A DNA stretch of 64,000 bases from Phycisphaerae bacterium (GTDB taxonomy: Bacteria; Planctomycetota; Phycisphaerae; Sedimentisphaerales; Anaerobacaceae): positions 1 to 64,000 of the forward strand of contig JAUWAY010000001.1 of NCBI GenBank assembly GCA_030601845.1, read 5' to 3'. The translations under genes and the position numbers were made by a program. Positions 1 through 64,000 of the stretch are shown here, one piece after another (within the stretch, counting starts at the first letter, position 1; the number at the start of each line of letters is the position of its first letter). Under the pieces are notes generated by a model. That model had not been told where the DNA came from and did not search any database. It saw only the letters and a list, made by a program, of their open reading frames with translations.

Positions 1-174
1 TCCAAAAAAAGTTAGATTTATATTGAACATTTAGATGTAGTTTGGTATAATACAAAACGCCATAGAAATGGCAGATATTTAGCGGTCCGTAAGGACTCCC
101 TAGGAGAGAACCGCACGTCTTAGTATCAGCAGATACACGCCCATAAACCATTATTTGGCAAGCAAGGCAAAGTT

Positions 175-320
175 TTGAATTTGGGTCATTTAGATTTTGA
201 TATTGTTTCGAATTTCGTGCTTCGTATTTCGTATTTTTCGTATCGAGATACGCTATACGCTATACGAGACGCTGTACGCAATACGCTATACGCGATACGC
301 AATACGCGATACTCGCCAAC
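175..320. repeat. Low-complexity spacer built of TACGCTATACGCGATACGCAATACG-type words
   Basis: Read directly: cgtatcgagatacgctatacgctatacgagacgctgtacgcaatacgctatacgcgatacgcaatacgcgatac. Overlapping ORFs (175..525, 197..403) look spurious. Confidence 0.8.
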
Positions 321-399
321 TTGCCCTCTACATCTGTCGAGAACTCTCTACAAATCAGCCCTTTTTATGCAAAACAAACCCAATTTCCGAAAAGCCAGA

Positions 400-625
400 A
401 TGAACGTAAGCCCTGTTAAAACAATGAACTATGAACAAATAACTATGAACAATGACGATAAAAACAAACCCAATTCAAACCCAATACAAACCCAATCAAA
501 CCCAATTTCCGCAACGACCAAATGAACGTAAGCTCTGTTAAAACAATGAGCTATGAACAAAGAACTATGAACAATGACAATAAAAACAAAGCCAATACAA
601 ACCCAATACAAACCCAATTTTTAAA
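400..625. repeat. Two tandem ~120 bp direct repeats
   Basis: Both copies contain gaacgtaag(c)ctctgttaaaacaatgarctatgaacaaa.aactatgaacaatgac.ataaaaacaaacccaat...; copy 1 ~400-505, copy 2 ~520-622. Confidence 0.85.
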
Positions 626-648
626 AATTCTGGATAATTTAAGTATTA

Positions 649-795
649 TTATTTCCGCACCATTTCTAACGGGGTTTTATTACTGTTTGTTCTTTGGTCG
701 AGGTCGGTCCGTTTACAGGCCTTGGTGTACTCTGTCGCCTTGCATGCGGCGTCAAGCATATGGCGCAGACGAACGATGTCTTCAGTTTTGAGCAT
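649..795 (-). pseudogene. HepT-like HEPN toxin, N-terminal fragment
   Basis: MLKTEDIVRLRHMLDAACKATEYTKACKRTDLDQ... matches the start of DUF86/HepT proteins, then stops at 48 aa inside repeat sequence; overlaps the end of the MntA-like gene. Confidence 0.6.
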
Positions 796-1093
796 ATTGC
801 ACCTCGGCTTTGTCAAGTACCTGTTGGCGAAAGTATCGGCTAAGGAAATTTGGGGTATGCAGGTCGACCTTTCGCCCGAGTAGCTCAGAAAGTTCGGCTT
901 GCATATCAAAGAAAGCAAAACCCGGCATGCATCCAGTTTGAAACTCCACCAGCACATCCACATCGCTGTCGGGGGCGAAATCATCCCGCAGAGCTGAGCC
1001 AAAAACAGAAAGTCGGCGAATATGATGGTGCCTGCAAAAATCAGCGATTTTGTCCTTCGGTATAACCAGATTCTTGTTCATCAGACTACACAA
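782..1093 (-). CDS. MntA-like minimal nucleotidyltransferase (HepT/MntA-type antitoxin)
   Basis: FGSALRDDFAPDSDVDVLVEF nucleotidyltransferase signature in a ~100 aa protein next to a HEPN fragment. Confidence 0.85.
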   Translation of the reverse strand: MCSLMNKNLVIPKDKIADFCRHHHIRRLSVFGSALRDDFAPDSDVDVLVEFQTGCMPGFAFFDMQAELSELLGRKVDLHTPNFLSRYFRQQVLDKAEVQYAQN

Positions 1094-1120
1094 TACGAGT
1101 CACGGGCTACGAGTCACCAG

Positions 1121-1765
1121 TCACGGAACTTGTGGCTTGATTGCTGTTTGTTCTTTGAATACTCTGCCGGAGAGGTAATCGGTAAAGGTTACCCTGACGG
1201 TTAACGGTTCTTCGACATCTTCGATTTTGTCTGCTACGTCGAAGACCAATCTGTAATTGATGGTTAAAAACGTAGCAAACCAGTTTTTTTTCAGCTCGTC
1301 TGCGTCAACGTGCCACTGAGCAAGCAGTGCCTCGCCGTCTTTTCTGTTCAAGTCCCAGAGCTGAACATCCACATCGCCGGTCGCCTTTATTATGTCACCC
1401 TCTTTATCGATGGGCTGGATGTAAACAATCAGTTTTTCTTTTTTGCCATCTTTGTCTTTGTCGTAAAGATTAGTGTATTTGGTAATCTTGATTCTCTGGA
1501 GCCGATAGAGACTTTCGAGCTTGACCTCATCAGATACGCCGGCCAGGGCCTTTACTTGTTTTTTTAGCTGTTTGTTTTCTGTTTCGGACCGTTCGATTTG
1601 GTTTTTTAGCCGGGTTTCTTCCTGCCTCAAGGTGCTGATTTCTTCTGCCAATGTCGCTCTGCTGTTGGCGTTTTCACAGCCCGCGGCAAAGGCGAACAGG
1701 CATCCGGCCAGGATAGGGTATAGAGTATAGGGAACAGGGTATAGTTTTAGCTTTTTAATTTTCAA
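1121..1765 (-). CDS. Hypothetical lipoprotein with coiled coil
   Basis: N-terminal hydrophobic segment with lipobox-like AAGC, then a heptad-rich [29 protein letters not shown]. Confidence 0.65.
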
Positions 1766-2397
1766 CTTTCTTCCTTATTCCTTACAATTTCGGGCGCTTT
1801 TTGCAATATTCTATCGACCAGTCCATAATCGATTGCTTCTTCTGCTTGAAGCCAGAGATTTCGGTCGCAATCTTTTTCTATTTTTTCGGGGCTCTGGCCG
1901 GTATGTTTGGTCAATATGTTATAAAGCCGACCGCGCAGCCGAAGTATCTCCTGGGCTTCGATGTCCAGGTCGGTAGCTGGACCCTGCAGTACACCTGCGA
2001 TTAAGGGCTGATGCAAAAGAATTCTACTATTAGCCAAAAGGAACCGCTTTGAGCTCTTGCCGCCGGCCAATAACAAAGCTCCCATACTCGCTGCCTGTCC
2101 GACACAATACGTTGCAACATCACATCGCAGAAACTGCATCGTATCATAGACTGCAAGCCCTGCCGTGATTGAGCCGCCTGCTGAATTGATATAAAAATGA
2201 ATATCGTTTTTGTCTTCGTTGCTCAAAAACAGCATCTGGGCGATAATTAAATTAGCAGCTGCATCGTCAAGCAACCCACCAAGAAAAATTATTCTATCCT
2301 TCAGCAATCTCGAATAGATATCATAAGCACGTTCGATTCGACCACTTTTCTCAATTACGATTGGTACCAAATTCTGATTGACGCTCATTTGTGTCAT
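1762..2397 (-). CDS. clpP: ATP-dependent Clp protease proteolytic subunit (paralogue with Asn at the catalytic Asp position)
   Basis: [14 protein letters not shown] (Ser), RILLHQPL (His), [25 protein letters not shown]. Confidence 0.93.
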
Positions 2398-2453
2398 CCT
2401 TGTTAAATCAGTACTACAACGCTACATTAAGTGGCGTTGTAGTTTTACATTTG

Positions 2454-3101
2454 CTATTTTTTCTTTTTGTCGCCCTTTTTCTCTTTTTCTTGTTCATGCA
2501 GCACTTCATCGATAAGGCCGTACTGATGGGCCTCCTCGGCGGTCATATACCTGTCTCTTTCGGTCTCAGCGGCGATTTTTTCAACCGGCTGGCTGGTGTG
2601 TTCGGCAAGAATCTCGTTTATCATAGTCTTGGCCTTCAAAATCTCCTCGGCCTGTATTTTGATATCGGCCGCCTGGCCGCCAATCCCACCCCAGGGCTGA
2701 TGAAGCATAACCTTGGCGTGTGGAAGGGCGTATCGTCTGCCCTTTGTGCCGGCTGCCAGAACAAGCGCAGCGCCGGACTGGGCTCTGCCGATGCAGTAGG
2801 TTGCGACGGGAGAACCAACAAAACGTATCGTATCATAAATCGCCATCGTATCGTCAACACTGCCGCCCGGCGAATTAATATATAAGCTAATTTCACTGCT
2901 ACGCTTGAGATTGTCCAGATACAGCATCTTCATAATGACCTCAGCAGCCCTCTGGTATGATATTTCTCCTATTAAAAATACAATCCGGTTCTCCAGCAGC
3001 ATATCATCGAGACTCATCTGGCGGTAGCGCTGATACTGGCCGTATTGGTTGTACGCCTCAAGGTTTTTAGCAATGTTCCTTGCGGAATGTTCGATAAGCA
3101 T
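2454..3101 (-). CDS. clpP: ATP-dependent Clp protease proteolytic subunit (second paralogue)
   Basis: GRAQSGAALVLAAG (Ser), KVMLHQPWGG (His), AETERDRYMTAEEA (Asp retained). Confidence 0.93.
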   Translation of the reverse strand: MLIEHSARNIAKNLEAYNQYGQYQRYRQMSLDDMLLENRIVFLIGEISYQRAAEVIMKMLYLDNLKRSSEISLYINSPGGSVDDTMAIYDTIRFVGSPVATYCIGRAQSGAALVLAAGTKGRRYALPHAKVMLHQPWGGIGGQAADIKIQAEEILKAKTMINEILAEHTSQPVEKIAAETERDRYMTAEEAHQYGLIDEVLHEQEKEKKGDKKKK

Positions 3102-3178
3102 CTGTGGCTTCCTTTATAAAAAATTCAAAATGAGTTCATAGTTCGTAGCTTAGAACCTTCCTATCTTATCGGATATTT

Positions 3179-4618
3179 TTACCCGCTGGCTTTGCCTTTA
3201 GTTGTTTTTCGTTTTGTGGTTTTTTTCTTTTCGGCGGAAGCTACCTTTTTAACTGTTTTTTTAGCGGCTTTTTTAGCTTTCTTTTTCGGCTTGACTTCGG
3301 TTATTTTCGCCGACTCGAGTAATTTAGCGATGCACTTGTCTTGCCGCACCTGTAACCTGAACTGCGCCAACGAGCCATTGCGAACCATCTCTTCCCTCAT
3401 CCTTTCGGGACGCTGCCCTCGCTGAATGGCTAACCGGGCAATATGGCCATTAACCTCTTCTTCGCTCACGTCAATCTCGAGTTTTTCGGCAACTTTATCC
3501 ATTATAAAGAATGTTTTGAGCTGCTCTTTGGCCTGTTCTTCACTGGCCGCTTTAAGCTGTTCGGTCCGCTCTTCTATCTGCTCACGGCCCAGTCCTCGCT
3601 GCATCAAACTGATTTGCTGTCTTTGCAGCAGTGTTGTCGCCTGGTCAGCAACAACATCTAAAGGCAGATCGAAATCGGTGGCCTCAAGCAGATGCCTGTA
3701 AATCTGGTCGGTCATTTCTGTTCGCACTTGTGTCTCTAATCGGCCCTGCAGCATATCGCGAATTTTCTCCCGCAGTCCGTCTTCATCCTCGACGTCAAAA
3801 CGCCTGAGGAAATGTTCGTCTAACGGCGCAGGGTTAAGCCATTTGATATCCTTGATAGTAATCCGGATATCTACCTTTTTGCCGCGGTATTCTTCTCGAA
3901 AGTAAGTTTTTGGGACATCGACGCTCGTTTGCTTAGCATCCCCGGCTTTGGCACCTACCAGAAGTTTGTCGAGCTTTTCGACCGGGATTGCTCCGACAAA
4001 GCCGTTTGGCCTTACATATATTTCGATGTTGTCGAGTTTCTCTTCCTCCTCGGCGTCGGCGACCTTTAGAACCGCATCAGCTATTACCTGGTCGTCAAGC
4101 TCAACGCCCCCTGCCTGGCGCGGTGCCCACACACCCGAGTATTTTCGTAATTGCTCAATCTCTCTGCTGATTTGCTCGCCGGCAACTTCAAGTTCTGTCT
4201 TATTTACCGGAATACCTTCGAGCTGCGGTAAATCAAAGTCGGGACGCACTTCGATTTCAAAATCGAACTTCAACGGCCCTTCAGCCGGCAGCTCTATTGC
4301 TTCAAAGTCAACGTCCGGCTCGCCTATGGTTTGCAGCTCATTATCCTTGACGGCCGAGTCGCTCGCATCGGTCAGCAATTTCAACTTGACCTGCTCTGTT
4401 GTCTCTTTGCCGAATCTTTTTTCCAGAAGTCGGCGGGGTGCCCTGCCCTTTCTAAAGCCCGGCACCATTGCTTCCTTGCGCAAACTCTCATACTGTTCAT
4501 CAGTGGCATTTTTTATTGCCTCTTCCGGTATTTCTACAATCACCTTCTTCTTGCAGGGCCCTGCTTCCTCGATTGTTACTGTGTTTTTTAGGGCTGTTGA
4601 TTGTTCTTCTTCGGCCAT
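3179..4618 (-). CDS. tig: Trigger factor with Lys/Ala-rich C-terminal tail
   Basis: VPGFRKGRAPRRLLEKRFG and overall trigger factor organisation; start set at MAEEEQ; tail KPKKKAKKAAKKTVKKVASAEKKKTTKRKTTKGKASG. Confidence 0.93.
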   Translation of the reverse strand: MAEEEQSTALKNTVTIEEAGPCKKKVIVEIPEEAIKNATDEQYESLRKEAMVPGFRKGRAPRRLLEKRFGKETTEQVKLKLLTDASDSAVKDNELQTIGEPDVDFEAIELPAEGPLKFDFEIEVRPDFDLPQLEGIPVNKTELEVAGEQISREIEQLRKYSGVWAPRQAGGVELDDQVIADAVLKVADAEEEEKLDNIEIYVRPNGFVGAIPVEKLDKLLVGAKAGDAKQTSVDVPKTYFREEYRGKKVDIRITIKDIKWLNPAPLDEHFLRRFDVEDEDGLREKIRDMLQGRLETQVRTEMTDQIYRHLLEATDFDLPLDVVADQATTLLQRQQISLMQRGLGREQIEERTEQLKAASEEQAKEQLKTFFIMDKVAEKLEIDVSEEEVNGHIARLAIQRGQRPERMREEMVRNGSLAQFRLQVRQDKCIAKLLESAKITEVKPKKKAKKAAKKTVKKVASAEKKKTTKRKTTKGKASG

Positions 4619-4642
4619 TTCGATGCTCCTGAGAAGAAGTTT

Positions 4643-4701
4643 GAAGTGCCTAAAATCTAACAAACTCGATTCTTATAACTTTAGGCACTTTAGCTCACTT
4701 T
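4643..4701. repeat. Short relative of the AAGTGCCTAAA iteron repeat
   Basis: gaagtgcctaaaatct...aactttaggcactttagctcacttt: same terminal words as the long copies at 40604, 45111 and 52581, as a short inverted pair. Confidence 0.6.
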
Positions 4702-4931
4702 TATTTAACAAAAAAGGCATCAGGAAAACAACCTGGGGCCTCCCAAACGCCCTTTATTGCGTTTGGTGTTCCCCTCCCTTAGCCCGGTCTTCGCAGTTTT
4801 TAATCCAGCACCTATTGAGCTTGGGCTCGCGCCTAATAGGTGCCGGACTTAAACGTATCGGAGACCAACGCCAAACTATACTTAGCCGGTAACTCACCGA
4901 TACTATATTTGTAAGATAATAGTTCCGGAAA

Positions 4932-5002
4932 GCGGGTGATGAGATTTGAACTCACGACATTCACGTTGGCAACGTGACGCTCTACCACTGAGCTACACCC
5001 GC
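4932..5002 (-). tRNA. tRNA-Gly (anticodon GCC)
   Basis: Reverse complement gcgggtgtagctcagtggtagagcgtcacgttgccaacgtgaatgtcgtgagttcaaatctcatcacccgc folds as a cloverleaf: acceptor gcgggtg/catcccgc, anticodon loop ttgccaa, T loop ttcaaat. Confidence 0.95.
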
Positions 5003-5328
5003 AGCTATGGTAATCTAAAGTATAAAAGCTACCTTCACCCTTGCAAGCGGTTTTTTTGAAGATTTTGGTATTTATATCGGCAAAATCGCCGCCAAAATGA
5101 TAAGCTCAGCTAAAAATAGAGTTAGAATGCGGAATATGAGCAAATTTAGAATCTCCACTTGAAAATCTTAAAGCCGAAGGTAGTACAGTAAAAAACGGCG
5201 TTTTGCACAGAAATTCGGTTGCGGTTCTTTTTGGCAGATATGGTACAATATCGGTCAGTTTAAGGAGACAACAGTAAGGAGACAGAAGTCAAGATAAAGC
5301 GATGAGAATTTAGAAAGAGGTTAGTGAT

Positions 5329-6243
5329 ATGACTGCAAAATATCGAGGGTTAACCGAAAAATGGATATATGTGCCATTGTTCTTGTTGATACTACTTCTG
5401 TTATTTTTGGTTATTTTTAGCATAAAGAAGGCAACAGGGCCTGAGCTGACTTTTGCTTCGGAAAATCAAAACACTGATGCGAATCAAGCACCTGTCGATG
5501 CGAATGAGGAGTCTGAGCAAAAGCAAGAACCTTGCGAAGATGAGAGGCCGCTTCGTCCGGACCATAATCACCCGGCTTTTACTGAGCGTGTCGAAGAACG
5601 AACAGAGATGGTTGCCAGGCACATCCAGGCGAGGAACATCAGCGACCCCAATGTCCTAAAGGCGATGCGAATGGTGCCGCGCCACGCTTTCGTTGGCCCC
5701 GGCAGGCAGCGCTATGCCTACGCCGACCATCCACTGCATATCGGCTGTGAACAGACCATAAGTCAGCCGTACATCGTGGCCTTTATGACCGAGGCCCTGG
5801 AACTCAAACCAAACTCTAAGGTCCTGGAGATTGGCACCGGTTCCGGGTATCAGGCGGCAGTCTGCGCCGAGATTGCACAGCAGGTTTACACCATTGAGAT
5901 TATCGAAGAGCTTGCCAAATCCGCTGAAGAGCGCCTGAAGAAACTGGGCTACAGGAACGTGTTCGTCAAGGCCGGGGATGGCTATTTCGGCTGGAAGGAG
6001 AATGGCCCGTATGACGCCATCATCGGCACGGCCGCCGCCGGTCGTGTGCCTCCGCCGCTGCTTGAGCAATTAAAGCCGGGCGGCCGAATGATACTGCCTT
6101 ATGGAAGTCCCTACGGCCTTCAGTATCTGGTCTTGATAACAAAGGACGACAAGGGCAATTTGGCCAAGAAGAATGTTATGCCGGTCCGATTTGTCCCTAT
6201 GACCGGCGAAGTGACAAAACCCGAAGAAAAATCCGAGAAATGA
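5329..6243 (+). CDS. pcm: Protein-L-isoaspartate O-methyltransferase with N-terminal TM anchor
   Basis: MRMVPRHAFVGPGRQRYAYADHPLHIGCEQTISQPYIVAFMTEAL and VLEIGTGSGYQAAVCAEI; N-terminal WIYVPLFLLILLLLFLVIFSI. Confidence 0.92.
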   Translation: MTAKYRGLTEKWIYVPLFLLILLLLFLVIFSIKKATGPELTFASENQNTDANQAPVDANEESEQKQEPCEDERPLRPDHNHPAFTERVEERTEMVARHIQARNISDPNVLKAMRMVPRHAFVGPGRQRYAYADHPLHIGCEQTISQPYIVAFMTEALELKPNSKVLEIGTGSGYQAAVCAEIAQQVYTIEIIEELAKSAEERLKKLGYRNVFVKAGDGYFGWKENGPYDAIIGTAAAGRVPPPLLEQLKPGGRMILPYGSPYGLQYLVLITKDDKGNLAKKNVMPVRFVPMTGEVTKPEEKSEK

Positions 6244-6409
6244 ACACAACTCAAAAGCCGCCTTTCTCATCTCAGTGACCGCCTTGATGCGAAGCTTGTT
6301 TCGGCAAGGGCATTGTATTGGCCACTTCCACCATAGTTCACACCAGCTCTTCAATATCCAACTACCAGGCCTGAACATTACAACCATATATGGTCATATG
6401 ATTTACTCT

Positions 6410-6585
6410 CGGAACGCCTGGAGAATGGCAGGCCTGTTAAAATGCTTGTTGTGATAGATGAGTTAAGATATGTTGTAGATAGTTGGCGAATGGATTATAA
6501 TCACTATCGTCTGCATAGCTCGTTGGGCTATATGAGCCCGGCGGTGTTTGCGGCCGGTTGCATTGGGTCAGACTTTACGCTTCGC
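6410..6585 (+). pseudogene. IS3-family transposase C-terminal remnant
   Basis: VDSWRMDYNHYRLHSSLGYMSPAVFAA resembles the rve C-terminus of IS3-type transposases; the rest is absent. Confidence 0.75.
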
Positions 6586-6742
6586 CTTGCCCATGACAGG
6601 GCGGACAAGAGAATAATACTCTCATAGAGACTGGCACAAAAAATGGGAGCAGGTCGCTGGTCCTATCCACAGGGCGAGTTCTGGCACCATGCGGAAATGC
6701 AGCCCAACAAGAAGAGTTGATGGCAGAGGTGAATCTAAAATG

Positions 6743-8332
6743 CCGACCTTCGTACCTCGAATTTCATTGCACCACCCGGCTCTTGCTGCAGCAATGCTGG
6801 CGGTGCTGATCTTGAACCCAGCAAGGCTTTCGCCGGCCAAAACCTTTGTTGTCTCAGCCCCCTCGGCCGTCCAGGACGTTACTCTTCGCGACCGCGAATT
6901 CGGACAGTGGAACTTCGGCGGCGGTCATCTGCTCGAAGTCGGATTTATGCCCGGACTATACGAACTGCACCACGGTGTCAGCCTGATTCGTTTCAATCTC
7001 TCACAACTGCCATGCAAGAAGGTCAGCTCCGCAAAACTGCGGCTATACAAACCCAAATGCTATATCCAGATGATACCGGTGAAGGTCAGCGCTTACGCAG
7101 TCAGCAATGCCAATTTCGAATGGACGGAGGGCTCATCACTGTGCGCCGAAGAATACTCGGCAAGTACCTGGAAATGCAGAGGCAGCGGCCAGCCGTGGGC
7201 AGGTTCCGAAGGCTGCTCCAAGGCGCGTGTCGATTACACGCTACCGGCCCTGGATACGCAGATCGCTCCAAGCGATTGCGGCCGGTGGTTGGAATTTACC
7301 ATACCACCCAGTCTCATCCAGAGCTGGCTGGACGACCCTGATAACAATGCCGGGTTACATATAAAGGCCAGTGACGATGCGCAACTCGGTGAGCATGCAT
7401 TCTTTTACTCGAGTGAGCACCACTCGGGCAAGGGACCACAATTAGTCATCGATGGAACAGCCGGTGCCCCGGCCTCGCCAGTGAACAAAAGGCCCTTCAA
7501 TCCGAGATACGTGTTTCCCCCGGCAGACGATGCGTTCGAAAGATGGCTCAATGAAGCGGACAACCGCTATACCGGCTGGGCCAAAAACCCCCAGATGAAT
7601 ATGAGCCGCCGGCAGGCCCTGATGATTTACTACTTCGACGTTACGGTCCGAGGCGAGCTGCTTTGCCCCAGAGTACGAATACCACTTACGCAGAATATGC
7701 TGGAACTCGACGACCTAATTGCACAAGCTGACGCGTCGGCTGTACGGGAAAAGCTCAAAGACGTCGGGAAATATCTTCTCATTTGGGAATACATACGCGA
7801 AACGCATTGGTATGACTCCGGCCCGTTGGCCGACGTCCTCTCCCCATTGCAGATAGGCATACTGTGGGCCAAGCCGGGTTACGGCATCTTCGCCAAAATG
7901 AATGACGGAAGATGGGACCCGCTGACCCCTGAGCAGCTGGAGGAGAACATCCTCAAAACGATCGCGCAAATGACATCAACGTTAAATCTAACCGCCGAGC
8001 AGCTCCAATTCATAGAGCCGATGATTCGCCGCAACGAAACTCGCGAGCATTACTATATCAACAAGCTAAGGCAGAGCCTCGATGAAATCTATCCTTTGAT
8101 AGCTGCGGGAAACGATGGCCCTGAGATGTTCGACTGCGTTAAACGCCTGCATTACAACCATGAACTTTTTCTCTATTACCAGTCAACTTTCAGCATCCCT
8201 CGATGGACTGTATATATGGACCACGCAGACCCTATCGCGTTGGCTCGCGCGTATCAGCGCGTCCGAAGAGAAGAGTACAACCCCCAGAGGACTGGCAGAC
8301 AGATCGAACACGCCAAGCGGTATGGCAGATAA
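6743..8332 (+). CDS. DNRLRE-domain secreted protein
   Basis: N-terminal signal; DVTLRDREFGQWNFGGGHLLEVGF...SLIRFNLSQLPCKKVSSAKLRLYK. Start uncertain; ORF opens at 6689. Confidence 0.75.
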   Translation, partial: PTFVPRISLHHPALAAAMLAVLILNPARLSPAKTFVVSAPSAVQDVTLRDREFGQWNFGGGHLLEVGFMPGLYELHHGVSLIRFNLSQLPCKKVSSAKLRLYKPKCYIQMIPVKVSAYAVSNANFEWTEGSSLCAEEYSASTWKCRGSGQPWAGSEGCSKARVDYTLPALDTQIAPSDCGRWLEFTIPPSLIQSWLDDPDNNAGLHIKASDDAQLGEHAFFYSSEHHSGKGPQLVIDGTAGAPASPVNKRPFNPRYVFPPADDAFERWLNEADNRYTGWAKNPQMNMSRRQALMIYYFDVTVRGELLCPRVRIPLTQNMLELDDLIAQADASAVREKLKDVGKYLLIWEYIRETHWYDSGPLADVLSPLQIGILWAKPGYGIFAKMNDGRWDPLTPEQLEENILKTIAQMTSTLNLTAEQLQFIEPMIRRNETREHYYINKLRQSLDEIYPLIAAGNDGPEMFDCVKRLHYNHELFLYYQSTFSIPRWTVYMDHADPIALARAYQRVRREEYNPQRTGRQIEHAKRYGR

Positions 8333-8416
8333 GCTGAAAACTTAAAGCTGAAAACTAAAAACCATAGCATAAAGCCAAATAAACTATTTCAATTTCATGA
8401 AGACAAGGTAATTATT

Positions 8417-9103
8417 ATGAAACATTTGTCAATTCTGACTGTGATTCTATTATATTTTTCTACAACGGTTGCCATTGCACAACCAACCCGTACCGAAATG
8501 CCGGACGCACGCATGTTGCGTTTCCCGGACGTGAGCGCAGAAAAAATTGTATTTGTGTATGCCAGTGACCTGTGGACCGTGTCCAAAAACGGCGGGCTGG
8601 CACGTAAGTTAAGTTCACCAAAGGAACAGGAACTATTTCCGAAGTTTTCCCCTGATGGTCAAACCATTGCTTTCAGCGGTAACTATGATGGTAACACCGA
8701 CGTTTACGTTATGCTGGCGGAAGGCGGCACGCCAAGGCGTTTGACACATCATTCTGATGATGAGCTGGTAGTGGAATGGTACCCGGACGGAAAGCATATT
8801 CTCTACCGTTCACGAATGGTCAGTCCATCCCACCGCTTCAATCGTTTCTTCAAACAATCTATCGACGGTGGCTGGATTTCAGCCCCGGCCTTTAGCTTCT
8901 GGAACACCGAAGGCGACTGGGAAGTCGAAGGCTGGGGCGTGGACCCTGATTATGAAATCGAAAATGCACCGGATGAGATGGTTGCCGGTCGCGACCCGCA
9001 ACTGGAAAAAGCGATAGAAGTAATTCTTGAGATGCTCGAAGAAGAGCCGCCGAAGAGGCCTAAAAGGCCTGCCTATCCGGACCGGTCGGACAGGATAAAG
9101 TGA
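8417..9103 (+). pseudogene. Tricorn-protease-like (S41) gene with internal deletion
   Basis: N-terminal half is the tricorn beta-propeller start (DVSAEKIVFVYASDLWTVSKNGGLARKLSS...FSPDGQTIAFSG...); C-terminal half is the tricorn tail (IDGGWISAPAFSFWNTEGDWEVEGWGVDPDYEIENAPDEMVAGRDPQLEKAIE). 228 aa total. Confidence 0.7.
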
Positions 9104-9212
9104 TTTTGCTTTTATTCCATAACCTATTACCCGGCAAATGTTTTACAGGATGTTAAACCGAATGTAGCTGGAATGCATCGGTTCTTTTTCAACAATTTGG
9201 AACAGGTAAGCT

Positions 9213-11156
9213 ATGGATTCAGAAGGACGGTCATTAGCGGAAATTACGGTTAAGGCGATTGTTTTGGGGGTGCTGCTTTCGGTGGTACTGGCGGCGGCAA
9301 ACGCCTATCTTGGATTGTTCGCGGGGATGACGGTCTCGGCGTCAATACCGGCGGCGGTGGTGTCGATGGGGGTGTTGAGACTATTTCGGCGCAGTAACAT
9401 CTTAGAGAACAACATTGTGCAGACGGCGGCGTCAGCGGGCGAGTCGCTGGCGGCAGGGGTGATATTTACGCTTCCGGCACTGGTGATACTGAATTTCTGG
9501 GACAAGTTTGATTTCTTGTGGGTTACGATGATAGCAGGGTTCGGTGGCGTTTTGGGGGTGTTGTTTACGATACCGCTGCGACGGGCGCTGATTGTGGAAG
9601 CCAAACTGAAGTTTCCGGAAGGGATGGCAACGGCAGAGGTCCTGAAAACAGGCGAACGCGGCGGCTCAGGTATTAAATACATTACAAAAGCGGCAGTCGC
9701 AGCAGGGCTGTTCAAGTTTGGAGAGGCCGGGCTACAAATCTGGAATGGGGTGTTCGAGGCCGCGAGAGGTGTTGGAGGAACCGTGGTGTACTTTGGTTCG
9801 AATCTAAGTCCGGCGCTATTAGCGGTAGGATACATTGTGGGATTAAATATCGGAGTACTGATTTTCGTTGGCGGACTTTGCAACTGGCTGATTGCGATAC
9901 CCATTTATGCAGCGACCCATGATTGGGGAATCTATGCGATGGGCCATGAACTAGCCGGGCAGTCAATGTCGGCTCTTGATTGGGCAGGGAAGATATGGGG
10001 GGAACAAACACGGTACATCGGGGTAGGCGGAATGGTAGTGGGAGGGTTGTGGACGATTTTCAAGATGCGGACGTCCATCTTCAGCGGCATCAGGAGCGGA
10101 CTGGAGGCCTATCGGAGCGCAAAGGCCGAGCGGGTGGAGATTGCCAGGACGGAAAAAGATATGTCGATGAAATGGATACTGGTGTTGATTGTGGGCTCGG
10201 CGGTGCCTTTGTTCCTGTTATATCAGACATTCGTGGGGCAGCTGACTGTTTCGCTGCCTATGGCGGTGACAATGCTGGTGGCGGGATTCGTGTTTTCCGC
10301 AGTGGCAGGATATATGGGAGGACTGGTAGGCTCGTCGAACAACCCCATATCGGGAGTGACGATAGCGACGGTGTTGTTTTCCTCGCTGCTTTTATTTTTA
10401 CTGATGGGGCCGGCGGCAAAAAATGGCCCAGCGGCGGCGATAATCATCGGCAGCGTTGTGTGCTGTGCAGCGTCGATTGCAGGCGATAACCTGCAGGATT
10501 TGAAAGCGGGTTACATTGTAGGGGCGACCCCGTGGAAACAGCAAGTGATGCAGATGGTGGGGACGGTCTCGGCGGCACTTGTGATGGCGCCGATACTAAC
10601 ATTGCTGCTGAAGGCGTACGGTTTTGCGGGACACTCATCGGCAACGGACAATGCACTGGCTGCACCGCAGGCGAACCTGATGGCTTCGGTGGCAAAGGGA
10701 GTGTTTGAAGGCGGGCTGCCGTGGAATTATGTTTTCATAGGAATGGCAGTGGCAGTGGGCGTGATACTGCTGGATAATTACCTTCAGCGAAGAGGCAGCT
10801 CGTTTCGTGCGCCGGTCCTCGCAGTGGCGATAGGATTCTACCTGCCTTTTCAGTTAGCGGTACCTATTTTTGCAGGAGGGATAATTCATCAGGTTATCAA
10901 AGTTCGACACCTGCGAAAAGGAACAGCTGAAGATACGGTCGAAATATCCAACCGACATGGGCTGTTGTTTGCGTCGGGATTAATTACGGGGGAAGCATTG
11001 ATTGGTATTTTGCTGGCGATACCAATTGTGATCAGCGGCAGACAGGACGTGCTGGCGGTGCTGGCCGAGCCGCTGGGGACCTGGCCAGGTGCGGTTTTGC
11101 TGTTGGGCGTTGCATACTGGCTCTTTCGAACCGCATTGGGAAAAACGAACAGTTAA
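9213..11156 (+). CDS. OPT-family oligopeptide transporter
   Basis: 647 aa polytopic protein; AYLGLFAGMTVSASIPAAVVSMGVLR, ENNIVQTAASAGESLAAGVIFTLPAL, MATAEVLKTG. Confidence 0.92.
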   Translation: MDSEGRSLAEITVKAIVLGVLLSVVLAAANAYLGLFAGMTVSASIPAAVVSMGVLRLFRRSNILENNIVQTAASAGESLAAGVIFTLPALVILNFWDKFDFLWVTMIAGFGGVLGVLFTIPLRRALIVEAKLKFPEGMATAEVLKTGERGGSGIKYITKAAVAAGLFKFGEAGLQIWNGVFEAARGVGGTVVYFGSNLSPALLAVGYIVGLNIGVLIFVGGLCNWLIAIPIYAATHDWGIYAMGHELAGQSMSALDWAGKIWGEQTRYIGVGGMVVGGLWTIFKMRTSIFSGIRSGLEAYRSAKAERVEIARTEKDMSMKWILVLIVGSAVPLFLLYQTFVGQLTVSLPMAVTMLVAGFVFSAVAGYMGGLVGSSNNPISGVTIATVLFSSLLLFLLMGPAAKNGPAAAIIIGSVVCCAASIAGDNLQDLKAGYIVGATPWKQQVMQMVGTVSAALVMAPILTLLLKAYGFAGHSSATDNALAAPQANLMASVAKGVFEGGLPWNYVFIGMAVAVGVILLDNYLQRRGSSFRAPVLAVAIGFYLPFQLAVPIFAGGIIHQVIKVRHLRKGTAEDTVEISNRHGLLFASGLITGEALIGILLAIPIVISGRQDVLAVLAEPLGTWPGAVLLLGVAYWLFRTALGKTNS

Positions 11157-11247
11157 ACGCCTTTAAGCTTACATCACGTGCACTTTTAGAGCTCCTGGTG
11201 TGGACCTTATCCTTGACATTAAGAGTATTTTTATTTACATAATCATT

Positions 11248-11571
11248 ATGAAACTGAGGATTTTGAAGAACGCTTTTGAAATAAAGCAGACCAAGCCCGA
11301 TGAGCTTGGTGAGAAGGAGCAGGCTATACTCGAAAAGCTGGCAAGGAAGATTAACAAGTACGGGATGGCACTTCCAGCGATAATTTTTCTCGAGTCTGTC
11401 AAGCCCCTGAGCTTCGTGGCCGGCCAGGTCATGGTCTTCTTCAAGCCCTTCATCAGCGCCTTTTTCAACACCAGAGAGTACGATCTCCTGGCTTCTATGC
11501 TCGAAGATCGCAACGCTATCGAGGCCCTGCTTAAGAAGATAGAAGCTTTAGAACAGAATGCTCCGCAATGA
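11248..11571 (+). CDS. Small hypothetical protein at the head of the MutL-like cluster
   Basis: MKLRILKNAFEIKQTKPDELGEKEQAILEKLARKINKYGMALPAIIFLESVKPLSFVAGQ..., co-directional with downstream genes. Confidence 0.65.
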   Translation: MKLRILKNAFEIKQTKPDELGEKEQAILEKLARKINKYGMALPAIIFLESVKPLSFVAGQVMVFFKPFISAFFNTREYDLLASMLEDRNAIEALLKKIEALEQNAPQ

Positions 11572-11601
11572 GGTAGGGTTCCCAAAGCCCATACGTCGGC
11601 T

Positions 11602-13479
11602 TTGGGGTCCCAGGTAGGAATCTGGATGGACCCTGAAAAAATCAAAGTCATTCTTGCGACCGACTGCGGAAGTACCACCACCAAAGCCATCTTGATAGAA
11701 AAGATTGGCAACGAGTACAGGCAGACTTATAGGGGCGAGGCCCCAACCACCGTTGAAGCACCCTTTGAAGACGTTACCATGGGCGTTGCCGGCGCCGTTC
11801 AGGAACTGGCAGAGCTCTCTGGCAGGAAACTTATTGACGAGCAAGGCAGGATCATTAAGCCCTGCCAGAATGGTCAAGGATGCGACATCTATATCTCCAC
11901 CTCCAGTGCAGGCGGGGGTTTGCAGATGATGGTCGCCGGTGTGGTCAGGAAGATGACTGCCCAGAGCGCAGAGAGGGCAGCTCTCGGTGCTGGTGCCATC
12001 GTGATGGATGTGTTAGCATCCAACGACAAAAGACTGCCTTACGAGCAGATCCAGAGGATCAGACACCTAAGGCCAGACATGATCCTGCTGTCAGGTGGAA
12101 TCGACGGCGGTACCATTACCCACGTTGCCGAGATGGGAGAGTTGATAGCTGCTGCCGACCCCAAGCCCAGGCTTGGTATGGGATACCGCCTACCGGTCAT
12201 CTTTGCCGGGAACATCAATGCCCGAGCTGAAATTGAACGATGCCTCCAGGACAAGACCGACCTTTCCATTGTCGATAACCTCAGGCCTGTGCTCGAAGAG
12301 GAAAATCTCAACCCTGCCAGAGAAAAGATTCATGACCTCTTCCTTGAACACGTCATGGCACAGGCGCCAGGTTACAAAAAGCTAATCAACTGGGTCGATG
12401 CGCCCATCATGCCAACTCCCAGCGCTGTGGGCTCTATCCTGAAAACCATTGCCGACCAGAAGGCGATCGAAGCAATCGGGGTCGATATTGGTGGGGCTAC
12501 AACCGATGTCTTCTCGGTCTTGAAGGGGGTGTTCAACCGAACCGTAAGCGCCAACCTCGGCATGAGCTACTCCATCTCCAACGTCGTCGCCGAGGCGGGG
12601 CTTGGTAACATAATGCGCTGGCTCTGCTTTGAGATGGACGAGAGCGACCTTCGCAATCGCATCAAAAACAAAATGATCCGCCCTACCACCATACCCCAGA
12701 CCCTCAAGGAATTAATCCTCGAGCAGGCAGTGGCCAGGGAGGCATTGCGTCTGGCCTTTCGCCAGCACAAGAGCTTTGCCACGACACTGGCGGGTGTCCA
12801 ACAGCAGAGAACCATCGGGGACACCTTTGAGCAGATTTCCAGCGGGGCAGGCCTGGTTAACATGTTAGCCCTTGACCTGATCATTGGCTCAGGAGGCATC
12901 CTGTCTCACGCTCCGCGAGCCGAGCAGACGGCGATGATGATCATCGACGCATTTCTGCCCGAGGGCGTCACGCTGCTCGCCAAAGACAGCATCTTCATGA
13001 TGCCCCACCTGGGTGTGCTGGCGCAGGTTCACACCAAAGCGGCGACTGAAGTTTTTGAAAAGGACTGCATGGTCTACCTTGGCACGTGCATCTGCCCCGT
13101 AGGACAGAGCAAACAGGGCAGGCCGGTTTGCAGATACACGCTGGAGCTTCCAGCAGGCAATACAGTAGAGGAAACTCTAAATTTCGGGGAGATGAGACTC
13201 ATTCGCCTGGGCCTCGGCGAAAAGGCAAAGTTAGCTGCAGAACCGACTCGAAACTTCGATTTGGGTCAGGGCAAAGGGCGAAGGATTGAGCAGGAGATTA
13301 TCGGTGGCACTGTGGGGGTCATTCTGGACGGCCGCGGGCGCCCCCTTAACCTTGCCGACGACAAGAAACGACGTATTGAAAAACTCAGAGAGTGGATGCT
13401 TGCCCTTTCTGTTTATGACCAGAAGGCGTTGGAAGAAAAAGGACTCGTCGGGGCAAAGGCCCCTGCCGGAGCACGATAG
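11602..13479 (+). CDS. MutL/GlmL-like ASKHA ATPase
   Basis: DCGSTTTKAILIEK, ISTSSAGGGLQMMVAGVVRKMTAQSAERAALGAGA, MILLSGGIDGGT, VIFAGNINA, GVDIGGATTDVFSV; 625 aa. Confidence 0.85.
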   Translation: MGSQVGIWMDPEKIKVILATDCGSTTTKAILIEKIGNEYRQTYRGEAPTTVEAPFEDVTMGVAGAVQELAELSGRKLIDEQGRIIKPCQNGQGCDIYISTSSAGGGLQMMVAGVVRKMTAQSAERAALGAGAIVMDVLASNDKRLPYEQIQRIRHLRPDMILLSGGIDGGTITHVAEMGELIAAADPKPRLGMGYRLPVIFAGNINARAEIERCLQDKTDLSIVDNLRPVLEEENLNPAREKIHDLFLEHVMAQAPGYKKLINWVDAPIMPTPSAVGSILKTIADQKAIEAIGVDIGGATTDVFSVLKGVFNRTVSANLGMSYSISNVVAEAGLGNIMRWLCFEMDESDLRNRIKNKMIRPTTIPQTLKELILEQAVAREALRLAFRQHKSFATTLAGVQQQRTIGDTFEQISSGAGLVNMLALDLIIGSGGILSHAPRAEQTAMMIIDAFLPEGVTLLAKDSIFMMPHLGVLAQVHTKAATEVFEKDCMVYLGTCICPVGQSKQGRPVCRYTLELPAGNTVEETLNFGEMRLIRLGLGEKAKLAAEPTRNFDLGQGKGRRIEQEIIGGTVGVILDGRGRPLNLADDKKRRIEKLREWMLALSVYDQKALEEKGLVGAKAPAGAR

Positions 13480-13482
13480 GAA

Positions 13483-14610
13483 ATGGCACACGCATATACA
13501 CCCGGACTTAAAGTAACAGATTCAATCACATTAAGAAAGAGCCGGCTCCTTCCTGTGAAGGGAGAGGTTGTGGTTGAGCTGAAAACACAGGTAAAACCCG
13601 ACGATGTGGTTGCGAGGACTTTCCTGCCTGGAAACGTTTATCCCCTCAACGCAGCGAACATCCTGAACATTGAAGCCGAGGATGTCCCCGGCAGTATGTT
13701 AAAGAAAGAAACCGAATATATTAAAAAAAACGAGGTGATTGCCGAGACCAAAGGGCTGTTCGGTCTTTTTAAGTCCAAGCTAACAGCAACTATCGATGGC
13801 ACCATCGAGAGCATCTCCGGAGTAACCGGACAGGTCCTTCAACGAGCCAATCCCATGCCCATTGAGGTTCAGGCCTACATCCAGGGCCAGGTGGTAGACA
13901 TCATTGAAGGCCAAGGGGTCGTGGTAGAGACCTGCGGGGCATTTGTGCAGGGGATTTTCGGGATCGGCGGCGAGACATTCGGAAGGCTGCAGATGGGTGT
14001 TCGGAGCCCATCGGAGATGCTCGGCCCTGATCAAATCTACGATAGACACAGAGGAGCTATACTCGTAGGTGGCAGCCTGGTTACCGAGCAAGCCCTCAAC
14101 AAGGCCATAGCGACAGGCGTGCGGGGAATCGTTGTCGGTGGGTTCGACGACAAGGACCTAAGGGCTTTTCTCGGGCATGACCTTGGTGTGGCTATCACCG
14201 GCTCTGAGCAAATCGGACTGACGCTTGTGGTTACTGAAGGATTTGGTCGCATCGAGATGGCCCAGAGAACATTTGAACTGCTGAAAAGCTGCGCCGGATT
14301 GCAGGTCTCTATCAATGGGGCAACCCAGATCAGAGCCGGCGTGATACGTCCGGAGGTTATTATCCCCAAGGATAAGATGCCTTCATCCAGTAACAAGGCC
14401 GCGGGAGAGATAGAGCGGGGTCTCTCAATTGGAACACCAATTCGTATGATAAGACAACCCTACTTTGGACGGCTCGGCAAGGTAGTTGCGCTTCCAACCA
14501 ATCCGGCTGTTCTGGAGTCAGGCACCAGGGCCCGGGTGCTTGAGGTTGAATTCACCGATGGACAGCGGGCTTTAATACCCCGGGCAAATGTTGAATTGAT
14601 AGAGGGATAA
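13483..14610 (+). CDS. Barrel-sandwich (RnfC/biotinyl-like) and KOW-like domain protein
   Basis: Repeated KGEVVVELKTQVKPDDVVA...KKNEVIAETKGLFGLFKSKLTATIDGTIESISGVTGQVLQ; C-term YFGRLGKVVALPTNPAVLESGTRARVLEVEFTDGQRALIPRANVELIEG. Domain calls by eye. Confidence 0.6.
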   Translation: MAHAYTPGLKVTDSITLRKSRLLPVKGEVVVELKTQVKPDDVVARTFLPGNVYPLNAANILNIEAEDVPGSMLKKETEYIKKNEVIAETKGLFGLFKSKLTATIDGTIESISGVTGQVLQRANPMPIEVQAYIQGQVVDIIEGQGVVVETCGAFVQGIFGIGGETFGRLQMGVRSPSEMLGPDQIYDRHRGAILVGGSLVTEQALNKAIATGVRGIVVGGFDDKDLRAFLGHDLGVAITGSEQIGLTLVVTEGFGRIEMAQRTFELLKSCAGLQVSINGATQIRAGVIRPEVIIPKDKMPSSSNKAAGEIERGLSIGTPIRMIRQPYFGRLGKVVALPTNPAVLESGTRARVLEVEFTDGQRALIPRANVELIEG

Positions 14611-14666
14611 AACTGCTGCTGTACCAGGCCCGCCCTTCCGAAGGGCTGGTCCAGGGGCACAAGAAA

Positions 14667-15920
14667 ATGGGATTTTCTAAACACAAATCGGCTTTGGTCA
14701 TTGTAGCTGTAACCGGAATTATTATGCTGACGGCCTTTGTTCCCCGCTCACAGGCCCGGCCTGATGCAGCTATGCTGGTTCGTATTAGACCACCCGTCAG
14801 CCCTCGAGCATTTGATACCCCCAGCGATGCAGGCGGTTGTATAACGGTCCGGTGGCAGCTCTCCCCGGACGACCAGCCGGGAGGTAAGCTCGTCGAAGGG
14901 TACGGAATATACCGGGCCGAGGAACCGGCGGGCCCTTCGGCTGCGCTCAGGGTAAACTCATTCAAACCTATTGACGTAGTCCCGGCGGGAACTACCGAAT
15001 ACAAAGACTCATCCACTGACGATGCAAAAACTTACAGGTACCGCCTTGTTGCCCTGTCCGAATTTGAGAATTCAGAACCGGCAGAAACGCCAGTTGCGCA
15101 ATCGAGCCTGCAGCTCTTTAACCTGAACAGACTCAACCTGCTCGTTATCTCCATCATCATCTCCGGTACCGTAATCTTTTATATCCAGTACCTTAAGTCC
15201 GGCAGGCAAACTTTCATCCGCAAGATTGCCGGGCTCGAAGCCGTGGATGAAGCCATAGGACGTGCTACCGAGATGGGACGGCCAATTCTGTTTATTCCGG
15301 GCATCCAGGATATGAACGACATCCAGACAGTTGCCGGCATGATCATCCTCGGCAGGATAGCTAAAACAATCGCCGAGTATGACACCCCCATCGAGGTCCC
15401 AACCTCAAGAGCATTGGTTATGACCACAGCTCGAGAGATAGTAAAGGAGGCGTACCTGGCTGCAGGAAGGCCTGACGCCTACTCCGACGATATGATTTAC
15501 TATCTCACCGACGAGCAGTTCGGATACGTTGCCGGCGTCAATGGCATCATGGTACGCAAAAAGCCGGCAGCGTGTTTCTACATGGGAGCATTCTTTGCCG
15601 AGTCCCTCATCCTCGCCGAGACCGGCAACGACATCGGCGCCATCCAGATCGCCGGAACGGCAATGCCTGCTCAGCTTCCGTTCTTTATCGCAGCTTGTGA
15701 CTACACCCTAATCGGTGAAGAACTCTTCGCTGCAAGCGCCTACCTATCCGGCGAGCCCAAGCAACTCGGAAGTCTCAAGGGCCAGGATATGGGTAAGATT
15801 ATCGCAATGGCGTGTATCTTATTCGGCGTGTTCCTGGCTACCTTGACCTCCGTTACTGGAAGTAGCGCTATTTTAGAAGTACTTGAATGGTTCAGGAGCT
15901 TTTTTTCAGTGTCAGCTTGA
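14667..15920 (+). CDS. Membrane protein with FN3-like ectodomain and conserved C-terminal region (possibly DUF6754)
   Basis: N-term signal; VRWQLSPDDQPGGKLVEGYGIYRAEE...YKDSSTDDAKTYRYRLVALSEFENSEPAE (FN3-like); TM LNLLVISIIISGTVIFYIQYL; AIGRATEMGRPILFIPGIQDMNDIQTVAGM. Confidence 0.65.
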   Translation: MGFSKHKSALVIVAVTGIIMLTAFVPRSQARPDAAMLVRIRPPVSPRAFDTPSDAGGCITVRWQLSPDDQPGGKLVEGYGIYRAEEPAGPSAALRVNSFKPIDVVPAGTTEYKDSSTDDAKTYRYRLVALSEFENSEPAETPVAQSSLQLFNLNRLNLLVISIIISGTVIFYIQYLKSGRQTFIRKIAGLEAVDEAIGRATEMGRPILFIPGIQDMNDIQTVAGMIILGRIAKTIAEYDTPIEVPTSRALVMTTAREIVKEAYLAAGRPDAYSDDMIYYLTDEQFGYVAGVNGIMVRKKPAACFYMGAFFAESLILAETGNDIGAIQIAGTAMPAQLPFFIAACDYTLIGEELFAASAYLSGEPKQLGSLKGQDMGKIIAMACILFGVFLATLTSVTGSSAILEVLEWFRSFFSVSA

Positions 15921-15982
15921 GAACTGTTCTGCAGCAGTCACTGAAGCAAAAGGTGCACTGAGAAACTTAATAGGAGCAAGCA

Positions 15983-16654
15983 ATGAAACGCACAGTGCCA
16001 CTGGTTATAACCTTTGTTGTGGGATGGGTTCTTATATTCTCGGTCTTTTTCCCTTACACCGAATCTTTAGGTGAAGATTTTTCGGTGTTTTTTGATATTA
16101 TTGCTTCCATCGCTTTCATCCTTGGAGGCGGGAGCCTGATCAAGATGTTCGGGGCCAAGGTCATAAAGAGACAGCCCGGCTGGGGGTACGCCCTGGTTGC
16201 AATCGTGGGCTTCGTCGGAACCCTTGTGGTAGGGCTTTTGAAGACCGGCAACCCCGAGGGCATTACCGGCAATGTACTTGCCGAGGGCTCTGCCATTATG
16301 GCGGTCTATGACTACATGTTCAAGCCCTGTGGCGCCACTATGTTCGCACTGCTGGCTTTCTATGTTGCCTCCGCCGCATACCGGGCCTTCAGAGCAAAGA
16401 ACACCGAGGCAGTCATCCTTCTGGTTACCGCCTTTATCATTCTTTTCGGCCGCACCTTTCTTGGCACCCTCGCCACCATCTGGCTGCCTGAACAGCTCGA
16501 TTTCCTCAAAATACCAAATATCGCCAGTTGGATTATGATAGTGCTCAACCAGGCTGGTAACCGGGCCATTATGATAGGTATTTCGCTCGGCATTATTTCA
16601 ACATCACTTAAGGTTATACTCGGAATAGAGCGTTCCTACTTAGGGTCGGAATAA
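15983..16654 (+). CDS. Polytopic membrane protein of the MutL-like cluster
   Basis: 223 aa with several TM segments; short spacing to neighbours. Confidence 0.7.
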   Translation: MKRTVPLVITFVVGWVLIFSVFFPYTESLGEDFSVFFDIIASIAFILGGGSLIKMFGAKVIKRQPGWGYALVAIVGFVGTLVVGLLKTGNPEGITGNVLAEGSAIMAVYDYMFKPCGATMFALLAFYVASAAYRAFRAKNTEAVILLVTAFIILFGRTFLGTLATIWLPEQLDFLKIPNIASWIMIVLNQAGNRAIMIGISLGIISTSLKVILGIERSYLGSE

Positions 16655-16674
16655 GCAAAAGAACTGAGAAGCCA

Positions 16675-17727
16675 ATGAGAATATATGAAAAAATACGTGA
16701 CATCGACAGGAGGCTGATTTTCCTTCTTATCGCCCTGGCTGTAAGCCTTCCTATCATTTTTCAGATATCCTTCCCTGAAATCACGACGCCTATGGTAAAA
16801 AAGGTCTTTGACCAGATCGATAGTATGCCCGCCGGTTCCAAAGTGCTCCTGGCCTTCGACTATGACCCGGCAAGTGAGCCGGAACTGCAGCCAATGGCCA
16901 ACAGTCTCCTGCGTCATCTTGCTTTGCGCAGATGCAAATTGTACTTCATCACTCTCTGGCCTGTTGGCCAGAATATGATCGAGGACACCATAAAAAATGT
17001 ACTGCTGCCTGAGTTCGGCGAATATACCTACGGTGTTGACTATGTGAACCTGGGCTTCAAGAGTGGAAATGAAGGAGTAATAAAGGTTGTCCAGACAAAC
17101 CTCCGCAAGCTCTACACCACCGACGGCAGAGGCACGGCCATCGACAAGATCCAAATGCTCAAGGATGTGAAGAGTCTGGCGAGCATGGCGCTCATCGTCA
17201 ATGTCTCGGCTGGATACCCTGGATTAAAGGAGTGGATTCAGTACGGCAGCGATCCGGTCGGCCTTGCTATTGTGGGCGGGTGCACGGCTGTTCAGGCACC
17301 ACTGCTATATCCTTACTATCCCAACCAGCTTATCGGCTTTATGGGAGGAATTAAAGGGGCCGCCGAGTACGATGAGATACTAAGGAAGAACTATGGGGAC
17401 CAGATAAGTCAACGGTACAAGAATGGACTGCAAAGCTGGCTTTCCACAGAAGTGGGAAAGCTCAGGGCCTCCTATACGGGTGAGCAACTCCAGCAGCGGA
17501 TAGCCGAGGCCCAAGAGAAATACAAACAGAAACTCGACAGCGAGAAAAAGGAGCTTTACCTCGGGCTTTTCCGCATGGGCCCTCAGGCCATTGCCCACCT
17601 GGTCATTATGTTGTTAATCGTAACCGGCAATGTCACGTTCTTTATCGACCGAAGGCGCCGGAAGAAAAAAACCGTCAGTAGCCCCCCTGCTTTCTTGCGA
17701 AAGCAAGAAGCCGGACCGAGCGAATAG
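16675..17727 (+). CDS. Membrane-anchored protein of the MutL-like cluster
   Basis: 350 aa; N-term TM (RLIFLLIALAVSLPIIFQI), soluble central domain, C-term TM (LVIMLLIVTGNVTFFI). Confidence 0.7.
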   Translation: MRIYEKIRDIDRRLIFLLIALAVSLPIIFQISFPEITTPMVKKVFDQIDSMPAGSKVLLAFDYDPASEPELQPMANSLLRHLALRRCKLYFITLWPVGQNMIEDTIKNVLLPEFGEYTYGVDYVNLGFKSGNEGVIKVVQTNLRKLYTTDGRGTAIDKIQMLKDVKSLASMALIVNVSAGYPGLKEWIQYGSDPVGLAIVGGCTAVQAPLLYPYYPNQLIGFMGGIKGAAEYDEILRKNYGDQISQRYKNGLQSWLSTEVGKLRASYTGEQLQQRIAEAQEKYKQKLDSEKKELYLGLFRMGPQAIAHLVIMLLIVTGNVTFFIDRRRRKKKTVSSPPAFLRKQEAGPSE

Positions 17728-17731
17728 AACC

Positions 17732-18520
17732 ATGAATCGCAAGAAACTGATCCGATACCTGGTACTTATCATAATTGCCATAGCACTCTTTGTCCATACT
17801 GCTTCCGGAGGGATGGACCACCCCTTTAAGTCAACGGAGGTTTTCGGCACGTGGCTCGCTGCCTTGCTGACCCTGGCCATTATGAGCTTCCTTTACGACG
17901 ACAACCCTGTATATCGATTTGCCGAGCATCTTTTCATCGGGATTTCTGCGGCTTATTGGATGGTGATAGGATTCTGGACCACTCTCGTTCCTAATTTGAT
18001 CGGCCGCCTGTCGCCGGGCTTTGTACAGAGAAACTTCATCCCCGACCTTCCCACAGAGGGATACAGAAACCTATGGTACCTGATACCTCTTATCCTCGGC
18101 CTTATGCTGCTCATGCGGCTTTCGTCGAAAGCCGGCTGGATGAGCCGCTGGGCTCTGGCCTTTATCTTCGGCATCACAGCAGGCCTTAGGTTCGTAGGTT
18201 TCCTGGTCAGCGATTTCATCGGCCAGATACAGAATACCATTGTGTCCCTGGTTGTGCTAAATAATGGTAAATTCGATTGGGTGACGGTCCAGACGAGCTT
18301 TTCAGCCATCATCGGTGTGGTGGGTGTCTTTGCCGGGCTGGTCTACTTCTTCTTCTCCAAGGAACACAAGGGACTTTTCGGAAAGGCCTCAAGAGTAGGT
18401 ATCTGGGTCCTAATGATAACCTTTGGTGCGGGCTTTGGCTACACGGTTATGGGGCGAATCGCCCTTCTGGTAGGCCGAATGGAATTCCTCTTCAGGGATT
18501 GGCTGCATATTGTCCCGTGA
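17732..18520 (+). CDS. Polytopic membrane protein of the MutL-like cluster
   Basis: MNRKKLIRYLVLIIIAIALFVHTASGG... with several TM segments; start taken at MNRKK. Confidence 0.7.
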   Translation: MNRKKLIRYLVLIIIAIALFVHTASGGMDHPFKSTEVFGTWLAALLTLAIMSFLYDDNPVYRFAEHLFIGISAAYWMVIGFWTTLVPNLIGRLSPGFVQRNFIPDLPTEGYRNLWYLIPLILGLMLLMRLSSKAGWMSRWALAFIFGITAGLRFVGFLVSDFIGQIQNTIVSLVVLNNGKFDWVTVQTSFSAIIGVVGVFAGLVYFFFSKEHKGLFGKASRVGIWVLMITFGAGFGYTVMGRIALLVGRMEFLFRDWLHIVP

Positions 18521-18614
18521 AACTCAAAGGCCTGCCGCAAATGGCTAATCGCTTATCGCAAATCGTGATTCGCCATTTGCCATTTGCGAGGCATCTTATA
18601 CCTGGGGCATTGCG

Positions 18615-19379
18615 TTAGCGCGCCAACCAGCCACCATCGACAGCCACCGTGTATCCGTGCATATATGACGATGCATCAGAGGCCAGAAAAACGACCGCTC
18701 CTTTAAGGTCGCTTGGCTTACCCCAGCGACCGGCGGGGATTCGAGCAAGAATAGCTTTATTACGAACAGGGTCGGCTCGCAGCGGCGCTGTAAGGCCGGT
18801 GGCCATATAGCCAGGCGCTATGGCGTTGACATTGATATTGTGAGCGGCCAACTCATTGGCCATCAATCTTGTCAGGCCCATAACAGCGCTTTTGGAGGCG
18901 GTGTACGAGGGAACCAGAACGCCACCCTGGAAAGAAAGCATAGAGGCGATATTGATGATTTTGCCGCCGTCACCCTGTTTTATGAAGACTTTTGCCACCG
19001 CCTGGCTTAAGAAAAACAGGGTCTTCTGGTTGACGTTAATCACATCATCCCAATCCTTTTCAGTAAATTCTGTAATCGGAGCACGGCGAATCGTCCCTGC
19101 ATTATTCACCAGAATGTCAATTCTCCCCAAATGCTCTATTGTTTCTGCAATAATTTTATCGACACAATTGATTGATATAAGGTCAGCTTGAATCCGAACA
19201 CAACCCCTGCCTAAACTTTCAATTTCCTTCACTGTCTCATCCATATTGCTTCTGGCGACTAATGCCACATCCGCGCCTGCTTCCGCGAGTCCTACCGCCA
19301 TCGCCTGGCCCAGGCCATAAGAAGCTCCTGTTACTATTGCAACTTTGCCGTCTAATTTGAACTTGTCCAAAACGCCCAT
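18615..19379 (-). CDS. SDR-family oxidoreductase (KduD-like)
   Basis: GKVAIVTGASYGLGQAMAVGLAEAGADV, LVNNAGTIRRAPI, SYTASKSAVMGLTR, C-term VAVDGGWLAR. Confidence 0.9.
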   Translation of the reverse strand: MGVLDKFKLDGKVAIVTGASYGLGQAMAVGLAEAGADVALVARSNMDETVKEIESLGRGCVRIQADLISINCVDKIIAETIEHLGRIDILVNNAGTIRRAPITEFTEKDWDDVINVNQKTLFFLSQAVAKVFIKQGDGGKIINIASMLSFQGGVLVPSYTASKSAVMGLTRLMANELAAHNINVNAIAPGYMATGLTAPLRADPVRNKAILARIPAGRWGKPSDLKGAVVFLASDASSYMHGYTVAVDGGWLAR

Positions 19380-19381
19380 AA

Positions 19382-20434
19382 TCAGTCTCCTTCCATATTA
19401 ATCAAGATTTTCATAACATCCGAGCCCGATTTCATCTGCTCGTCCCGACCCCTTTTCAAGAGGCGGGGCTCGAGCGCCTTTTGAAAATCCGCTAACGGAT
19501 ACCGTGCGGTAATCAGTCGGTCAAGCGGCAACTCACCACTGGCGGCTATTTCGATGGCCTTTTCGAAGTCCTGCGGCTCATAGACCCGCGCACCGCAGAG
19601 TTTGAGCTCTCGCCAGAAGAAACGAAACAGGTCAACTTTCGGCGTCTCGCTAAAAATCCCCACCACTATAATACGTCCTCGAGTTCTTGGCAACTGCGTC
19701 ATAACCGAAGCCCCTGCTGCCGAACCCGACACTTCAAAAACCACATCGGCGCCTGCACCGTCGGTTTGTTTCTCAACATAAGCCGGCAGGTCGATTTCCG
19801 TCGGATTTACCACATCAATTCCGAGTTTGCGCGCAAACTCAATTCGGGAAGGATTGACCTCGGAAACCAGAACCCGCGCACCTGCTTCACGAGCGACTAA
19901 AGCAATAAGCATCCCGATCGGACCGCCGCCGATGATAACGACATATTCTTCCGGCTTGACCTGTCCCAGACGCACATCGTGACAGGCAACCGCGAGCGGT
20001 TCGACGAGGGCCCCAAGGTCTAAAGCGACCTCGTCGGGGAGCTTGTGAAGCGTGTGTGCGGGTACTGTCCAAGAGTTCTGAAAGGCCCCGGGAGTATCGA
20101 TGCCGAGGAACTTCAGGTTCTGGCAGATATGGCAATGCCCTGCCCGGCAGGCAGGACAGTTGCCGCAGGGGTCGAGAGGACGGACCACCACGCGGTCCCC
20201 AGCTTGCCAGTTCTCGACGTTTGAGCCAACATCCGCGACCACCCCGGACATCTCGTGGCCCATAATATGGGGAATAGATACACGCTTATCCATATGGCCC
20301 GAAAAGATATGCAGGTCGGTACCACAGATGCCGCAGCACGCGACATCGATGCGAACCTCGTCCGGACGGGGTGTCCTTATTTGGGCCTCACCAATCCGGA
20401 TGGTTGTATTTCCGTGATAATAAGCTGCTTTCAT
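19382..20434 (-). CDS. Zinc-dependent medium-chain dehydrogenase (sorbitol/threonine dehydrogenase-like)
   Basis: CCGICGTDLHIFSGH, GHEMSGVVADVG, DPCGNCPACRAGHCHICQN, IIGGGPIGMLIALVAREAGA; start set at MKAAYYHG. Confidence 0.9.
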   Translation of the reverse strand: MKAAYYHGNTTIRIGEAQIRTPRPDEVRIDVACCGICGTDLHIFSGHMDKRVSIPHIMGHEMSGVVADVGSNVENWQAGDRVVVRPLDPCGNCPACRAGHCHICQNLKFLGIDTPGAFQNSWTVPAHTLHKLPDEVALDLGALVEPLAVACHDVRLGQVKPEEYVVIIGGGPIGMLIALVAREAGARVLVSEVNPSRIEFARKLGIDVVNPTEIDLPAYVEKQTDGAGADVVFEVSGSAAGASVMTQLPRTRGRIIVVGIFSETPKVDLFRFFWRELKLCGARVYEPQDFEKAIEIAASGELPLDRLITARYPLADFQKALEPRLLKRGRDEQMKSGSDVMKILINMEGD

Positions 20435-20975
20435 TTTTCTCAATCTTCTGACCGGTACGCACTTGCTCCTGGCTTGAATGTCAATTTTGGCCAAATGCTG
20501 ACGTAACCAACTTTGTAATTCGTCCTTCGAAGTACTACGGAGAATGGATCGGATTGGTTACAGGTGCTTTACCTATGCTGTTCATAAACATCTGATATCG
20601 TTCAATACCCGCTCTTTTTCCTTTTATAGTTGACATTATTTATCTCTTTTGCAGGGGCCCCCTTAACCGGGCAACACATCCAGGTTCAAAACACTTATTC
20701 TTAATTCTTATTCATAAAACATTCTATGATGTTAATCAAGTTGAAAAGTGGCTGCTCCTCTCAACAAGTAAGTAACAGATGGTGCTGACCCAAATTTAAG
20801 CGGCTGACCTCCGGGAAAATATCTCTATAAAACAGGTTGACGCCGGTCGAATTGGCAGCTACAATCTCGTGGTTTTTTAACCTTGAAGTTAGTTAGTTAA
20901 GCCCCGGCCGCCGGGGCCGCAAAATATAACTGAATAAAATCTGAACGGTTAAATATAATTGAAGGCAAAGAAATC

Positions 20976-22202
20976 ATGAAAATCTGGGCAAAATCAATTA
21001 TCTTATGTGTTTTATTGGTAACAGGATGTTCACAAACTATGCAAAAGGTAAAAATAACAATGTTTAAGCAAGATTTAGAGTTACTGGAGAAGTATACAGA
21101 TGTTTTGGTGTTATCCGATGAATCCGGCAGCGCCCAGGTGGCGGTCGTGCCAGCCTACCAGGGCCGCGTTATGACCAGCACGGCTGACGGCCCGGAAGGA
21201 TTGAGTTTCGGCTGGGTCAACCGCGAGCTGATTGCTTCGGGAAAAATACAGCCACACATCAATGTTTACGGCGGCGAAGACCGGTTCTGGATGGGCCCGG
21301 AGGGCGGCCAATTCGCCATCTTCTTCCCGAAAGACGCCCCGTTTGACCTCGAACACTGGCAAACCCCGGCGCTCATCGACACCGAACCGTTTGAGCTGGT
21401 TTCCAAAAGCCGCGACCGCGCCACGTTTCGCCGACTGGCGAACCTGACCAACCAATCCGGCACGCAGTTCAACATTCAGATCGACCGAACGGTCCGATTG
21501 TTGAGCACCAAAGAGGCCGAGAAGGCGTTAGGCATTGACCTGCCGCAGTCCGTAAAGATGGTGGTCTATGAATCCGACAACAAGCTCACCAATAAGGGTA
21601 ACAAGCGTTGGAGGAAGAGAACGGGTTTGCTGTCAATCTGGATTCTCGGCATGTTCAACCCTTCACCGGAGACAACGGTCGTAATCCCCTTCAAACCCGG
21701 CCCCGAAGACAAGCTGGGACCAAGGGTCAACGATGCCTACTTCGGCAAGGTCCCGGCAGACCGGCTGATTGTAAAAGACGATGTGCTTTTCTTTAGCGGA
21801 GATGGCAAGTATCGCAGCAAGATCGGCCTCTCACCCCAACGCGCCAAGCCAGTTCTGGGCAGCTTCGATGCGACCAACAATGTCCTGACCCTTGTCCAGT
21901 ATAATAAACCCAGAGACGCAACTGATTACGTCAACTCGATGTGGGAGCTTCAGGAAGAGCCCTTTGCCGGTGATGTCGTCAATTCCTATAATGACGGCCC
22001 GGCCGAGCCAGGCAAGAAACCGCTCGGGCCTTTCTATGAGCTGGAGACATCTTCTCCCGCTGCTTCGCTCAAACCGAGCGAGTCAATCTCCCACATCCAT
22101 CGAACCTTTCATTTCCAGGGTTCGGAAAAGGACCTGGACACTATTGCCCGGGCCACCCTGGACATGGGGCTGGAGGACATAAAGAACGCCTTTGAGCGGT
22201 GA
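20976..22202 (+). CDS. Lipoprotein, probable DUF6786-type hypothetical
   Basis: Lipobox LLVTGCS; QVAVVPAYQGRVMTSTADGPEGLSFGWVNRELI...INVYGGEDRFWMGPEGGQFAIFF. Confidence 0.7.
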   Translation: MKIWAKSIILCVLLVTGCSQTMQKVKITMFKQDLELLEKYTDVLVLSDESGSAQVAVVPAYQGRVMTSTADGPEGLSFGWVNRELIASGKIQPHINVYGGEDRFWMGPEGGQFAIFFPKDAPFDLEHWQTPALIDTEPFELVSKSRDRATFRRLANLTNQSGTQFNIQIDRTVRLLSTKEAEKALGIDLPQSVKMVVYESDNKLTNKGNKRWRKRTGLLSIWILGMFNPSPETTVVIPFKPGPEDKLGPRVNDAYFGKVPADRLIVKDDVLFFSGDGKYRSKIGLSPQRAKPVLGSFDATNNVLTLVQYNKPRDATDYVNSMWELQEEPFAGDVVNSYNDGPAEPGKKPLGPFYELETSSPAASLKPSESISHIHRTFHFQGSEKDLDTIARATLDMGLEDIKNAFER

Positions 22203-22306
22203 AAGAGAACGCAATAAAATGCCCACCGACCCGGCTCGCAATGGCTAATTTCTATAGGTCTGTTTTTTACAAAGAGTTTAACTCAGTAACGCTAAGGAGA
22301 TAATGA

Positions 22307-24193
22307 TTGCAGATGTCTAACGTTAACCAACTACTAAAAGAAAAGCTGACGACGGAAAATTACAACAGGCTCATCGCTCTTGACAATCCGAAGATGCACG
22401 ATTTTGTCGCCGATGCGATTGAGCTTACCCGTCCGGCTTCGGTCTTTGTCTGCACAGATTCGGACGAAGATAGAGCTTACATTCGTGAACTGGCAATAAA
22501 GAACGGTGAGGAAAGGCCGCTCAATATCCCCGGCCACACCTGCCACTTTGATGGATACTATGACCAGGCCCGCGATAAGGTCAGGACAAAGTATTTGCTG
22601 CCGCCCGGCTCGGAGTTAGGCGCGAGTCTTAATTCCATCGAAAAAGCCGCCGGAGTCGAAGAGGTCCGCTCTTTTTTGAAGGACTCAATGGTTGGCCGCG
22701 AAATGCTGATTTGCTTTTTCTGTCTCGGCCCAATCAATTCAGAGTTTTCTATCCCCTGTATTCAGATAACGGATTCGCCCTACGTTGCTCACAGCGAGAC
22801 TATTCTCTATCGGCCCGGTTACGAACAGTTCAGGAAGACCGGTGCCTCACCGGATTTCTTCAGATTCATCCATTCCGAGGGCGAGCTGGAAAACGCCGTG
22901 AGCAAAAATATTGACAATCGCCGTGTTTACATCGACCTCGAAGAAAATCTGGTCTATAGCGTCAATACTCAATACGGTGGCAATACCATAGGGCTGAAAA
23001 AACTGGCCCTGCGATTGGCTATCAACAAGGCCTCAAAGCAGGGCTGGCTCGCCGAGCATATGTTCGTCCTTGGCGCTCACGGCCCCGCCGGCCGCGTAAC
23101 TTACTTTGCCGGCGCATTTCCCTCGGCCTGTGGAAAGACCTCAACCTCAATGCTGACCGGCCAAACCATTATTGGTGATGACATCGCTTACCTGCGAAAA
23201 AAGGGCGGCCAGGTCCGCTGCGTAAATGTCGAGAAAGGCATCTTCGGCATCATCCGCGATGTCAACTCCAAAGACGACCCTGTTATTTACGAGGCCCTCA
23301 CAAAACCCTGCGAGGTCATCTTCTCCAACGTTTTAATCGATAGTCACTCAAAGCCCCACTGGCTTGGTATGGGCAAAGAATTACCGACAGAAGGAATCAA
23401 TCATTCCGGCCAATGGCAAAAGGGCAAAACCGACGCCAACGGCAATGAGATTACCGCCTCCCACAGAAACGCACGCTACTGCCTCAACATCCCGGACCTT
23501 GGCAATCGCGACCCATTGCTCGATGACCCCGATGGTGTCCCGATTGGCGGTATCATTTACGGCGGACGCGATAGCGACACCTGGGTCCCCGTTGAGCAGG
23601 CGTTTAACTGGACTGAGGGCATCATCATAAAGGCAGCGGCCCTTGAATCTGAAACCACCGCTGCAACGCTCGGCAAAGAGGGCGTCAGAACCTTCAATCT
23701 AATGTCAAATCTTGATTTCCTGTCGATTCCGCTCGGTCGATATATCCGGAACAATCTGGATTTCGCCAGGGATATTGAGAATCCACCAATGATTTTCTCG
23801 GTCAATTATTTCCTCAAGGACGATAACGGCGAATACTTAAACGGTATGGCCGACAAGAAAATCTGGATTTTGTGGGCCGAGCTTCGCGTAAACGGCGACG
23901 TCGATGCTATTGAAACGCCGACCGGCTTGATACCGAAATACGAAGATTTGGCAAAGCTGTTCAAGAACCATATCGACACACAATATACACAGGCCGATTA
24001 TATCCGGCAGTTCACAATTCGCATACCGGAGAATCTCGCCAAGCTCGACCGTGTCGAGAAAATTTACAAGGAAAAAGTTCCTGATACGCCACAGATTCTT
24101 TTCGACACCTTTGCTGAAGTTCGCAAACGCCTGAAAGCAGCCCAGGATAAATACAGCGATTATATCTCGCCGTTTGATTTGACAGTTAAGTAA
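22307..24193 (+). CDS. pckG: Phosphoenolpyruvate carboxykinase (GTP)
   Basis: FPSACGKTSTSMLTG P-loop and overall GTP-PEPCK architecture. Confidence 0.96.
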   Translation: MQMSNVNQLLKEKLTTENYNRLIALDNPKMHDFVADAIELTRPASVFVCTDSDEDRAYIRELAIKNGEERPLNIPGHTCHFDGYYDQARDKVRTKYLLPPGSELGASLNSIEKAAGVEEVRSFLKDSMVGREMLICFFCLGPINSEFSIPCIQITDSPYVAHSETILYRPGYEQFRKTGASPDFFRFIHSEGELENAVSKNIDNRRVYIDLEENLVYSVNTQYGGNTIGLKKLALRLAINKASKQGWLAEHMFVLGAHGPAGRVTYFAGAFPSACGKTSTSMLTGQTIIGDDIAYLRKKGGQVRCVNVEKGIFGIIRDVNSKDDPVIYEALTKPCEVIFSNVLIDSHSKPHWLGMGKELPTEGINHSGQWQKGKTDANGNEITASHRNARYCLNIPDLGNRDPLLDDPDGVPIGGIIYGGRDSDTWVPVEQAFNWTEGIIIKAAALESETTAATLGKEGVRTFNLMSNLDFLSIPLGRYIRNNLDFARDIENPPMIFSVNYFLKDDNGEYLNGMADKKIWILWAELRVNGDVDAIETPTGLIPKYEDLAKLFKNHIDTQYTQADYIRQFTIRIPENLAKLDRVEKIYKEKVPDTPQILFDTFAEVRKRLKAAQDKYSDYISPFDLTVK

Positions 24194-24264
24194 TAAATAG
24201 GTAAAATGCATAAAAGAGCTTTGGGTTTGATTGTCCATTATATATAGATTAGGAGGCATTATCC

Positions 24265-25332
24265 ATGAAGTCGAAAATCAGAAATCAGAAATCAGATGTC
24301 AGATGTCAGAAGTCAAATTCTGTCCTCTGTCTCCTGTCTTATGTCCTTTGCACCGTGTGCCTGAGTGTTGTGCTCTTTTCGGGCTGTGGTAGTGATGAAG
24401 ATGGAGATGGAGGTGTGAAGGTATTAAAGCTGGCTCACGGCCTGGATACAACCCATCCGGTGCACAAGGCGATGGTGTTTATGGCAGAAAAAGTCAAGGA
24501 AAAATCCGGCGGCAGATTGCGGGTCGATATTTATCCCAGTGAACAGTTAGGCAATGAGCGCGAGTGCATCGAGCAATTGCAATTAGGCGGCCTGGACATG
24601 ACTAAAACCTCCTCGTCGCCGCTGGAAAGCTTCGTTCCAATAATGAAGGTTCTCGCCCTTCCTTATCTTTTCAGGGATTCCGACCATTACTGGAAGACAC
24701 TGCTGGGGCCCACAGGTAAAGAGTTGCTCGCCGCCGGCATGCCGGTAGGTCTGAAAGGTCTATGTTTTTATGATGCCGGCGCTCGCAGTTTCTACACCAC
24801 CGACCGGCTTGTCAAAACTCCCGCCGACTTAAAGGGTATGAAAATCCGCGTTCAGCAGAGCCCTATGGCCATCCAGATGATTAAGGCAATGGGGGCTTCA
24901 GCAACGCCTATTGCCTGGGGCGAACTTTATACCTCGCTGCAGCAGGGAGTAGTGGACGGCGCCGAAAATAATCCACCCAGTTTTTACACTTCGATGCACT
25001 ACGAGATTTGTAAATACTACATACTTGATGAGCACACCCGTCCGCCGGATGTGCTGCTGATAAGCGTATCGATATGGAACAAGCTCTCGCCGGAATTCCA
25101 GACCATCCTGCAGGCCGCGGCCGATGAGTCCGTAATCTATCAGCGCAAGCTCTGGGCAGAAATGGTGGATAAGTCCTTAGAGGACGTTCAAAAACCCAGA
25201 GCTAACAGGCCCGGCGTAATAATAATCCGACCGGACAAAAAACCCTTCCGCGACGCCGTACAATCAATGTGGACCGAATATCAAGCCACGGAAATAGGTG
25301 AGCTCGCAAAGAAAATTCAGGCAGATAAATGA
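24265..25332 (+). CDS. dctP: TRAP transporter substrate-binding protein (DctP family)
   Basis: LKLAHGLDTTHPVHKAMVFMAEKVKEKSGGRLRVDIYPSEQLGNERECIEQLQLG; GELYTSLQQGVVDGAENN. Confidence 0.95.
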   Translation: MKSKIRNQKSDVRCQKSNSVLCLLSYVLCTVCLSVVLFSGCGSDEDGDGGVKVLKLAHGLDTTHPVHKAMVFMAEKVKEKSGGRLRVDIYPSEQLGNERECIEQLQLGGLDMTKTSSSPLESFVPIMKVLALPYLFRDSDHYWKTLLGPTGKELLAAGMPVGLKGLCFYDAGARSFYTTDRLVKTPADLKGMKIRVQQSPMAIQMIKAMGASATPIAWGELYTSLQQGVVDGAENNPPSFYTSMHYEICKYYILDEHTRPPDVLLISVSIWNKLSPEFQTILQAAADESVIYQRKLWAEMVDKSLEDVQKPRANRPGVIIIRPDKKPFRDAVQSMWTEYQATEIGELAKKIQADK

Positions 25333-25361
25333 AATGTGAAACATTTAACATTTAACATGTA

Positions 25362-25871
25362 ATGTTTGCCAAAGTTAAAAAAATACTGGACCGAACTCTT
25401 GAAGTGCTCGTTACCGTCGTAATGCTTGTGCTGGTAGTGGACGTGGTCTGGCAGGTCTTTACCCGATATATCCTGAGGAACCCGAGTTCCTGGACCGAGG
25501 AGCTGGCGACGTTTTTAATGATCTGGGTTGGGCTGCTCGGGGCCAGCGTCGCATTAAACAGAAACGCCCATTTGGGAATTGATTATTTTACCCTGAAGCT
25601 CTCACCTGAAAAACGTTTATACACGCAATTACTTGTCTTTTTCTGCATCGCAGCATTTTCACTGCTTGTTATGGTGATAGGCGGCATCAAGCTTGTGTGG
25701 ATAACGCTACAAACCAACCAGGTTTCGCCGGCGCTGGGGCTGAAGATGGGACACGTGTATCTGGCAGTGCCCATAAGCGGTGCCTTCCTTGCATTATATA
25801 GTACGGAGTTCTTTATCGAAAAAATCACAACTCTTGCCAGCGGTAAGCAGATTAGTCAGCCACACGACTAA
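25362..25871 (+). CDS. dctQ: TRAP transporter small permease (DctQ family)
   Basis: DVVWQVFTRYILRNPSSWTEELATFLMIWVGLLGASVALNRNAHLGID. Confidence 0.93.
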   Translation: MFAKVKKILDRTLEVLVTVVMLVLVVDVVWQVFTRYILRNPSSWTEELATFLMIWVGLLGASVALNRNAHLGIDYFTLKLSPEKRLYTQLLVFFCIAAFSLLVMVIGGIKLVWITLQTNQVSPALGLKMGHVYLAVPISGAFLALYSTEFFIEKITTLASGKQISQPHD

Positions 25872-25968
25872 ATCAACAGCGGCAATGGACTGACCCGTCG
25901 GCTTTTGGGTCCCCATTTCGCGTTTTGTTGCGAAAGGGGGCGCGTGAAGCTTAATCGAAGCCAATTAT

Positions 25969-27279
25969 ATGACCACGGAAACAGCAGCGATTTTAGTATT
26001 GGTTTTTAGCTTTATCATACTGCTGGTATTGAACGTGCCGGTGGCGTTCTGCATGGGTATCTGCACGCTCCTGGGCGTTCTTATATTAGGTGACCTTCCG
26101 GCATTTCTGATAATAGCTCAGAAAATGGCCACCGGTATCGATAGTTTTGCACTGCTGGCAATACCATTTTTTATTTTGGCCGGCTTGTTTATGGGCCGAG
26201 GCGGTATCGCCAGGCGGCTTATAGACTTTGCCAATGTGCTGGTCGGAAGATTTCGAGGCGGTCTGGCCTTCGTGAATATTCTGACCTGTATGTTATTCGG
26301 CTCAATTTCAGGCTCGGCGGCGGCGGCAGTATCCTCGGTAGGAGGTTTTATGATTCCACTGATGAACAAAATGGGCTACCACAGGGATTTCAACGCATCG
26401 ATAAGCATTACCGCCGCTACCACGGGGCTTCTGATACCGCCAAGCAATGTAATGATTGTTTACTCCTTGGCGACCGGCGGAATAGTTTCTATTGCTGCAA
26501 TCTTTATTGCCGGAATTTTGCCCGGAATACTCGTCGGATTGGGGCTTATGGTGGTCGCCGGTATCATCTCAGCACGACACAAATACGGTAAGGGAGAGCG
26601 ATTCGGATTAAAGGAAGCGGTTATCCGCTTCCTGAAAGCCATTCCGGCACTGCTGCTGGTCGTCATTGTCCTGGGCGGAATCCTTAGCGGAATATTCACA
26701 GCGACCGAGGCCTCGGCTATCGCCGTTGTTTACGCTTTTGTCCTCTCGGTATTCGTATATCGCGAGGTGAAAATGAAAGACCTGCCGACTATAATACTTC
26801 AGTCTGCAGTTACCACAGCAGTGGTTTTTATGTTAATCGCCACTTCAATGGCGATGAGCTGGTTTCTGGCCCGCCAGAATATTCCTCAGAATATCAGTGC
26901 GTTTTTACTCGGCTTAACCAGCAATAAAATAGCCCTTCTGCTGATTATAAATCTTATGCTTCTTGTGGTCGGCACGTTTATGGATATGACGCCTGCTGTT
27001 CTGATTTTCACCCCGATTTTTCTGCCCATCGTCTCTGCTTTAGGAATGCACCCGCTGCATTTTGGCATAATCCTGATTATGAATCTGTGTGTCGGGCTCT
27101 GCACTCCTCCGGTGGGCACAGTTCTGTTTCTTGGCTGTGGGATAGCCAATACAACTGTAACAAAAATAATGCGCTTCCTGCTGCCGTGTTTCGCAGCAAT
27201 GATTACCGTGCTGTTCATATGCACATATACTCCCTGGATTGCACTGTGGTTGCCCAGGCTATTCGGACTTATACAATAA
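25969..27279 (+). CDS. dctM: TRAP transporter large permease (DctM family)
   Basis: MATGIDSFALLAIPFFILAGLFMGRGGIARRLIDFANVLVGRFRGGLAFVNIL. Confidence 0.95.
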   Translation: MTTETAAILVLVFSFIILLVLNVPVAFCMGICTLLGVLILGDLPAFLIIAQKMATGIDSFALLAIPFFILAGLFMGRGGIARRLIDFANVLVGRFRGGLAFVNILTCMLFGSISGSAAAAVSSVGGFMIPLMNKMGYHRDFNASISITAATTGLLIPPSNVMIVYSLATGGIVSIAAIFIAGILPGILVGLGLMVVAGIISARHKYGKGERFGLKEAVIRFLKAIPALLLVVIVLGGILSGIFTATEASAIAVVYAFVLSVFVYREVKMKDLPTIILQSAVTTAVVFMLIATSMAMSWFLARQNIPQNISAFLLGLTSNKIALLLIINLMLLVVGTFMDMTPAVLIFTPIFLPIVSALGMHPLHFGIILIMNLCVGLCTPPVGTVLFLGCGIANTTVTKIMRFLLPCFAAMITVLFICTYTPWIALWLPRLFGLIQ

Positions 27280-27452
27280 ACGCAAAAGAGTCAGATACGT
27301 TTCTTGGGCCGCGGTTCGCGGAAGACCAAATTGCCTTCTAAAAAATGTACCTGACCCCCCTTGCTTGTTTTGCGCAAGCAAAACAGCGGGGTGACCCTCT
27401 CGGTTATGTGTTTCGCAGAAAAGGTTACAGTAATTTTGGAAAGGAGAAAGAA

Positions 27453-30400
27453 ATGAGACGGGAGACGTTCTTAAATCGAGTATTCGCTATATCCATACTT
27501 TTGGCATTAGTAACACTGTTCGTCTCAACAACGGTGGCTGAAGGAGCAAAGACTACCTCCGACAAAATCGAGCGTTGGGGGATTTTTGAGGTTTCGCTTA
27601 AAGGGCCTTCCGGCGGAAATCCTTTTATCGATGTGGAGTTGAGCGCTCAGTTTAGGCAGGGCAGCCGTGTCTTTGAGCCGGCTGGTTTCTACGATGGGAA
27701 TGGTGTGTATCGTGTGCGTTTTATGCCGGATGAGCTGGGCGAGTGGAGATACCTAACAAAGAGTAACCGCAGCGAGCTGGATGGTAAGACTGGTAAATTT
27801 ACCTGCGTTAAACTGTCGCCGGGCAATCACGGGCCCGTTCGCGTACGAAATACCTGCTACTTTGCCTATGCCGATGGCACGCCCTATTTTCAAATCGGCA
27901 CGACCTGCTATGCCTGGGTTCATCAGCCGGATGCGATGGAAGAACAGACTCTGGCCACGCTCCGGGATGCACCTTTTAATAAAATGCGTATGTGCGTTTT
28001 CCCCAAGGACTATGTTTACAATAAGAACGAGCCGCAGTATTACCCGTTTGAAGGGAAACCGCCGAAAGACTGGGATTATAGCCGCTTCAATCCCGAATTC
28101 TTTCGGCATTTTGAGCAGCGGGTGGGGGATTTGCGGGAATTGGGAATAGAGGCGGACATCATCCTTTTCCACCCCTACGATCGCTGGGACTTTTCCAGGA
28201 TGAATTCCGAGACCGACGACCGCTACCTGCGCTACATCGTTGCCCGGCTGTCGGCCTACTGCAATGTGTGGTGGTCTATGGCCAATGAGTTCGACCATAT
28301 GTTTAAGATAGAGAATAAGCAGATGGCTGACTGGGACAGGTTCTTCCAAATCGTTCAAAAGAACGATCCATATAATCGTCTTCGCGGTATTCACAACGGC
28401 CGCGTATGGTACGACCACACAAAGCCCTGGGTTACCCACGCCAGCATCCAGAGCTCAGACCTTGCAAGCGGTAAAGAATGGCGGAATAAATATCGAAAAC
28501 CGATTGTATTCGATGAATGCAAATACGAAGGTAACATCCCGAAGGGCTGGGGAAGTATCACGGCCATTGAGATGGTTCGGCGGTTCTGGCTCGGGACACT
28601 GTCGGGCTGCTATGTCGGCCACGGCGAAACTTACCTGCATCTGCAGGATTTGCTGTGGTGGTCCAAGGGCGGCGTGCTCCGCGGCGAAAGCCCGGTAAGG
28701 ATTGCCTACCTGAAGGATTTTATGGCCGATGCCCCACCGTTTGAACAATTAGTACCCATCCCTGCAAAAGCAGGGACCTCCGAAAACGACTTGTATGTTC
28801 TGGCCAAGCCAGGCCAGTATTACCTGGTCTATTTCGTCAATCCTCAAACGATCACGCTGGATTTGACAGGCAATCAGCCGTACAAAATCGACGGCATCGA
28901 CCCCTGGGAAATGAAGCTGGCTCCCATCGGCACCGCCGGTGCCGGTAAGTACACTTTCTCCTCATCCCGTTCGGACTATATCTATCGCTTCACACCGTAT
29001 CGAGCGGGTGAGAAGATTCGGCCCGAAGCCAGGGCAACAGCAAATAAAACTCTGGGTTCGGTGCCGCTTGAAGTAAAATTCTCGGCGGCGGGAAAACTAA
29101 AGCAGCACTGGGACTTCGGCGACGGCACTTCTTCCAGCGAAGCCAATCCCACCCACACGTACAAAAGGTTCGGCCGGTACACCGCCACCCTGACCGTAAC
29201 CGACGACGAGGACGCATCGGCCACCACGGCGCTATCGATTAATGTCCTGCCGGGTGCCCCGAAGGACCTGGGCCAATACAAGGCCTGGCCCGGTTCGCAT
29301 TCGGGTCTGGTCTTTTTGTGGGGCAACAACGAACAGAGCAACCGCATTGTTGACAGCGATGGAAAGACTGTTAGGACCTGCCGGGTCGAGGCGCGTGGCA
29401 AGGCGAAGCTCGGGCGGCGGTCCGAGATGGATATTGCCGGCGGGGCGTTCCTGGCCAGGGACATCAACAATGAACTTCTTAGTGCGTGCAAACTCAGCAA
29501 CCAGCTTACAATTGAAGCAGTTATCACGCCGGACAACATTAACCAGCGCGGACCGGCCCGCATCGTCACTTTCTCCAAAGACAACAGCTCGCGCAACTTC
29601 ACCATCGGCCAACAGGGCAAGACACTCGTGCTGCGCCTGCGCACGCCAGAGACCGGCCCCAATGGCTTAAATCCCCAGGTGAATCTCTGCAAGGTCAAGG
29701 CCGGTGAGGTTCTTCATCTGCTCGTCAGCTATTTTCCGGGCCATCTGTATTGTTACGTTAACGGCAAGGAGGTATTCACAAGTACCGATATCCAGGGTGA
29801 CTTCAGCAACTGGGAGAATTATGAGCTGCTGTTTGGCGATGAATACAACGGCGGACGGAGCTGGGCCGGTCAGATTAAGGCTGTGGCGATATACAATCGT
29901 TTCGTCGGCCCCGAGGAGACCGCTCATAAACACGCCCTTTACAACAAGCACCTCAAAAATCCCAAGCCAACTCCGGACGACATTGGGAAACCTCAGCAAT
30001 CCCAGCGCAAGAAAAACCCGGACGCAAAGGTAAAATCCACCCGGACGCCGCCGAGCTATGCGGATGTCAGGTACGGCCGGTATGAACGAAACGTCCTGGA
30101 TTTCTGGAAAGCTGAATCACTTGCTCCAACACCCGTGCTTGTCTATTTTCACGGCGGCGGGTTTCGGGGAGGCGATAAGAAGAGCTACAACCCCTTTTTC
30201 CTCCAATCCTGTATGGCCTCCGGCATCTCCTTTGCGGCGGCCAACTACCGTCTGTCCGGCCAGGCCGAGTATCCGGCCCAGATGCACGACAGTGCGCGTG
30301 CCATCCAGTATCTCCGGTCAAAAGCCAAGCAGTGGAATATCGATCCGGCCCGCATCGCAGCGTTCGGAGGCTCAGCAGGGTCGGGCATCTCGCTGTGGCT

Positions 30401-30875
30401 TGCCTTCCACGATGACCTCGCCGAGCCACAAAGCAACAACCCCGTGGCACGTCAGTCGAGCCGGCTGAACTGTGCGCTGGCGATGCAGATGCAGTGCACC
30501 TATGACCCACGCGAAATCAAGAAGATAGTCCCCGGAAATGCCTATGACCACCTCGCCCTCAAGCAGTTGTTTGGTCTACCCGACGACTGGGACTGGGACG
30601 CCGATGAGGTGGACGAGACTCTTTCGGCAAGATTGAAGGACGCTTCGCCAATCACGCATCTGACCAGAGACGACCCACCCGTATTCCTCTACCACCGCAA
30701 GGCACAGGAAACTCCCGGCAACATTCATCACGCCAACTTCGGAAGACACCTGAAAAAAGCTATGGACGAGCTTGGCATCGAATGCATCCATCGCTTGGAC
30801 AGCGACTATGAGAACTCGGAAGCTGCGTCCAGGGACATGGCACAGTTCATCAAAAAGCATCTTGGCGTGCGATGA
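27453..30875 (+). CDS. Multidomain secreted protein: DUF5060/DUF4038-like glycosidase + PKD + LamG-like + alpha/beta hydrolase
   Basis: Start MRRETF. Glycosidase-like [17 protein letters not shown]..., [51 protein letters not shown], LamG-like middle, esterase [18 protein letters not shown]...[16 protein letters not shown]. Confidence 0.85.
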
Positions 30876-31023
30876 GCGGATAGGTGCGGGAAAAAACTTT
30901 TTCAGAAGCTCCAAAGGGCCATCCTGGCACAGATTTGGCGTTTTTGAGCACGGTTTTTCGTGATCAAAGGCGTTTTTGCACCCTATCTGGGCCAAAAATT
31001 ATACAAATTTGGCAAAAAAATTA

Positions 31024-31055
31024 TTGCCACCGGCACGTTGGACGATTATTATAAT
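31024..31055 (+). promoter_or_regulatory. Candidate sigma70-type promoter for the nusA leader
   Basis: TTGCCA, 17-nt spacer, TATTAT (overlapping TATAAT) at 31024-31055, ~430 nt upstream of nusA. Confidence 0.35.
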
Positions 31056-31098
31056 GGGTTTAGCTATAGGCATTAATGGCTGCCAAAGTTAAGTTAAA

Positions 31099-31470
31099 GG
31101 CGCTGTCAAGGAATGGTTTTGACGGGATTGGCGAACAGTGCAGAGTAGACGAATAATTGACTCGCGAGGCTGCGACCGTATGCAAATGGTGGCCTGGAAA
31201 TTGATGTTTCTACCTCAGAAGCCAAGAGATGAACGAGGTTTGTTGCTGGGGAACCCTGCAAGGGGATTGCCCCTACCGGAGGTGGATGATGTGATGTAAA
31301 GGCACTATGACCTCTGTTCGGTTTTGGTGTGTGGCGGAGCTCTATTTTGCAAGGGGAGCCCAAAACCCAATAAAGGGTGTTTTGGCAATCCCAATAAACG
31401 CAAAATATGAGCTTCTGTATGAAGTGGAAACTTGGATAGTTTCCTTTTTTTATTTTTTGGCACGAAAGTT
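31099..31470 (+). ncRNA. Candidate structured RNA in the nusA leader with a tmRNA-like 5' segment
   Basis: ggcgctgtcaaggaatggttttgacgggattggcgaacagtgcagag resembles tmRNA 5' ends (GGGGCUG...AUUCGACGGGAUUUGCGAA); no TpsiC arm or CCA end found. 3' end arbitrary. Confidence 0.3.
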
Positions 31471-31482
31471 TGGGAAAGGCCA

Positions 31483-32712
31483 ATGAGTCAGGAATTATTA
31501 AGAATTGTGGACAACCTTGCACGGGATAAGAATATCGACAGGGAGTCTATATTTGTCGATTTGGAAGAAGCTATGATTTCGGCGGTCAGAAAGCATTTTG
31601 ACGAGCCGGACAGCGAAATAACCGTACATATCGACCGCACCACCGGCGAGATCACCGCTACCAAAGACGGCGTGCAAATCGATATAAAACAGCTTGGCCG
31701 AATCCCTGCACAGACGGCCAAGCAGGTGATGATACAGAAGATAAAGGCCGACGAAAGAGATAGTATCTATGCCGAGTTCATCCAGAGAAAAGGCCAGATC
31801 GTAAGCGGCTCGGTCGTGCGATACGAAAGCGGAACTCTAATTGTTGATTTGAACCATCGAACCGAAGCCTTTATGCCAAAAACCGAACAGATAATGGGCC
31901 AGACCCATCGACCGGGCGAGAGAATTCGATGCCTGATTCTTGATGTCAAAGAAGCTGCAAATCAGGTCAAGATTATCCTCTCCCGAACGCATCCTGATTT
32001 TATCCGCAAGCTGTTCGAGCTGGAGGTGCCGGAAATTATGGAAAATATTATCGAAATACAGGCGATGGCACGAGAAGCCGGCTACCGTACCAAGGTTGCG
32101 GTTGCTTCGCTTGATGACAAGGTTGACCCTGTCGGGGCGTGCGTCGGTGTCAGAGGCAGCAGAATAAAGAACGTAGTTGATGAACTCGGCGGCGAAAAAA
32201 TAGATATTGTACGCTGGAACGATTCCTCGCAAGTGCTTATCGCAAATGCTTTGATGCCGGCAAAGGTAAGTGAAATTGCTCTTTGCTTTGAACTGGGAAG
32301 GGCGACCGTGGTAGTAGATGAGGACCAGCTTAGCCTGGCTATCGGCAAACACGGCCAGAACGTTCGGCTGGCTGCGAGACTGACCCGCTGGGATATCGAT
32401 ATACTAACACCTGACGAATACAATGAAGGCATTGAATTACTGACAAGCTGCATCAAGAGCATAGAAGCTGCTGATGATACGGTGATTGACAGGCTGATAG
32501 CACTGGGTGTTATATCCGTTTTGGATCTGGAGGATGTAGGAACCGAACCTCTGATTAACGAGCTGAACATCGACGCCGAGCTGGCTGAAAAATTGGTTGC
32601 GAAAGCAATCGAAGATGCGAAGCTCATGGCGGCTGAGTCGAAAAAGAACCAGGCGGAAAACCTGCTGCAACAGGAAGAAAAAATAGAGGATACCCAAAAA
32701 CGTGAAGCGTGA
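31483..32712 (+). CDS. nusA: Transcription termination/antitermination factor NusA
   Basis: MSQELLRIVDNLARDKNIDRESIFVDLEEAMISAVRK; GACVGVRGSRIKNVVDELGGEKIDIVRW. Confidence 0.97.
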   Translation: MSQELLRIVDNLARDKNIDRESIFVDLEEAMISAVRKHFDEPDSEITVHIDRTTGEITATKDGVQIDIKQLGRIPAQTAKQVMIQKIKADERDSIYAEFIQRKGQIVSGSVVRYESGTLIVDLNHRTEAFMPKTEQIMGQTHRPGERIRCLILDVKEAANQVKIILSRTHPDFIRKLFELEVPEIMENIIEIQAMAREAGYRTKVAVASLDDKVDPVGACVGVRGSRIKNVVDELGGEKIDIVRWNDSSQVLIANALMPAKVSEIALCFELGRATVVVDEDQLSLAIGKHGQNVRLAARLTRWDIDILTPDEYNEGIELLTSCIKSIEAADDTVIDRLIALGVISVLDLEDVGTEPLINELNIDAELAEKLVAKAIEDAKLMAAESKKNQAENLLQQEEKIEDTQKREA

Positions 32713-32713
32713 A

Positions 32714-32775
32714 CCCCGTTAGAAATTCCGGAAGGAATAAGAATGCGGGATGGAAGGTGAAAATTTCTAACGGGG
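32714..32775. repeat. CCCCGTTAGAA...TTCTAACGGGG palindromic element
   Basis: ccccgttagaaattccggaaggaataagaatgcgggatggaaggtgaaaatttctaacgggg, directly after the nusA stop. Confidence 0.85.
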
Positions 32776-32813
32776 TGAAGCAAGATACGAAATATAAGAT
32801 AAGAGATACAAGA

Positions 32814-35360
32814 TTGGCTACTACAAGAGTTTACATTTTGGCTAAGGAGCTTGATGTAAAAAGCTCCACTATTGTGAAGAAGTGCCAGGATGAAGGTCTG
32901 GACGTTAAGAGCCATATGTCACCTGTTTCGGCTGGTTTGGCCGCGACCATTCGCGAATGGTTTAGCGAGGGGGATAATATCACAACCATTGAGATGGCCG
33001 AGAAGGTGGATTTGAAGAAGGTACGAATTAGAAAAAAGCCAAAGCGAAAACGGCCGGTAAAGAAAGCAAAAACAAAAGAAGCAAAAGCAAAAGCAAAGAA
33101 AGCTAAAGCAAAGAAGACTAAACAGCCCGAGCAGCAACCGCCAATTACAAAAGAACCAGAAGAGCAAACGCCGGAGCCAATATTGCCCGCTGGGCCGATG
33201 TTGGAAAAGCCTGAGCCGGCCCAATTGAATGGACCAGAGGTCATTCGAGTCGAAGCACCAGAGCCGGTACGGCTACCAAGGCCGAAACCGAAAGCCAGGT
33301 ACGATGCACCCATCACCGAGCCATTGATGCCGGCACGCCGGCGGGAGCAAGAGAAGCCAATTCCTGTTGCGACAAAGGACAAAAAGCAACCAACAAAGCA
33401 ACCCAAAGAGAGAACTCACGGGCGACGTCGCGAGACAGATGCACAAGAGGCAAGGAGATCTAGATTCAGTAAATGGCGGCAGAGAGATATTGAAGAAAGG
33501 CAGGCCCGGCTTGATGCGGCCCGTGGTGAGGGCCTGCGATTAAGGCCGATGCGAAAAATTGCTACCAAGGCCCGTATGGGAGTTGTCGCACCTGCCCGAC
33601 CGAAAAAGGTGCTCGTAACCGAGCCGATTACCGTAAAGGACCTGTCCGCGGCTGTTGGTGTTAAATCAACCGATATCATCGGCAAATTGATGCAACAGGG
33701 CGTAATGGCCACGGTCAATCAGGTTATAAGTAATGACGCTGCGGAACTGGTGGCTCTGGAGTTTGGCACTGACTTGGGCGTGGAGCACAAAAGCACATTG
33801 GAAGAACAGATACATGCTGAATTCGAGCAGCGCCCGCGAAAAAATCTCAAGAAACGCTCGGTAGTTGCCACAATGCTGGGACACGTTGACCACGGCAAAA
33901 CCAGTTTGCTGGACAAGATCCGCTCGACTCACGTAACAGCCGCCGAAAGCGGCGGCATCACACAGCATATCGGCGCATCTCAGGTCAGCTGGGACGATAA
34001 GAAAGTGACATTCCTCGATACCCCAGGGCACGAGGCCTTTACGGCCATGCGGGCCAGAGGCGCCAATATGACCGATGTTGTGGTGCTGACCATTGCCGCC
34101 GACGATGGGGTGATGCCGCAGACCATCGAGGCGATACACCACGCCAGGGCTGCGGATGTGCCGGTCATTGTGGCATTGAATAAAATAGATTTGCCCGGCA
34201 CCGATACAAATCGGATTTACTCGCAGTTGGCCGAGCACGACCTGACGCCGACTGAATGGAGTGGCCAGACCGAAATTGTCAAAACCAGTGCCCTTACCGG
34301 TGAGGGAATCAGTGATTTGCTCGAACATCTCGATTATGTGGCCGAATTGCTTGAACTCAGGGCCGATGACACAATTCCTGCAACAGGATGGGTCGTTGAG
34401 GCAAAGATGTCAGCCAGGCGAGGCCCGGTGGCAACGCTGCTGATTAAGGAAGGCCAACTGAACAAAGGTGACGTGGTACTGGCCGGCAGCGCCTACGGCA
34501 GGGTGAAAACTTTGAAAAACAGCTTCGGCAAAAATATAAAAACGGCTACAAGCTCGATGCCGGTGGAGATAACAGGCCTGCAGTGTGTCCCCCAGGCCGG
34601 CGACAGGTTCTACTGCCTGGATGATATTAACAAGGCCAAAGCCACCGCTGAAGAAAACCAGATGCGCTCAAGAGAAAGCTCGCTGGCCAAACGCACACAG
34701 GTAACGCTGGATAATTTATTTAGCCAGATCGAGGCCGGCAAGACAGCAGAATTAAACCTTATCATCCGGGCCGACGTGCAGGGTTCGGTGGATGTTTTGA
34801 CCAAATATTTATCTGAAATGAGCACCGACGAAGTAAAAATTAAAATTCTGCACGCGGCACCAGGTGGGATTACAGAGGGCGATGTTGTCCTTGCCGAGGC
34901 GTCAAACGCCATTATTATCGGCTTTAACGTCGTCAGCGAAAACCACGTAGCCAAGATTGCAGAAGCCAAAGGAGTTGAGATAAGACTCTACAATATAATC
35001 TATCGCATAACCGAAGACCTGGAAAAATCTATGGAAGGGCTGCTTGAGCCGGAAGAGCAGGAAAAGACACTTGGCAGAGCTGTAGTGAGAACTACCTTTA
35101 AGATTTCAAAAGTCGGTATTATAGCCGGCTGTTACGTCAATAGTGGGCTCGTGAACAAAAATGCGAAGGTGCGTTTGATACGCGACAATGTGGTAATCAG
35201 AGATGACTTGAGTATAGAGTCTCTAAGGCATTTCAAAGATGATGTTCGCGAGGTCAAGGCAGGGTTAGAGTGCGGTATTAAGATAGCAAAATTCGACGAT
35301 ATTAAGGTCGATGACGTTTTGGACTTCTATGAAATTGTTAAAGTAGCCAGAACCCTTTAA
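32814..35360 (+). CDS. infB: Translation initiation factor IF-2
   Basis: [61 protein letters not shown]. Start near TTGGCTACTACAAGA preferred; ORF from 32709 reads through a repeat. Confidence 0.95.
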
Positions 35361-35409
35361 GCGTATCTCGTGAATTGTCAAGCGTATCTCGAACGAGATA
35401 CGAATTATT

Positions 35410-35808
35410 ATGCCGACAAGAAGACAGGAAAAAGTAGCTCGTGTGGTAAAAGAAGCGGTCAGTGATGCTATTGCCAACCATCTCAACGACCCACGTATCG
35501 AGGGATTTGTGAGCGTTACGAGAGTTGATATGGCCGCTGACTTGCGCAGTGCCGATGTTTATTTCAGCATCTTTGGCAAGGATGAGACGGGGCAGAACAA
35601 AACTTTTGCAGCAATAATGCACGCAAAGAGCCGAATACAATCGCTGCTGGCCGGTAAATTGCAGAGCAAATTCTGCCCTGTCTTGCGTTTTCATAGGGAC
35701 GACAAATTCAAAAAAACGCTGGAAACTATGAAACTTATAGACCAAGCGGTCAGCGAGCTGGAAAAGACAGAGGACGCTGGCCCGATACCCGATACCCAAT
35801 GCTCGTAG
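35410..35808 (+). CDS. rbfA: Ribosome-binding factor A
   Basis: PTRRQEKVARVVKEAVSDAIANHLNDPRIEGFVSVTRVDMAADLRSADVYFSIFG; downstream of infB. Confidence 0.92.
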   Translation: MPTRRQEKVARVVKEAVSDAIANHLNDPRIEGFVSVTRVDMAADLRSADVYFSIFGKDETGQNKTFAAIMHAKSRIQSLLAGKLQSKFCPVLRFHRDDKFKKTLETMKLIDQAVSELEKTEDAGPIPDTQCS

Positions 35809-35839
35809 AAGACGGGAATCGGGAATCGAGAATCGAGTT

Positions 35840-36553
35840 ATGAAAAACAGCAAAGAGTATTCCAAAAAAGTACAAAAATTGTACCGTTCATTGAAATCCA
35901 AATACCCAAAGGTCAAAAAGGTTACCTATGATGAGCCGACCGACGCCCTTGTTTACGCCATCGTTACCGAGAAAATGAGCGAGAAGGCAACACGGTCAGC
36001 GATTAAGAGGTTTGCTGGTTATTTCATTAATTTGAACGATTTGCGCGTTTCCCGTGCAGAAGAAATCGTTGAAGTATTGGGCGCAGACAGCTCTGTTACC
36101 AGAGATATTGCTTCAGCACTTACCAGGGCTTTGGGTGCTGTATTCTACAAATATAATACGGTTAGTTTGAAGGCGTTGAAGAAGATTGGCATACGCCCGG
36201 CCAGACAAATTCTTGAGAAAACGGACGGCGTTAGCCACTTCGCGATTAGTTATTGCGTGCTTACGTCTCTGCAAGGTCACGCAATACCACTTACAAAAAA
36301 GATGATAGAGTTTCTTCGGAGCAACCAACTGGTTGATGCCAACGCCAAGGTGCAGGAGATACGAAACAGAAAAACGACATATCCAATAGAGGGCTTTTTA
36401 GCCAGGGCGATTTCGGCTGAAAATGCATACGAGTTTTACGCCCTTTTGCGACGACAGAGCGAGGCACGCAAAGCCAGAAAGAAGAAAAAAACTGCCCGTA
36501 AAGTGAAAGTCAAAGCTAAAACCAAAAAGGAAACAAAGAAAACTAAAAGATAA
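35840..36553 (+). CDS. HhH-GPD (endonuclease III-like) fold protein without recognisable catalytic residues, Lys-rich tail
   Basis: Helical N-terminal region; SLKALKKIGIRPARQILEKTDGVSHFAISYCVLTSLQGHAIPLTKKMIEFL resembles the HhH-GPD segment; tail KKKKTARKVKVKAKTKKETKKTKR. Confidence 0.5.
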   Translation: MKNSKEYSKKVQKLYRSLKSKYPKVKKVTYDEPTDALVYAIVTEKMSEKATRSAIKRFAGYFINLNDLRVSRAEEIVEVLGADSSVTRDIASALTRALGAVFYKYNTVSLKALKKIGIRPARQILEKTDGVSHFAISYCVLTSLQGHAIPLTKKMIEFLRSNQLVDANAKVQEIRNRKTTYPIEGFLARAISAENAYEFYALLRRQSEARKARKKKKTARKVKVKAKTKKETKKTKR

Positions 36554-36595
36554 AAAAGAAAAACATAATACAATATACGCAATACGAGATTTAAG

Positions 36596-37471
36596 ATGTC
36601 GCAAGAATTACTAAAATTAGGTATTCCAGCAGGCAGTCTGCAAAAGGCAACTATTGAACTTTTTGGCAAAGCGGGGTTCCACATTGCCGATTCGGAAAGG
36701 AGCTATTTGCCGAGTATAGACGATGAGCAAATAAGTCTGGTTATGCTGCGAGCCCAGGAGATGAGCAGATATGTTGAAGATGGCGCTCTCGATGCCGGCA
36801 TTACCGGCTATGACTGGATAATGGAGAACGGCTCAGATGTGATCGAGGTCTGCGAACTGTCTTACAGCAAAGCCACAAGCAAGCCGGCCAGGTGGGTCTT
36901 GGCTGTGCCTGACGAAGCCAAAGCAAAAAAGCCGAAGGATTTGGCCGGTGGTATAATCGCAACCGAGTTGGTTAACGTAACAAAGAAATATTTCGAAGAA
37001 AGAAAAATCGATGTAAAGGTCGAATTTAGCTGGGGTTCTACCGAAGTAAAAGCCCAGCTGGTGGATGCGATAGTGGAACTTACCGAGACCGGCTCGACAC
37101 TTGCGGCAAATAATCTGCGAGTAATAGACACCGTGATAACATCCACAACAAGGTTTATCGCAAACAAAAAGGCCTGGCAGGATAAATTCAAACGCCAAAA
37201 GATAGAAAACATCGCTATTTTACTTAATGCAGCGATCGACGCCCGCAGCAGAGTTGGCTTGAAGATGAACATAAAAAAGGGTGATTTGGAGGACGTTTTG
37301 AAGATTTTGCCTTCTGAGAGGAGTCCGACTATTTCGAGTTTGGCCGATTCCGATTATGTGGCTATAGAAGTGATTATCGAAGATAAAATCGAACGGACAT
37401 TAGTCCCGGCCTTGAAGCGGGCAGGGGCATCAGGCATAATCACTTATCCCCTCAATAAAGTTATCCACTGA
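36596..37471 (+). CDS. hisG: ATP phosphoribosyltransferase (long form)
   Basis: LKLGIPAGSLQKATIELFGKAGF, DAGITGYDWI, DAIVELTETGSTLAANNLRVIDTV, C-terminal regulatory domain. Confidence 0.96.
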   Translation: MSQELLKLGIPAGSLQKATIELFGKAGFHIADSERSYLPSIDDEQISLVMLRAQEMSRYVEDGALDAGITGYDWIMENGSDVIEVCELSYSKATSKPARWVLAVPDEAKAKKPKDLAGGIIATELVNVTKKYFEERKIDVKVEFSWGSTEVKAQLVDAIVELTETGSTLAANNLRVIDTVITSTTRFIANKKAWQDKFKRQKIENIAILLNAAIDARSRVGLKMNIKKGDLEDVLKILPSERSPTISSLADSDYVAIEVIIEDKIERTLVPALKRAGASGIITYPLNKVIH

Positions 37472-37488
37472 CAATTCGTTAGTTTGTA

Positions 37489-39414
37489 TTAGTTGGTGCC
37501 ACTTGGATTAAGATACTCGAATTCGAAGAAGAAGCCGTCCGGCCTGCTAACGCCGTAAAAAGTGGACAGGCCAAAATACTTACGCACAATATCGTAATCG
37601 GGCAAAAGGTCGAATTTAAACAAATCCAGTCCTATTTGCGAAAACATCAAAGCCGGATTGGGGACCATCGGGATGGTCGCCCCGCCCGTCTTGATGGGCG
37701 GGGTGGTGCTTTCCTTCATCATCCACCATAAGAGTTCGCCGGAGGCCGCGTTGTCTTGCAAACCGGCCATTCCAACAACCGAAGGCAGGGACAATCTGGC
37801 AGAGGTGAACCACTTCGCAGAATCCACTGATACGGACTCGGCACTGCTCAATCTGCGAATGGCCCGCTCAACACCTGCTTCGGCCCCTAAAATCAGATGG
37901 GTGTCGGTGATGGTAAATGCTACCTTAGGCATTTGTGGAGCGATTGGCCCGCCCAGCCCCTCGGAGGGGCGGGGCCCGGCAGGGGCCTGCCCCGTTAGAA
38001 GTCCGTACTGACGATGTGGTCGCTGCTTGCAACTTTCTTCTAACGGGGCCTGCATCGGTGCCCTCCCACCAGGCATAAAAGGCGGCATCAGGGCCAGGAG
38101 GTTAACCACATAAATCGTGTGGCCTAAAAGTTCACGCCTGGCTTCAGGGTTGTTCTGGGTCATCATCCCGTGCAGAAGTGACAGCGATTTTTCAAGAGCG
38201 ATATGGTTACTTGCCGCCAGAGCAACAAGAGTCTCTGTCGGTGTCGAATTTTTGGAGAACGGCTTGTTTATACTCTGGGCGATCACAATCTGTGAGCCAA
38301 GATAGTCGATAATGTCGTCTTTTATTTTCAGCCCGGGCTTGTCCGGCGAATCAGACGTTGGCAGCGGCATATACATCCAGGCAGCGGCCTGAGGCGAGAA
38401 GCTGGTGAGGATATTGCCAAGTGTGCTATAGGCCTTTCCAATATTGAGATTTAGAAACGATACCGAATAGGCCGAGGCGGGAATAAATCGAGGGGCTCTG
38501 AAACCGCCCGACTCAACCTCCAGCATCTTCAGGATACCTTTTTTCCCACCTTCGACTTTCAGGAGTGCTTTGCCGCTACAGGAGCTGCCGGCTCTGCCGA
38601 GGCCAACCGAGAAGCCGAAAGCGGCAGCATTATCAAGACCGAGATTGGCTATTGTGCTTTGCGCTTTGCCGGAGGAATCCTCGGCGATGCCCATCTTGAT
38701 GATTTGTTTTATATTGACATAGAAATCAATGTCGTGATAAGGCCCAACTGCTGCAATGGTGGAGGTATAATCGGCGTCGTCGGCCAGCGTCGGGCTGCTG
38801 GCACCTTTGATATGGGCGATGACAAATTTCAGAACGTCCAGATTTGCGGACACTATCAGGCAGTCATCGATAAAACAATAGCTCAGAGGTTCGGAAGACT
38901 TCCGGATTATCGTTATGATACTGACGCCGCGGTAATCCTCGGTCTTTCGGTGCGAGCCGTCTTCAATCGCCTTTTCGACTTGTTTTTCCACCGCTTCTTT
39001 GATTTTTGCGGTGTTTTCGCCCCACTCGGTTATGAACAAAAACGGCGGCTCGTTGGCTTCTTTCGTCTGCTCGTTGAGCACTAAAGCAACGGCTACTCTA
39101 CCCTCGGGCAATATATCTGCACTGATAACTGCCTCAGCGATTTCGTTATCCAGTTTCCGCACTTTTTCTTGCCGTTTGGTTTTGAAGTCCTCTACAAAGG
39201 CAGCCATCGCCGGGTCTTTGTAGAGTTTGTAAACACTGGTTTTTTCAAACTGCCCTCTGAGCTGACTGAAATTGTCAATATCGGTCAGCAGAACCGTTTC
39301 AGGCGGCAGCAACCTGGCTGTCTTGGGCAGGACCCCGGCCTGTGCAGAGGCCAAGAAGCTAAAAGCTAAAAGCGCAAAACTAAAAACTTTCGCTTTTTTC
39401 GGGAAATGTTTCAT
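37489..39414 (-). CDS. Exported hypothetical protein (DUF3352-like)
   Basis: 641 aa; signal MKHFPKKAKVFSFALLAFSFLASAQAG; LLPPETVLLTDIDNFSQLRGQFEKTSVYKLYKDPAMAAF. Confidence 0.65.
   Translation of the reverse strand: MKHFPKKAKVFSFALLAFSFLASAQAGVLPKTARLLPPETVLLTDIDNFSQLRGQFEKTSVYKLYKDPAMAAFVEDFKTKRQEKVRKLDNEIAEAVISADILPEGRVAVALVLNEQTKEANEPPFLFITEWGENTAKIKEAVEKQVEKAIEDGSHRKTEDYRGVSIITIIRKSSEPLSYCFIDDCLIVSANLDVLKFVIAHIKGASSPTLADDADYTSTIAAVGPYHDIDFYVNIKQIIKMGIAEDSSGKAQSTIANLGLDNAAAFGFSVGLGRAGSSCSGKALLKVEGGKKGILKMLEVESGGFRAPRFIPASAYSVSFLNLNIGKAYSTLGNILTSFSPQAAAWMYMPLPTSDSPDKPGLKIKDDIIDYLGSQIVIAQSINKPFSKNSTPTETLVALAASNHIALEKSLSLLHGMMTQNNPEARRELLGHTIYVVNLLALMPPFMPGGRAPMQAPLEESCKQRPHRQYGLLTGQAPAGPRPSEGLGGPIAPQMPKVAFTITDTHLILGAEAGVERAIRRLSSAESVSVDSAKWFTSARLSLPSVVGMAGLQDNAASGELLWWMMKESTTPPIKTGGATIPMVPNPALMFSQIGLDLFKFDLLPDYDIVRKYFGLSTFYGVSRPDGFFFEFEYLNPSGTN
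37990..38048. repeat. CCCCGTTAGAA...TTCTAACGGGG palindromic element inside a CDS
   Basis: ccccgttagaagtccgtactgacgatgtggtcgctgcttgcaactttcttctaacgggg, read through by the 37489..39414 ORF. Confidence 0.85.
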
Positions 39415-39476
39415 TTTCAGACCTTTCGTTAATTTTAGTTGTTAGTTACTAAATACGACTCACTAATCATTTTACG

Positions 39477-40547
39477 CTAATCACTTTTTTTGAGGAATTT
39501 TGGCTTTTGCTTATTGCGTCTTCTGTCCGGCTGAAGGTATTTATAGCCGGTGTTCGGATTGTCCTTATCATAGGCAAAGGCCTCACGATTTTCTATGAAG
39601 TGCTTTACATAATTGATTGGTATGGCAAAGCCCAGCCCGCCGTAGAATATATATCCCATATTTATAACGCCGATTACCTCGCCGGCCAGATTAAACAAAG
39701 GACCGCCGGAATTGCCGGGATTGATATCGGCATTAGTCTGGATATACAAAAGACCTTCGAAGGCCCTGTTTCTCGTGCTGATGACGCCGTCGGTAACGGT
39801 TCGCTCCAGCCCTAAGGGATTGCCGATTGCGAAGACCTCCTCGCCTACCCTGATGCTGTCGATGTCACCCAGGTATATATGTTTGACCTTTGTATCACCC
39901 AGGTCTTCGACCCTCAATAGTGCCAGGTCAACAAAAGGATTGATGGCTTCGATTTTGACCTTTTTGAATTCCTTTTTCTCAAAGCCGTTCTTCGCCTGCT
40001 GGAACATAGTAACTTCTATCTTGGTTTCTTTTTCTATGACGTGATAATTGGTTATAAGGTAACCATCTTCGTTGATAAAGAACCCTGAGCCCATCCCCGC
40101 CGGGCTTGATACCTTTAGAACCGCCTCGGAGAACGCATCCACGCATCTTTCGATAGTCGTTTTTTTCAGCTCAGCGGTATGATACAACTGCCCCGCCGGT
40201 CGCGGTTTATCGGTTTCCACACCCAGATCATTTACGTCATTGACGTCGGCACCCTCGGCCTCGAGCGATTTATCCCCGCTGTATTCATATTCGAGTATAT
40301 TTTCCTTCGGGATTGTCAGAACCGTTATGCCAATATCCACTATTAGCTGTGTCTCTTTTTCCGCGAGGATATCGCCGGTTAGGGTTTGCCCTTCTTTTAG
40401 AACAATCGTATCAGCCCAACAAAGTGCACAAGCACAGAAGAGCACAAGTGCACATACTAAAGCACATACTTGAGTCTTGGGTCTTGTGTCTTGGGTCTTG
40501 GGTCTTGGGTCTTTCTGCATAATCACTCCCGAATCAACATTTAGCAT
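39477..40547 (-). CDS. HtrA/DegP-like trypsin-family serine protease (no obvious PDZ)
   Basis: GSGFFINEDGYLITNYHVIE (His), VDLALLRVE (Asp), NPGNSGGPLFNLAGEVIGV (Ser). Confidence 0.9.
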   Translation of the reverse strand: MLNVDSGVIMQKDPRPKTQDTRPKTQVCALVCALVLFCACALCWADTIVLKEGQTLTGDILAEKETQLIVDIGITVLTIPKENILEYEYSGDKSLEAEGADVNDVNDLGVETDKPRPAGQLYHTAELKKTTIERCVDAFSEAVLKVSSPAGMGSGFFINEDGYLITNYHVIEKETKIEVTMFQQAKNGFEKKEFKKVKIEAINPFVDLALLRVEDLGDTKVKHIYLGDIDSIRVGEEVFAIGNPLGLERTVTDGVISTRNRAFEGLLYIQTNADINPGNSGGPLFNLAGEVIGVINMGYIFYGGLGFAIPINYVKHFIENREAFAYDKDNPNTGYKYLQPDRRRNKQKPKFLKKSD

Positions 40548-40603
40548 ATAGCATTTGCCGTATTTGCCATTATAGCGCTTATCTGTCTTTAACGCAAATG
40601 GAA

Positions 40604-40798
40604 AAAGTACCTAAAGTGAGCTAAAGTGCCTAAAATGTTTGCGACTCTTGTTTAAGGTTGTGGATGCTCGTATCGAAGCTCGTCATAGAAGCTCGAAGCT
40701 CGTTTTTTTCGAGCATCCAGTCTCCAGTTTCCAGCTTCGATACCAGTTTCGATAACGACAAACGAGCTTCCACAGCAAGGGCAAACTTTAGGCACTTG
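40604..40798 (+). repeat. Iteron-bounded repeat element, copy A
   Basis: aagtacctaaagtgagctaaagtgcctaaaatgtttgcgactcttgtttaaggttgtggatgctcgtatcgaagctcg...cgagcatccag...caaactttaggcactt. Confidence 0.9.
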
Positions 40799-40828
40799 AA
40801 ACGTCTTGGTGCCTTTGTGGCTTCGTGG

Positions 40829-41875
40829 CTAAAATTCTCTGCGTTTTCTCAGCAGCACTACCCCGCCTAATCCTAACAACAAAACCGTCCCCGGCTCCGG
40901 AACCCATAAGACCGCATGGTAATCGCCTGCATTCGTCTTGGCGCATCCGACGATGCGTCCTGCTGAATCGATATCGTAGGCCCATGAGTAAATATATCCT
41001 TCTGGCGGCAGGAGACGGTGCAGGTCTACGAAACTCTCGGCTGTGCCCTCCCATAGTAAAGCGTGGTCTTTGTTACCAGTGGAGCCACCTCGCCCATAGC
41101 CTACCTGCTGACCCCCACAGATACCGAAGGCGCTCGAGCGTGTGAATCCGTCGGGGTGAAGGTCAATGACACTTTCGGCTGTACCCGACCATAGTAAAGC
41201 ATGGTAATTGCCCTCGCCTACCTGCTGACCGCCACAAATGTCGTGCGCCCGCGACGAAGTCAAACCAGTGGGATTAAGGTCAACGGCACTTTCCGCCGTG
41301 CCATACCACAATAAAGCGTGCCCATCTCCATCGCCTACCTGCTGACCACCCCAGACACCGCGGGCAAGCGAGCTTGTGAAACCACTGGGGTTGAGGTCAA
41401 CGACACTTTCAGCCGTCCCTGACCATAGTAAGGCGTGGTATTCACCACCAGTGATGCTACCGTGCCCGTAACCTACCTGCTGACCGCCTGAGATACCACG
41501 GGCCTCCGAGTACGTGAACCCACTGGGGTTGAGGTCAACGACACTTTCGGCCGTACCCGACCACAGTAAAGCGTGGCCGTTCCCCCAGCCTACCTGCTGA
41601 CCGTCCCAGATATCATAGGCCACAGAGTAGTCGAATCCGCTTGGGTGTAGGTCAACGCAACTTTCAGCCGTGCCCGACCACAGTAAAGCGTGGGAATCCC
41701 GCGGATCAGTATTCCAACCCCCGCCTACCTGCTGACCGCCTGATACACCTCGGGCTTCCGACTCATCGAACCCGCTGGGGTGTAAGATAACCGCTTCATA
41801 GACTACGGCCTGCGCAGCAGTTGCCGCTGTTAATAAAACAAACACCAAAACAGAAATCCTTGCTAATTTGTCCAT
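40829..41875 (-). CDS. PEP-CTERM sorted extracellular protein with HAF-type tandem repeats
   Basis: Repeats of (A/S)xGxxxGGQQVGxGxxHALLWSGTAESVVDLNPSGFTxS; C-term VPEPGTVLLLGLGGVVLLRKRREF. Confidence 0.9.
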   Translation of the reverse strand: MDKLARISVLVFVLLTAATAAQAVVYEAVILHPSGFDESEARGVSGGQQVGGGWNTDPRDSHALLWSGTAESCVDLHPSGFDYSVAYDIWDGQQVGWGNGHALLWSGTAESVVDLNPSGFTYSEARGISGGQQVGYGHGSITGGEYHALLWSGTAESVVDLNPSGFTSSLARGVWGGQQVGDGDGHALLWYGTAESAVDLNPTGLTSSRAHDICGGQQVGEGNYHALLWSGTAESVIDLHPDGFTRSSAFGICGGQQVGYGRGGSTGNKDHALLWEGTAESFVDLHRLLPPEGYIYSWAYDIDSAGRIVGCAKTNAGDYHAVLWVPEPGTVLLLGLGGVVLLRKRREF

Positions 41876-41930
41876 AATCGAAACTCCTCCTGAAAAAACT
41901 GCTGTTTTGTTACATTTGATTCGATGACTT

Positions 41931-42010
41931 GTCATTGCGAGGCCTGAAAGGCCGTGGCAATCTCTGGCCTTCGAACGATAGAGATTGCTTCGCTCCGCTC
42001 GCAATGACAA
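41931..42010. repeat. Common dispersed palindromic repeat (cattgcgagg...caatctc...gagattgcttcgctccgctcgcaatgaca)
   Basis: tgtcattgcgaggcctgaaaggccgtggcaatctctggccttcgaacgatagagattgcttcgctccgctcgcaatgaca. Confidence 0.8.
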
Positions 42011-42340
42011 CCATAAAATGCCCTTTCTATGGCCTGATAATGCCAAAAACCAGGCGCAAAAACCCTGAAATAGGGCTCATCTCCAAATCCGTTTGGTTAA
42101 ATTCAGGCGGGAAAGCTCGAAATAAAATCAGGCTACCGGCCTCCTCCTTCAAATTATAAGACTACACACAATGCTTAAAAAAGTCAAGAAATTTCTCAAA
42201 TTTTCCCGCTTTGCGCCGGCGGTGGAGAATTTTGTTGCAAAACCCCCCTAATCATTGACAATTGAAGAAAACATTAAAAATAATCAATAAAAAATAATAT
42301 TGTCATTCCTGCACAAGCAGGAACAATAATCAATTGAGAA

Positions 42341-43948
42341 ATGGTTTTTACGCTGCAAAGATACATATTTCGCGAGACCTTCAAGGTCTTTATCGTCGCG
42401 GTGGTGGCTTTGACGCTGATGCTGAGTCTGGGCAGTATTCTGCGGCCGGTTCAGGAACACGGCGTAGGGCCCCGCCAGGTGGTTCATTTTATGGGTTATT
42501 TTCTGCCGATAGCCCTGACGTTCGTACTGCCGATAGCCGCTTTGTTCGCGGCCGCTCTGGTTTACGGCCGATTCGCAAGCGATAATGAACTTGATGCCTG
42601 CAAGGCAAGCGGGATTTCTCTGCTGACACTGGTCTATCCAGGCCTGGCACTGGCTATTATGGTGGCGATTGCAAATCTATCTTTGAGTTTCCACGTGGTG
42701 CCGGTCTTCGTACGCCGGGCCGAAACCGCCCTTAAAGCCGACGCAAAGCAGATACTTTTCCGTAATATCCGGCGAAGGGGCTACTATAAACTGCCGCCGG
42801 ACGAACGCTACCGAATCTACGCCGACCAGGCCGACGTGCAAAACAATACGCTTTCGGGTGTAGTCGTCACCGAGGTGAAAAACTCCGAAATAAAAAGAAT
42901 TATCACCGCCGAAAGTGCCAACGTAAATTTCACTCCGCACAAAATATTTAATGAGGTACAAATAACCGCACATAATACATACCAGATAGGCCCTGAGGGC
43001 GAGGGAGGGTTCTCCGCCGAGTGGCTGTCACTGGCGGTCGAATTCGGCTCGCTGTTGGGTGACGATATAAAATTCAAGAAGATTGACGAAATGAAGCGAA
43101 TTCGCGACGTCGACCTGATGCTGTTTTATCCAATTGCAAAACTGGCTCGCCAGGTTTACGCGCAATTTACTGCGGAACTGCTGGCCGAAGATATCGCCGA
43201 GACAATAGCCGCCGGTCCCAGCAGTTTCTACAAACTGCACAGCGGTCGCAGGTTTGTCGAATTTACCGCCAACAGTTGCACGGTTGGAGACGAAAAGCAG
43301 GTGCTGCTGTCCGGAGACGTTGTGGTCACCGAATCTGATGCGGTCAGCAAACAACCTATAGGGACACTGCGATGCACAAGGGCGCAGCTTGTTATCGAAG
43401 GCGACGAACTGGCACCAACTTTGACAATGGACCTCTACAACCCCACGTTGAAGCGTGCGGACGGCTCAGAGGATTTGAAAATGCGACATATCATTCGCGG
43501 CCTGGTTTTGCCCACAACCGTAACGAATAAATTCACAAGCGAGGACGTTTTGAAAACTATCAGTCCCGCCTCGACCGGCCTGGCACTGAAGAGAGAACCA
43601 AGCCCGAAACTGAAGAGTCTGCAAGATGAGCTTCAAAAAAGAATATGGAACACATTGGCTGAAATAAAGGCGGAATTACATACCCGGCTGGTTTTCGGAA
43701 TAGGTTGCATACCGGTGATATTGATTGGCATCGGACTTGGTATTATCTTAAAAGGTGGACACTTGCTCAGCGCTTTTGGCGTAAGCTCGGTGCCCGCTGC
43801 GGTCTTGATAGTCTGCATAATGATGGGCAAAAACATTACCAAAAACCCCGGTGCACAGGCGGGCTCAGGTATTATATTGATGTGGGCAGCCCTGGTGTTT
43901 TTGTCCTTGTTAGCCGTCGTAATATACCGAAAACTGTTGAAAAACTAA
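42341..43948 (+). CDS. LptF/LptG (YjgP/YjgQ) family permease
   Basis: QRYIFRETFKVFIVAVVALTLMLSLGSIL; FLPIALTFVLPIAALFAAALVYGRFASDNELDACKASGISLL. Confidence 0.9.
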   Translation: MVFTLQRYIFRETFKVFIVAVVALTLMLSLGSILRPVQEHGVGPRQVVHFMGYFLPIALTFVLPIAALFAAALVYGRFASDNELDACKASGISLLTLVYPGLALAIMVAIANLSLSFHVVPVFVRRAETALKADAKQILFRNIRRRGYYKLPPDERYRIYADQADVQNNTLSGVVVTEVKNSEIKRIITAESANVNFTPHKIFNEVQITAHNTYQIGPEGEGGFSAEWLSLAVEFGSLLGDDIKFKKIDEMKRIRDVDLMLFYPIAKLARQVYAQFTAELLAEDIAETIAAGPSSFYKLHSGRRFVEFTANSCTVGDEKQVLLSGDVVVTESDAVSKQPIGTLRCTRAQLVIEGDELAPTLTMDLYNPTLKRADGSEDLKMRHIIRGLVLPTTVTNKFTSEDVLKTISPASTGLALKREPSPKLKSLQDELQKRIWNTLAEIKAELHTRLVFGIGCIPVILIGIGLGIILKGGHLLSAFGVSSVPAAVLIVCIMMGKNITKNPGAQAGSGIILMWAALVFLSLLAVVIYRKLLKN

Positions 43949-44002
43949 CAACGCGTATCTCGAACGCGATACGATATACGCAATACGACATACGGGATTG
44001 GT

Positions 44003-45106
44003 ATGAAGATATTAGACAGATATGTCGCAAAGAATTTTCTGATTGGTTACGCAATCGCTTTTTGCGTGCTTATAGGGCTGCGGATAATTATTGATTTGTT
44101 CGTGAACCTCGATGAATTTACCGAGCACGCCGACCTTGGTGCCCTGGTTGTTATTAAAAACATATTGACCTTTTATGGTCTGAACAGCACGCTTTACTTT
44201 CGTGACTTTGCCGGAATGATAACCGTAGTCGCCGCCGCCTTTTCACTGGGCAAGATGGTCCGCTCCAATGAGTTGGTCGCGGTAATGGCCTCAGGAGTCA
44301 GTCTAAAGCGGGTGATTGAGCCGATAGTCATCCTTGCATTATTGCTGACAGCATTGTTTGTAATTGACCAGGAGTTTATAATACCGCCACTTGCCGACAA
44401 ACTTGTGCGTACCCAAGACGCAACTCCAGGACAGGAATCCTATGATGTAGACTTTATTACCGACGGCAACGGTTCACTGATTTGCTCTCCGAGCTTTGAC
44501 CCGGCAACAGCAACGCTGCATAAGCCGACTATCATCACACGCTCGAAAATTCCCGACTCACCCATCTGGCAGGTAACCGGCCGAATATCAGCAGAAAAGG
44601 CCGTATACAATCCCCAAACACGCAGGTGGGATTTAACTAACGGAAGATTGACAGAAAAAGACCCTCTCAGCGGCAGCAAGCCAATCGCTTCTTATGCCAG
44701 TGACATTACTCCAAAAGATATTCCTGTCAGACGCAAAGCCAGACACAAAACTTTGCTAAGTTGGCGACAGTTGGCTGTTCTTGCAGCCCAGGCGCAGCAG
44801 GGAGCAAAAATCAAAGACCTGCGCCAGCTTTACGCCCAGAAGCACTCTCGTGTTACTGAGCCGATTATCAATCTGACGATGCTTATGCTGGCTCTGCCGA
44901 TTCTGGTTTGTCGCGACCCAAAGTCGATGAAGTCTGCCATTATGATTAGCTTCGCTGCGACGGCCGGCTGTTTCATCACAACCTTTATCTGCAAAATGCT
45001 CGCCCCCGAGGCCGACACCTTTTATCGAATCGGATTCTGGGCCTGGCTGCCGATCTTTATCTTCCTGCCAATCGCCTTTATCGAATGGGATTCAATGAAA
45101 ACATAA
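44003..45106 (+). CDS. LptF/LptG family permease (second paralogue)
   Basis: MKILDRYVAKNFLIGYAIAFCVLIGLRIIIDLFVNLDEF; SLGKMVRSNELVAVMASGVSLKRVIEPI. Confidence 0.92.
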   Translation: MKILDRYVAKNFLIGYAIAFCVLIGLRIIIDLFVNLDEFTEHADLGALVVIKNILTFYGLNSTLYFRDFAGMITVVAAAFSLGKMVRSNELVAVMASGVSLKRVIEPIVILALLLTALFVIDQEFIIPPLADKLVRTQDATPGQESYDVDFITDGNGSLICSPSFDPATATLHKPTIITRSKIPDSPIWQVTGRISAEKAVYNPQTRRWDLTNGRLTEKDPLSGSKPIASYASDITPKDIPVRRKARHKTLLSWRQLAVLAAQAQQGAKIKDLRQLYAQKHSRVTEPIINLTMLMLALPILVCRDPKSMKSAIMISFAATAGCFITTFICKMLAPEADTFYRIGFWAWLPIFIFLPIAFIEWDSMKT

Positions 45107-45110
45107 TATA

Positions 45111-45333
45111 AAGTGCCTAAAGTTTGGAGTGACTAAAGTGAGCTAAAGTTTGCTCTTGCAGTGGAAGCTCGTTTGTCGTTGTCGAAACTGGTATCGAAGC
45201 TGGAAACTGGAGGTTAGATGCTCGAAAAAAAACGAGCTTCGAGCTTCTATGACGAGCTTCGATACGAGCATCCACAACCTTAAACGAGAGTCGCAAACAC
45301 TTTAGGCACTTTAGTTCACTTTAGACACTTTAG
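45111..45333 (-). repeat. Iteron-bounded repeat element, copy B (inverted); overlaps thiC 3' end
   Basis: aagtgcctaaagtttggagtgactaaagtgagctaaagtttgctc...gatgctcgaaaaaaaacgagcttcgagcttctatgacgagcttcgatacgagcatcc...gtcgcaaacactttaggcactttagttcactttagacactttag. Confidence 0.9.
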
Positions 45334-46617
45334 AATTTCTCTGTTTATTCTGACGCTGCACCATTGTCGGCCGCACATAGAGCAGTAATCGGCTGACGGC
45401 AATTCCCCGGCCCCCATCTCTTTACAGGCCTCGCGGTGCATCCTTTCAGCTGTCTGCGGGTCAAGCGACTCAGCTAAATGCGTTTTCCAGTCCAGATTCG
45501 TCCGTGCGGTGCTCAATTTCTTATCTCTATCGGCGGCACCTTTGAGGCCACGAGCGATATCAGCGGCGTGGGCTGCGATTTTGGATGCAACTACACCGGC
45601 TCGAACATCATCGGCGTTTGGCAGGCCCAGATGCTCTCTCGGCGTTACATAGCACAAAAATGATGCGCCATAAAAGGCGGCGGCGGTTCCGCCAATCGCT
45701 GATGTTATGTGGTCGTAGCCGGCTGCGATATCCGTTACCAGAGGCCCCAGAACATAAAACGGCGCACCGTGGCAGATTTGCTGCTGGATTTCCATATTGT
45801 ACTGTATCTGGTCAAACGGCACGTGACCCGGACCTTCGACCATAACCTGACAGCCCCCCTCCTGCGCCCGAATGGTCAGCTCGCCCAGGGTCTTCAGCTC
45901 CGCAATCTGGGCCTGGTCGGTCGCATCGGCAATCGCACCAGGGCGAAGACCGTCACCGAGAGAAAAGCAAATATCGTATTCGGCCATCAAGGCACACAAA
46001 TCGTCAAACATTTCGTACAGTGGATTTTGCCTGTTGTGATGTATCATCCATTTGGCTAATAGTGCTCCGCCCCGGCTTACAATACCCCCAACTCTTCTTT
46101 CAAGCAACGGCAGGTATTCTTTTAATACGCCGGCGTGAATGGTGAAAAAGTCAACGCCCTGCTTGGCCTGTTTTTCTATAACATCCAGGATTATTTTCGT
46201 ATCTATCTCCTCAACGTCCCTTCCTTCTATAACCTGATAGATTGGCACTGTTCCGAAAGGCACCAGGCACCGGGCCAGCAATTGCTCACGCGTATCATCG
46301 AGGTTGCCGCCGGTACTTAAATCCATAATCGTATCGGCCCCGACCGCCAGCGCCGCCTTCATTTTTTCAATTTCAGCTTCCACCAAGTAGCAGACACTGC
46401 TTGTGCCGATATTTGCGTTTACCTTTGTGCTGACCGCCCGCCCTATACCGATTGGCGCCAAATTGGCTTTCAGATGCAGCTTGTTCGCAGGTATTACCAA
46501 CCGGCCGGCGGCAAGCTCGGCGCGGATAAGCTCAGCTTCTACGCTTTCGCTCTCCGCCACCAACTTAATCTCGTCACTAATTGTTCCGGCTCGTGCTATT
46601 TGTAGTTGCGTTGCCAT
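45316..46617 (-). CDS. thiC: Phosphomethylpyrimidine synthase ThiC
   Basis: NANIGTSSV, DLSTGGNLDDTREQLL, HAGVLKEYLPLLERRVGGIVSRGG, SADYCSMCGRQWCSVR; start at MATQLQ. Confidence 0.96.
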   Translation of the reverse strand: MATQLQIARAGTISDEIKLVAESESVEAELIRAELAAGRLVIPANKLHLKANLAPIGIGRAVSTKVNANIGTSSVCYLVEAEIEKMKAALAVGADTIMDLSTGGNLDDTREQLLARCLVPFGTVPIYQVIEGRDVEEIDTKIILDVIEKQAKQGVDFFTIHAGVLKEYLPLLERRVGGIVSRGGALLAKWMIHHNRQNPLYEMFDDLCALMAEYDICFSLGDGLRPGAIADATDQAQIAELKTLGELTIRAQEGGCQVMVEGPGHVPFDQIQYNMEIQQQICHGAPFYVLGPLVTDIAAGYDHITSAIGGTAAAFYGASFLCYVTPREHLGLPNADDVRAGVVASKIAAHAADIARGLKGAADRDKKLSTARTNLDWKTHLAESLDPQTAERMHREACKEMGAGELPSADYCSMCGRQWCSVRINREILKCLK

Positions 46618-46724
46618 TGCTTTTCCTTTTTTGCCACCAAGACACCAAGATATATTCCCCACGCATAAGTGTGGGGTCTCTTTCTTTCTTCGTGCCTTTA
46701 TGTCTTCATGGCTAATTTCTCCAA

Positions 46725-46756
46725 AACAAAAAAATCGCCTCAGCAGGAAGCGATTT
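46725..46756 (-). terminator. Intrinsic terminator, putative TPP riboswitch expression platform
   Basis: Minus strand AAATCGC TTCCTGCTGAG GCGATTT then TTTTTGTTTT. Confidence 0.75.
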
Positions 46757-46790
46757 AATTGTCTAAGTCTCGTTGTCTATTTTCAAGTTC

Positions 46791-46889
46791 ACCGCTTCCT
46801 ACGCAGGCATACCGAACTTCTCGGCTGTCCTGATCAGGTTCAAAGGGTTTCTTCTCAGACCCACTTACTTGCAGGTCACCCCTGGCAAA
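46791..46889 (-). promoter_or_regulatory. TPP (THI element) riboswitch upstream of thiC
   Basis: Minus strand CAGGGGTGACCTGCAAGTAAGTGGGTCTGAGAAGAAACCCTTTGAACCTGATCAGGACAGCCGAGAAGTTCGGTATGCCTGCGTAGGAAGCGG contains CTGAGA and ACCCTTTGAACCTGATC...GCGTAGGAA. Confidence 0.95.
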
Positions 46890-46921
46890 CTGCTCCTATT
46901 ATAGCTTATTACCTCTGCCAG

Positions 46922-49045
46922 TCAAATAGATATTTCGGGCGTTATGTGCTTGGTATCTATCAAAGGCTGCCAATCTCTTCGCATAATGCCCTTTTTGCCA
47001 TTGCCGGTCGTGACATTATCCTCGGTGATGTTTGGGTCGGCCTCAGCCCAGTAAATAATTCCCCAGATCCCATTATTGTTGCATTTATTGGCTGCCAAGG
47101 TAGGATTAGTGCCTTTACCGCGAACACCAATTCCACTCCAGGGATTGTTCTCACATGTATTACCTATCGCTTCTCCTCCAGCTCCATTAGTAAATAATAT
47201 TCCGGAATGATAGTTTTCCTTGCATAAGTTATTTTCCAAAGTGGCTACTGTTCCATAATCATGAACAAGAATTCCCAGATGTTGATTTTTTTCGCATACA
47301 TTACCTTTAGCTGTTCCTTTGGCACCGTACACAAACTGGATTCCACGCGCATTATTATCAGTACAGATATTTTTCTCAATTAATCCTACAGCCCCTCTTG
47401 TAAAACAAATACCATCCTCATAATTGCGTCGAGACGTATTTTCTCTCACTGTTATGCCACGTTCCACTCTCCCGATAAAGATTCCTGAATCCTGGTTTTC
47501 TTCGCATATATTCCCTTCGATTACACCATCGGCCACCTCATAAAATACAATCCCGCTTTTTTTGTTTTTTTGGCACACATTCCCCTCGGCTGTACCAGTG
47601 CAGTCGTCGTAGAAACCTATACCGGATCCTCCATTCTCTCGGCAAAGGTTTTTCCGTAAGGTAGCGATTGTCCCTTTTTCTGAGACATAAATACCTATGC
47701 CCTTATTTCCTTCACAGATATTGTCTTCGGCTATTACCTCCACCTCTTGCCAGAAACACATGCCATTTTTTTGGTTAGACCGACAATGGTTATGTTTCAG
47801 TGTCAACTTTGTGCCCTTGGCACATGCGGCAATACCAATGCCATTTTTGCCATTTTGTTCACAAATATTATCCTCCAGGAGCCCGATGGCGCCTTGGTTG
47901 AAACACACTTCTTCATTCCCGTTTTTTCGAAATTGGGCATCCTTCACCGTCGCACTTGTCCCAAGGTTACTCACAAATATCCCATTGTGGTTGTTTTCCT
48001 TACAGATATTGCCTTTGATTATCCCGTTTGCTTTGCTGGCAAGCCATATTCCATCTGTTTTATTCTTTACACAGCGGTTACCTTTTAACTCGACTGTTGT
48101 CCCCGGCTTAGCTACAAGTATGCCTGATCCTTTATTCCCTTCGCAAACGTTATCCTCAGCTATCCCTCTGGCACCCTCGTAAAAACATATCCCCGATTTC
48201 TTATTTTTTCGGCAGTGGTTTCTACTTACGGTCGCAGTTGTTCCATCCGAATGTATTAGGATTCCCTGTTTTTCGTTGTTTTCACAAATATTATCCTCAA
48301 CTGTCCCACAAGCACCCTCGTAAAAAAGTATCCCTTCTGCCTTATTTGTCTGGCAGTTGTTCTTCCTCACGGTTACTGTTGTTCCTGTCGAATGTATTAG
48401 GATTCCTTGTTTTTCGTTGTTTTCACAAGTATTGCTCTCAACCACTCCGCTGGCACCATGATAAAAACATATCCCACATATTCCATTCTTTCGGCAAAGG
48501 TTATTCCGCACCGTCACATTTGTCCCCTCTTCACATATATAGATACCATTCTTTTTATTTCCTTCACAAATGTTATCCTCAACCACGCCACTGGCACCTT
48601 TATAGAAACATATCCCACGGCCAAGCACATTTCTAACTCTGCACGCTACAACCTCTACGCTACTTGCTTCGATACTTATACCTGCCCGTTTGCCCTGCTT
48701 GTTGCCCTCGCCGTAGTGTTCCACGGTAAAGCCGGATATAAAGCCGCTTTTGCAATTTTTAACAAGAATCACATTCTTTTTAGCCTTGCATCGAATGATT
48801 ACCTTGTCCATCCCCTCACCGACAAGATTGATACCATCTTTAAACTTTATTGACTCATCATAAACTCCCGCTCTTACAAAGACCGTATCACCTGGCCTTG
48901 CTTTTTCAATAGCCGTTTGAATATCCTTATATTTGTCCGGCACAATAAGCGTCCTGGGCATCTGTAAAATGAAGAATATGGCCAGACCGACTAATATAAA
49001 AACCGCTATCCCGGTTATTCCAACAGCAATTTTTGTTACCTTCAA
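46922..49045 (-). CDS. Right-handed parallel beta-helix (NosD/CASH-like) protein, membrane anchored
   Basis: N-term TM; ~23-aa repeats such as GICFYxGASGVVEDNICEGNKKNGI and GTTVTVRKNNCQ. Confidence 0.88.
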   Translation of the reverse strand: MKVTKIAVGITGIAVFILVGLAIFFILQMPRTLIVPDKYKDIQTAIEKARPGDTVFVRAGVYDESIKFKDGINLVGEGMDKVIIRCKAKKNVILVKNCKSGFISGFTVEHYGEGNKQGKRAGISIEASSVEVVACRVRNVLGRGICFYKGASGVVEDNICEGNKKNGIYICEEGTNVTVRNNLCRKNGICGICFYHGASGVVESNTCENNEKQGILIHSTGTTVTVRKNNCQTNKAEGILFYEGACGTVEDNICENNEKQGILIHSDGTTATVSRNHCRKNKKSGICFYEGARGIAEDNVCEGNKGSGILVAKPGTTVELKGNRCVKNKTDGIWLASKANGIIKGNICKENNHNGIFVSNLGTSATVKDAQFRKNGNEEVCFNQGAIGLLEDNICEQNGKNGIGIAACAKGTKLTLKHNHCRSNQKNGMCFWQEVEVIAEDNICEGNKGIGIYVSEKGTIATLRKNLCRENGGSGIGFYDDCTGTAEGNVCQKNKKSGIVFYEVADGVIEGNICEENQDSGIFIGRVERGITVRENTSRRNYEDGICFTRGAVGLIEKNICTDNNARGIQFVYGAKGTAKGNVCEKNQHLGILVHDYGTVATLENNLCKENYHSGILFTNGAGGEAIGNTCENNPWSGIGVRGKGTNPTLAANKCNNNGIWGIIYWAEADPNITEDNVTTGNGKKGIMRRDWQPLIDTKHITPEISI

Positions 49046-49917
49046 GATTTTACTCTACCTCTTATATTAGTATAATCACTGTGTACTAACCTCTTCGGCT
49101 CCGCCTCGTCGGGCTCACTAATTGATTCTGTTTCGGTTAAATCCATATCCCACGGATATCTGTTCCAGGGGCTGGAAGGCATGTCCAGGAGTCTCTGGTA
49201 AGCGTCTTCATAAAGATAACCGTTTTTCTTGGTTTCTTCATAAGACCAAAACTGTCGGCCGATAAGGTAATTCTGTCCCAGGTCCTCCCAGGAATCAAAT
49301 GTCTTCTGAAGCCCCTTTGCAACCAGCATAATTTTAGACCACGCTTCCTCCTCATCGATATAGCCAGCTATATAGCTCCATCTGCAAAGGCAGATATATC
49401 TGGTGTAGTCCCAGCCCAAAAGACTTTTTACACCAAGCTTTTTGTAATATTTTTTCGCAATTCTGATTTCCTGCAGTATTTCCTGATTATCTTTATATCT
49501 CTCCAGCAACTTCTGATATTCTTCCTCGCTGAGAGTTTGAAGCAATCCTCCCCATCCTTCAAATCTCTTACGGCCTCCCCCGTTGTCTATCCACCGAAGA
49601 TTATCAAGCAAATCATCCCGGCTATTTATCTCCCAGAACTTTGACAAAAGCCCTTTCTTTTTATATATGCCCATCTTATTTACGCTGCATCCGCCTAACA
49701 AAATATGACTGTCATGATTTCGCTCAGTCAACATTGCTGCACAGCCGAGGGCCCATCCCTCTATATCTTTTTCCCTGTTCTGCTTGGCCTCTTCGGACTT
49801 TAGCATTTTCTCTTCGGTCGCTTCTGCCTTTTCGTCCTTTTGCTCTTTGGCTAATAAGCTGATAAACAATGACCCCAATAAGATTGCAACAAGATATATC
49901 TTTGTTTTACTTTTCAT
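49042..49917 (-). CDS. DUF1266-like protein
   Basis: GWALGCAAMLTERNHDSH..., LLGWDYTRYICLCRWSYIAGYIDEEEAWSKI; 4-bp overlap with the beta-helix gene. Confidence 0.7.
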   Translation of the reverse strand: MKSKTKIYLVAILLGSLFISLLAKEQKDEKAEATEEKMLKSEEAKQNREKDIEGWALGCAAMLTERNHDSHILLGGCSVNKMGIYKKKGLLSKFWEINSRDDLLDNLRWIDNGGGRKRFEGWGGLLQTLSEEEYQKLLERYKDNQEILQEIRIAKKYYKKLGVKSLLGWDYTRYICLCRWSYIAGYIDEEEAWSKIMLVAKGLQKTFDSWEDLGQNYLIGRQFWSYEETKKNGYLYEDAYQRLLDMPSSPWNRYPWDMDLTETESISEPDEAEPKRLVHSDYTNIRGRVKS

Positions 49918-49936
49918 ATATTTTATCTTCGATTAG

Positions 49937-51031
49937 TCATAGAATAACAATGTCCTCAACTCTTTTATAGCTACCTCTGGTCAAAATCTCAAATCCCTTT
50001 TGTGTCACCAACACATCATCTTCTAAACGCAGGCCTAATTTGCCGGGGATATATACGCCCGGCTCAATCGTGAAAACCATCCCCGCCTGCAATTTGCCTT
50101 TGCTCTCTGCTGAGATAACCGGCTCTTCGTGTACTTCCAGGCCGAGGCCGTGTCCTGTCCCGTGGCCATAAACGGGTAAATCATACGCGGCAATCACCTC
50201 CCTGGCGGCAGCATCCACCTGGCGGGTTTCGACTCCGGGCTTTATCATTTTTATCGCGGCGGTCTGCGCCTGGCGCACAGCATCATAAACCTTTTTATAA
50301 AAGGCAGTGGCCTTACCGACAACAAAACATCTGGTCAAATCACAACAGTAACTTTTATATCTGACGCCGAAATCGATAAGAACCGTATCATTTTTTTTCA
50401 GCTTTCTGTTGCCCGGCTGGTGGTGGGGACGCGAAGCATTAGGGCCGAAGGCAACGATTGTCTCGAAGCTGTTTACTGCTCCCAACTTGCGAATTTGAAA
50501 ATCGAGCATACCGACCAATTCGTTTTCAGTTATGCCCGGCTTTATGTACCGACGGGCCTTTTTAAGGGCCTGTGCTGCTACCCGCGCGGCGGCTTTGATA
50601 GCGGCGACTTCGCTGGCCTCTTTGATGCTGCGCAGGGTTTCGATAATATTCGCAACTGATTTGAGCCGAGGTTTAACTTCTCTTTTTAACGCCTCAAAAT
50701 CAGCGAGAGAAGTTGATTTTTCAACGGTTACTGTTTGCACCGATTTTAGCTTTTTTATCAGTTTGGCCACCGCCTCAGCCATCGGCCCGGTCCGCTGGAT
50801 TATTCTGCAGTGAGGACATTCACTTTGTGCTTGTTCGGTGTATCTGCTGTCGGTTAAAAGATAAACCGCCCTGCCGGTAATTACCGCCCAGCTATCATCG
50901 CCCAAAAAGCCGGTCGTATAAGTTACATTGGCTGGCTTTGTTACTATAAGGCAATTTATCTTCTTTTTCTTTAGCAGGCGCCGAGCCGCCTTAATGCGTT
51001 TTTCTATAATTCTGCTATTCATTTGCACCAT
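49937..51031 (-). CDS. Xaa-Pro aminopeptidase/dipeptidase (M24)
   Basis: DFGVRYKSYCCDLTRCFVVG, YGHGTGHGLGLEVHEEP, MVFTIEPGVYIPGKLGLRLEDDVLV. Confidence 0.93.
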   Translation of the reverse strand: MVQMNSRIIEKRIKAARRLLKKKKINCLIVTKPANVTYTTGFLGDDSWAVITGRAVYLLTDSRYTEQAQSECPHCRIIQRTGPMAEAVAKLIKKLKSVQTVTVEKSTSLADFEALKREVKPRLKSVANIIETLRSIKEASEVAAIKAAARVAAQALKKARRYIKPGITENELVGMLDFQIRKLGAVNSFETIVAFGPNASRPHHQPGNRKLKKNDTVLIDFGVRYKSYCCDLTRCFVVGKATAFYKKVYDAVRQAQTAAIKMIKPGVETRQVDAAAREVIAAYDLPVYGHGTGHGLGLEVHEEPVISAESKGKLQAGMVFTIEPGVYIPGKLGLRLEDDVLVTQKGFEILTRGSYKRVEDIVIL

Positions 51032-51034
51032 CCC

Positions 51035-52210
51035 CTAATCGACTTTGTTTTCTGCCGGCTGATTTTCGAGTACGTTTTTTCCCGGGGCCCACTTCTTCTG
51101 CCAGGCGGGGTAGTCTATGGTCAGCAGCCCTGTCGGCCAGTAGCCATACCAGTTGTAGTGGATTCGTCTTTCGTGTTCAATCTTTGTTAGGCGGGACTTG
51201 ATTTTGCCGTCTCTGCCACAGAAGATTGGTCGGTTGGTTCCAATCTCGTAGAAGCGTGCCCACATTGGCGGGGCCGTTGTGTCCCTGACGATGACCTTAT
51301 CATAACGGCCCCCTTTGGACTCGTCCGGCTTGTTGATTTGCCGAATGCCGGTGAGTCGGGCACTGTCAAACCAGGCAACGGCACCCTGGACGGCCTCGAT
51401 GACCTCAGGTTTCGGGTTGTCGATGCTCATCAGGAACTGCACCACGCCGACACTCTCGGCGCCGCAGATAGATACCTTCTCGTAAATGCGAGCGGGCCGG
51501 GGTCCGAAGGTCTTTTCATCGTGTTGCTGACACCAGGCGGTGCGCCTGCCATCGACAATGATCTGGCACTTCAGGATGCACTCGATACCTTTCTGCACAG
51601 CTCTTTCAGCCTTGCGGCGCCGGCCCTCATCGACGAAGGTGTAGTAGAGTCGTTTCTCTGCAATGTCACGAAGAATGCTCATCGCTCCGATCATAGCTCC
51701 GTCGTTGAAGGTGATGTATCTGGAGTAGTCCGCGTTCGGCTCCCACGGGTAGAACTGCGGCCAGCCACCGTTGGCGTACTGGGCTTCGAGCAGGTAGTCC
51801 ACTGCCGTGAGAAAGGCCTGTCTGAAGCATTCGAGCTTGGTGGCGTCATAGACTCTGGCTAAGTATCGCATCTGGGTGTGTGTGGCGCCGTTGTCAAGTG
51901 TGGAATCTTTTCTGCCCTTGGCCTTACGCAGTGCGGTCTCGTCCTTATCGCTCAGGAGACGGGCCATATCAATGTTCTTTGGCCAGCCGCCCGTGTTGCG
52001 CTGGTACAGAAGGACATTATCGGCAATACGAATGGCCTCGTCGCCGGCATAAAACTCCCCGCTTTGGATGAGGCAGCGCTCCCACGAGATGGGAGTAACG
52101 GGCTTTTTTTTACTCTCTGCAGCGAATACAGTTGCCGCAGCAAACAAACAAAGCAACCCCGTTGCCATCCAGGGTATTGTGTTTCTCCCATTTACTCCTT
52201 TTCCGAACAT
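51035..52210 (-). CDS. PL10-type pectate lyase
   Basis: NVLLYQRNTGGWPKNIDMA, LDNGATHTQMRYLARVY, YANGGWPQFYPWEPNADYSRYITFNDGAM, RTAWCQQHDEKTFGPRPARIYEKVSICGAESVGVV. Confidence 0.9.
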   Translation of the reverse strand: MFGKGVNGRNTIPWMATGLLCLFAAATVFAAESKKKPVTPISWERCLIQSGEFYAGDEAIRIADNVLLYQRNTGGWPKNIDMARLLSDKDETALRKAKGRKDSTLDNGATHTQMRYLARVYDATKLECFRQAFLTAVDYLLEAQYANGGWPQFYPWEPNADYSRYITFNDGAMIGAMSILRDIAEKRLYYTFVDEGRRRKAERAVQKGIECILKCQIIVDGRRTAWCQQHDEKTFGPRPARIYEKVSICGAESVGVVQFLMSIDNPKPEVIEAVQGAVAWFDSARLTGIRQINKPDESKGGRYDKVIVRDTTAPPMWARFYEIGTNRPIFCGRDGKIKSRLTKIEHERRIHYNWYGYWPTGLLTIDYPAWQKKWAPGKNVLENQPAENKVD

Positions 52211-52580
52211 TGTGTTTTCCTTCCTCTGTCTTTTTTTGAAAATGGGAACAGATGGCTGTTTTTGCTCTGCCTCGGAGCAGGCCTTAAAGCTTAATTAACG
52301 ATTCGTTAAACTGCCGATACAATTGATTAACAACATCCTGGCAAAAAATAAAGTTTTTTTTGCTCAGACGTTTGGCTTTGCGCTGTTTTATTTTTATATT
52401 TTTATTAGAAAACATCGGCTGGGGGGGAAACCGAATGCTACAAACTTCTCGCACCGGCTCGCGATGTTTTTCGCAGGGGAGAAAAAACCTCCGGAACGAC
52501 TGATTTTACCGGAAAGGACGGCTCTTGCCGTCCTATTTTTTTTATCCCTTGTCCACAACACTTCTTACTATTACAATATA

Positions 52581-52801
52581 AGTGCCTAAAATTGGAAGTG
52601 CCTAAAATGTTTGCAACTCTCGTTTAAGGTTGTGGATGCTCGTATCGACGCTCGTCATAGAAGCTCGAAGCTCGTTTTTTTCGAGCATCCAGCCTCTGGT
52701 TTCCAGCTTCGATACGAGATTCGACACCAACAAACGAGGTTCCACTAACAAGAGCAAACTTTAGTTCACTTTAGACACTTTAGCTCACTTTAGGCACTTT
52801 T
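52581..52801 (+). repeat. Iteron-bounded repeat element, copy C, just upstream of the rhomboid gene
   Basis: agtgcctaaaattggaagtgcctaaaatgtttgcaactctcgtttaaggttgtggatgctcgtatcgacgctcg...tttttttcgagcatccag...caaactttagttcactttagacactttagctcactttaggcacttt. Confidence 0.9.
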
Positions 52802-52814
52802 TGTAGGTTATACT

Positions 52815-53999
52815 ATGTTATTACCGATTCGCACAAGCATAAGGCCCCGGCGGACACCGTACGCAAATTACGCCCTGATAGCTGTTAACGTACTTATTTT
52901 TCTTATCACCTATTCACCTCATTATTCCATAATAGCCGGCCAGCGTATGCTGGAGCCGCTCAGACCCTGGGCCGACCAGTTTATGCTCACTCCGCTTCGC
53001 CCGTACCTGTGGCAGTTTGTAAGTTACGCCTTTCTGCATGGCAGTTATATGCACATTATCGGCAATATGTTCTTTTTGTATCTGTTCGGCAATAATGTCA
53101 ACGACAAGCTTGGACATATTGGTTATTTGTGTTTTTATCTGGCCGGGGCGGTGTTCAGCGCTATAGGTCATACGCTGATGAGCCCTGCGGCCGTCCTCGG
53201 GGCCAGCGGGGCCGTCGCCGCTATAACAGGCGCTTTTCTCGTGTTGTTCCCACAGACCCTCATAACCGTCATATATTGGTTCTTCTTTATTGGCACAATG
53301 GACCTGCCGACATTGTATTTTATAGGCCTCAAAATGATTCTAATTGATAATGTAATCGTCCGATATACACCCCACGTTGCCTATAACGCACATCTGGCAG
53401 GATATGCCTTCGGCATCACAGCTATGTTACTTATGCTCGCCACCGGCCTGATTACAGGCAGCGGCCTTGATTTGTGGGCAATGATACAACGATGGAACCG
53501 TCGCCGTAGCTATCGTGATGTTGTCTCCAGCGGTTACGACCCATTTACAGGCCGAACAACCACCAGGCGGATAAAGGTAAAGGAGGTAAAGCAAACACCC
53601 GCCCAGAAGCAGCGGGAGGAAAAAATAAAGCTGCTTCGCAGCGAAATCGCCAGTCGGATGCTAGAGCGGAATTTGCCGGCCGCAACCGAAGTTTATCTGG
53701 AGCTTATCAAGCTCGATAGCGAGCAGATTCTGCCCCGCCAGTACCTGCTGGATATTGCCAATCATCTTGCCGGCGACAACAAACCAGCCGAATCCGCCCG
53801 GGCCTACGAACAGTTCTTAACTCACTACAGTAACTATGAATACGCAGAGCAGGTCGAGCTAATGCTGGGCATATTGTACTCGCGATATCTTAACAAACCG
53901 GATTTGGCGGTAAAGTATTTGCAGGCCGCCGCTAAAAAGCTCACCAACCCAGGCCAGTTAAAGATGTGTACCGACGAACTCGACCGATTACAAGACTAA
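52815..53999 (+). CDS. Rhomboid-family intramembrane serine protease with helical C-terminal extension
   Basis: YAFLHGSYMHIIGNMFFLYLFG, LGASGAVAAITGA (Ser), YNAHLAGYAFGI (His). Confidence 0.92.
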   Translation: MLLPIRTSIRPRRTPYANYALIAVNVLIFLITYSPHYSIIAGQRMLEPLRPWADQFMLTPLRPYLWQFVSYAFLHGSYMHIIGNMFFLYLFGNNVNDKLGHIGYLCFYLAGAVFSAIGHTLMSPAAVLGASGAVAAITGAFLVLFPQTLITVIYWFFFIGTMDLPTLYFIGLKMILIDNVIVRYTPHVAYNAHLAGYAFGITAMLLMLATGLITGSGLDLWAMIQRWNRRRSYRDVVSSGYDPFTGRTTTRRIKVKEVKQTPAQKQREEKIKLLRSEIASRMLERNLPAATEVYLELIKLDSEQILPRQYLLDIANHLAGDNKPAESARAYEQFLTHYSNYEYAEQVELMLGILYSRYLNKPDLAVKYLQAAAKKLTNPGQLKMCTDELDRLQD

Positions 54000-54246
54000 A
54001 ACGGATATTTTTACCGCCAGACACACACCGCAGGGCGTGACAAGTCTTTCCGGCATTTCACCGCCCAACCGTTTTTTGTTTCTTGCTTTTCCGCAACACG
54101 AGGATATGAATCCCGCCCCTGCCGCAGGGGCGAGGATGAACATACGTCTCAAGCAAACATTGATAAACCCGCCGATTTTTAGTATAGTAGTTATTAAAGC
54201 AAACGTATTCGTGTCCCTGCGCGAAAGGGGAACAGTAGGGCTATTA

Positions 54247-54265
54247 CCACGGGTAAAACCCGTGG
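54247..54265. repeat. Short perfect hairpin ccacgggtaaaacccgtgg
   Basis: Read directly between the rhomboid gene and the giant beta-helix gene. Confidence 0.7.
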
Positions 54266-54355
54266 CTTTCTGCGAAGGCGGGTAAAACTCTTTGAACAAA
54301 AAGGGCTGCAAGTATAATGCTCACAGCCCTTGTGCTTAACGCATTATTAAACCTG

Positions 54356-57300
54356 TTATTTAGGTTTACCCTTATCGTGAGGAACCGTAACTGTTGCGCT
54401 CCGAACAGTAGTATTGCCGGAATCGTCGACCGCTTGATAGGTGATAGTGTAAATCCTGCCTATGCCGGTTCCGCTGCGTTCGGCCCTAAGATAGATAGAG
54501 CCATCATCGCCTACCTGAATATCATCGCTTGTGTGCCCGTCACCTATAGCATCATCACCTTCGTTCATCACGATGCTTACCAGTGAAACCTCCGGAGATT
54601 CATCGCAGATATCGCTTGCCGTCCAGGATGGCGTAATAAGAACCATCTTATGGTTAGGCGGCCAAAGCACATCAGGCGTAACGGAGAACTCAAAATCCGG
54701 CGGCGTGGTATCCTGAACAACGATGGTCACTTCATCCTCATCAGTCTCGCCAACAGTATCGGTTACCAGCAGGGTAACGGTATGGCTGCCGAGCGGGAAC
54801 GTGTAGTTTATAATCTCGCCACTGCCAAGGAGAGTAACTCCCTCAAACCAGTCGAAATAGACTATATCGTCATTCGTGCCTTCTGTCGAGTCAGGGTCGG
54901 TTGATGCGGAACCATCCAAAGTAACCTCTGTTCCCTCATAGTTCTCCTGCTCAACGGTCTGGTCAGGCCCGGCATCTGCTGCCGGCGGCTGATTAAGTGA
55001 AACAATAGAAACAATACCGTTGGTTCTTGTCTCTTCAGGAACACTGGGGAAGTAAATGGTGGCATAGTTGATTATTTCTGTGCCATCCTCAGCATCACTT
55101 CTGACATTTACACTAAATCCGGTAATCCCACCCTCGCCAGGAGCAACTTCACCAGCAAACCAGGTTATAGTTCGCGTCGCAGGATTATATATGCCAGGCC
55201 CTGAGATAACGGAACTATCATTTACATCTATTACCGGCCCAATTTCCAGGGTCGAGTCATCCAAATCCTCATCTAACGTATCCGTGAAATAAACGCCGAA
55301 GGCAATCCCCTCGCCCTCATTTTCGTATTCAACGGTGTAATCCAATCGTTGCCCCGGTAAAACCCTACCCTCAGGCCCGTATTTGATACTGGGATCACGA
55401 GCGGTGGCTATTACAGTTCCATGTGTGCTTGTATTGTTAACTTGATCTTTCGGTTTACATTCTCCTGCTACGCAGATTTCATCTGCCGCACAAATGTGAT
55501 AGCCTTCCCAATTCCACCTGCACCAGATACAACGGTCGTATATAACTACCTCTGGGGCTAGGAAACGTCTCTGGAGGAATCCTCTACCACAATAGGCACG
55601 TACAGTGTCTTCCTCGCAGAGATATTCTTCTGGCCTGGGGGACTGAGCGCACTCCATATGGCAGGTCAGAACGTCTACAGCCAACTTGCCAAGGGGGCCT
55701 CCTAGTCCTGCAAGGGAACTTGCGCAGGCGTCGCATTTCGTTTGATCGGTAAATCCACTCGATACACAACCACCACAATCTGAAAGTGTACTCGTTATTG
55801 AGAGAAGTCTTTTGATCTTTTTCCATGGTATTAGCTCCGTGGTATAACTAGGAATCTTCTTTTCAAAACAGTTACTTAAACAATCTGCGTAACTACAACT
55901 GCTATGCTCTCCCCACGTACCCCATGCATAAGGCTCCATATCATTCGGGTAGGCAAGCCCTCCACCTCTATCAAAAAACGCAACTTCCTCCTCGTCCAGC
56001 TTCACAAGGACGTGTGCAACGGCACCGTCTGAATAGTAGTAATGGCTGTCAAGAACCAATTCGTCGCCGGAACCGGAATCCATAAGTGAGGTGACAAGTA
56101 ACGAACCATCCATAAAATTCGTTTTTGTTGTTACCCCTGAGTATGAGAAACCTAATTCATGGGCGTAAGTGAAAGTATTCTCGAAGTTCGGATCGGCAAA
56201 ATAGTCCGCTAAGTCGTTGTAATCTACATACTGGCTCGAGACTATCTCTACCTTTTCATAGGCTTGATAACTAAAAGCATCCAAAGTTGGTGTGGTCTCA
56301 GGTGAATAGTATTTATCGACTTCATCACTGCATGTGTCGATAATAGCGTCGATCGCTAATCGTGTTCCCCAAGGCAAAGCCCATTGAACTCGAACTGTAG
56401 CAGTTATATTGTCTTTATTTTTAGGTGAAACTTCCCCAAGCTTCCAGATCACTTCATGTGTTTCCCATTTGTAGATACCACCGTTTGTACTTGAAACATA
56501 TTCTGTTTCAAAAGGAAGTTGAGCGGCTACAACAACATTCTCTGCCTTTCTTAAACCATCGTTTCTATACTCAAAAATGTAGTTTACTGTCTGCCCTGGG
56601 CTTACTCTGCTCGGTCCCCAGGTTCTAACCTCTAAATCGGCCATTGGCGGCAGGCCAAGATCAACTCTGTCGAGTCTTAGGGACAAAGTTCTTGGTAACT
56701 CAGTTTCATCTAAAGTGCCGGCAAGGATACCAAAAAGTGGGCCAGCAAACAGACCCTTTAGTTCGATTATGTCGGGAGAGGCAATCCTATCGTAGGTCCA
56801 GCCCTGCCCGGAGCCAGACTCAGACATATAAGAAACTACGGAAAATCCTTCACCGTAATATGGGTTATCCTGGTTTATTATTCTTAAGTGAGTTAAAACT
56901 ATGTCTAAAGAGCCCGAATAGCGGCCAGAGACCTCTCCTTCAATATTAGTCTGCAAGAGGTAAAGTTCAGTAGCAGGAAACTCAGCACTGCTCAGATAAG
57001 AAAGATTGCCATTAAGGTTAATGGTTGCTGAGGTAATTGTACCGCCAAGGCGGCCAATCTTCCAGATTGCTTGATATTGGTCATAAATACCGCTTTCGGG
57101 CATAGATTCGGTTATGTAGCCTTCAACAGTCGCTAAGATTTCTCCGAATATTGCTCCTTTAAGATAAATTTTCCTTTCTTCTGGCCTCAGAAAAGTAACA
57201 CCTTGCCAGCTACCTTTGTAAGGAACGCCGTCGAGCGTGGTCTCAAATTGACCTTTTGAGAACCCTTTACCAGCAAAAGAGCCTGAATCAATTGTAACAA

Positions 57301-60151
57301 TTTCAAAGCTGGTAAAGTCAAGAACACTATTAAAATCACCGCTGACTATCACATCGCTGAGATTCACATCTTGGCTGAGAACAGTTTCGATTAGAGTTGA
57401 TTCGGCAGAATATTTCTCAGATAGGGTTGTGGGTGCTACGCCAAGCCAGCCATCCTGATTTGCCCAGGGCAGATTATCTTGGCCTCCAGTAAATACGTAA
57501 GGAGAATCAACAAAGCCATCTCCATCATTATCAGGGCCAGTCCAATCGCTCCAGTAGTTTCCTCCTACAGGCTTATCCAGATTAAAGACATCACCGCTGC
57601 CTCCATAAGCTTGCTTTGAGTTATCAATAAAGTTGTTGAGATAGATTTTGTTATTGTTTGTGTAGGAGAGGCGGATGCCATAGTAGTTGTTTTTGGTAGT
57701 ATTGCCCGTAATGGTGTTGTTGGAGCCTCTGAGGGAGATACCACCGTTGGAATTATTGCCGGCCGTGTTGTTTGCAATCATGTTATAGTTGGAATTCCCG
57801 AGATAGATGCCGTCGTAGCTTTCATTAACCATGTTACCCGTAATAGTGTTATTGTGTGAATAGTCGAGCGAGATGTTGCGGTTGTAATTATTGTTGGCAA
57901 TGTTGTCTGTAATAGTATTGTCGCTGGAATATCCAAGATAGATGCCGAAACCACGATAATAATACCTGTTGTTGCTGGTATTGTTGTCTGTAATCGCGTT
58001 ATTGTTGGAACCATCAAGATAGATGCCACGCTGGTTCTCACTGGCAGTATTCTCTGTAATAGTATTGTTGCTGGAACTGATGAGGTAGATGCCGTAGTAA
58101 TTGTCATTGAGGGAATTATTCTGTATTCTTGAATTAATGGTGTTGTAGAAATAAATACCCTTCTCCGCGTTTGTGATAGTCAGGCCTTTTACCGTAATGT
58201 CGTCGCAGTTAAAGCAATAAACTAAGCCTGCATTTGATGATGAATCAACGACAGTACCAGAAGCACCTATAAGGTAGTAAATTGGCTTGCCATCTACAAG
58301 GTTGCTGGTGTTGATGTCGTTGTCAAAGTGGGAATCTTTATAACCCGTAACAATAAAGTTGTCATCGTTACCAGACATCAGGTTGTCCCTTAAAACATTG
58401 CCGCCGGAGTACCTGAGATAGATGCCGAATGCGCTATTACTGATAATATTGCCTGTTATAATGTTATTGTTGGATGTTTCAAGTGAAATACCGCTCGTAT
58501 TATTGTTAATAACGGTGTTGTTATCAGCGTGGTTAAGATGGATTCTGCCACTGTGGTTATCTCTAATGATATTGTTGCCGCCCGACCAGTAGAGGAAGAC
58601 GACATAATCGTTGTTGCTGGCATCATTACCTGTAATCAAGTTACCGCTACAGGATCTGTAGCTGTACGCATAGCTGCCTATACGGATCCCGACTACGTTA
58701 CCACTGACAGTGTTGTCTGCAATATTGTTATTGTTGGAATGACGGTAGATATACATGCCATATCGGTTGTTGCTAGTAATATTGTTTGTAATAGTGTTAT
58801 TGCTGGAATGGTCGAGATAGATGCCCCATCCGTGGTAGTTGTAGTAGACGTTATTATTGGTAGTGTTGTTCATAAGGGTGTTACTGTTGGAAACAGAGAG
58901 ACAGATACCGTAGCTGCGGTTATTACTGGCCGTGTTGTCAATAACGGTATTGCTGCCGCCAGAATAGAGTTGAATGCCGACAACGTCGTTATCATTAGTA
59001 ATATTACCTGTAATGGTATTGCTGCCGGAACTGGAGAGGTAGATGCCGATATTGTTGCTACTCGCAGTATTGCCCGTAATAGTATTGTCGCTGGAAGAGT
59101 TGAGGTAGATACCGGTGCCATTATTATTGAGCTGATTATTCTGTATACTCGAGTTAATGGTGTTGTAGAAATAAATTCCACACGCTTCATTTGTCAGGAT
59201 GAGGTCTTTTACGGTGACGTTGTCACAGCCGATGCAATAAACTGTACCTGCATTTGATGATGAATCAATGACAGTACCAGAAGCACCTACAAGATAGTAA
59301 ACTGGGTCGCCGTCTACAAGGTTGCTGGTGTCGATATCATTCTCAAAGTCCAGATAGTCGTCCCCTTTAACTGTAAAGTTGTAGCGGTTGTCAGACATCA
59401 GGTTATTCCTCAAAATGTTGTTGCGCGCCCTGTAGAGTTCGATGCCGCTCTCGTTGTTACTAGCAGTGTTGTTTGTAAGGGTGTTATTAGAGTGGGAGAG
59501 GTATATGCCCCACTTGTTGCTGCTGGTATTGTTACCTGTAAGCGCGTTGTTGTTGGAGCTGTTGACGCGGATACCAGGACCAGTATTATTATTGGCAAAG
59601 TTGCTTGTGAGGATGTTGTTGTTGGAACTGGAGCCGACGGCGATGCCGATGTGATTATTATTGGCAATGTTCTGTGTCAGGGTGTTATTGCTAGAGACGC
59701 CGATGTCAAGCCCTTCTACATTGTTGGAAGCGGTGTTGTCGGTTAGTGTATTGTCGTTCGAGCGATGAAGATTGATTCCAGTCCGGTTGTTCGTTGTGGT
59801 GCTTCTTATGAGCGTGTTACCACTCGAGTACCACAGGTTAATCCCACTGCTGAACTCTTGAACACTTATATCTTTGACAGTGACGCCTGTTCTTCCGGAA
59901 AGCAGAATTCCATTCCCCGAACCAGGTCCGGTCACCGTGTGCCCGGCTCCATCTAGAATCAGGTTATCCTCGTCTATTTGTATGGTTTCGGATACATCTG
60001 TAGTCAGAGTATATGTTCTGGAGTTAATATCCCATACGCCGACCTCGGTATCACCGGGAATGAACCTGGTGCCAGCCTGAGCACTGTTCACCACACCCAA
60101 ATACATTGTCGCAACTAAGAATATCCAAACTGTTATACTTTTCTTTTTCAT
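54356..60151 (-). CDS. Giant secreted NosD-like beta-helix protein with DUF11-like and PKD-like C-terminal domains
   Basis: 1931 aa; signal peptide; dozens of SNNTITGNTASNNxxGIYL repeats; DUF11-like VSPGQTVNYIFEYRNDGLRKAENVVVAAQLP; PKD-like PPAADAGPDQTVEQENYEGTEVTLDGSASTDPD. Confidence 0.88.
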   Translation of the reverse strand: MKKKSITVWIFLVATMYLGVVNSAQAGTRFIPGDTEVGVWDINSRTYTLTTDVSETIQIDEDNLILDGAGHTVTGPGSGNGILLSGRTGVTVKDISVQEFSSGINLWYSSGNTLIRSTTTNNRTGINLHRSNDNTLTDNTASNNVEGLDIGVSSNNTLTQNIANNNHIGIAVGSSSNNNILTSNFANNNTGPGIRVNSSNNNALTGNNTSSNKWGIYLSHSNNTLTNNTASNNESGIELYRARNNILRNNLMSDNRYNFTVKGDDYLDFENDIDTSNLVDGDPVYYLVGASGTVIDSSSNAGTVYCIGCDNVTVKDLILTNEACGIYFYNTINSSIQNNQLNNNGTGIYLNSSSDNTITGNTASSNNIGIYLSSSGSNTITGNITNDNDVVGIQLYSGGSNTVIDNTASNNRSYGICLSVSNSNTLMNNTTNNNVYYNYHGWGIYLDHSSNNTITNNITSNNRYGMYIYRHSNNNNIADNTVSGNVVGIRIGSYAYSYRSCSGNLITGNDASNNDYVVFLYWSGGNNIIRDNHSGRIHLNHADNNTVINNNTSGISLETSNNNIITGNIISNSAFGIYLRYSGGNVLRDNLMSGNDDNFIVTGYKDSHFDNDINTSNLVDGKPIYYLIGASGTVVDSSSNAGLVYCFNCDDITVKGLTITNAEKGIYFYNTINSRIQNNSLNDNYYGIYLISSSNNTITENTASENQRGIYLDGSNNNAITDNNTSNNRYYYRGFGIYLGYSSDNTITDNIANNNYNRNISLDYSHNNTITGNMVNESYDGIYLGNSNYNMIANNTAGNNSNGGISLRGSNNTITGNTTKNNYYGIRLSYTNNNKIYLNNFIDNSKQAYGGSGDVFNLDKPVGGNYWSDWTGPDNDGDGFVDSPYVFTGGQDNLPWANQDGWLGVAPTTLSEKYSAESTLIETVLSQDVNLSDVIVSGDFNSVLDFTSFEIVTIDSGSFAGKGFSKGQFETTLDGVPYKGSWQGVTFLRPEERKIYLKGAIFGEILATVEGYITESMPESGIYDQYQAIWKIGRLGGTITSATINLNGNLSYLSSAEFPATELYLLQTNIEGEVSGRYSGSLDIVLTHLRIINQDNPYYGEGFSVVSYMSESGSGQGWTYDRIASPDIIELKGLFAGPLFGILAGTLDETELPRTLSLRLDRVDLGLPPMADLEVRTWGPSRVSPGQTVNYIFEYRNDGLRKAENVVVAAQLPFETEYVSSTNGGIYKWETHEVIWKLGEVSPKNKDNITATVRVQWALPWGTRLAIDAIIDTCSDEVDKYYSPETTPTLDAFSYQAYEKVEIVSSQYVDYNDLADYFADPNFENTFTYAHELGFSYSGVTTKTNFMDGSLLVTSLMDSGSGDELVLDSHYYYSDGAVAHVLVKLDEEEVAFFDRGGGLAYPNDMEPYAWGTWGEHSSCSYADCLSNCFEKKIPSYTTELIPWKKIKRLLSITSTLSDCGGCVSSGFTDQTKCDACASSLAGLGGPLGKLAVDVLTCHMECAQSPRPEEYLCEEDTVRAYCGRGFLQRRFLAPEVVIYDRCIWCRWNWEGYHICAADEICVAGECKPKDQVNNTSTHGTVIATARDPSIKYGPEGRVLPGQRLDYTVEYENEGEGIAFGVYFTDTLDEDLDDSTLEIGPVIDVNDSSVISGPGIYNPATRTITWFAGEVAPGEGGITGFSVNVRSDAEDGTEIINYATIYFPSVPEETRTNGIVSIVSLNQPPAADAGPDQTVEQENYEGTEVTLDGSASTDPDSTEGTNDDIVYFDWFEGVTLLGSGEIINYTFPLGSHTVTLLVTDTVGETDEDEVTIVVQDTTPPDFEFSVTPDVLWPPNHKMVLITPSWTASDICDESPEVSLVSIVMNEGDDAIGDGHTSDDIQVGDDGSIYLRAERSGTGIGRIYTITYQAVDDSGNTTVRSATVTVPHDKGKPK

Positions 60152-60599
60152 CTTTGAACCTTCTAAAAAAATTGTTAAGATTTCGCAACAAAACCCGATT
60201 TCACATTTCCAAACAAAACACTATTTCACGTTAGATTCTCGGCGCAAGCGCGCACTGGGCTGCCGCCGTCACAGCTACACCCTTGTCAGATTTTGCCCTC
60301 CGAGATGGCTGGTTTTTTAGTGGGGGAAAGCTCGACAGGATAAAAGAGCGGGCTTCCTCACCACTCCTCCTTGCATTATTGAGTCATATATTATCGGACA
60401 AAACGGAAAAAGTCAAGTGTTTTTTTCATTTTTGAGAATTTTTTTCAATACTTTTCTCCGTAAATCGACAAAAATCGCGGTTCCTTCCTGTAAATCCCCT
60501 TTTAAAACCCCAAAACAGTCCCAATCCGTGTAAGTCCCTGTCTAATTTTTCTTTGTCTCTTTGTGCCTTCGTGGCTGGTTTTGAATTTTGTATTTTGGT

Positions 60600-60875
60600 C
60601 ATTTGAATTTGTTTAGGATTTAGATATTCGAATTTCGTATTTCAGGTATTCTCTGTGTCCTCTGCGGCTGATTCTTCTTTGTGTTGGAGCCTGTCCGCCA
60701 TCTTGTCCGTCGTCTTGTCCGTCGTCTTGTCCGCCGTCTTGTCCTTCGTAGCCTTGGCGAAGAAGGATAGCGAAGACGGATGCCTTCGTGTCCTGCGTAG
60801 CTCCTAAGGAGAGAAGCATGGATGTGGCTAATAAATAATTAGTGTTAATTCGTGCAAATTCGTGGCTATATTCCT
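60600..60875. repeat. Left-flank repeat blocks (ATTTGAATTTGTTTAGGATT; CATGGATGTGGCTAATAAATAATTAGTG)
   Basis: Reverse complements recur at ~63525-63700. Confidence 0.75.
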
Positions 60876-61029
60876 TCGTGAAATCCGTGGTTATTTTTTG
60901 TGTCTTTTCGTGGCTAACTAAATCTATCTAATCTGTGGCTCAACTAATTCACTAATTCTCTAATCCACTACAATTCTGGTACCCTGATCCCTGATAACCT
61001 ACACCCTGATTTCCTGATATCCAGATATC

Positions 61030-61185
61030 CCAATTTCCGCCCTCTGTCTTCCGCCCTCTGTCTTCCGCCCTCTGACTTCTGACTTCTGTCTTCTGACTTC
61101 TGACCCCCCGACCCCTGACCCCTGACTTCTGTCTTCTGTCCTCCGTCCTCTGTTGTCAGTCTTAAGTCTTGTGTCTTGAGTCTTG
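61030..61185. repeat. Polypyrimidine low-complexity tract (CTTCTGACTTCTGTCTT words)
   Basis: ccgccctctgtcttccgccctctgtcttccgccctctgacttctgacttctgtcttctgacttctg... Confidence 0.85.
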
Positions 61186-61480
61186 TGTCTGTGTTCATTT
61201 TTCGCAAATTTTCTCTATTTTTCTCTATTTTTCTCTATTTTTCGCAATTTTGTCGCTACTTTTCTCTACTTTTCTCATTTTTTCTCTACTTTTCTCTACT
61301 TTTCACCACTTTTTTCCTACCTATTTTACCCAAACCCTACAACCTAACTATCTAACCCCCGTTTTTGACCCAAAAATCAGTGTAATCTGTGAAATCTGTG
61401 GTTAAATTTCGCCAATTTTATCAAATTCCGGATAATTTCAGTCCTAAACTTTGTTATTCCAGATTTAAAAACTTGCGCGT
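61165..61480. repeat. Left arm of long inverted repeat, with ~11-bp phased T-tracts
   Basis: gtgttcatttttcgcaaattttctctatttttctcta...cctacaacctaactatctaacccccgtttttgacccaaaaatcagtgtaatctgtg...ctttgttattccagatttaaaaacttgcg. Confidence 0.88.
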
Positions 61481-61657
61481 TTGATGCGAAAATCTCCTCC
61501 CTCATCTGTCTATAAGCAGCCGAACTTGGCACTTTCGGCTGGGCTCAAAATCCCCCGAACACCCCTCAGGCAGCAAAATAGCGTAAGAAATGAAGCTATG
61601 CCCAACTTTCCTCGGTGCCGACGGGCCTTGATTTGTTCTAACCGAAAAGGAGCTAAG

Positions 61658-62863
61658 TTATTTTAACTCAACTACTTCTACTTCGGTAAATCGCACCAGA
61701 GCCCCTGCCGTCTGTGGATTCGGCTCAATTGTCCCGACCAGCCCGACCTTACGGCCTATAAATTTGCCCAAATCCATCTCTGAAGCCGAACCGCTCGCCT
61801 CAACGTAGCAAACCGTTTTGCCCGAATCGTCGATTATCCGGTATCGTTTTACTTCCGCCTCCGGCCCGTAAATGCTTGAAGTTTCTAACTTTCCGATAAT
61901 TGCAAATCTGCCCAGGTCTTGAACTTTAGCCAGTCTTTTGGCACGGGTTTTATCTATCTGTTCTTGAGCCTGCTGCAACTGCGAATTCTGAAGCTGAACC
62001 ACTTCGGCTATCTCCGCAGCCAGTTCAAAACGCTCTATCTGCTTAATCGCAAACTGGCAATAACGTGCAGCTTTGCCCGCCTCTTTGTTGCCGGCAATTT
62101 CAAGAAGTGCCTTCCTTATTTTTGTATAATCCTGCCTGGCTATTGGCTTGGCTTGCTGGGCCTGCATTTGCTTTTTCAGGGCGTAATATTCTTTGAGCTT
62201 TTCGTCCTCAACAGAGAGCTTTGTGAGAACAACCGCGCCGGTATCAACAGCAGGAGCGGCAGTTAGCGGGACTTCTCCGACCTCGCCCAGGGCCTTTGTA
62301 TATTTGGTGCTTACCCAAAGATAGGCACCGGCCGGTGGGACAATCTTATAATAATTGTCTTTCTCTTCACCCAGCAACTTGACTTTGTCACCCCGGTTTA
62401 GCTTTACCTGCGGAGTCTCAGAATGTATGGGCTCCCTGTATTCCGAGCCGGCATAGACACGAACAGCGTCGCCGGTAACAGTCCCAATAGCAGGATTGTT
62501 CAGGTCAATGCCGACATACTGCATTGAAATCCAGGAAAAACTGCCGGTCGGAGGGATAATGCGAGACCAACTGAATTGACTGCTGACAACCTTTACCCTG
62601 TCCGTTTTGTTTAGCTTGCCACAGCGGTAGTAATTCGTACCCGGGCCGGAACGAATATAAACGTCATCGCCGGTTATCTCGGCAACATAAGGAAAAGATG
62701 GCATACTCACAGCGTTAACGTCATCGGCCGAAACAGGTTTTTCGGGTAAAGTTGTAGTTTCCTGCCCGGCCTTCGCAGTCGCTTCGGCGGAGTAGGCGGC
62801 AAAACCAATGGAGACCAATACTGTCAAAATGATAGCGATAAGGAAATTGATGCGAGATTGCAT
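61658..62863 (-). CDS. Exported bacterial SH3-domain protein
   Basis: Signal peptide; AEITGDDVYIRSGPGTNYYRCGKLNKTDRVKVVSSQFSWSRIIPP and a second SH3-like repeat GTVTGDAVRVYAGSEYREPIHSE; coiled coil. Confidence 0.82.
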   Translation of the reverse strand: MQSRINFLIAIILTVLVSIGFAAYSAEATAKAGQETTTLPEKPVSADDVNAVSMPSFPYVAEITGDDVYIRSGPGTNYYRCGKLNKTDRVKVVSSQFSWSRIIPPTGSFSWISMQYVGIDLNNPAIGTVTGDAVRVYAGSEYREPIHSETPQVKLNRGDKVKLLGEEKDNYYKIVPPAGAYLWVSTKYTKALGEVGEVPLTAAPAVDTGAVVLTKLSVEDEKLKEYYALKKQMQAQQAKPIARQDYTKIRKALLEIAGNKEAGKAARYCQFAIKQIERFELAAEIAEVVQLQNSQLQQAQEQIDKTRAKRLAKVQDLGRFAIIGKLETSSIYGPEAEVKRYRIIDDSGKTVCYVEASGSASEMDLGKFIGRKVGLVGTIEPNPQTAGALVRFTEVEVVELK

Positions 62864-63149
62864 TTTTTTAGCTCCTAAAAAAGGTTGTTATTGAAAAACA
62901 GCTAAAACGCCAAACGATTTTACTTTGTTACCGCCGAGTTCGCAAGCCCCGCCAGGTTTACTTTCTTCGCTTCGGGCTTCGACTGAACTCAGCCGAATGT
63001 CCTCGAGGGCAGGTTTAATTTCTTTCTCTGCGCCCTCTGCGGTTGATTTTTTTGTTTTGGCTTCAAATTAGCACCGGTCTTGGTCGTTGTCAACTTTTTT
63101 ATTCCTGCGATGTCGGGGATTTTGAGGGGAAAGTTCGCATCAAACACGC

Positions 63150-63490
63150 AAGTTTTCGAACCAAATACGCAAGTTTTTAAATCTGGAATAACAAAGTTTA
63201 GGACTGAAATTATCCAGAATTTGATAAAATTGGCAAAATTTAACCACAGATTTCACAGATTACACTGATTTTTGGGTCAAAAACGGGGGTTAGATAGTTA
63301 GGTTGTAGGGTTTGGGTAAAATAGGCAAGAAAAAAGTGGTGAAAAGTAGCGAAAAGTAGAGAAAAAATGAGAAAAGTAGAGAAAAAATGAGAAAAGTAGC
63401 GACAAAATTGCGAAAATTTGCAAAAAATAGAGAAAAATTGTGAAAAATGAACACAGACCCAAGACACAAGACTCAAGACTCAAGACTGAA
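63150..63490. repeat. Right arm of long inverted repeat
   Basis: cgcaagtttttaaatctggaataacaaagtttaggactgaaattatcc...cacagattacactgatttttgggtcaaaaacgggggttagatagttaggttgtagggtttgggtaaaatagg...gaaaagtagagaaaaaatgag...gaacacagac = reverse complement of 61165-61480. Confidence 0.88.
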
Positions 63491-63918
63491 GACAGAGGAC
63501 AGAAGTCAGATAGAGGTAAATTCGAAATTCGAATATCGAAATCCGAAACAAATCCAAATGACCGAAACTCAAAAAATCAAAACCGACCGCGGATTACACG
63601 GAGGAATATAGCCACGAATTGTCACGAATTTTCACTAATTATTTATTAGCCACATCCATGCTTCGCTCCTTAAGAGCTACGCAGGACAAGGAGGGCGGAA
63701 GACGAACGACGGACAGCTGGGTTCCCGCTCCCCGATCGGAGTCGAGGACAAGCTTCGCGGGCACAAGTCCATTCTCCGCAGTAGAATTGCTACGAAGGAT
63801 GAATTTCGCGGATTGCGCGGAGACAACATCATGATAATTTCAGTTGAATTAACACAGGCGATTGTTAAAATGGTGCGGTGATGGTGTGTGGAGAAAAACT
63901 TAATAAGAGTTAACCTAT

Positions 63919-64000
63919 ATGTATGACAGAGTCATTGACAAGGTAATAATTAAGTGTCCAGAGTGTAAACAAAAACTCAGGTTCCCTTTGTTCCAGAGCA
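63919..64000 (+). CDS. Start of a truncated ORF with zinc-ribbon-like CPEC motif
   Basis: MYDRVIDKVIIKCPECKQKLRFPLFQS..., runs off the window end. Confidence 0.4.
   Translation, partial: MYDRVIDKVIIKCPECKQKLRFPLFQS

Follow-up and report, generated by a model that had tools for sequence, protein, structure and literature searches.

Two genes on the minus strand, encoding an HtrA-like serine protease and a predicted exported DUF3352 protein, lie side by side (37489..40547) in the window, a 64,000 nt stretch (C24:1-64000) of a draft Phycisphaerae MAG (1.86 Mb, 31 contigs, ~75% complete). They form a conserved pair, adjacent in many Planctomycetota genomes and at several Verrucomicrobia loci. 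The protease open-reading frame as listed (39477..40547) has a translation beginning MQKDPRPKTQDTRPKTQVCALVCALVLFCACALCWADTIV, but the ATG at 40520, the sole well-placed start, is the likelier one. Its Trypsin_2 domain scored 109.7 bits against a curated Pfam cut-off of 27.6 and the Pfam domain scan found no PDZ match, so "HtrA-like" here covers the protease domain only. By eye, a sequence resembling the promoter of the protease (Table 1) is also found upstream of several orthologs. An open-reading frame at 40829..42046 carries ~117-bp internal tandem repeats and a PEP-CTERM-like VPEPGTVLLLGLGGVVLLRKR tail, with no Pfam match.

Table 1 Features of the window and repeat-built N-termini in related genomes.
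Feature	Position	Strand	Evidence
Lipoprotein signal, ~four degenerate ACCCTAT heptamers	1712..1740	-	No exact copy elsewhere
dctP (TRAP solute receptor; lipoprotein-type signal, Cys at residue 41)	24265..25332	+	DctP E=6.3e-83; SD AGGAGG at 24251-24256
GAAATCA/GATGTCA heptamer array, dctP n-region KIRNQKSDVRCQKS	24275..24315	+	Spacer matches, array scan
TCTGTCC-type heptamers, first half of dctP hydrophobic core (SVLCLLSYVL)	24319..24347	+	Spacer matches
DUF3352 exported protein (predicted), adjoins protease in many related genomes	37489..39414	-	Core word is a weak repeat match
Palindromic element CCCGTTAGAAG...CTTCTAACGGG inside DUF3352, 57 nt	37991..38047		GCCTGC direct repeats at 37985-37990 and 38048-38053
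HtrA-like serine protease (Trypsin_2), from likelier start	39477..40520 (listed ORF to 40547)	-	Trypsin_2 E=2.7e-31; SD GGGAG 5 nt before ATG 40520
Hydrophobic core and cleavage region, VCALVCALVLFCACALCWA followed by D	40413..40469	-	Conserved in orthologs
GACNCAA heptamer array, period 7, residues 3-17 (KDPRPKTQDTRPKTQ), signal peptide n-region	40469..40513	-	Tandem Repeats Finder
Shine-Dalgarno GGGAG, upstream of ATG 40520	40526..40530	-	
Sigma-70-like promoter TTGCGT-17-TATAAT	40569..40597	-	Read by eye
DUF6807	G007 C236		Single candidate start before repeats; SD -8.2
Cytochrome c554	G016 C42		Single ATG
Outer membrane efflux protein (lipoprotein)	G022 C105		GTG start; lipobox-like VGC

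Read from ATG 40520, residues 2-17 of the protease are QKDPRPKTQDTRPKTQ, and their coding sequence lies almost entirely within a 45-nt GACNCAA array (6.4 copies, 92% matches). The initial annotation proposed that the signal of this protease was built from words of spacer DNA, and for residues 3-17 this is true, as the array also occurs in spacers genome-wide: a GACNCAA-type 16-base pattern (≤1 mismatch) has 138 matches in the genome versus 1 for its reversed control, and 14 distant spacer stretches match the array itself, the best at 69.9 bits. The complete signal, with a basic n-region, a hydrophobic h-region and a small-residue cleavage site, is predicted to be Sec-type, a pattern also seen in the orthologs. 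These (48-78% identity) align from approximately residue 24 onward and possess CALVLL/LVLFC-type cores and C-[WFPL]-A-D ahead of a conserved mature start; their cores end as in the protease (e.g. CALVLLASCVLCPADRIVLKEG, ALVLFCTCALCFADKIVLKEG), with unrelated n-region sequences. Given this conservation of core and cleavage site, the array appears to have lengthened the n-region of a pre-existing signal, and a repeat origin of the core was rejected, as was the 8-mer TGTGCTCT as its source, with just one spacer match. The n-regions of two orthologs hold other repeats, a CCCCGTTAGAAATT element in G003 and a TTCGTTATTC word in G020, which together with the protease suggests that the n-region tolerates repeats.

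The best case of a repeat-built signal, stronger than that of the protease, is dctP, for which the earlier reading was confirmed. Its first 120 nt match 20 distant spacer stretches (best 73.7 bits), and repeats supply the n-region and half of the core. The corresponding spacer unit has two parts, a GAAATCAGAAATCAGATGTCAGATGTCAGAAGTCA-like array of GAAATCA heptamers and then TCTGTCCTCTGTCTCCTGTC, composed of TCTGTCC heptamers; units of this type were located in spacers at C2:52994, C21:47891 and C23:33490, and within called genes at C11:45938 and C26:23111. Only the distal CLSVVLFSGC of the dctP signal resembles the orthologs; their signals, for example MKKVIICCSLVACLSLGTFSGCG and MKKIATIVCVLFICLSVFGIFGCG in G001 and G011, have about half its length. 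The lipoprotein at 1121..1765 probably belongs with these cases: it has degenerate heptamers in its n-region, and its orthologs in G009 and G007 have signals of purine-rich, then pyrimidine-rich words, but its exact 15-mer had no other match in 1.5 Mb at 1 mismatch. The fourth proposed case, the DUF3352 protein, proved weak. With 1 mismatch allowed, its word AGCTAAAAGCTAAAAG matches spacer DNA at 3 places, and the spacer DNA thought to share it (~8330-8365) is indeed present at 8331..8363, but contains a related word and not an identical one. Across signal-peptide genes, words cover 2.65% of codons 11-20 versus 2.57% for reversed words, so T-rich hydrophobic codons account for the DUF3352 word.

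Genome-wide analysis used 1,497,060 nt of the MAG, assembled contig by contig from stretches. In this 1.5 Mb an autocorrelation scan counted 133 period-7 arrays (89 per Mb), whilst periods 4-6, 13 and 17 gave 0-1 each and periods 8, 9 and 12 gave 4-14. The period is common to many different heptamer families with unrelated sequences, suggesting a process that fixes length and not sequence. The arrays were divided between spacers (93) and called genes (40); arrays of period 10 and 11 (30 and 19), unlike those of period 7, occurred in spacers only, with none in called genes. Ten proteins with coding arrays were scanned and nine had a Pfam match, the families including DNA polymerase III delta2/gamma domains (dnaX), ClpB/Clp_N (ClpB/C), carbamoyltransferase, NQR2/RnfD, class-II tRNA synthetase with a GAD domain, TsaD and cytidylyltransferase. 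The carbamoyltransferase carries a 12-aa insertion, EVRSQKTEDRKE, where 7 relatives have nothing, and the tRNA synthetase insertion shares its position with G009, with different words. In 82% of coding arrays no frame of the sense strand contains a stop, and the encoded peptides are mostly hydrophilic, with a net positive charge in 80%; their "in frame" placement is partly ascertainment, since an out-of-frame insertion would break the called gene. Sampled relatives ranged from 0 period-7 arrays per Mb in the sister genome G001 (none in 200 kb sampled) to 5 in G011, 20 in G027 and 40 in G010.

The distribution of words between gene classes was determined with our own gene calls, for which coding-model starts were reassigned by Shine-Dalgarno (SD) sequence, counting a gene when at least 2 distant spacer stretches matched within its first 120 nt at ≥30 bits. 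Signal peptides were assigned by a crude hydrophobicity rule, which counts some Tat substrates as cytoplasmic. Matches were found in 10 of 252 signal-peptide, 29 of 644 cytoplasmic and 3 of 177 membrane genes. The excess over mature regions anticipated in the initial annotation was present, as signal-peptide genes matched in 10/252 cases at codons 1-40 versus 0/252 at codons 40-80 (p=0.002), where cytoplasmic and membrane genes had 5 and 1, but cytoplasmic genes had an equal N-terminal rate (4.5% versus 4.0%, p=0.86). Pooling all classes, N-termini exceeded codons 40-80 with p=7e-8, and C-termini matched in 12 signal-peptide, 29 cytoplasmic and 5 membrane genes. Spacer words are thus enriched at gene ends generally, without specificity for export signals; simple repeats are enriched near prokaryotic gene ends according to Lin and Kussell, as cited in PMC4692102. 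A modest export bias may still exist: words without an alternative start after them were found in 6/252 signal-peptide (2.4%) versus 9/644 cytoplasmic genes (1.4%, p=0.38). Some of the cytoplasmic N-terminal matches may be misplaced starts. The coding model put the dctP start at 24415, beyond the 3' end of its repeats, an example of how automatic start calling misplaces N-termini in such genomes; redoing the analysis with SD-based starts gave the same overall conclusion. Open segments of basic plus hydrophobic composition were also in excess in spacers (164 versus 71 ± 10 simulated and 93 reversed), an excess we do not rely on, as heptamer arrays explain none of it by the segment measure used and the spacers may include small genes that went unrecognised, raising the count.

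Searching 41 genomes with the two-part unit consensus returned 28 matches in 8 genomes. Outside the source genome, the unit stood at the N-terminus of an open-reading frame >500 aa in three places (G007, G016 and G022; Table 1), where it supplies the n-region together with some or almost all of the hydrophobic stretch, making a nearly complete predicted signal peptide. Orthologs of the G016 cytochrome (~60-68% identity) start with short unrelated signals, e.g. MKKYFFGIFVIATITSVVFGAQ. We take cytochrome c554, outer-membrane efflux proteins and dctP to be of kinds expected outside the cytoplasm, and DUF6807, less certainly, as well. Repeat-built N-termini were also seen in the separately deposited MAGs G003, G007, G009, G016, G020 and G022. 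Named records with orthologs are from Planctomycetota, many labelled Sedimentisphaerales or Phycisphaerae. Judged from these comparisons, repeats can donate parts of predicted export signals, as one outcome of a general invasion of genes. The suggestion that spacer DNA is a source of new export signals therefore holds for individual genes (dctP and single genes in G007, G016 and G022), but as a general rule is too narrow, given the same N-terminal rate in cytoplasmic genes, the similar C-termini and the arrays inside core enzymes. A stronger version, that the purine-rich then pyrimidine-rich unit is a ready-made signal peptide which exported genes of the family have captured repeatedly, driving signal-peptide turnover, is a tentative reading that we regard as somewhat more likely wrong than right; it includes the proposal that the unit, in one orientation, would have no stop in any frame and would read as basic residues followed by hydrophobic ones whichever frame is used.

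That the words are merely hydrophobic codon bias plus T-rich low complexity, unconnected with the spacer repeats, is improbable overall. The near-equal word and reversed-word coverage at codons 11-20 and the DUF3352 word fit this explanation, and for 37489..39414 it stands; it is refuted for the protease and dctP, whose arrays match many distant spacer stretches, and the protease array encodes charged residues, not hydrophobic ones, whilst reversed N-termini of signal-peptide genes matched in 2/252 cases against 10/252 for the real ones. Another explanation, slightly less probable still, is that the arrays are regulatory DNA or RNA (spacer or 5' leader) and remain untranslated, with true starts downstream. 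Most arrays do lie in spacers and some called N-termini are probably misplaced, but neither the protease nor dctP has an ATG between array and hydrophobic core, both have strong SDs before the upstream ATG, the one candidate start of the G007 open-reading frame precedes the repeats, and arrays inside enzymes are necessarily translated if the enzymes are made.

We give an equally small chance to phase variation, whereby gaining or losing one 7-base unit would change the frame and switch the exported protein off, as with the CTCTT repeats of Neisseria opa. The position of the repeat resembles opa (PMC3899988), and in simulation a one- or two-unit change leaves truncated products of 19-39 aa (protease) and 31-45 aa (dctP), whilst three added units restore the frame, so that, going by these simulations, the arrays could in principle act as a frame switch. 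Against this, the array units are imperfect, and similar arrays lie within core enzymes, the loss of which would probably kill the cell. Imperfect repeat units usually slow slippage. Least credible of all, to the point of being very nearly dismissible, is an artefact of MAG assembly or binning: the genome is an incomplete draft, but comparable repeat-built N-termini recur in the separate MAGs listed above and the tRNA synthetase insertion site is common to G009.

The arrays recall several known systems. As with the cyanobacterial STRR and the G-rich heptamers of Xanthomonas and Nostoc (PMC4692102), they are degenerate 7-base tandem repeats, dispersed and mainly intergenic, a likeness of period and dispersal only; those repeats are described as under-represented in coding regions (PMC4692102), whereas here there are many heptamer families, with 40 of the 133 arrays lying in called coding regions and some contributing parts of signal peptides. 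Like the arrays, Rickettsia palindromic elements (RPEs, PMC10969869) are found in frame within genes for proteins, some of them of core metabolism, but RPEs are palindromic and about 150 bp long (PMC10969869), whereas the arrays are tandem repeats and not necessarily palindromes, only some pairing as purine/pyrimidine units. Neisseria opa (PMC3899988) also has, within the coding sequence of a signal peptide, a tandem repeat whose unit length is not a multiple of 3; its repeats are described as a switch, whereas ours are imperfect, of many families and found in all protein classes. Borg tandem repeats (PMC9879509) similarly occupy spacers and open-reading frames, adding repeat peptides, often to exported proteins in Borgs, but their units in open-reading frames are divisible by three, unlike 7. 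In the transmembrane-first emergence of yeast genes (PMC7005711), non-genic DNA that is rich in T is prone to encode hydrophobic segments, useful once translated; there new genes are born, whereas here repeat DNA joins existing exported proteins.

A separate repeat was noted in the same genome, the palindrome CCCGTTAGAAA...TTTCTAACGGG, an element usually of 35-130 nt with 5-7-nt direct repeats on either side and with copies in the window (37991..38047, 32715..32774) and at C3:34443, C10:78255, C14:13131 and other sites. Direct repeats of at least 5 nt flank 53% of 36 element pairs versus 4% in a shuffled-flank null. DUF3352 is one of the genes that contain the element in frame; in IF-2 and a gyrA-like gene it lies close to the start. 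With its inverted termini, direct-repeat flanks and in-frame gene copies, this CCCGTTAG element is nearer to an RPE or MITE than the heptamer arrays are, a likeness in these features. At the nusA-IF-2 junction (32709..32774) the element is preceded by the overlapping GTGA and followed by the IF-2 body, so that the IF-2 N-terminus (MKISNGVKQDTKYKIRD...) comes from the element, as probably do the IF-2 SD and start. At C14:13125-25254, four clustered genes with MNRR-[DE]-FLK Tat-type starts share a 66-nt element, placed in each before the motif, which suggests duplication after insertion of the element.

Taken together, we consider it likely that degenerate period-7 arrays enter genes and survive where the frame is open and the protein tolerant; that the resulting proteins are produced and exported is our inference. 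The arrays, mostly spacer-borne, would arise in or be copied into genes, by slippage or copying, and persist at gene ends, surface loops and signal-peptide n-regions, where extra residues are tolerated. As 7 leaves a remainder of 1 on division by 3, a stop-free array would give the same heptapeptide in all three frames, and this frame tolerance may explain the entry of arrays into genes. A purine-rich then pyrimidine-rich array would encode basic residues followed by hydrophobic ones, the order found in signal peptides. In the protease gene the array would have been added to, or taken the place of, the n-region of a Sec signal already present, raising its net positive charge with core and cleavage site kept, whilst in dctP and some relatives the two-part unit would have replaced the ancestral signal sequence. 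The literature searched held no report of repeat-built signal peptides of this kind in planctomycetes. The same spacer sequences recur as loops in core enzymes and as parts of predicted export signals, and these genomes provide datable examples of repeat DNA remodelling bacterial proteins, with repeat-poor sister genomes at hand for comparison.
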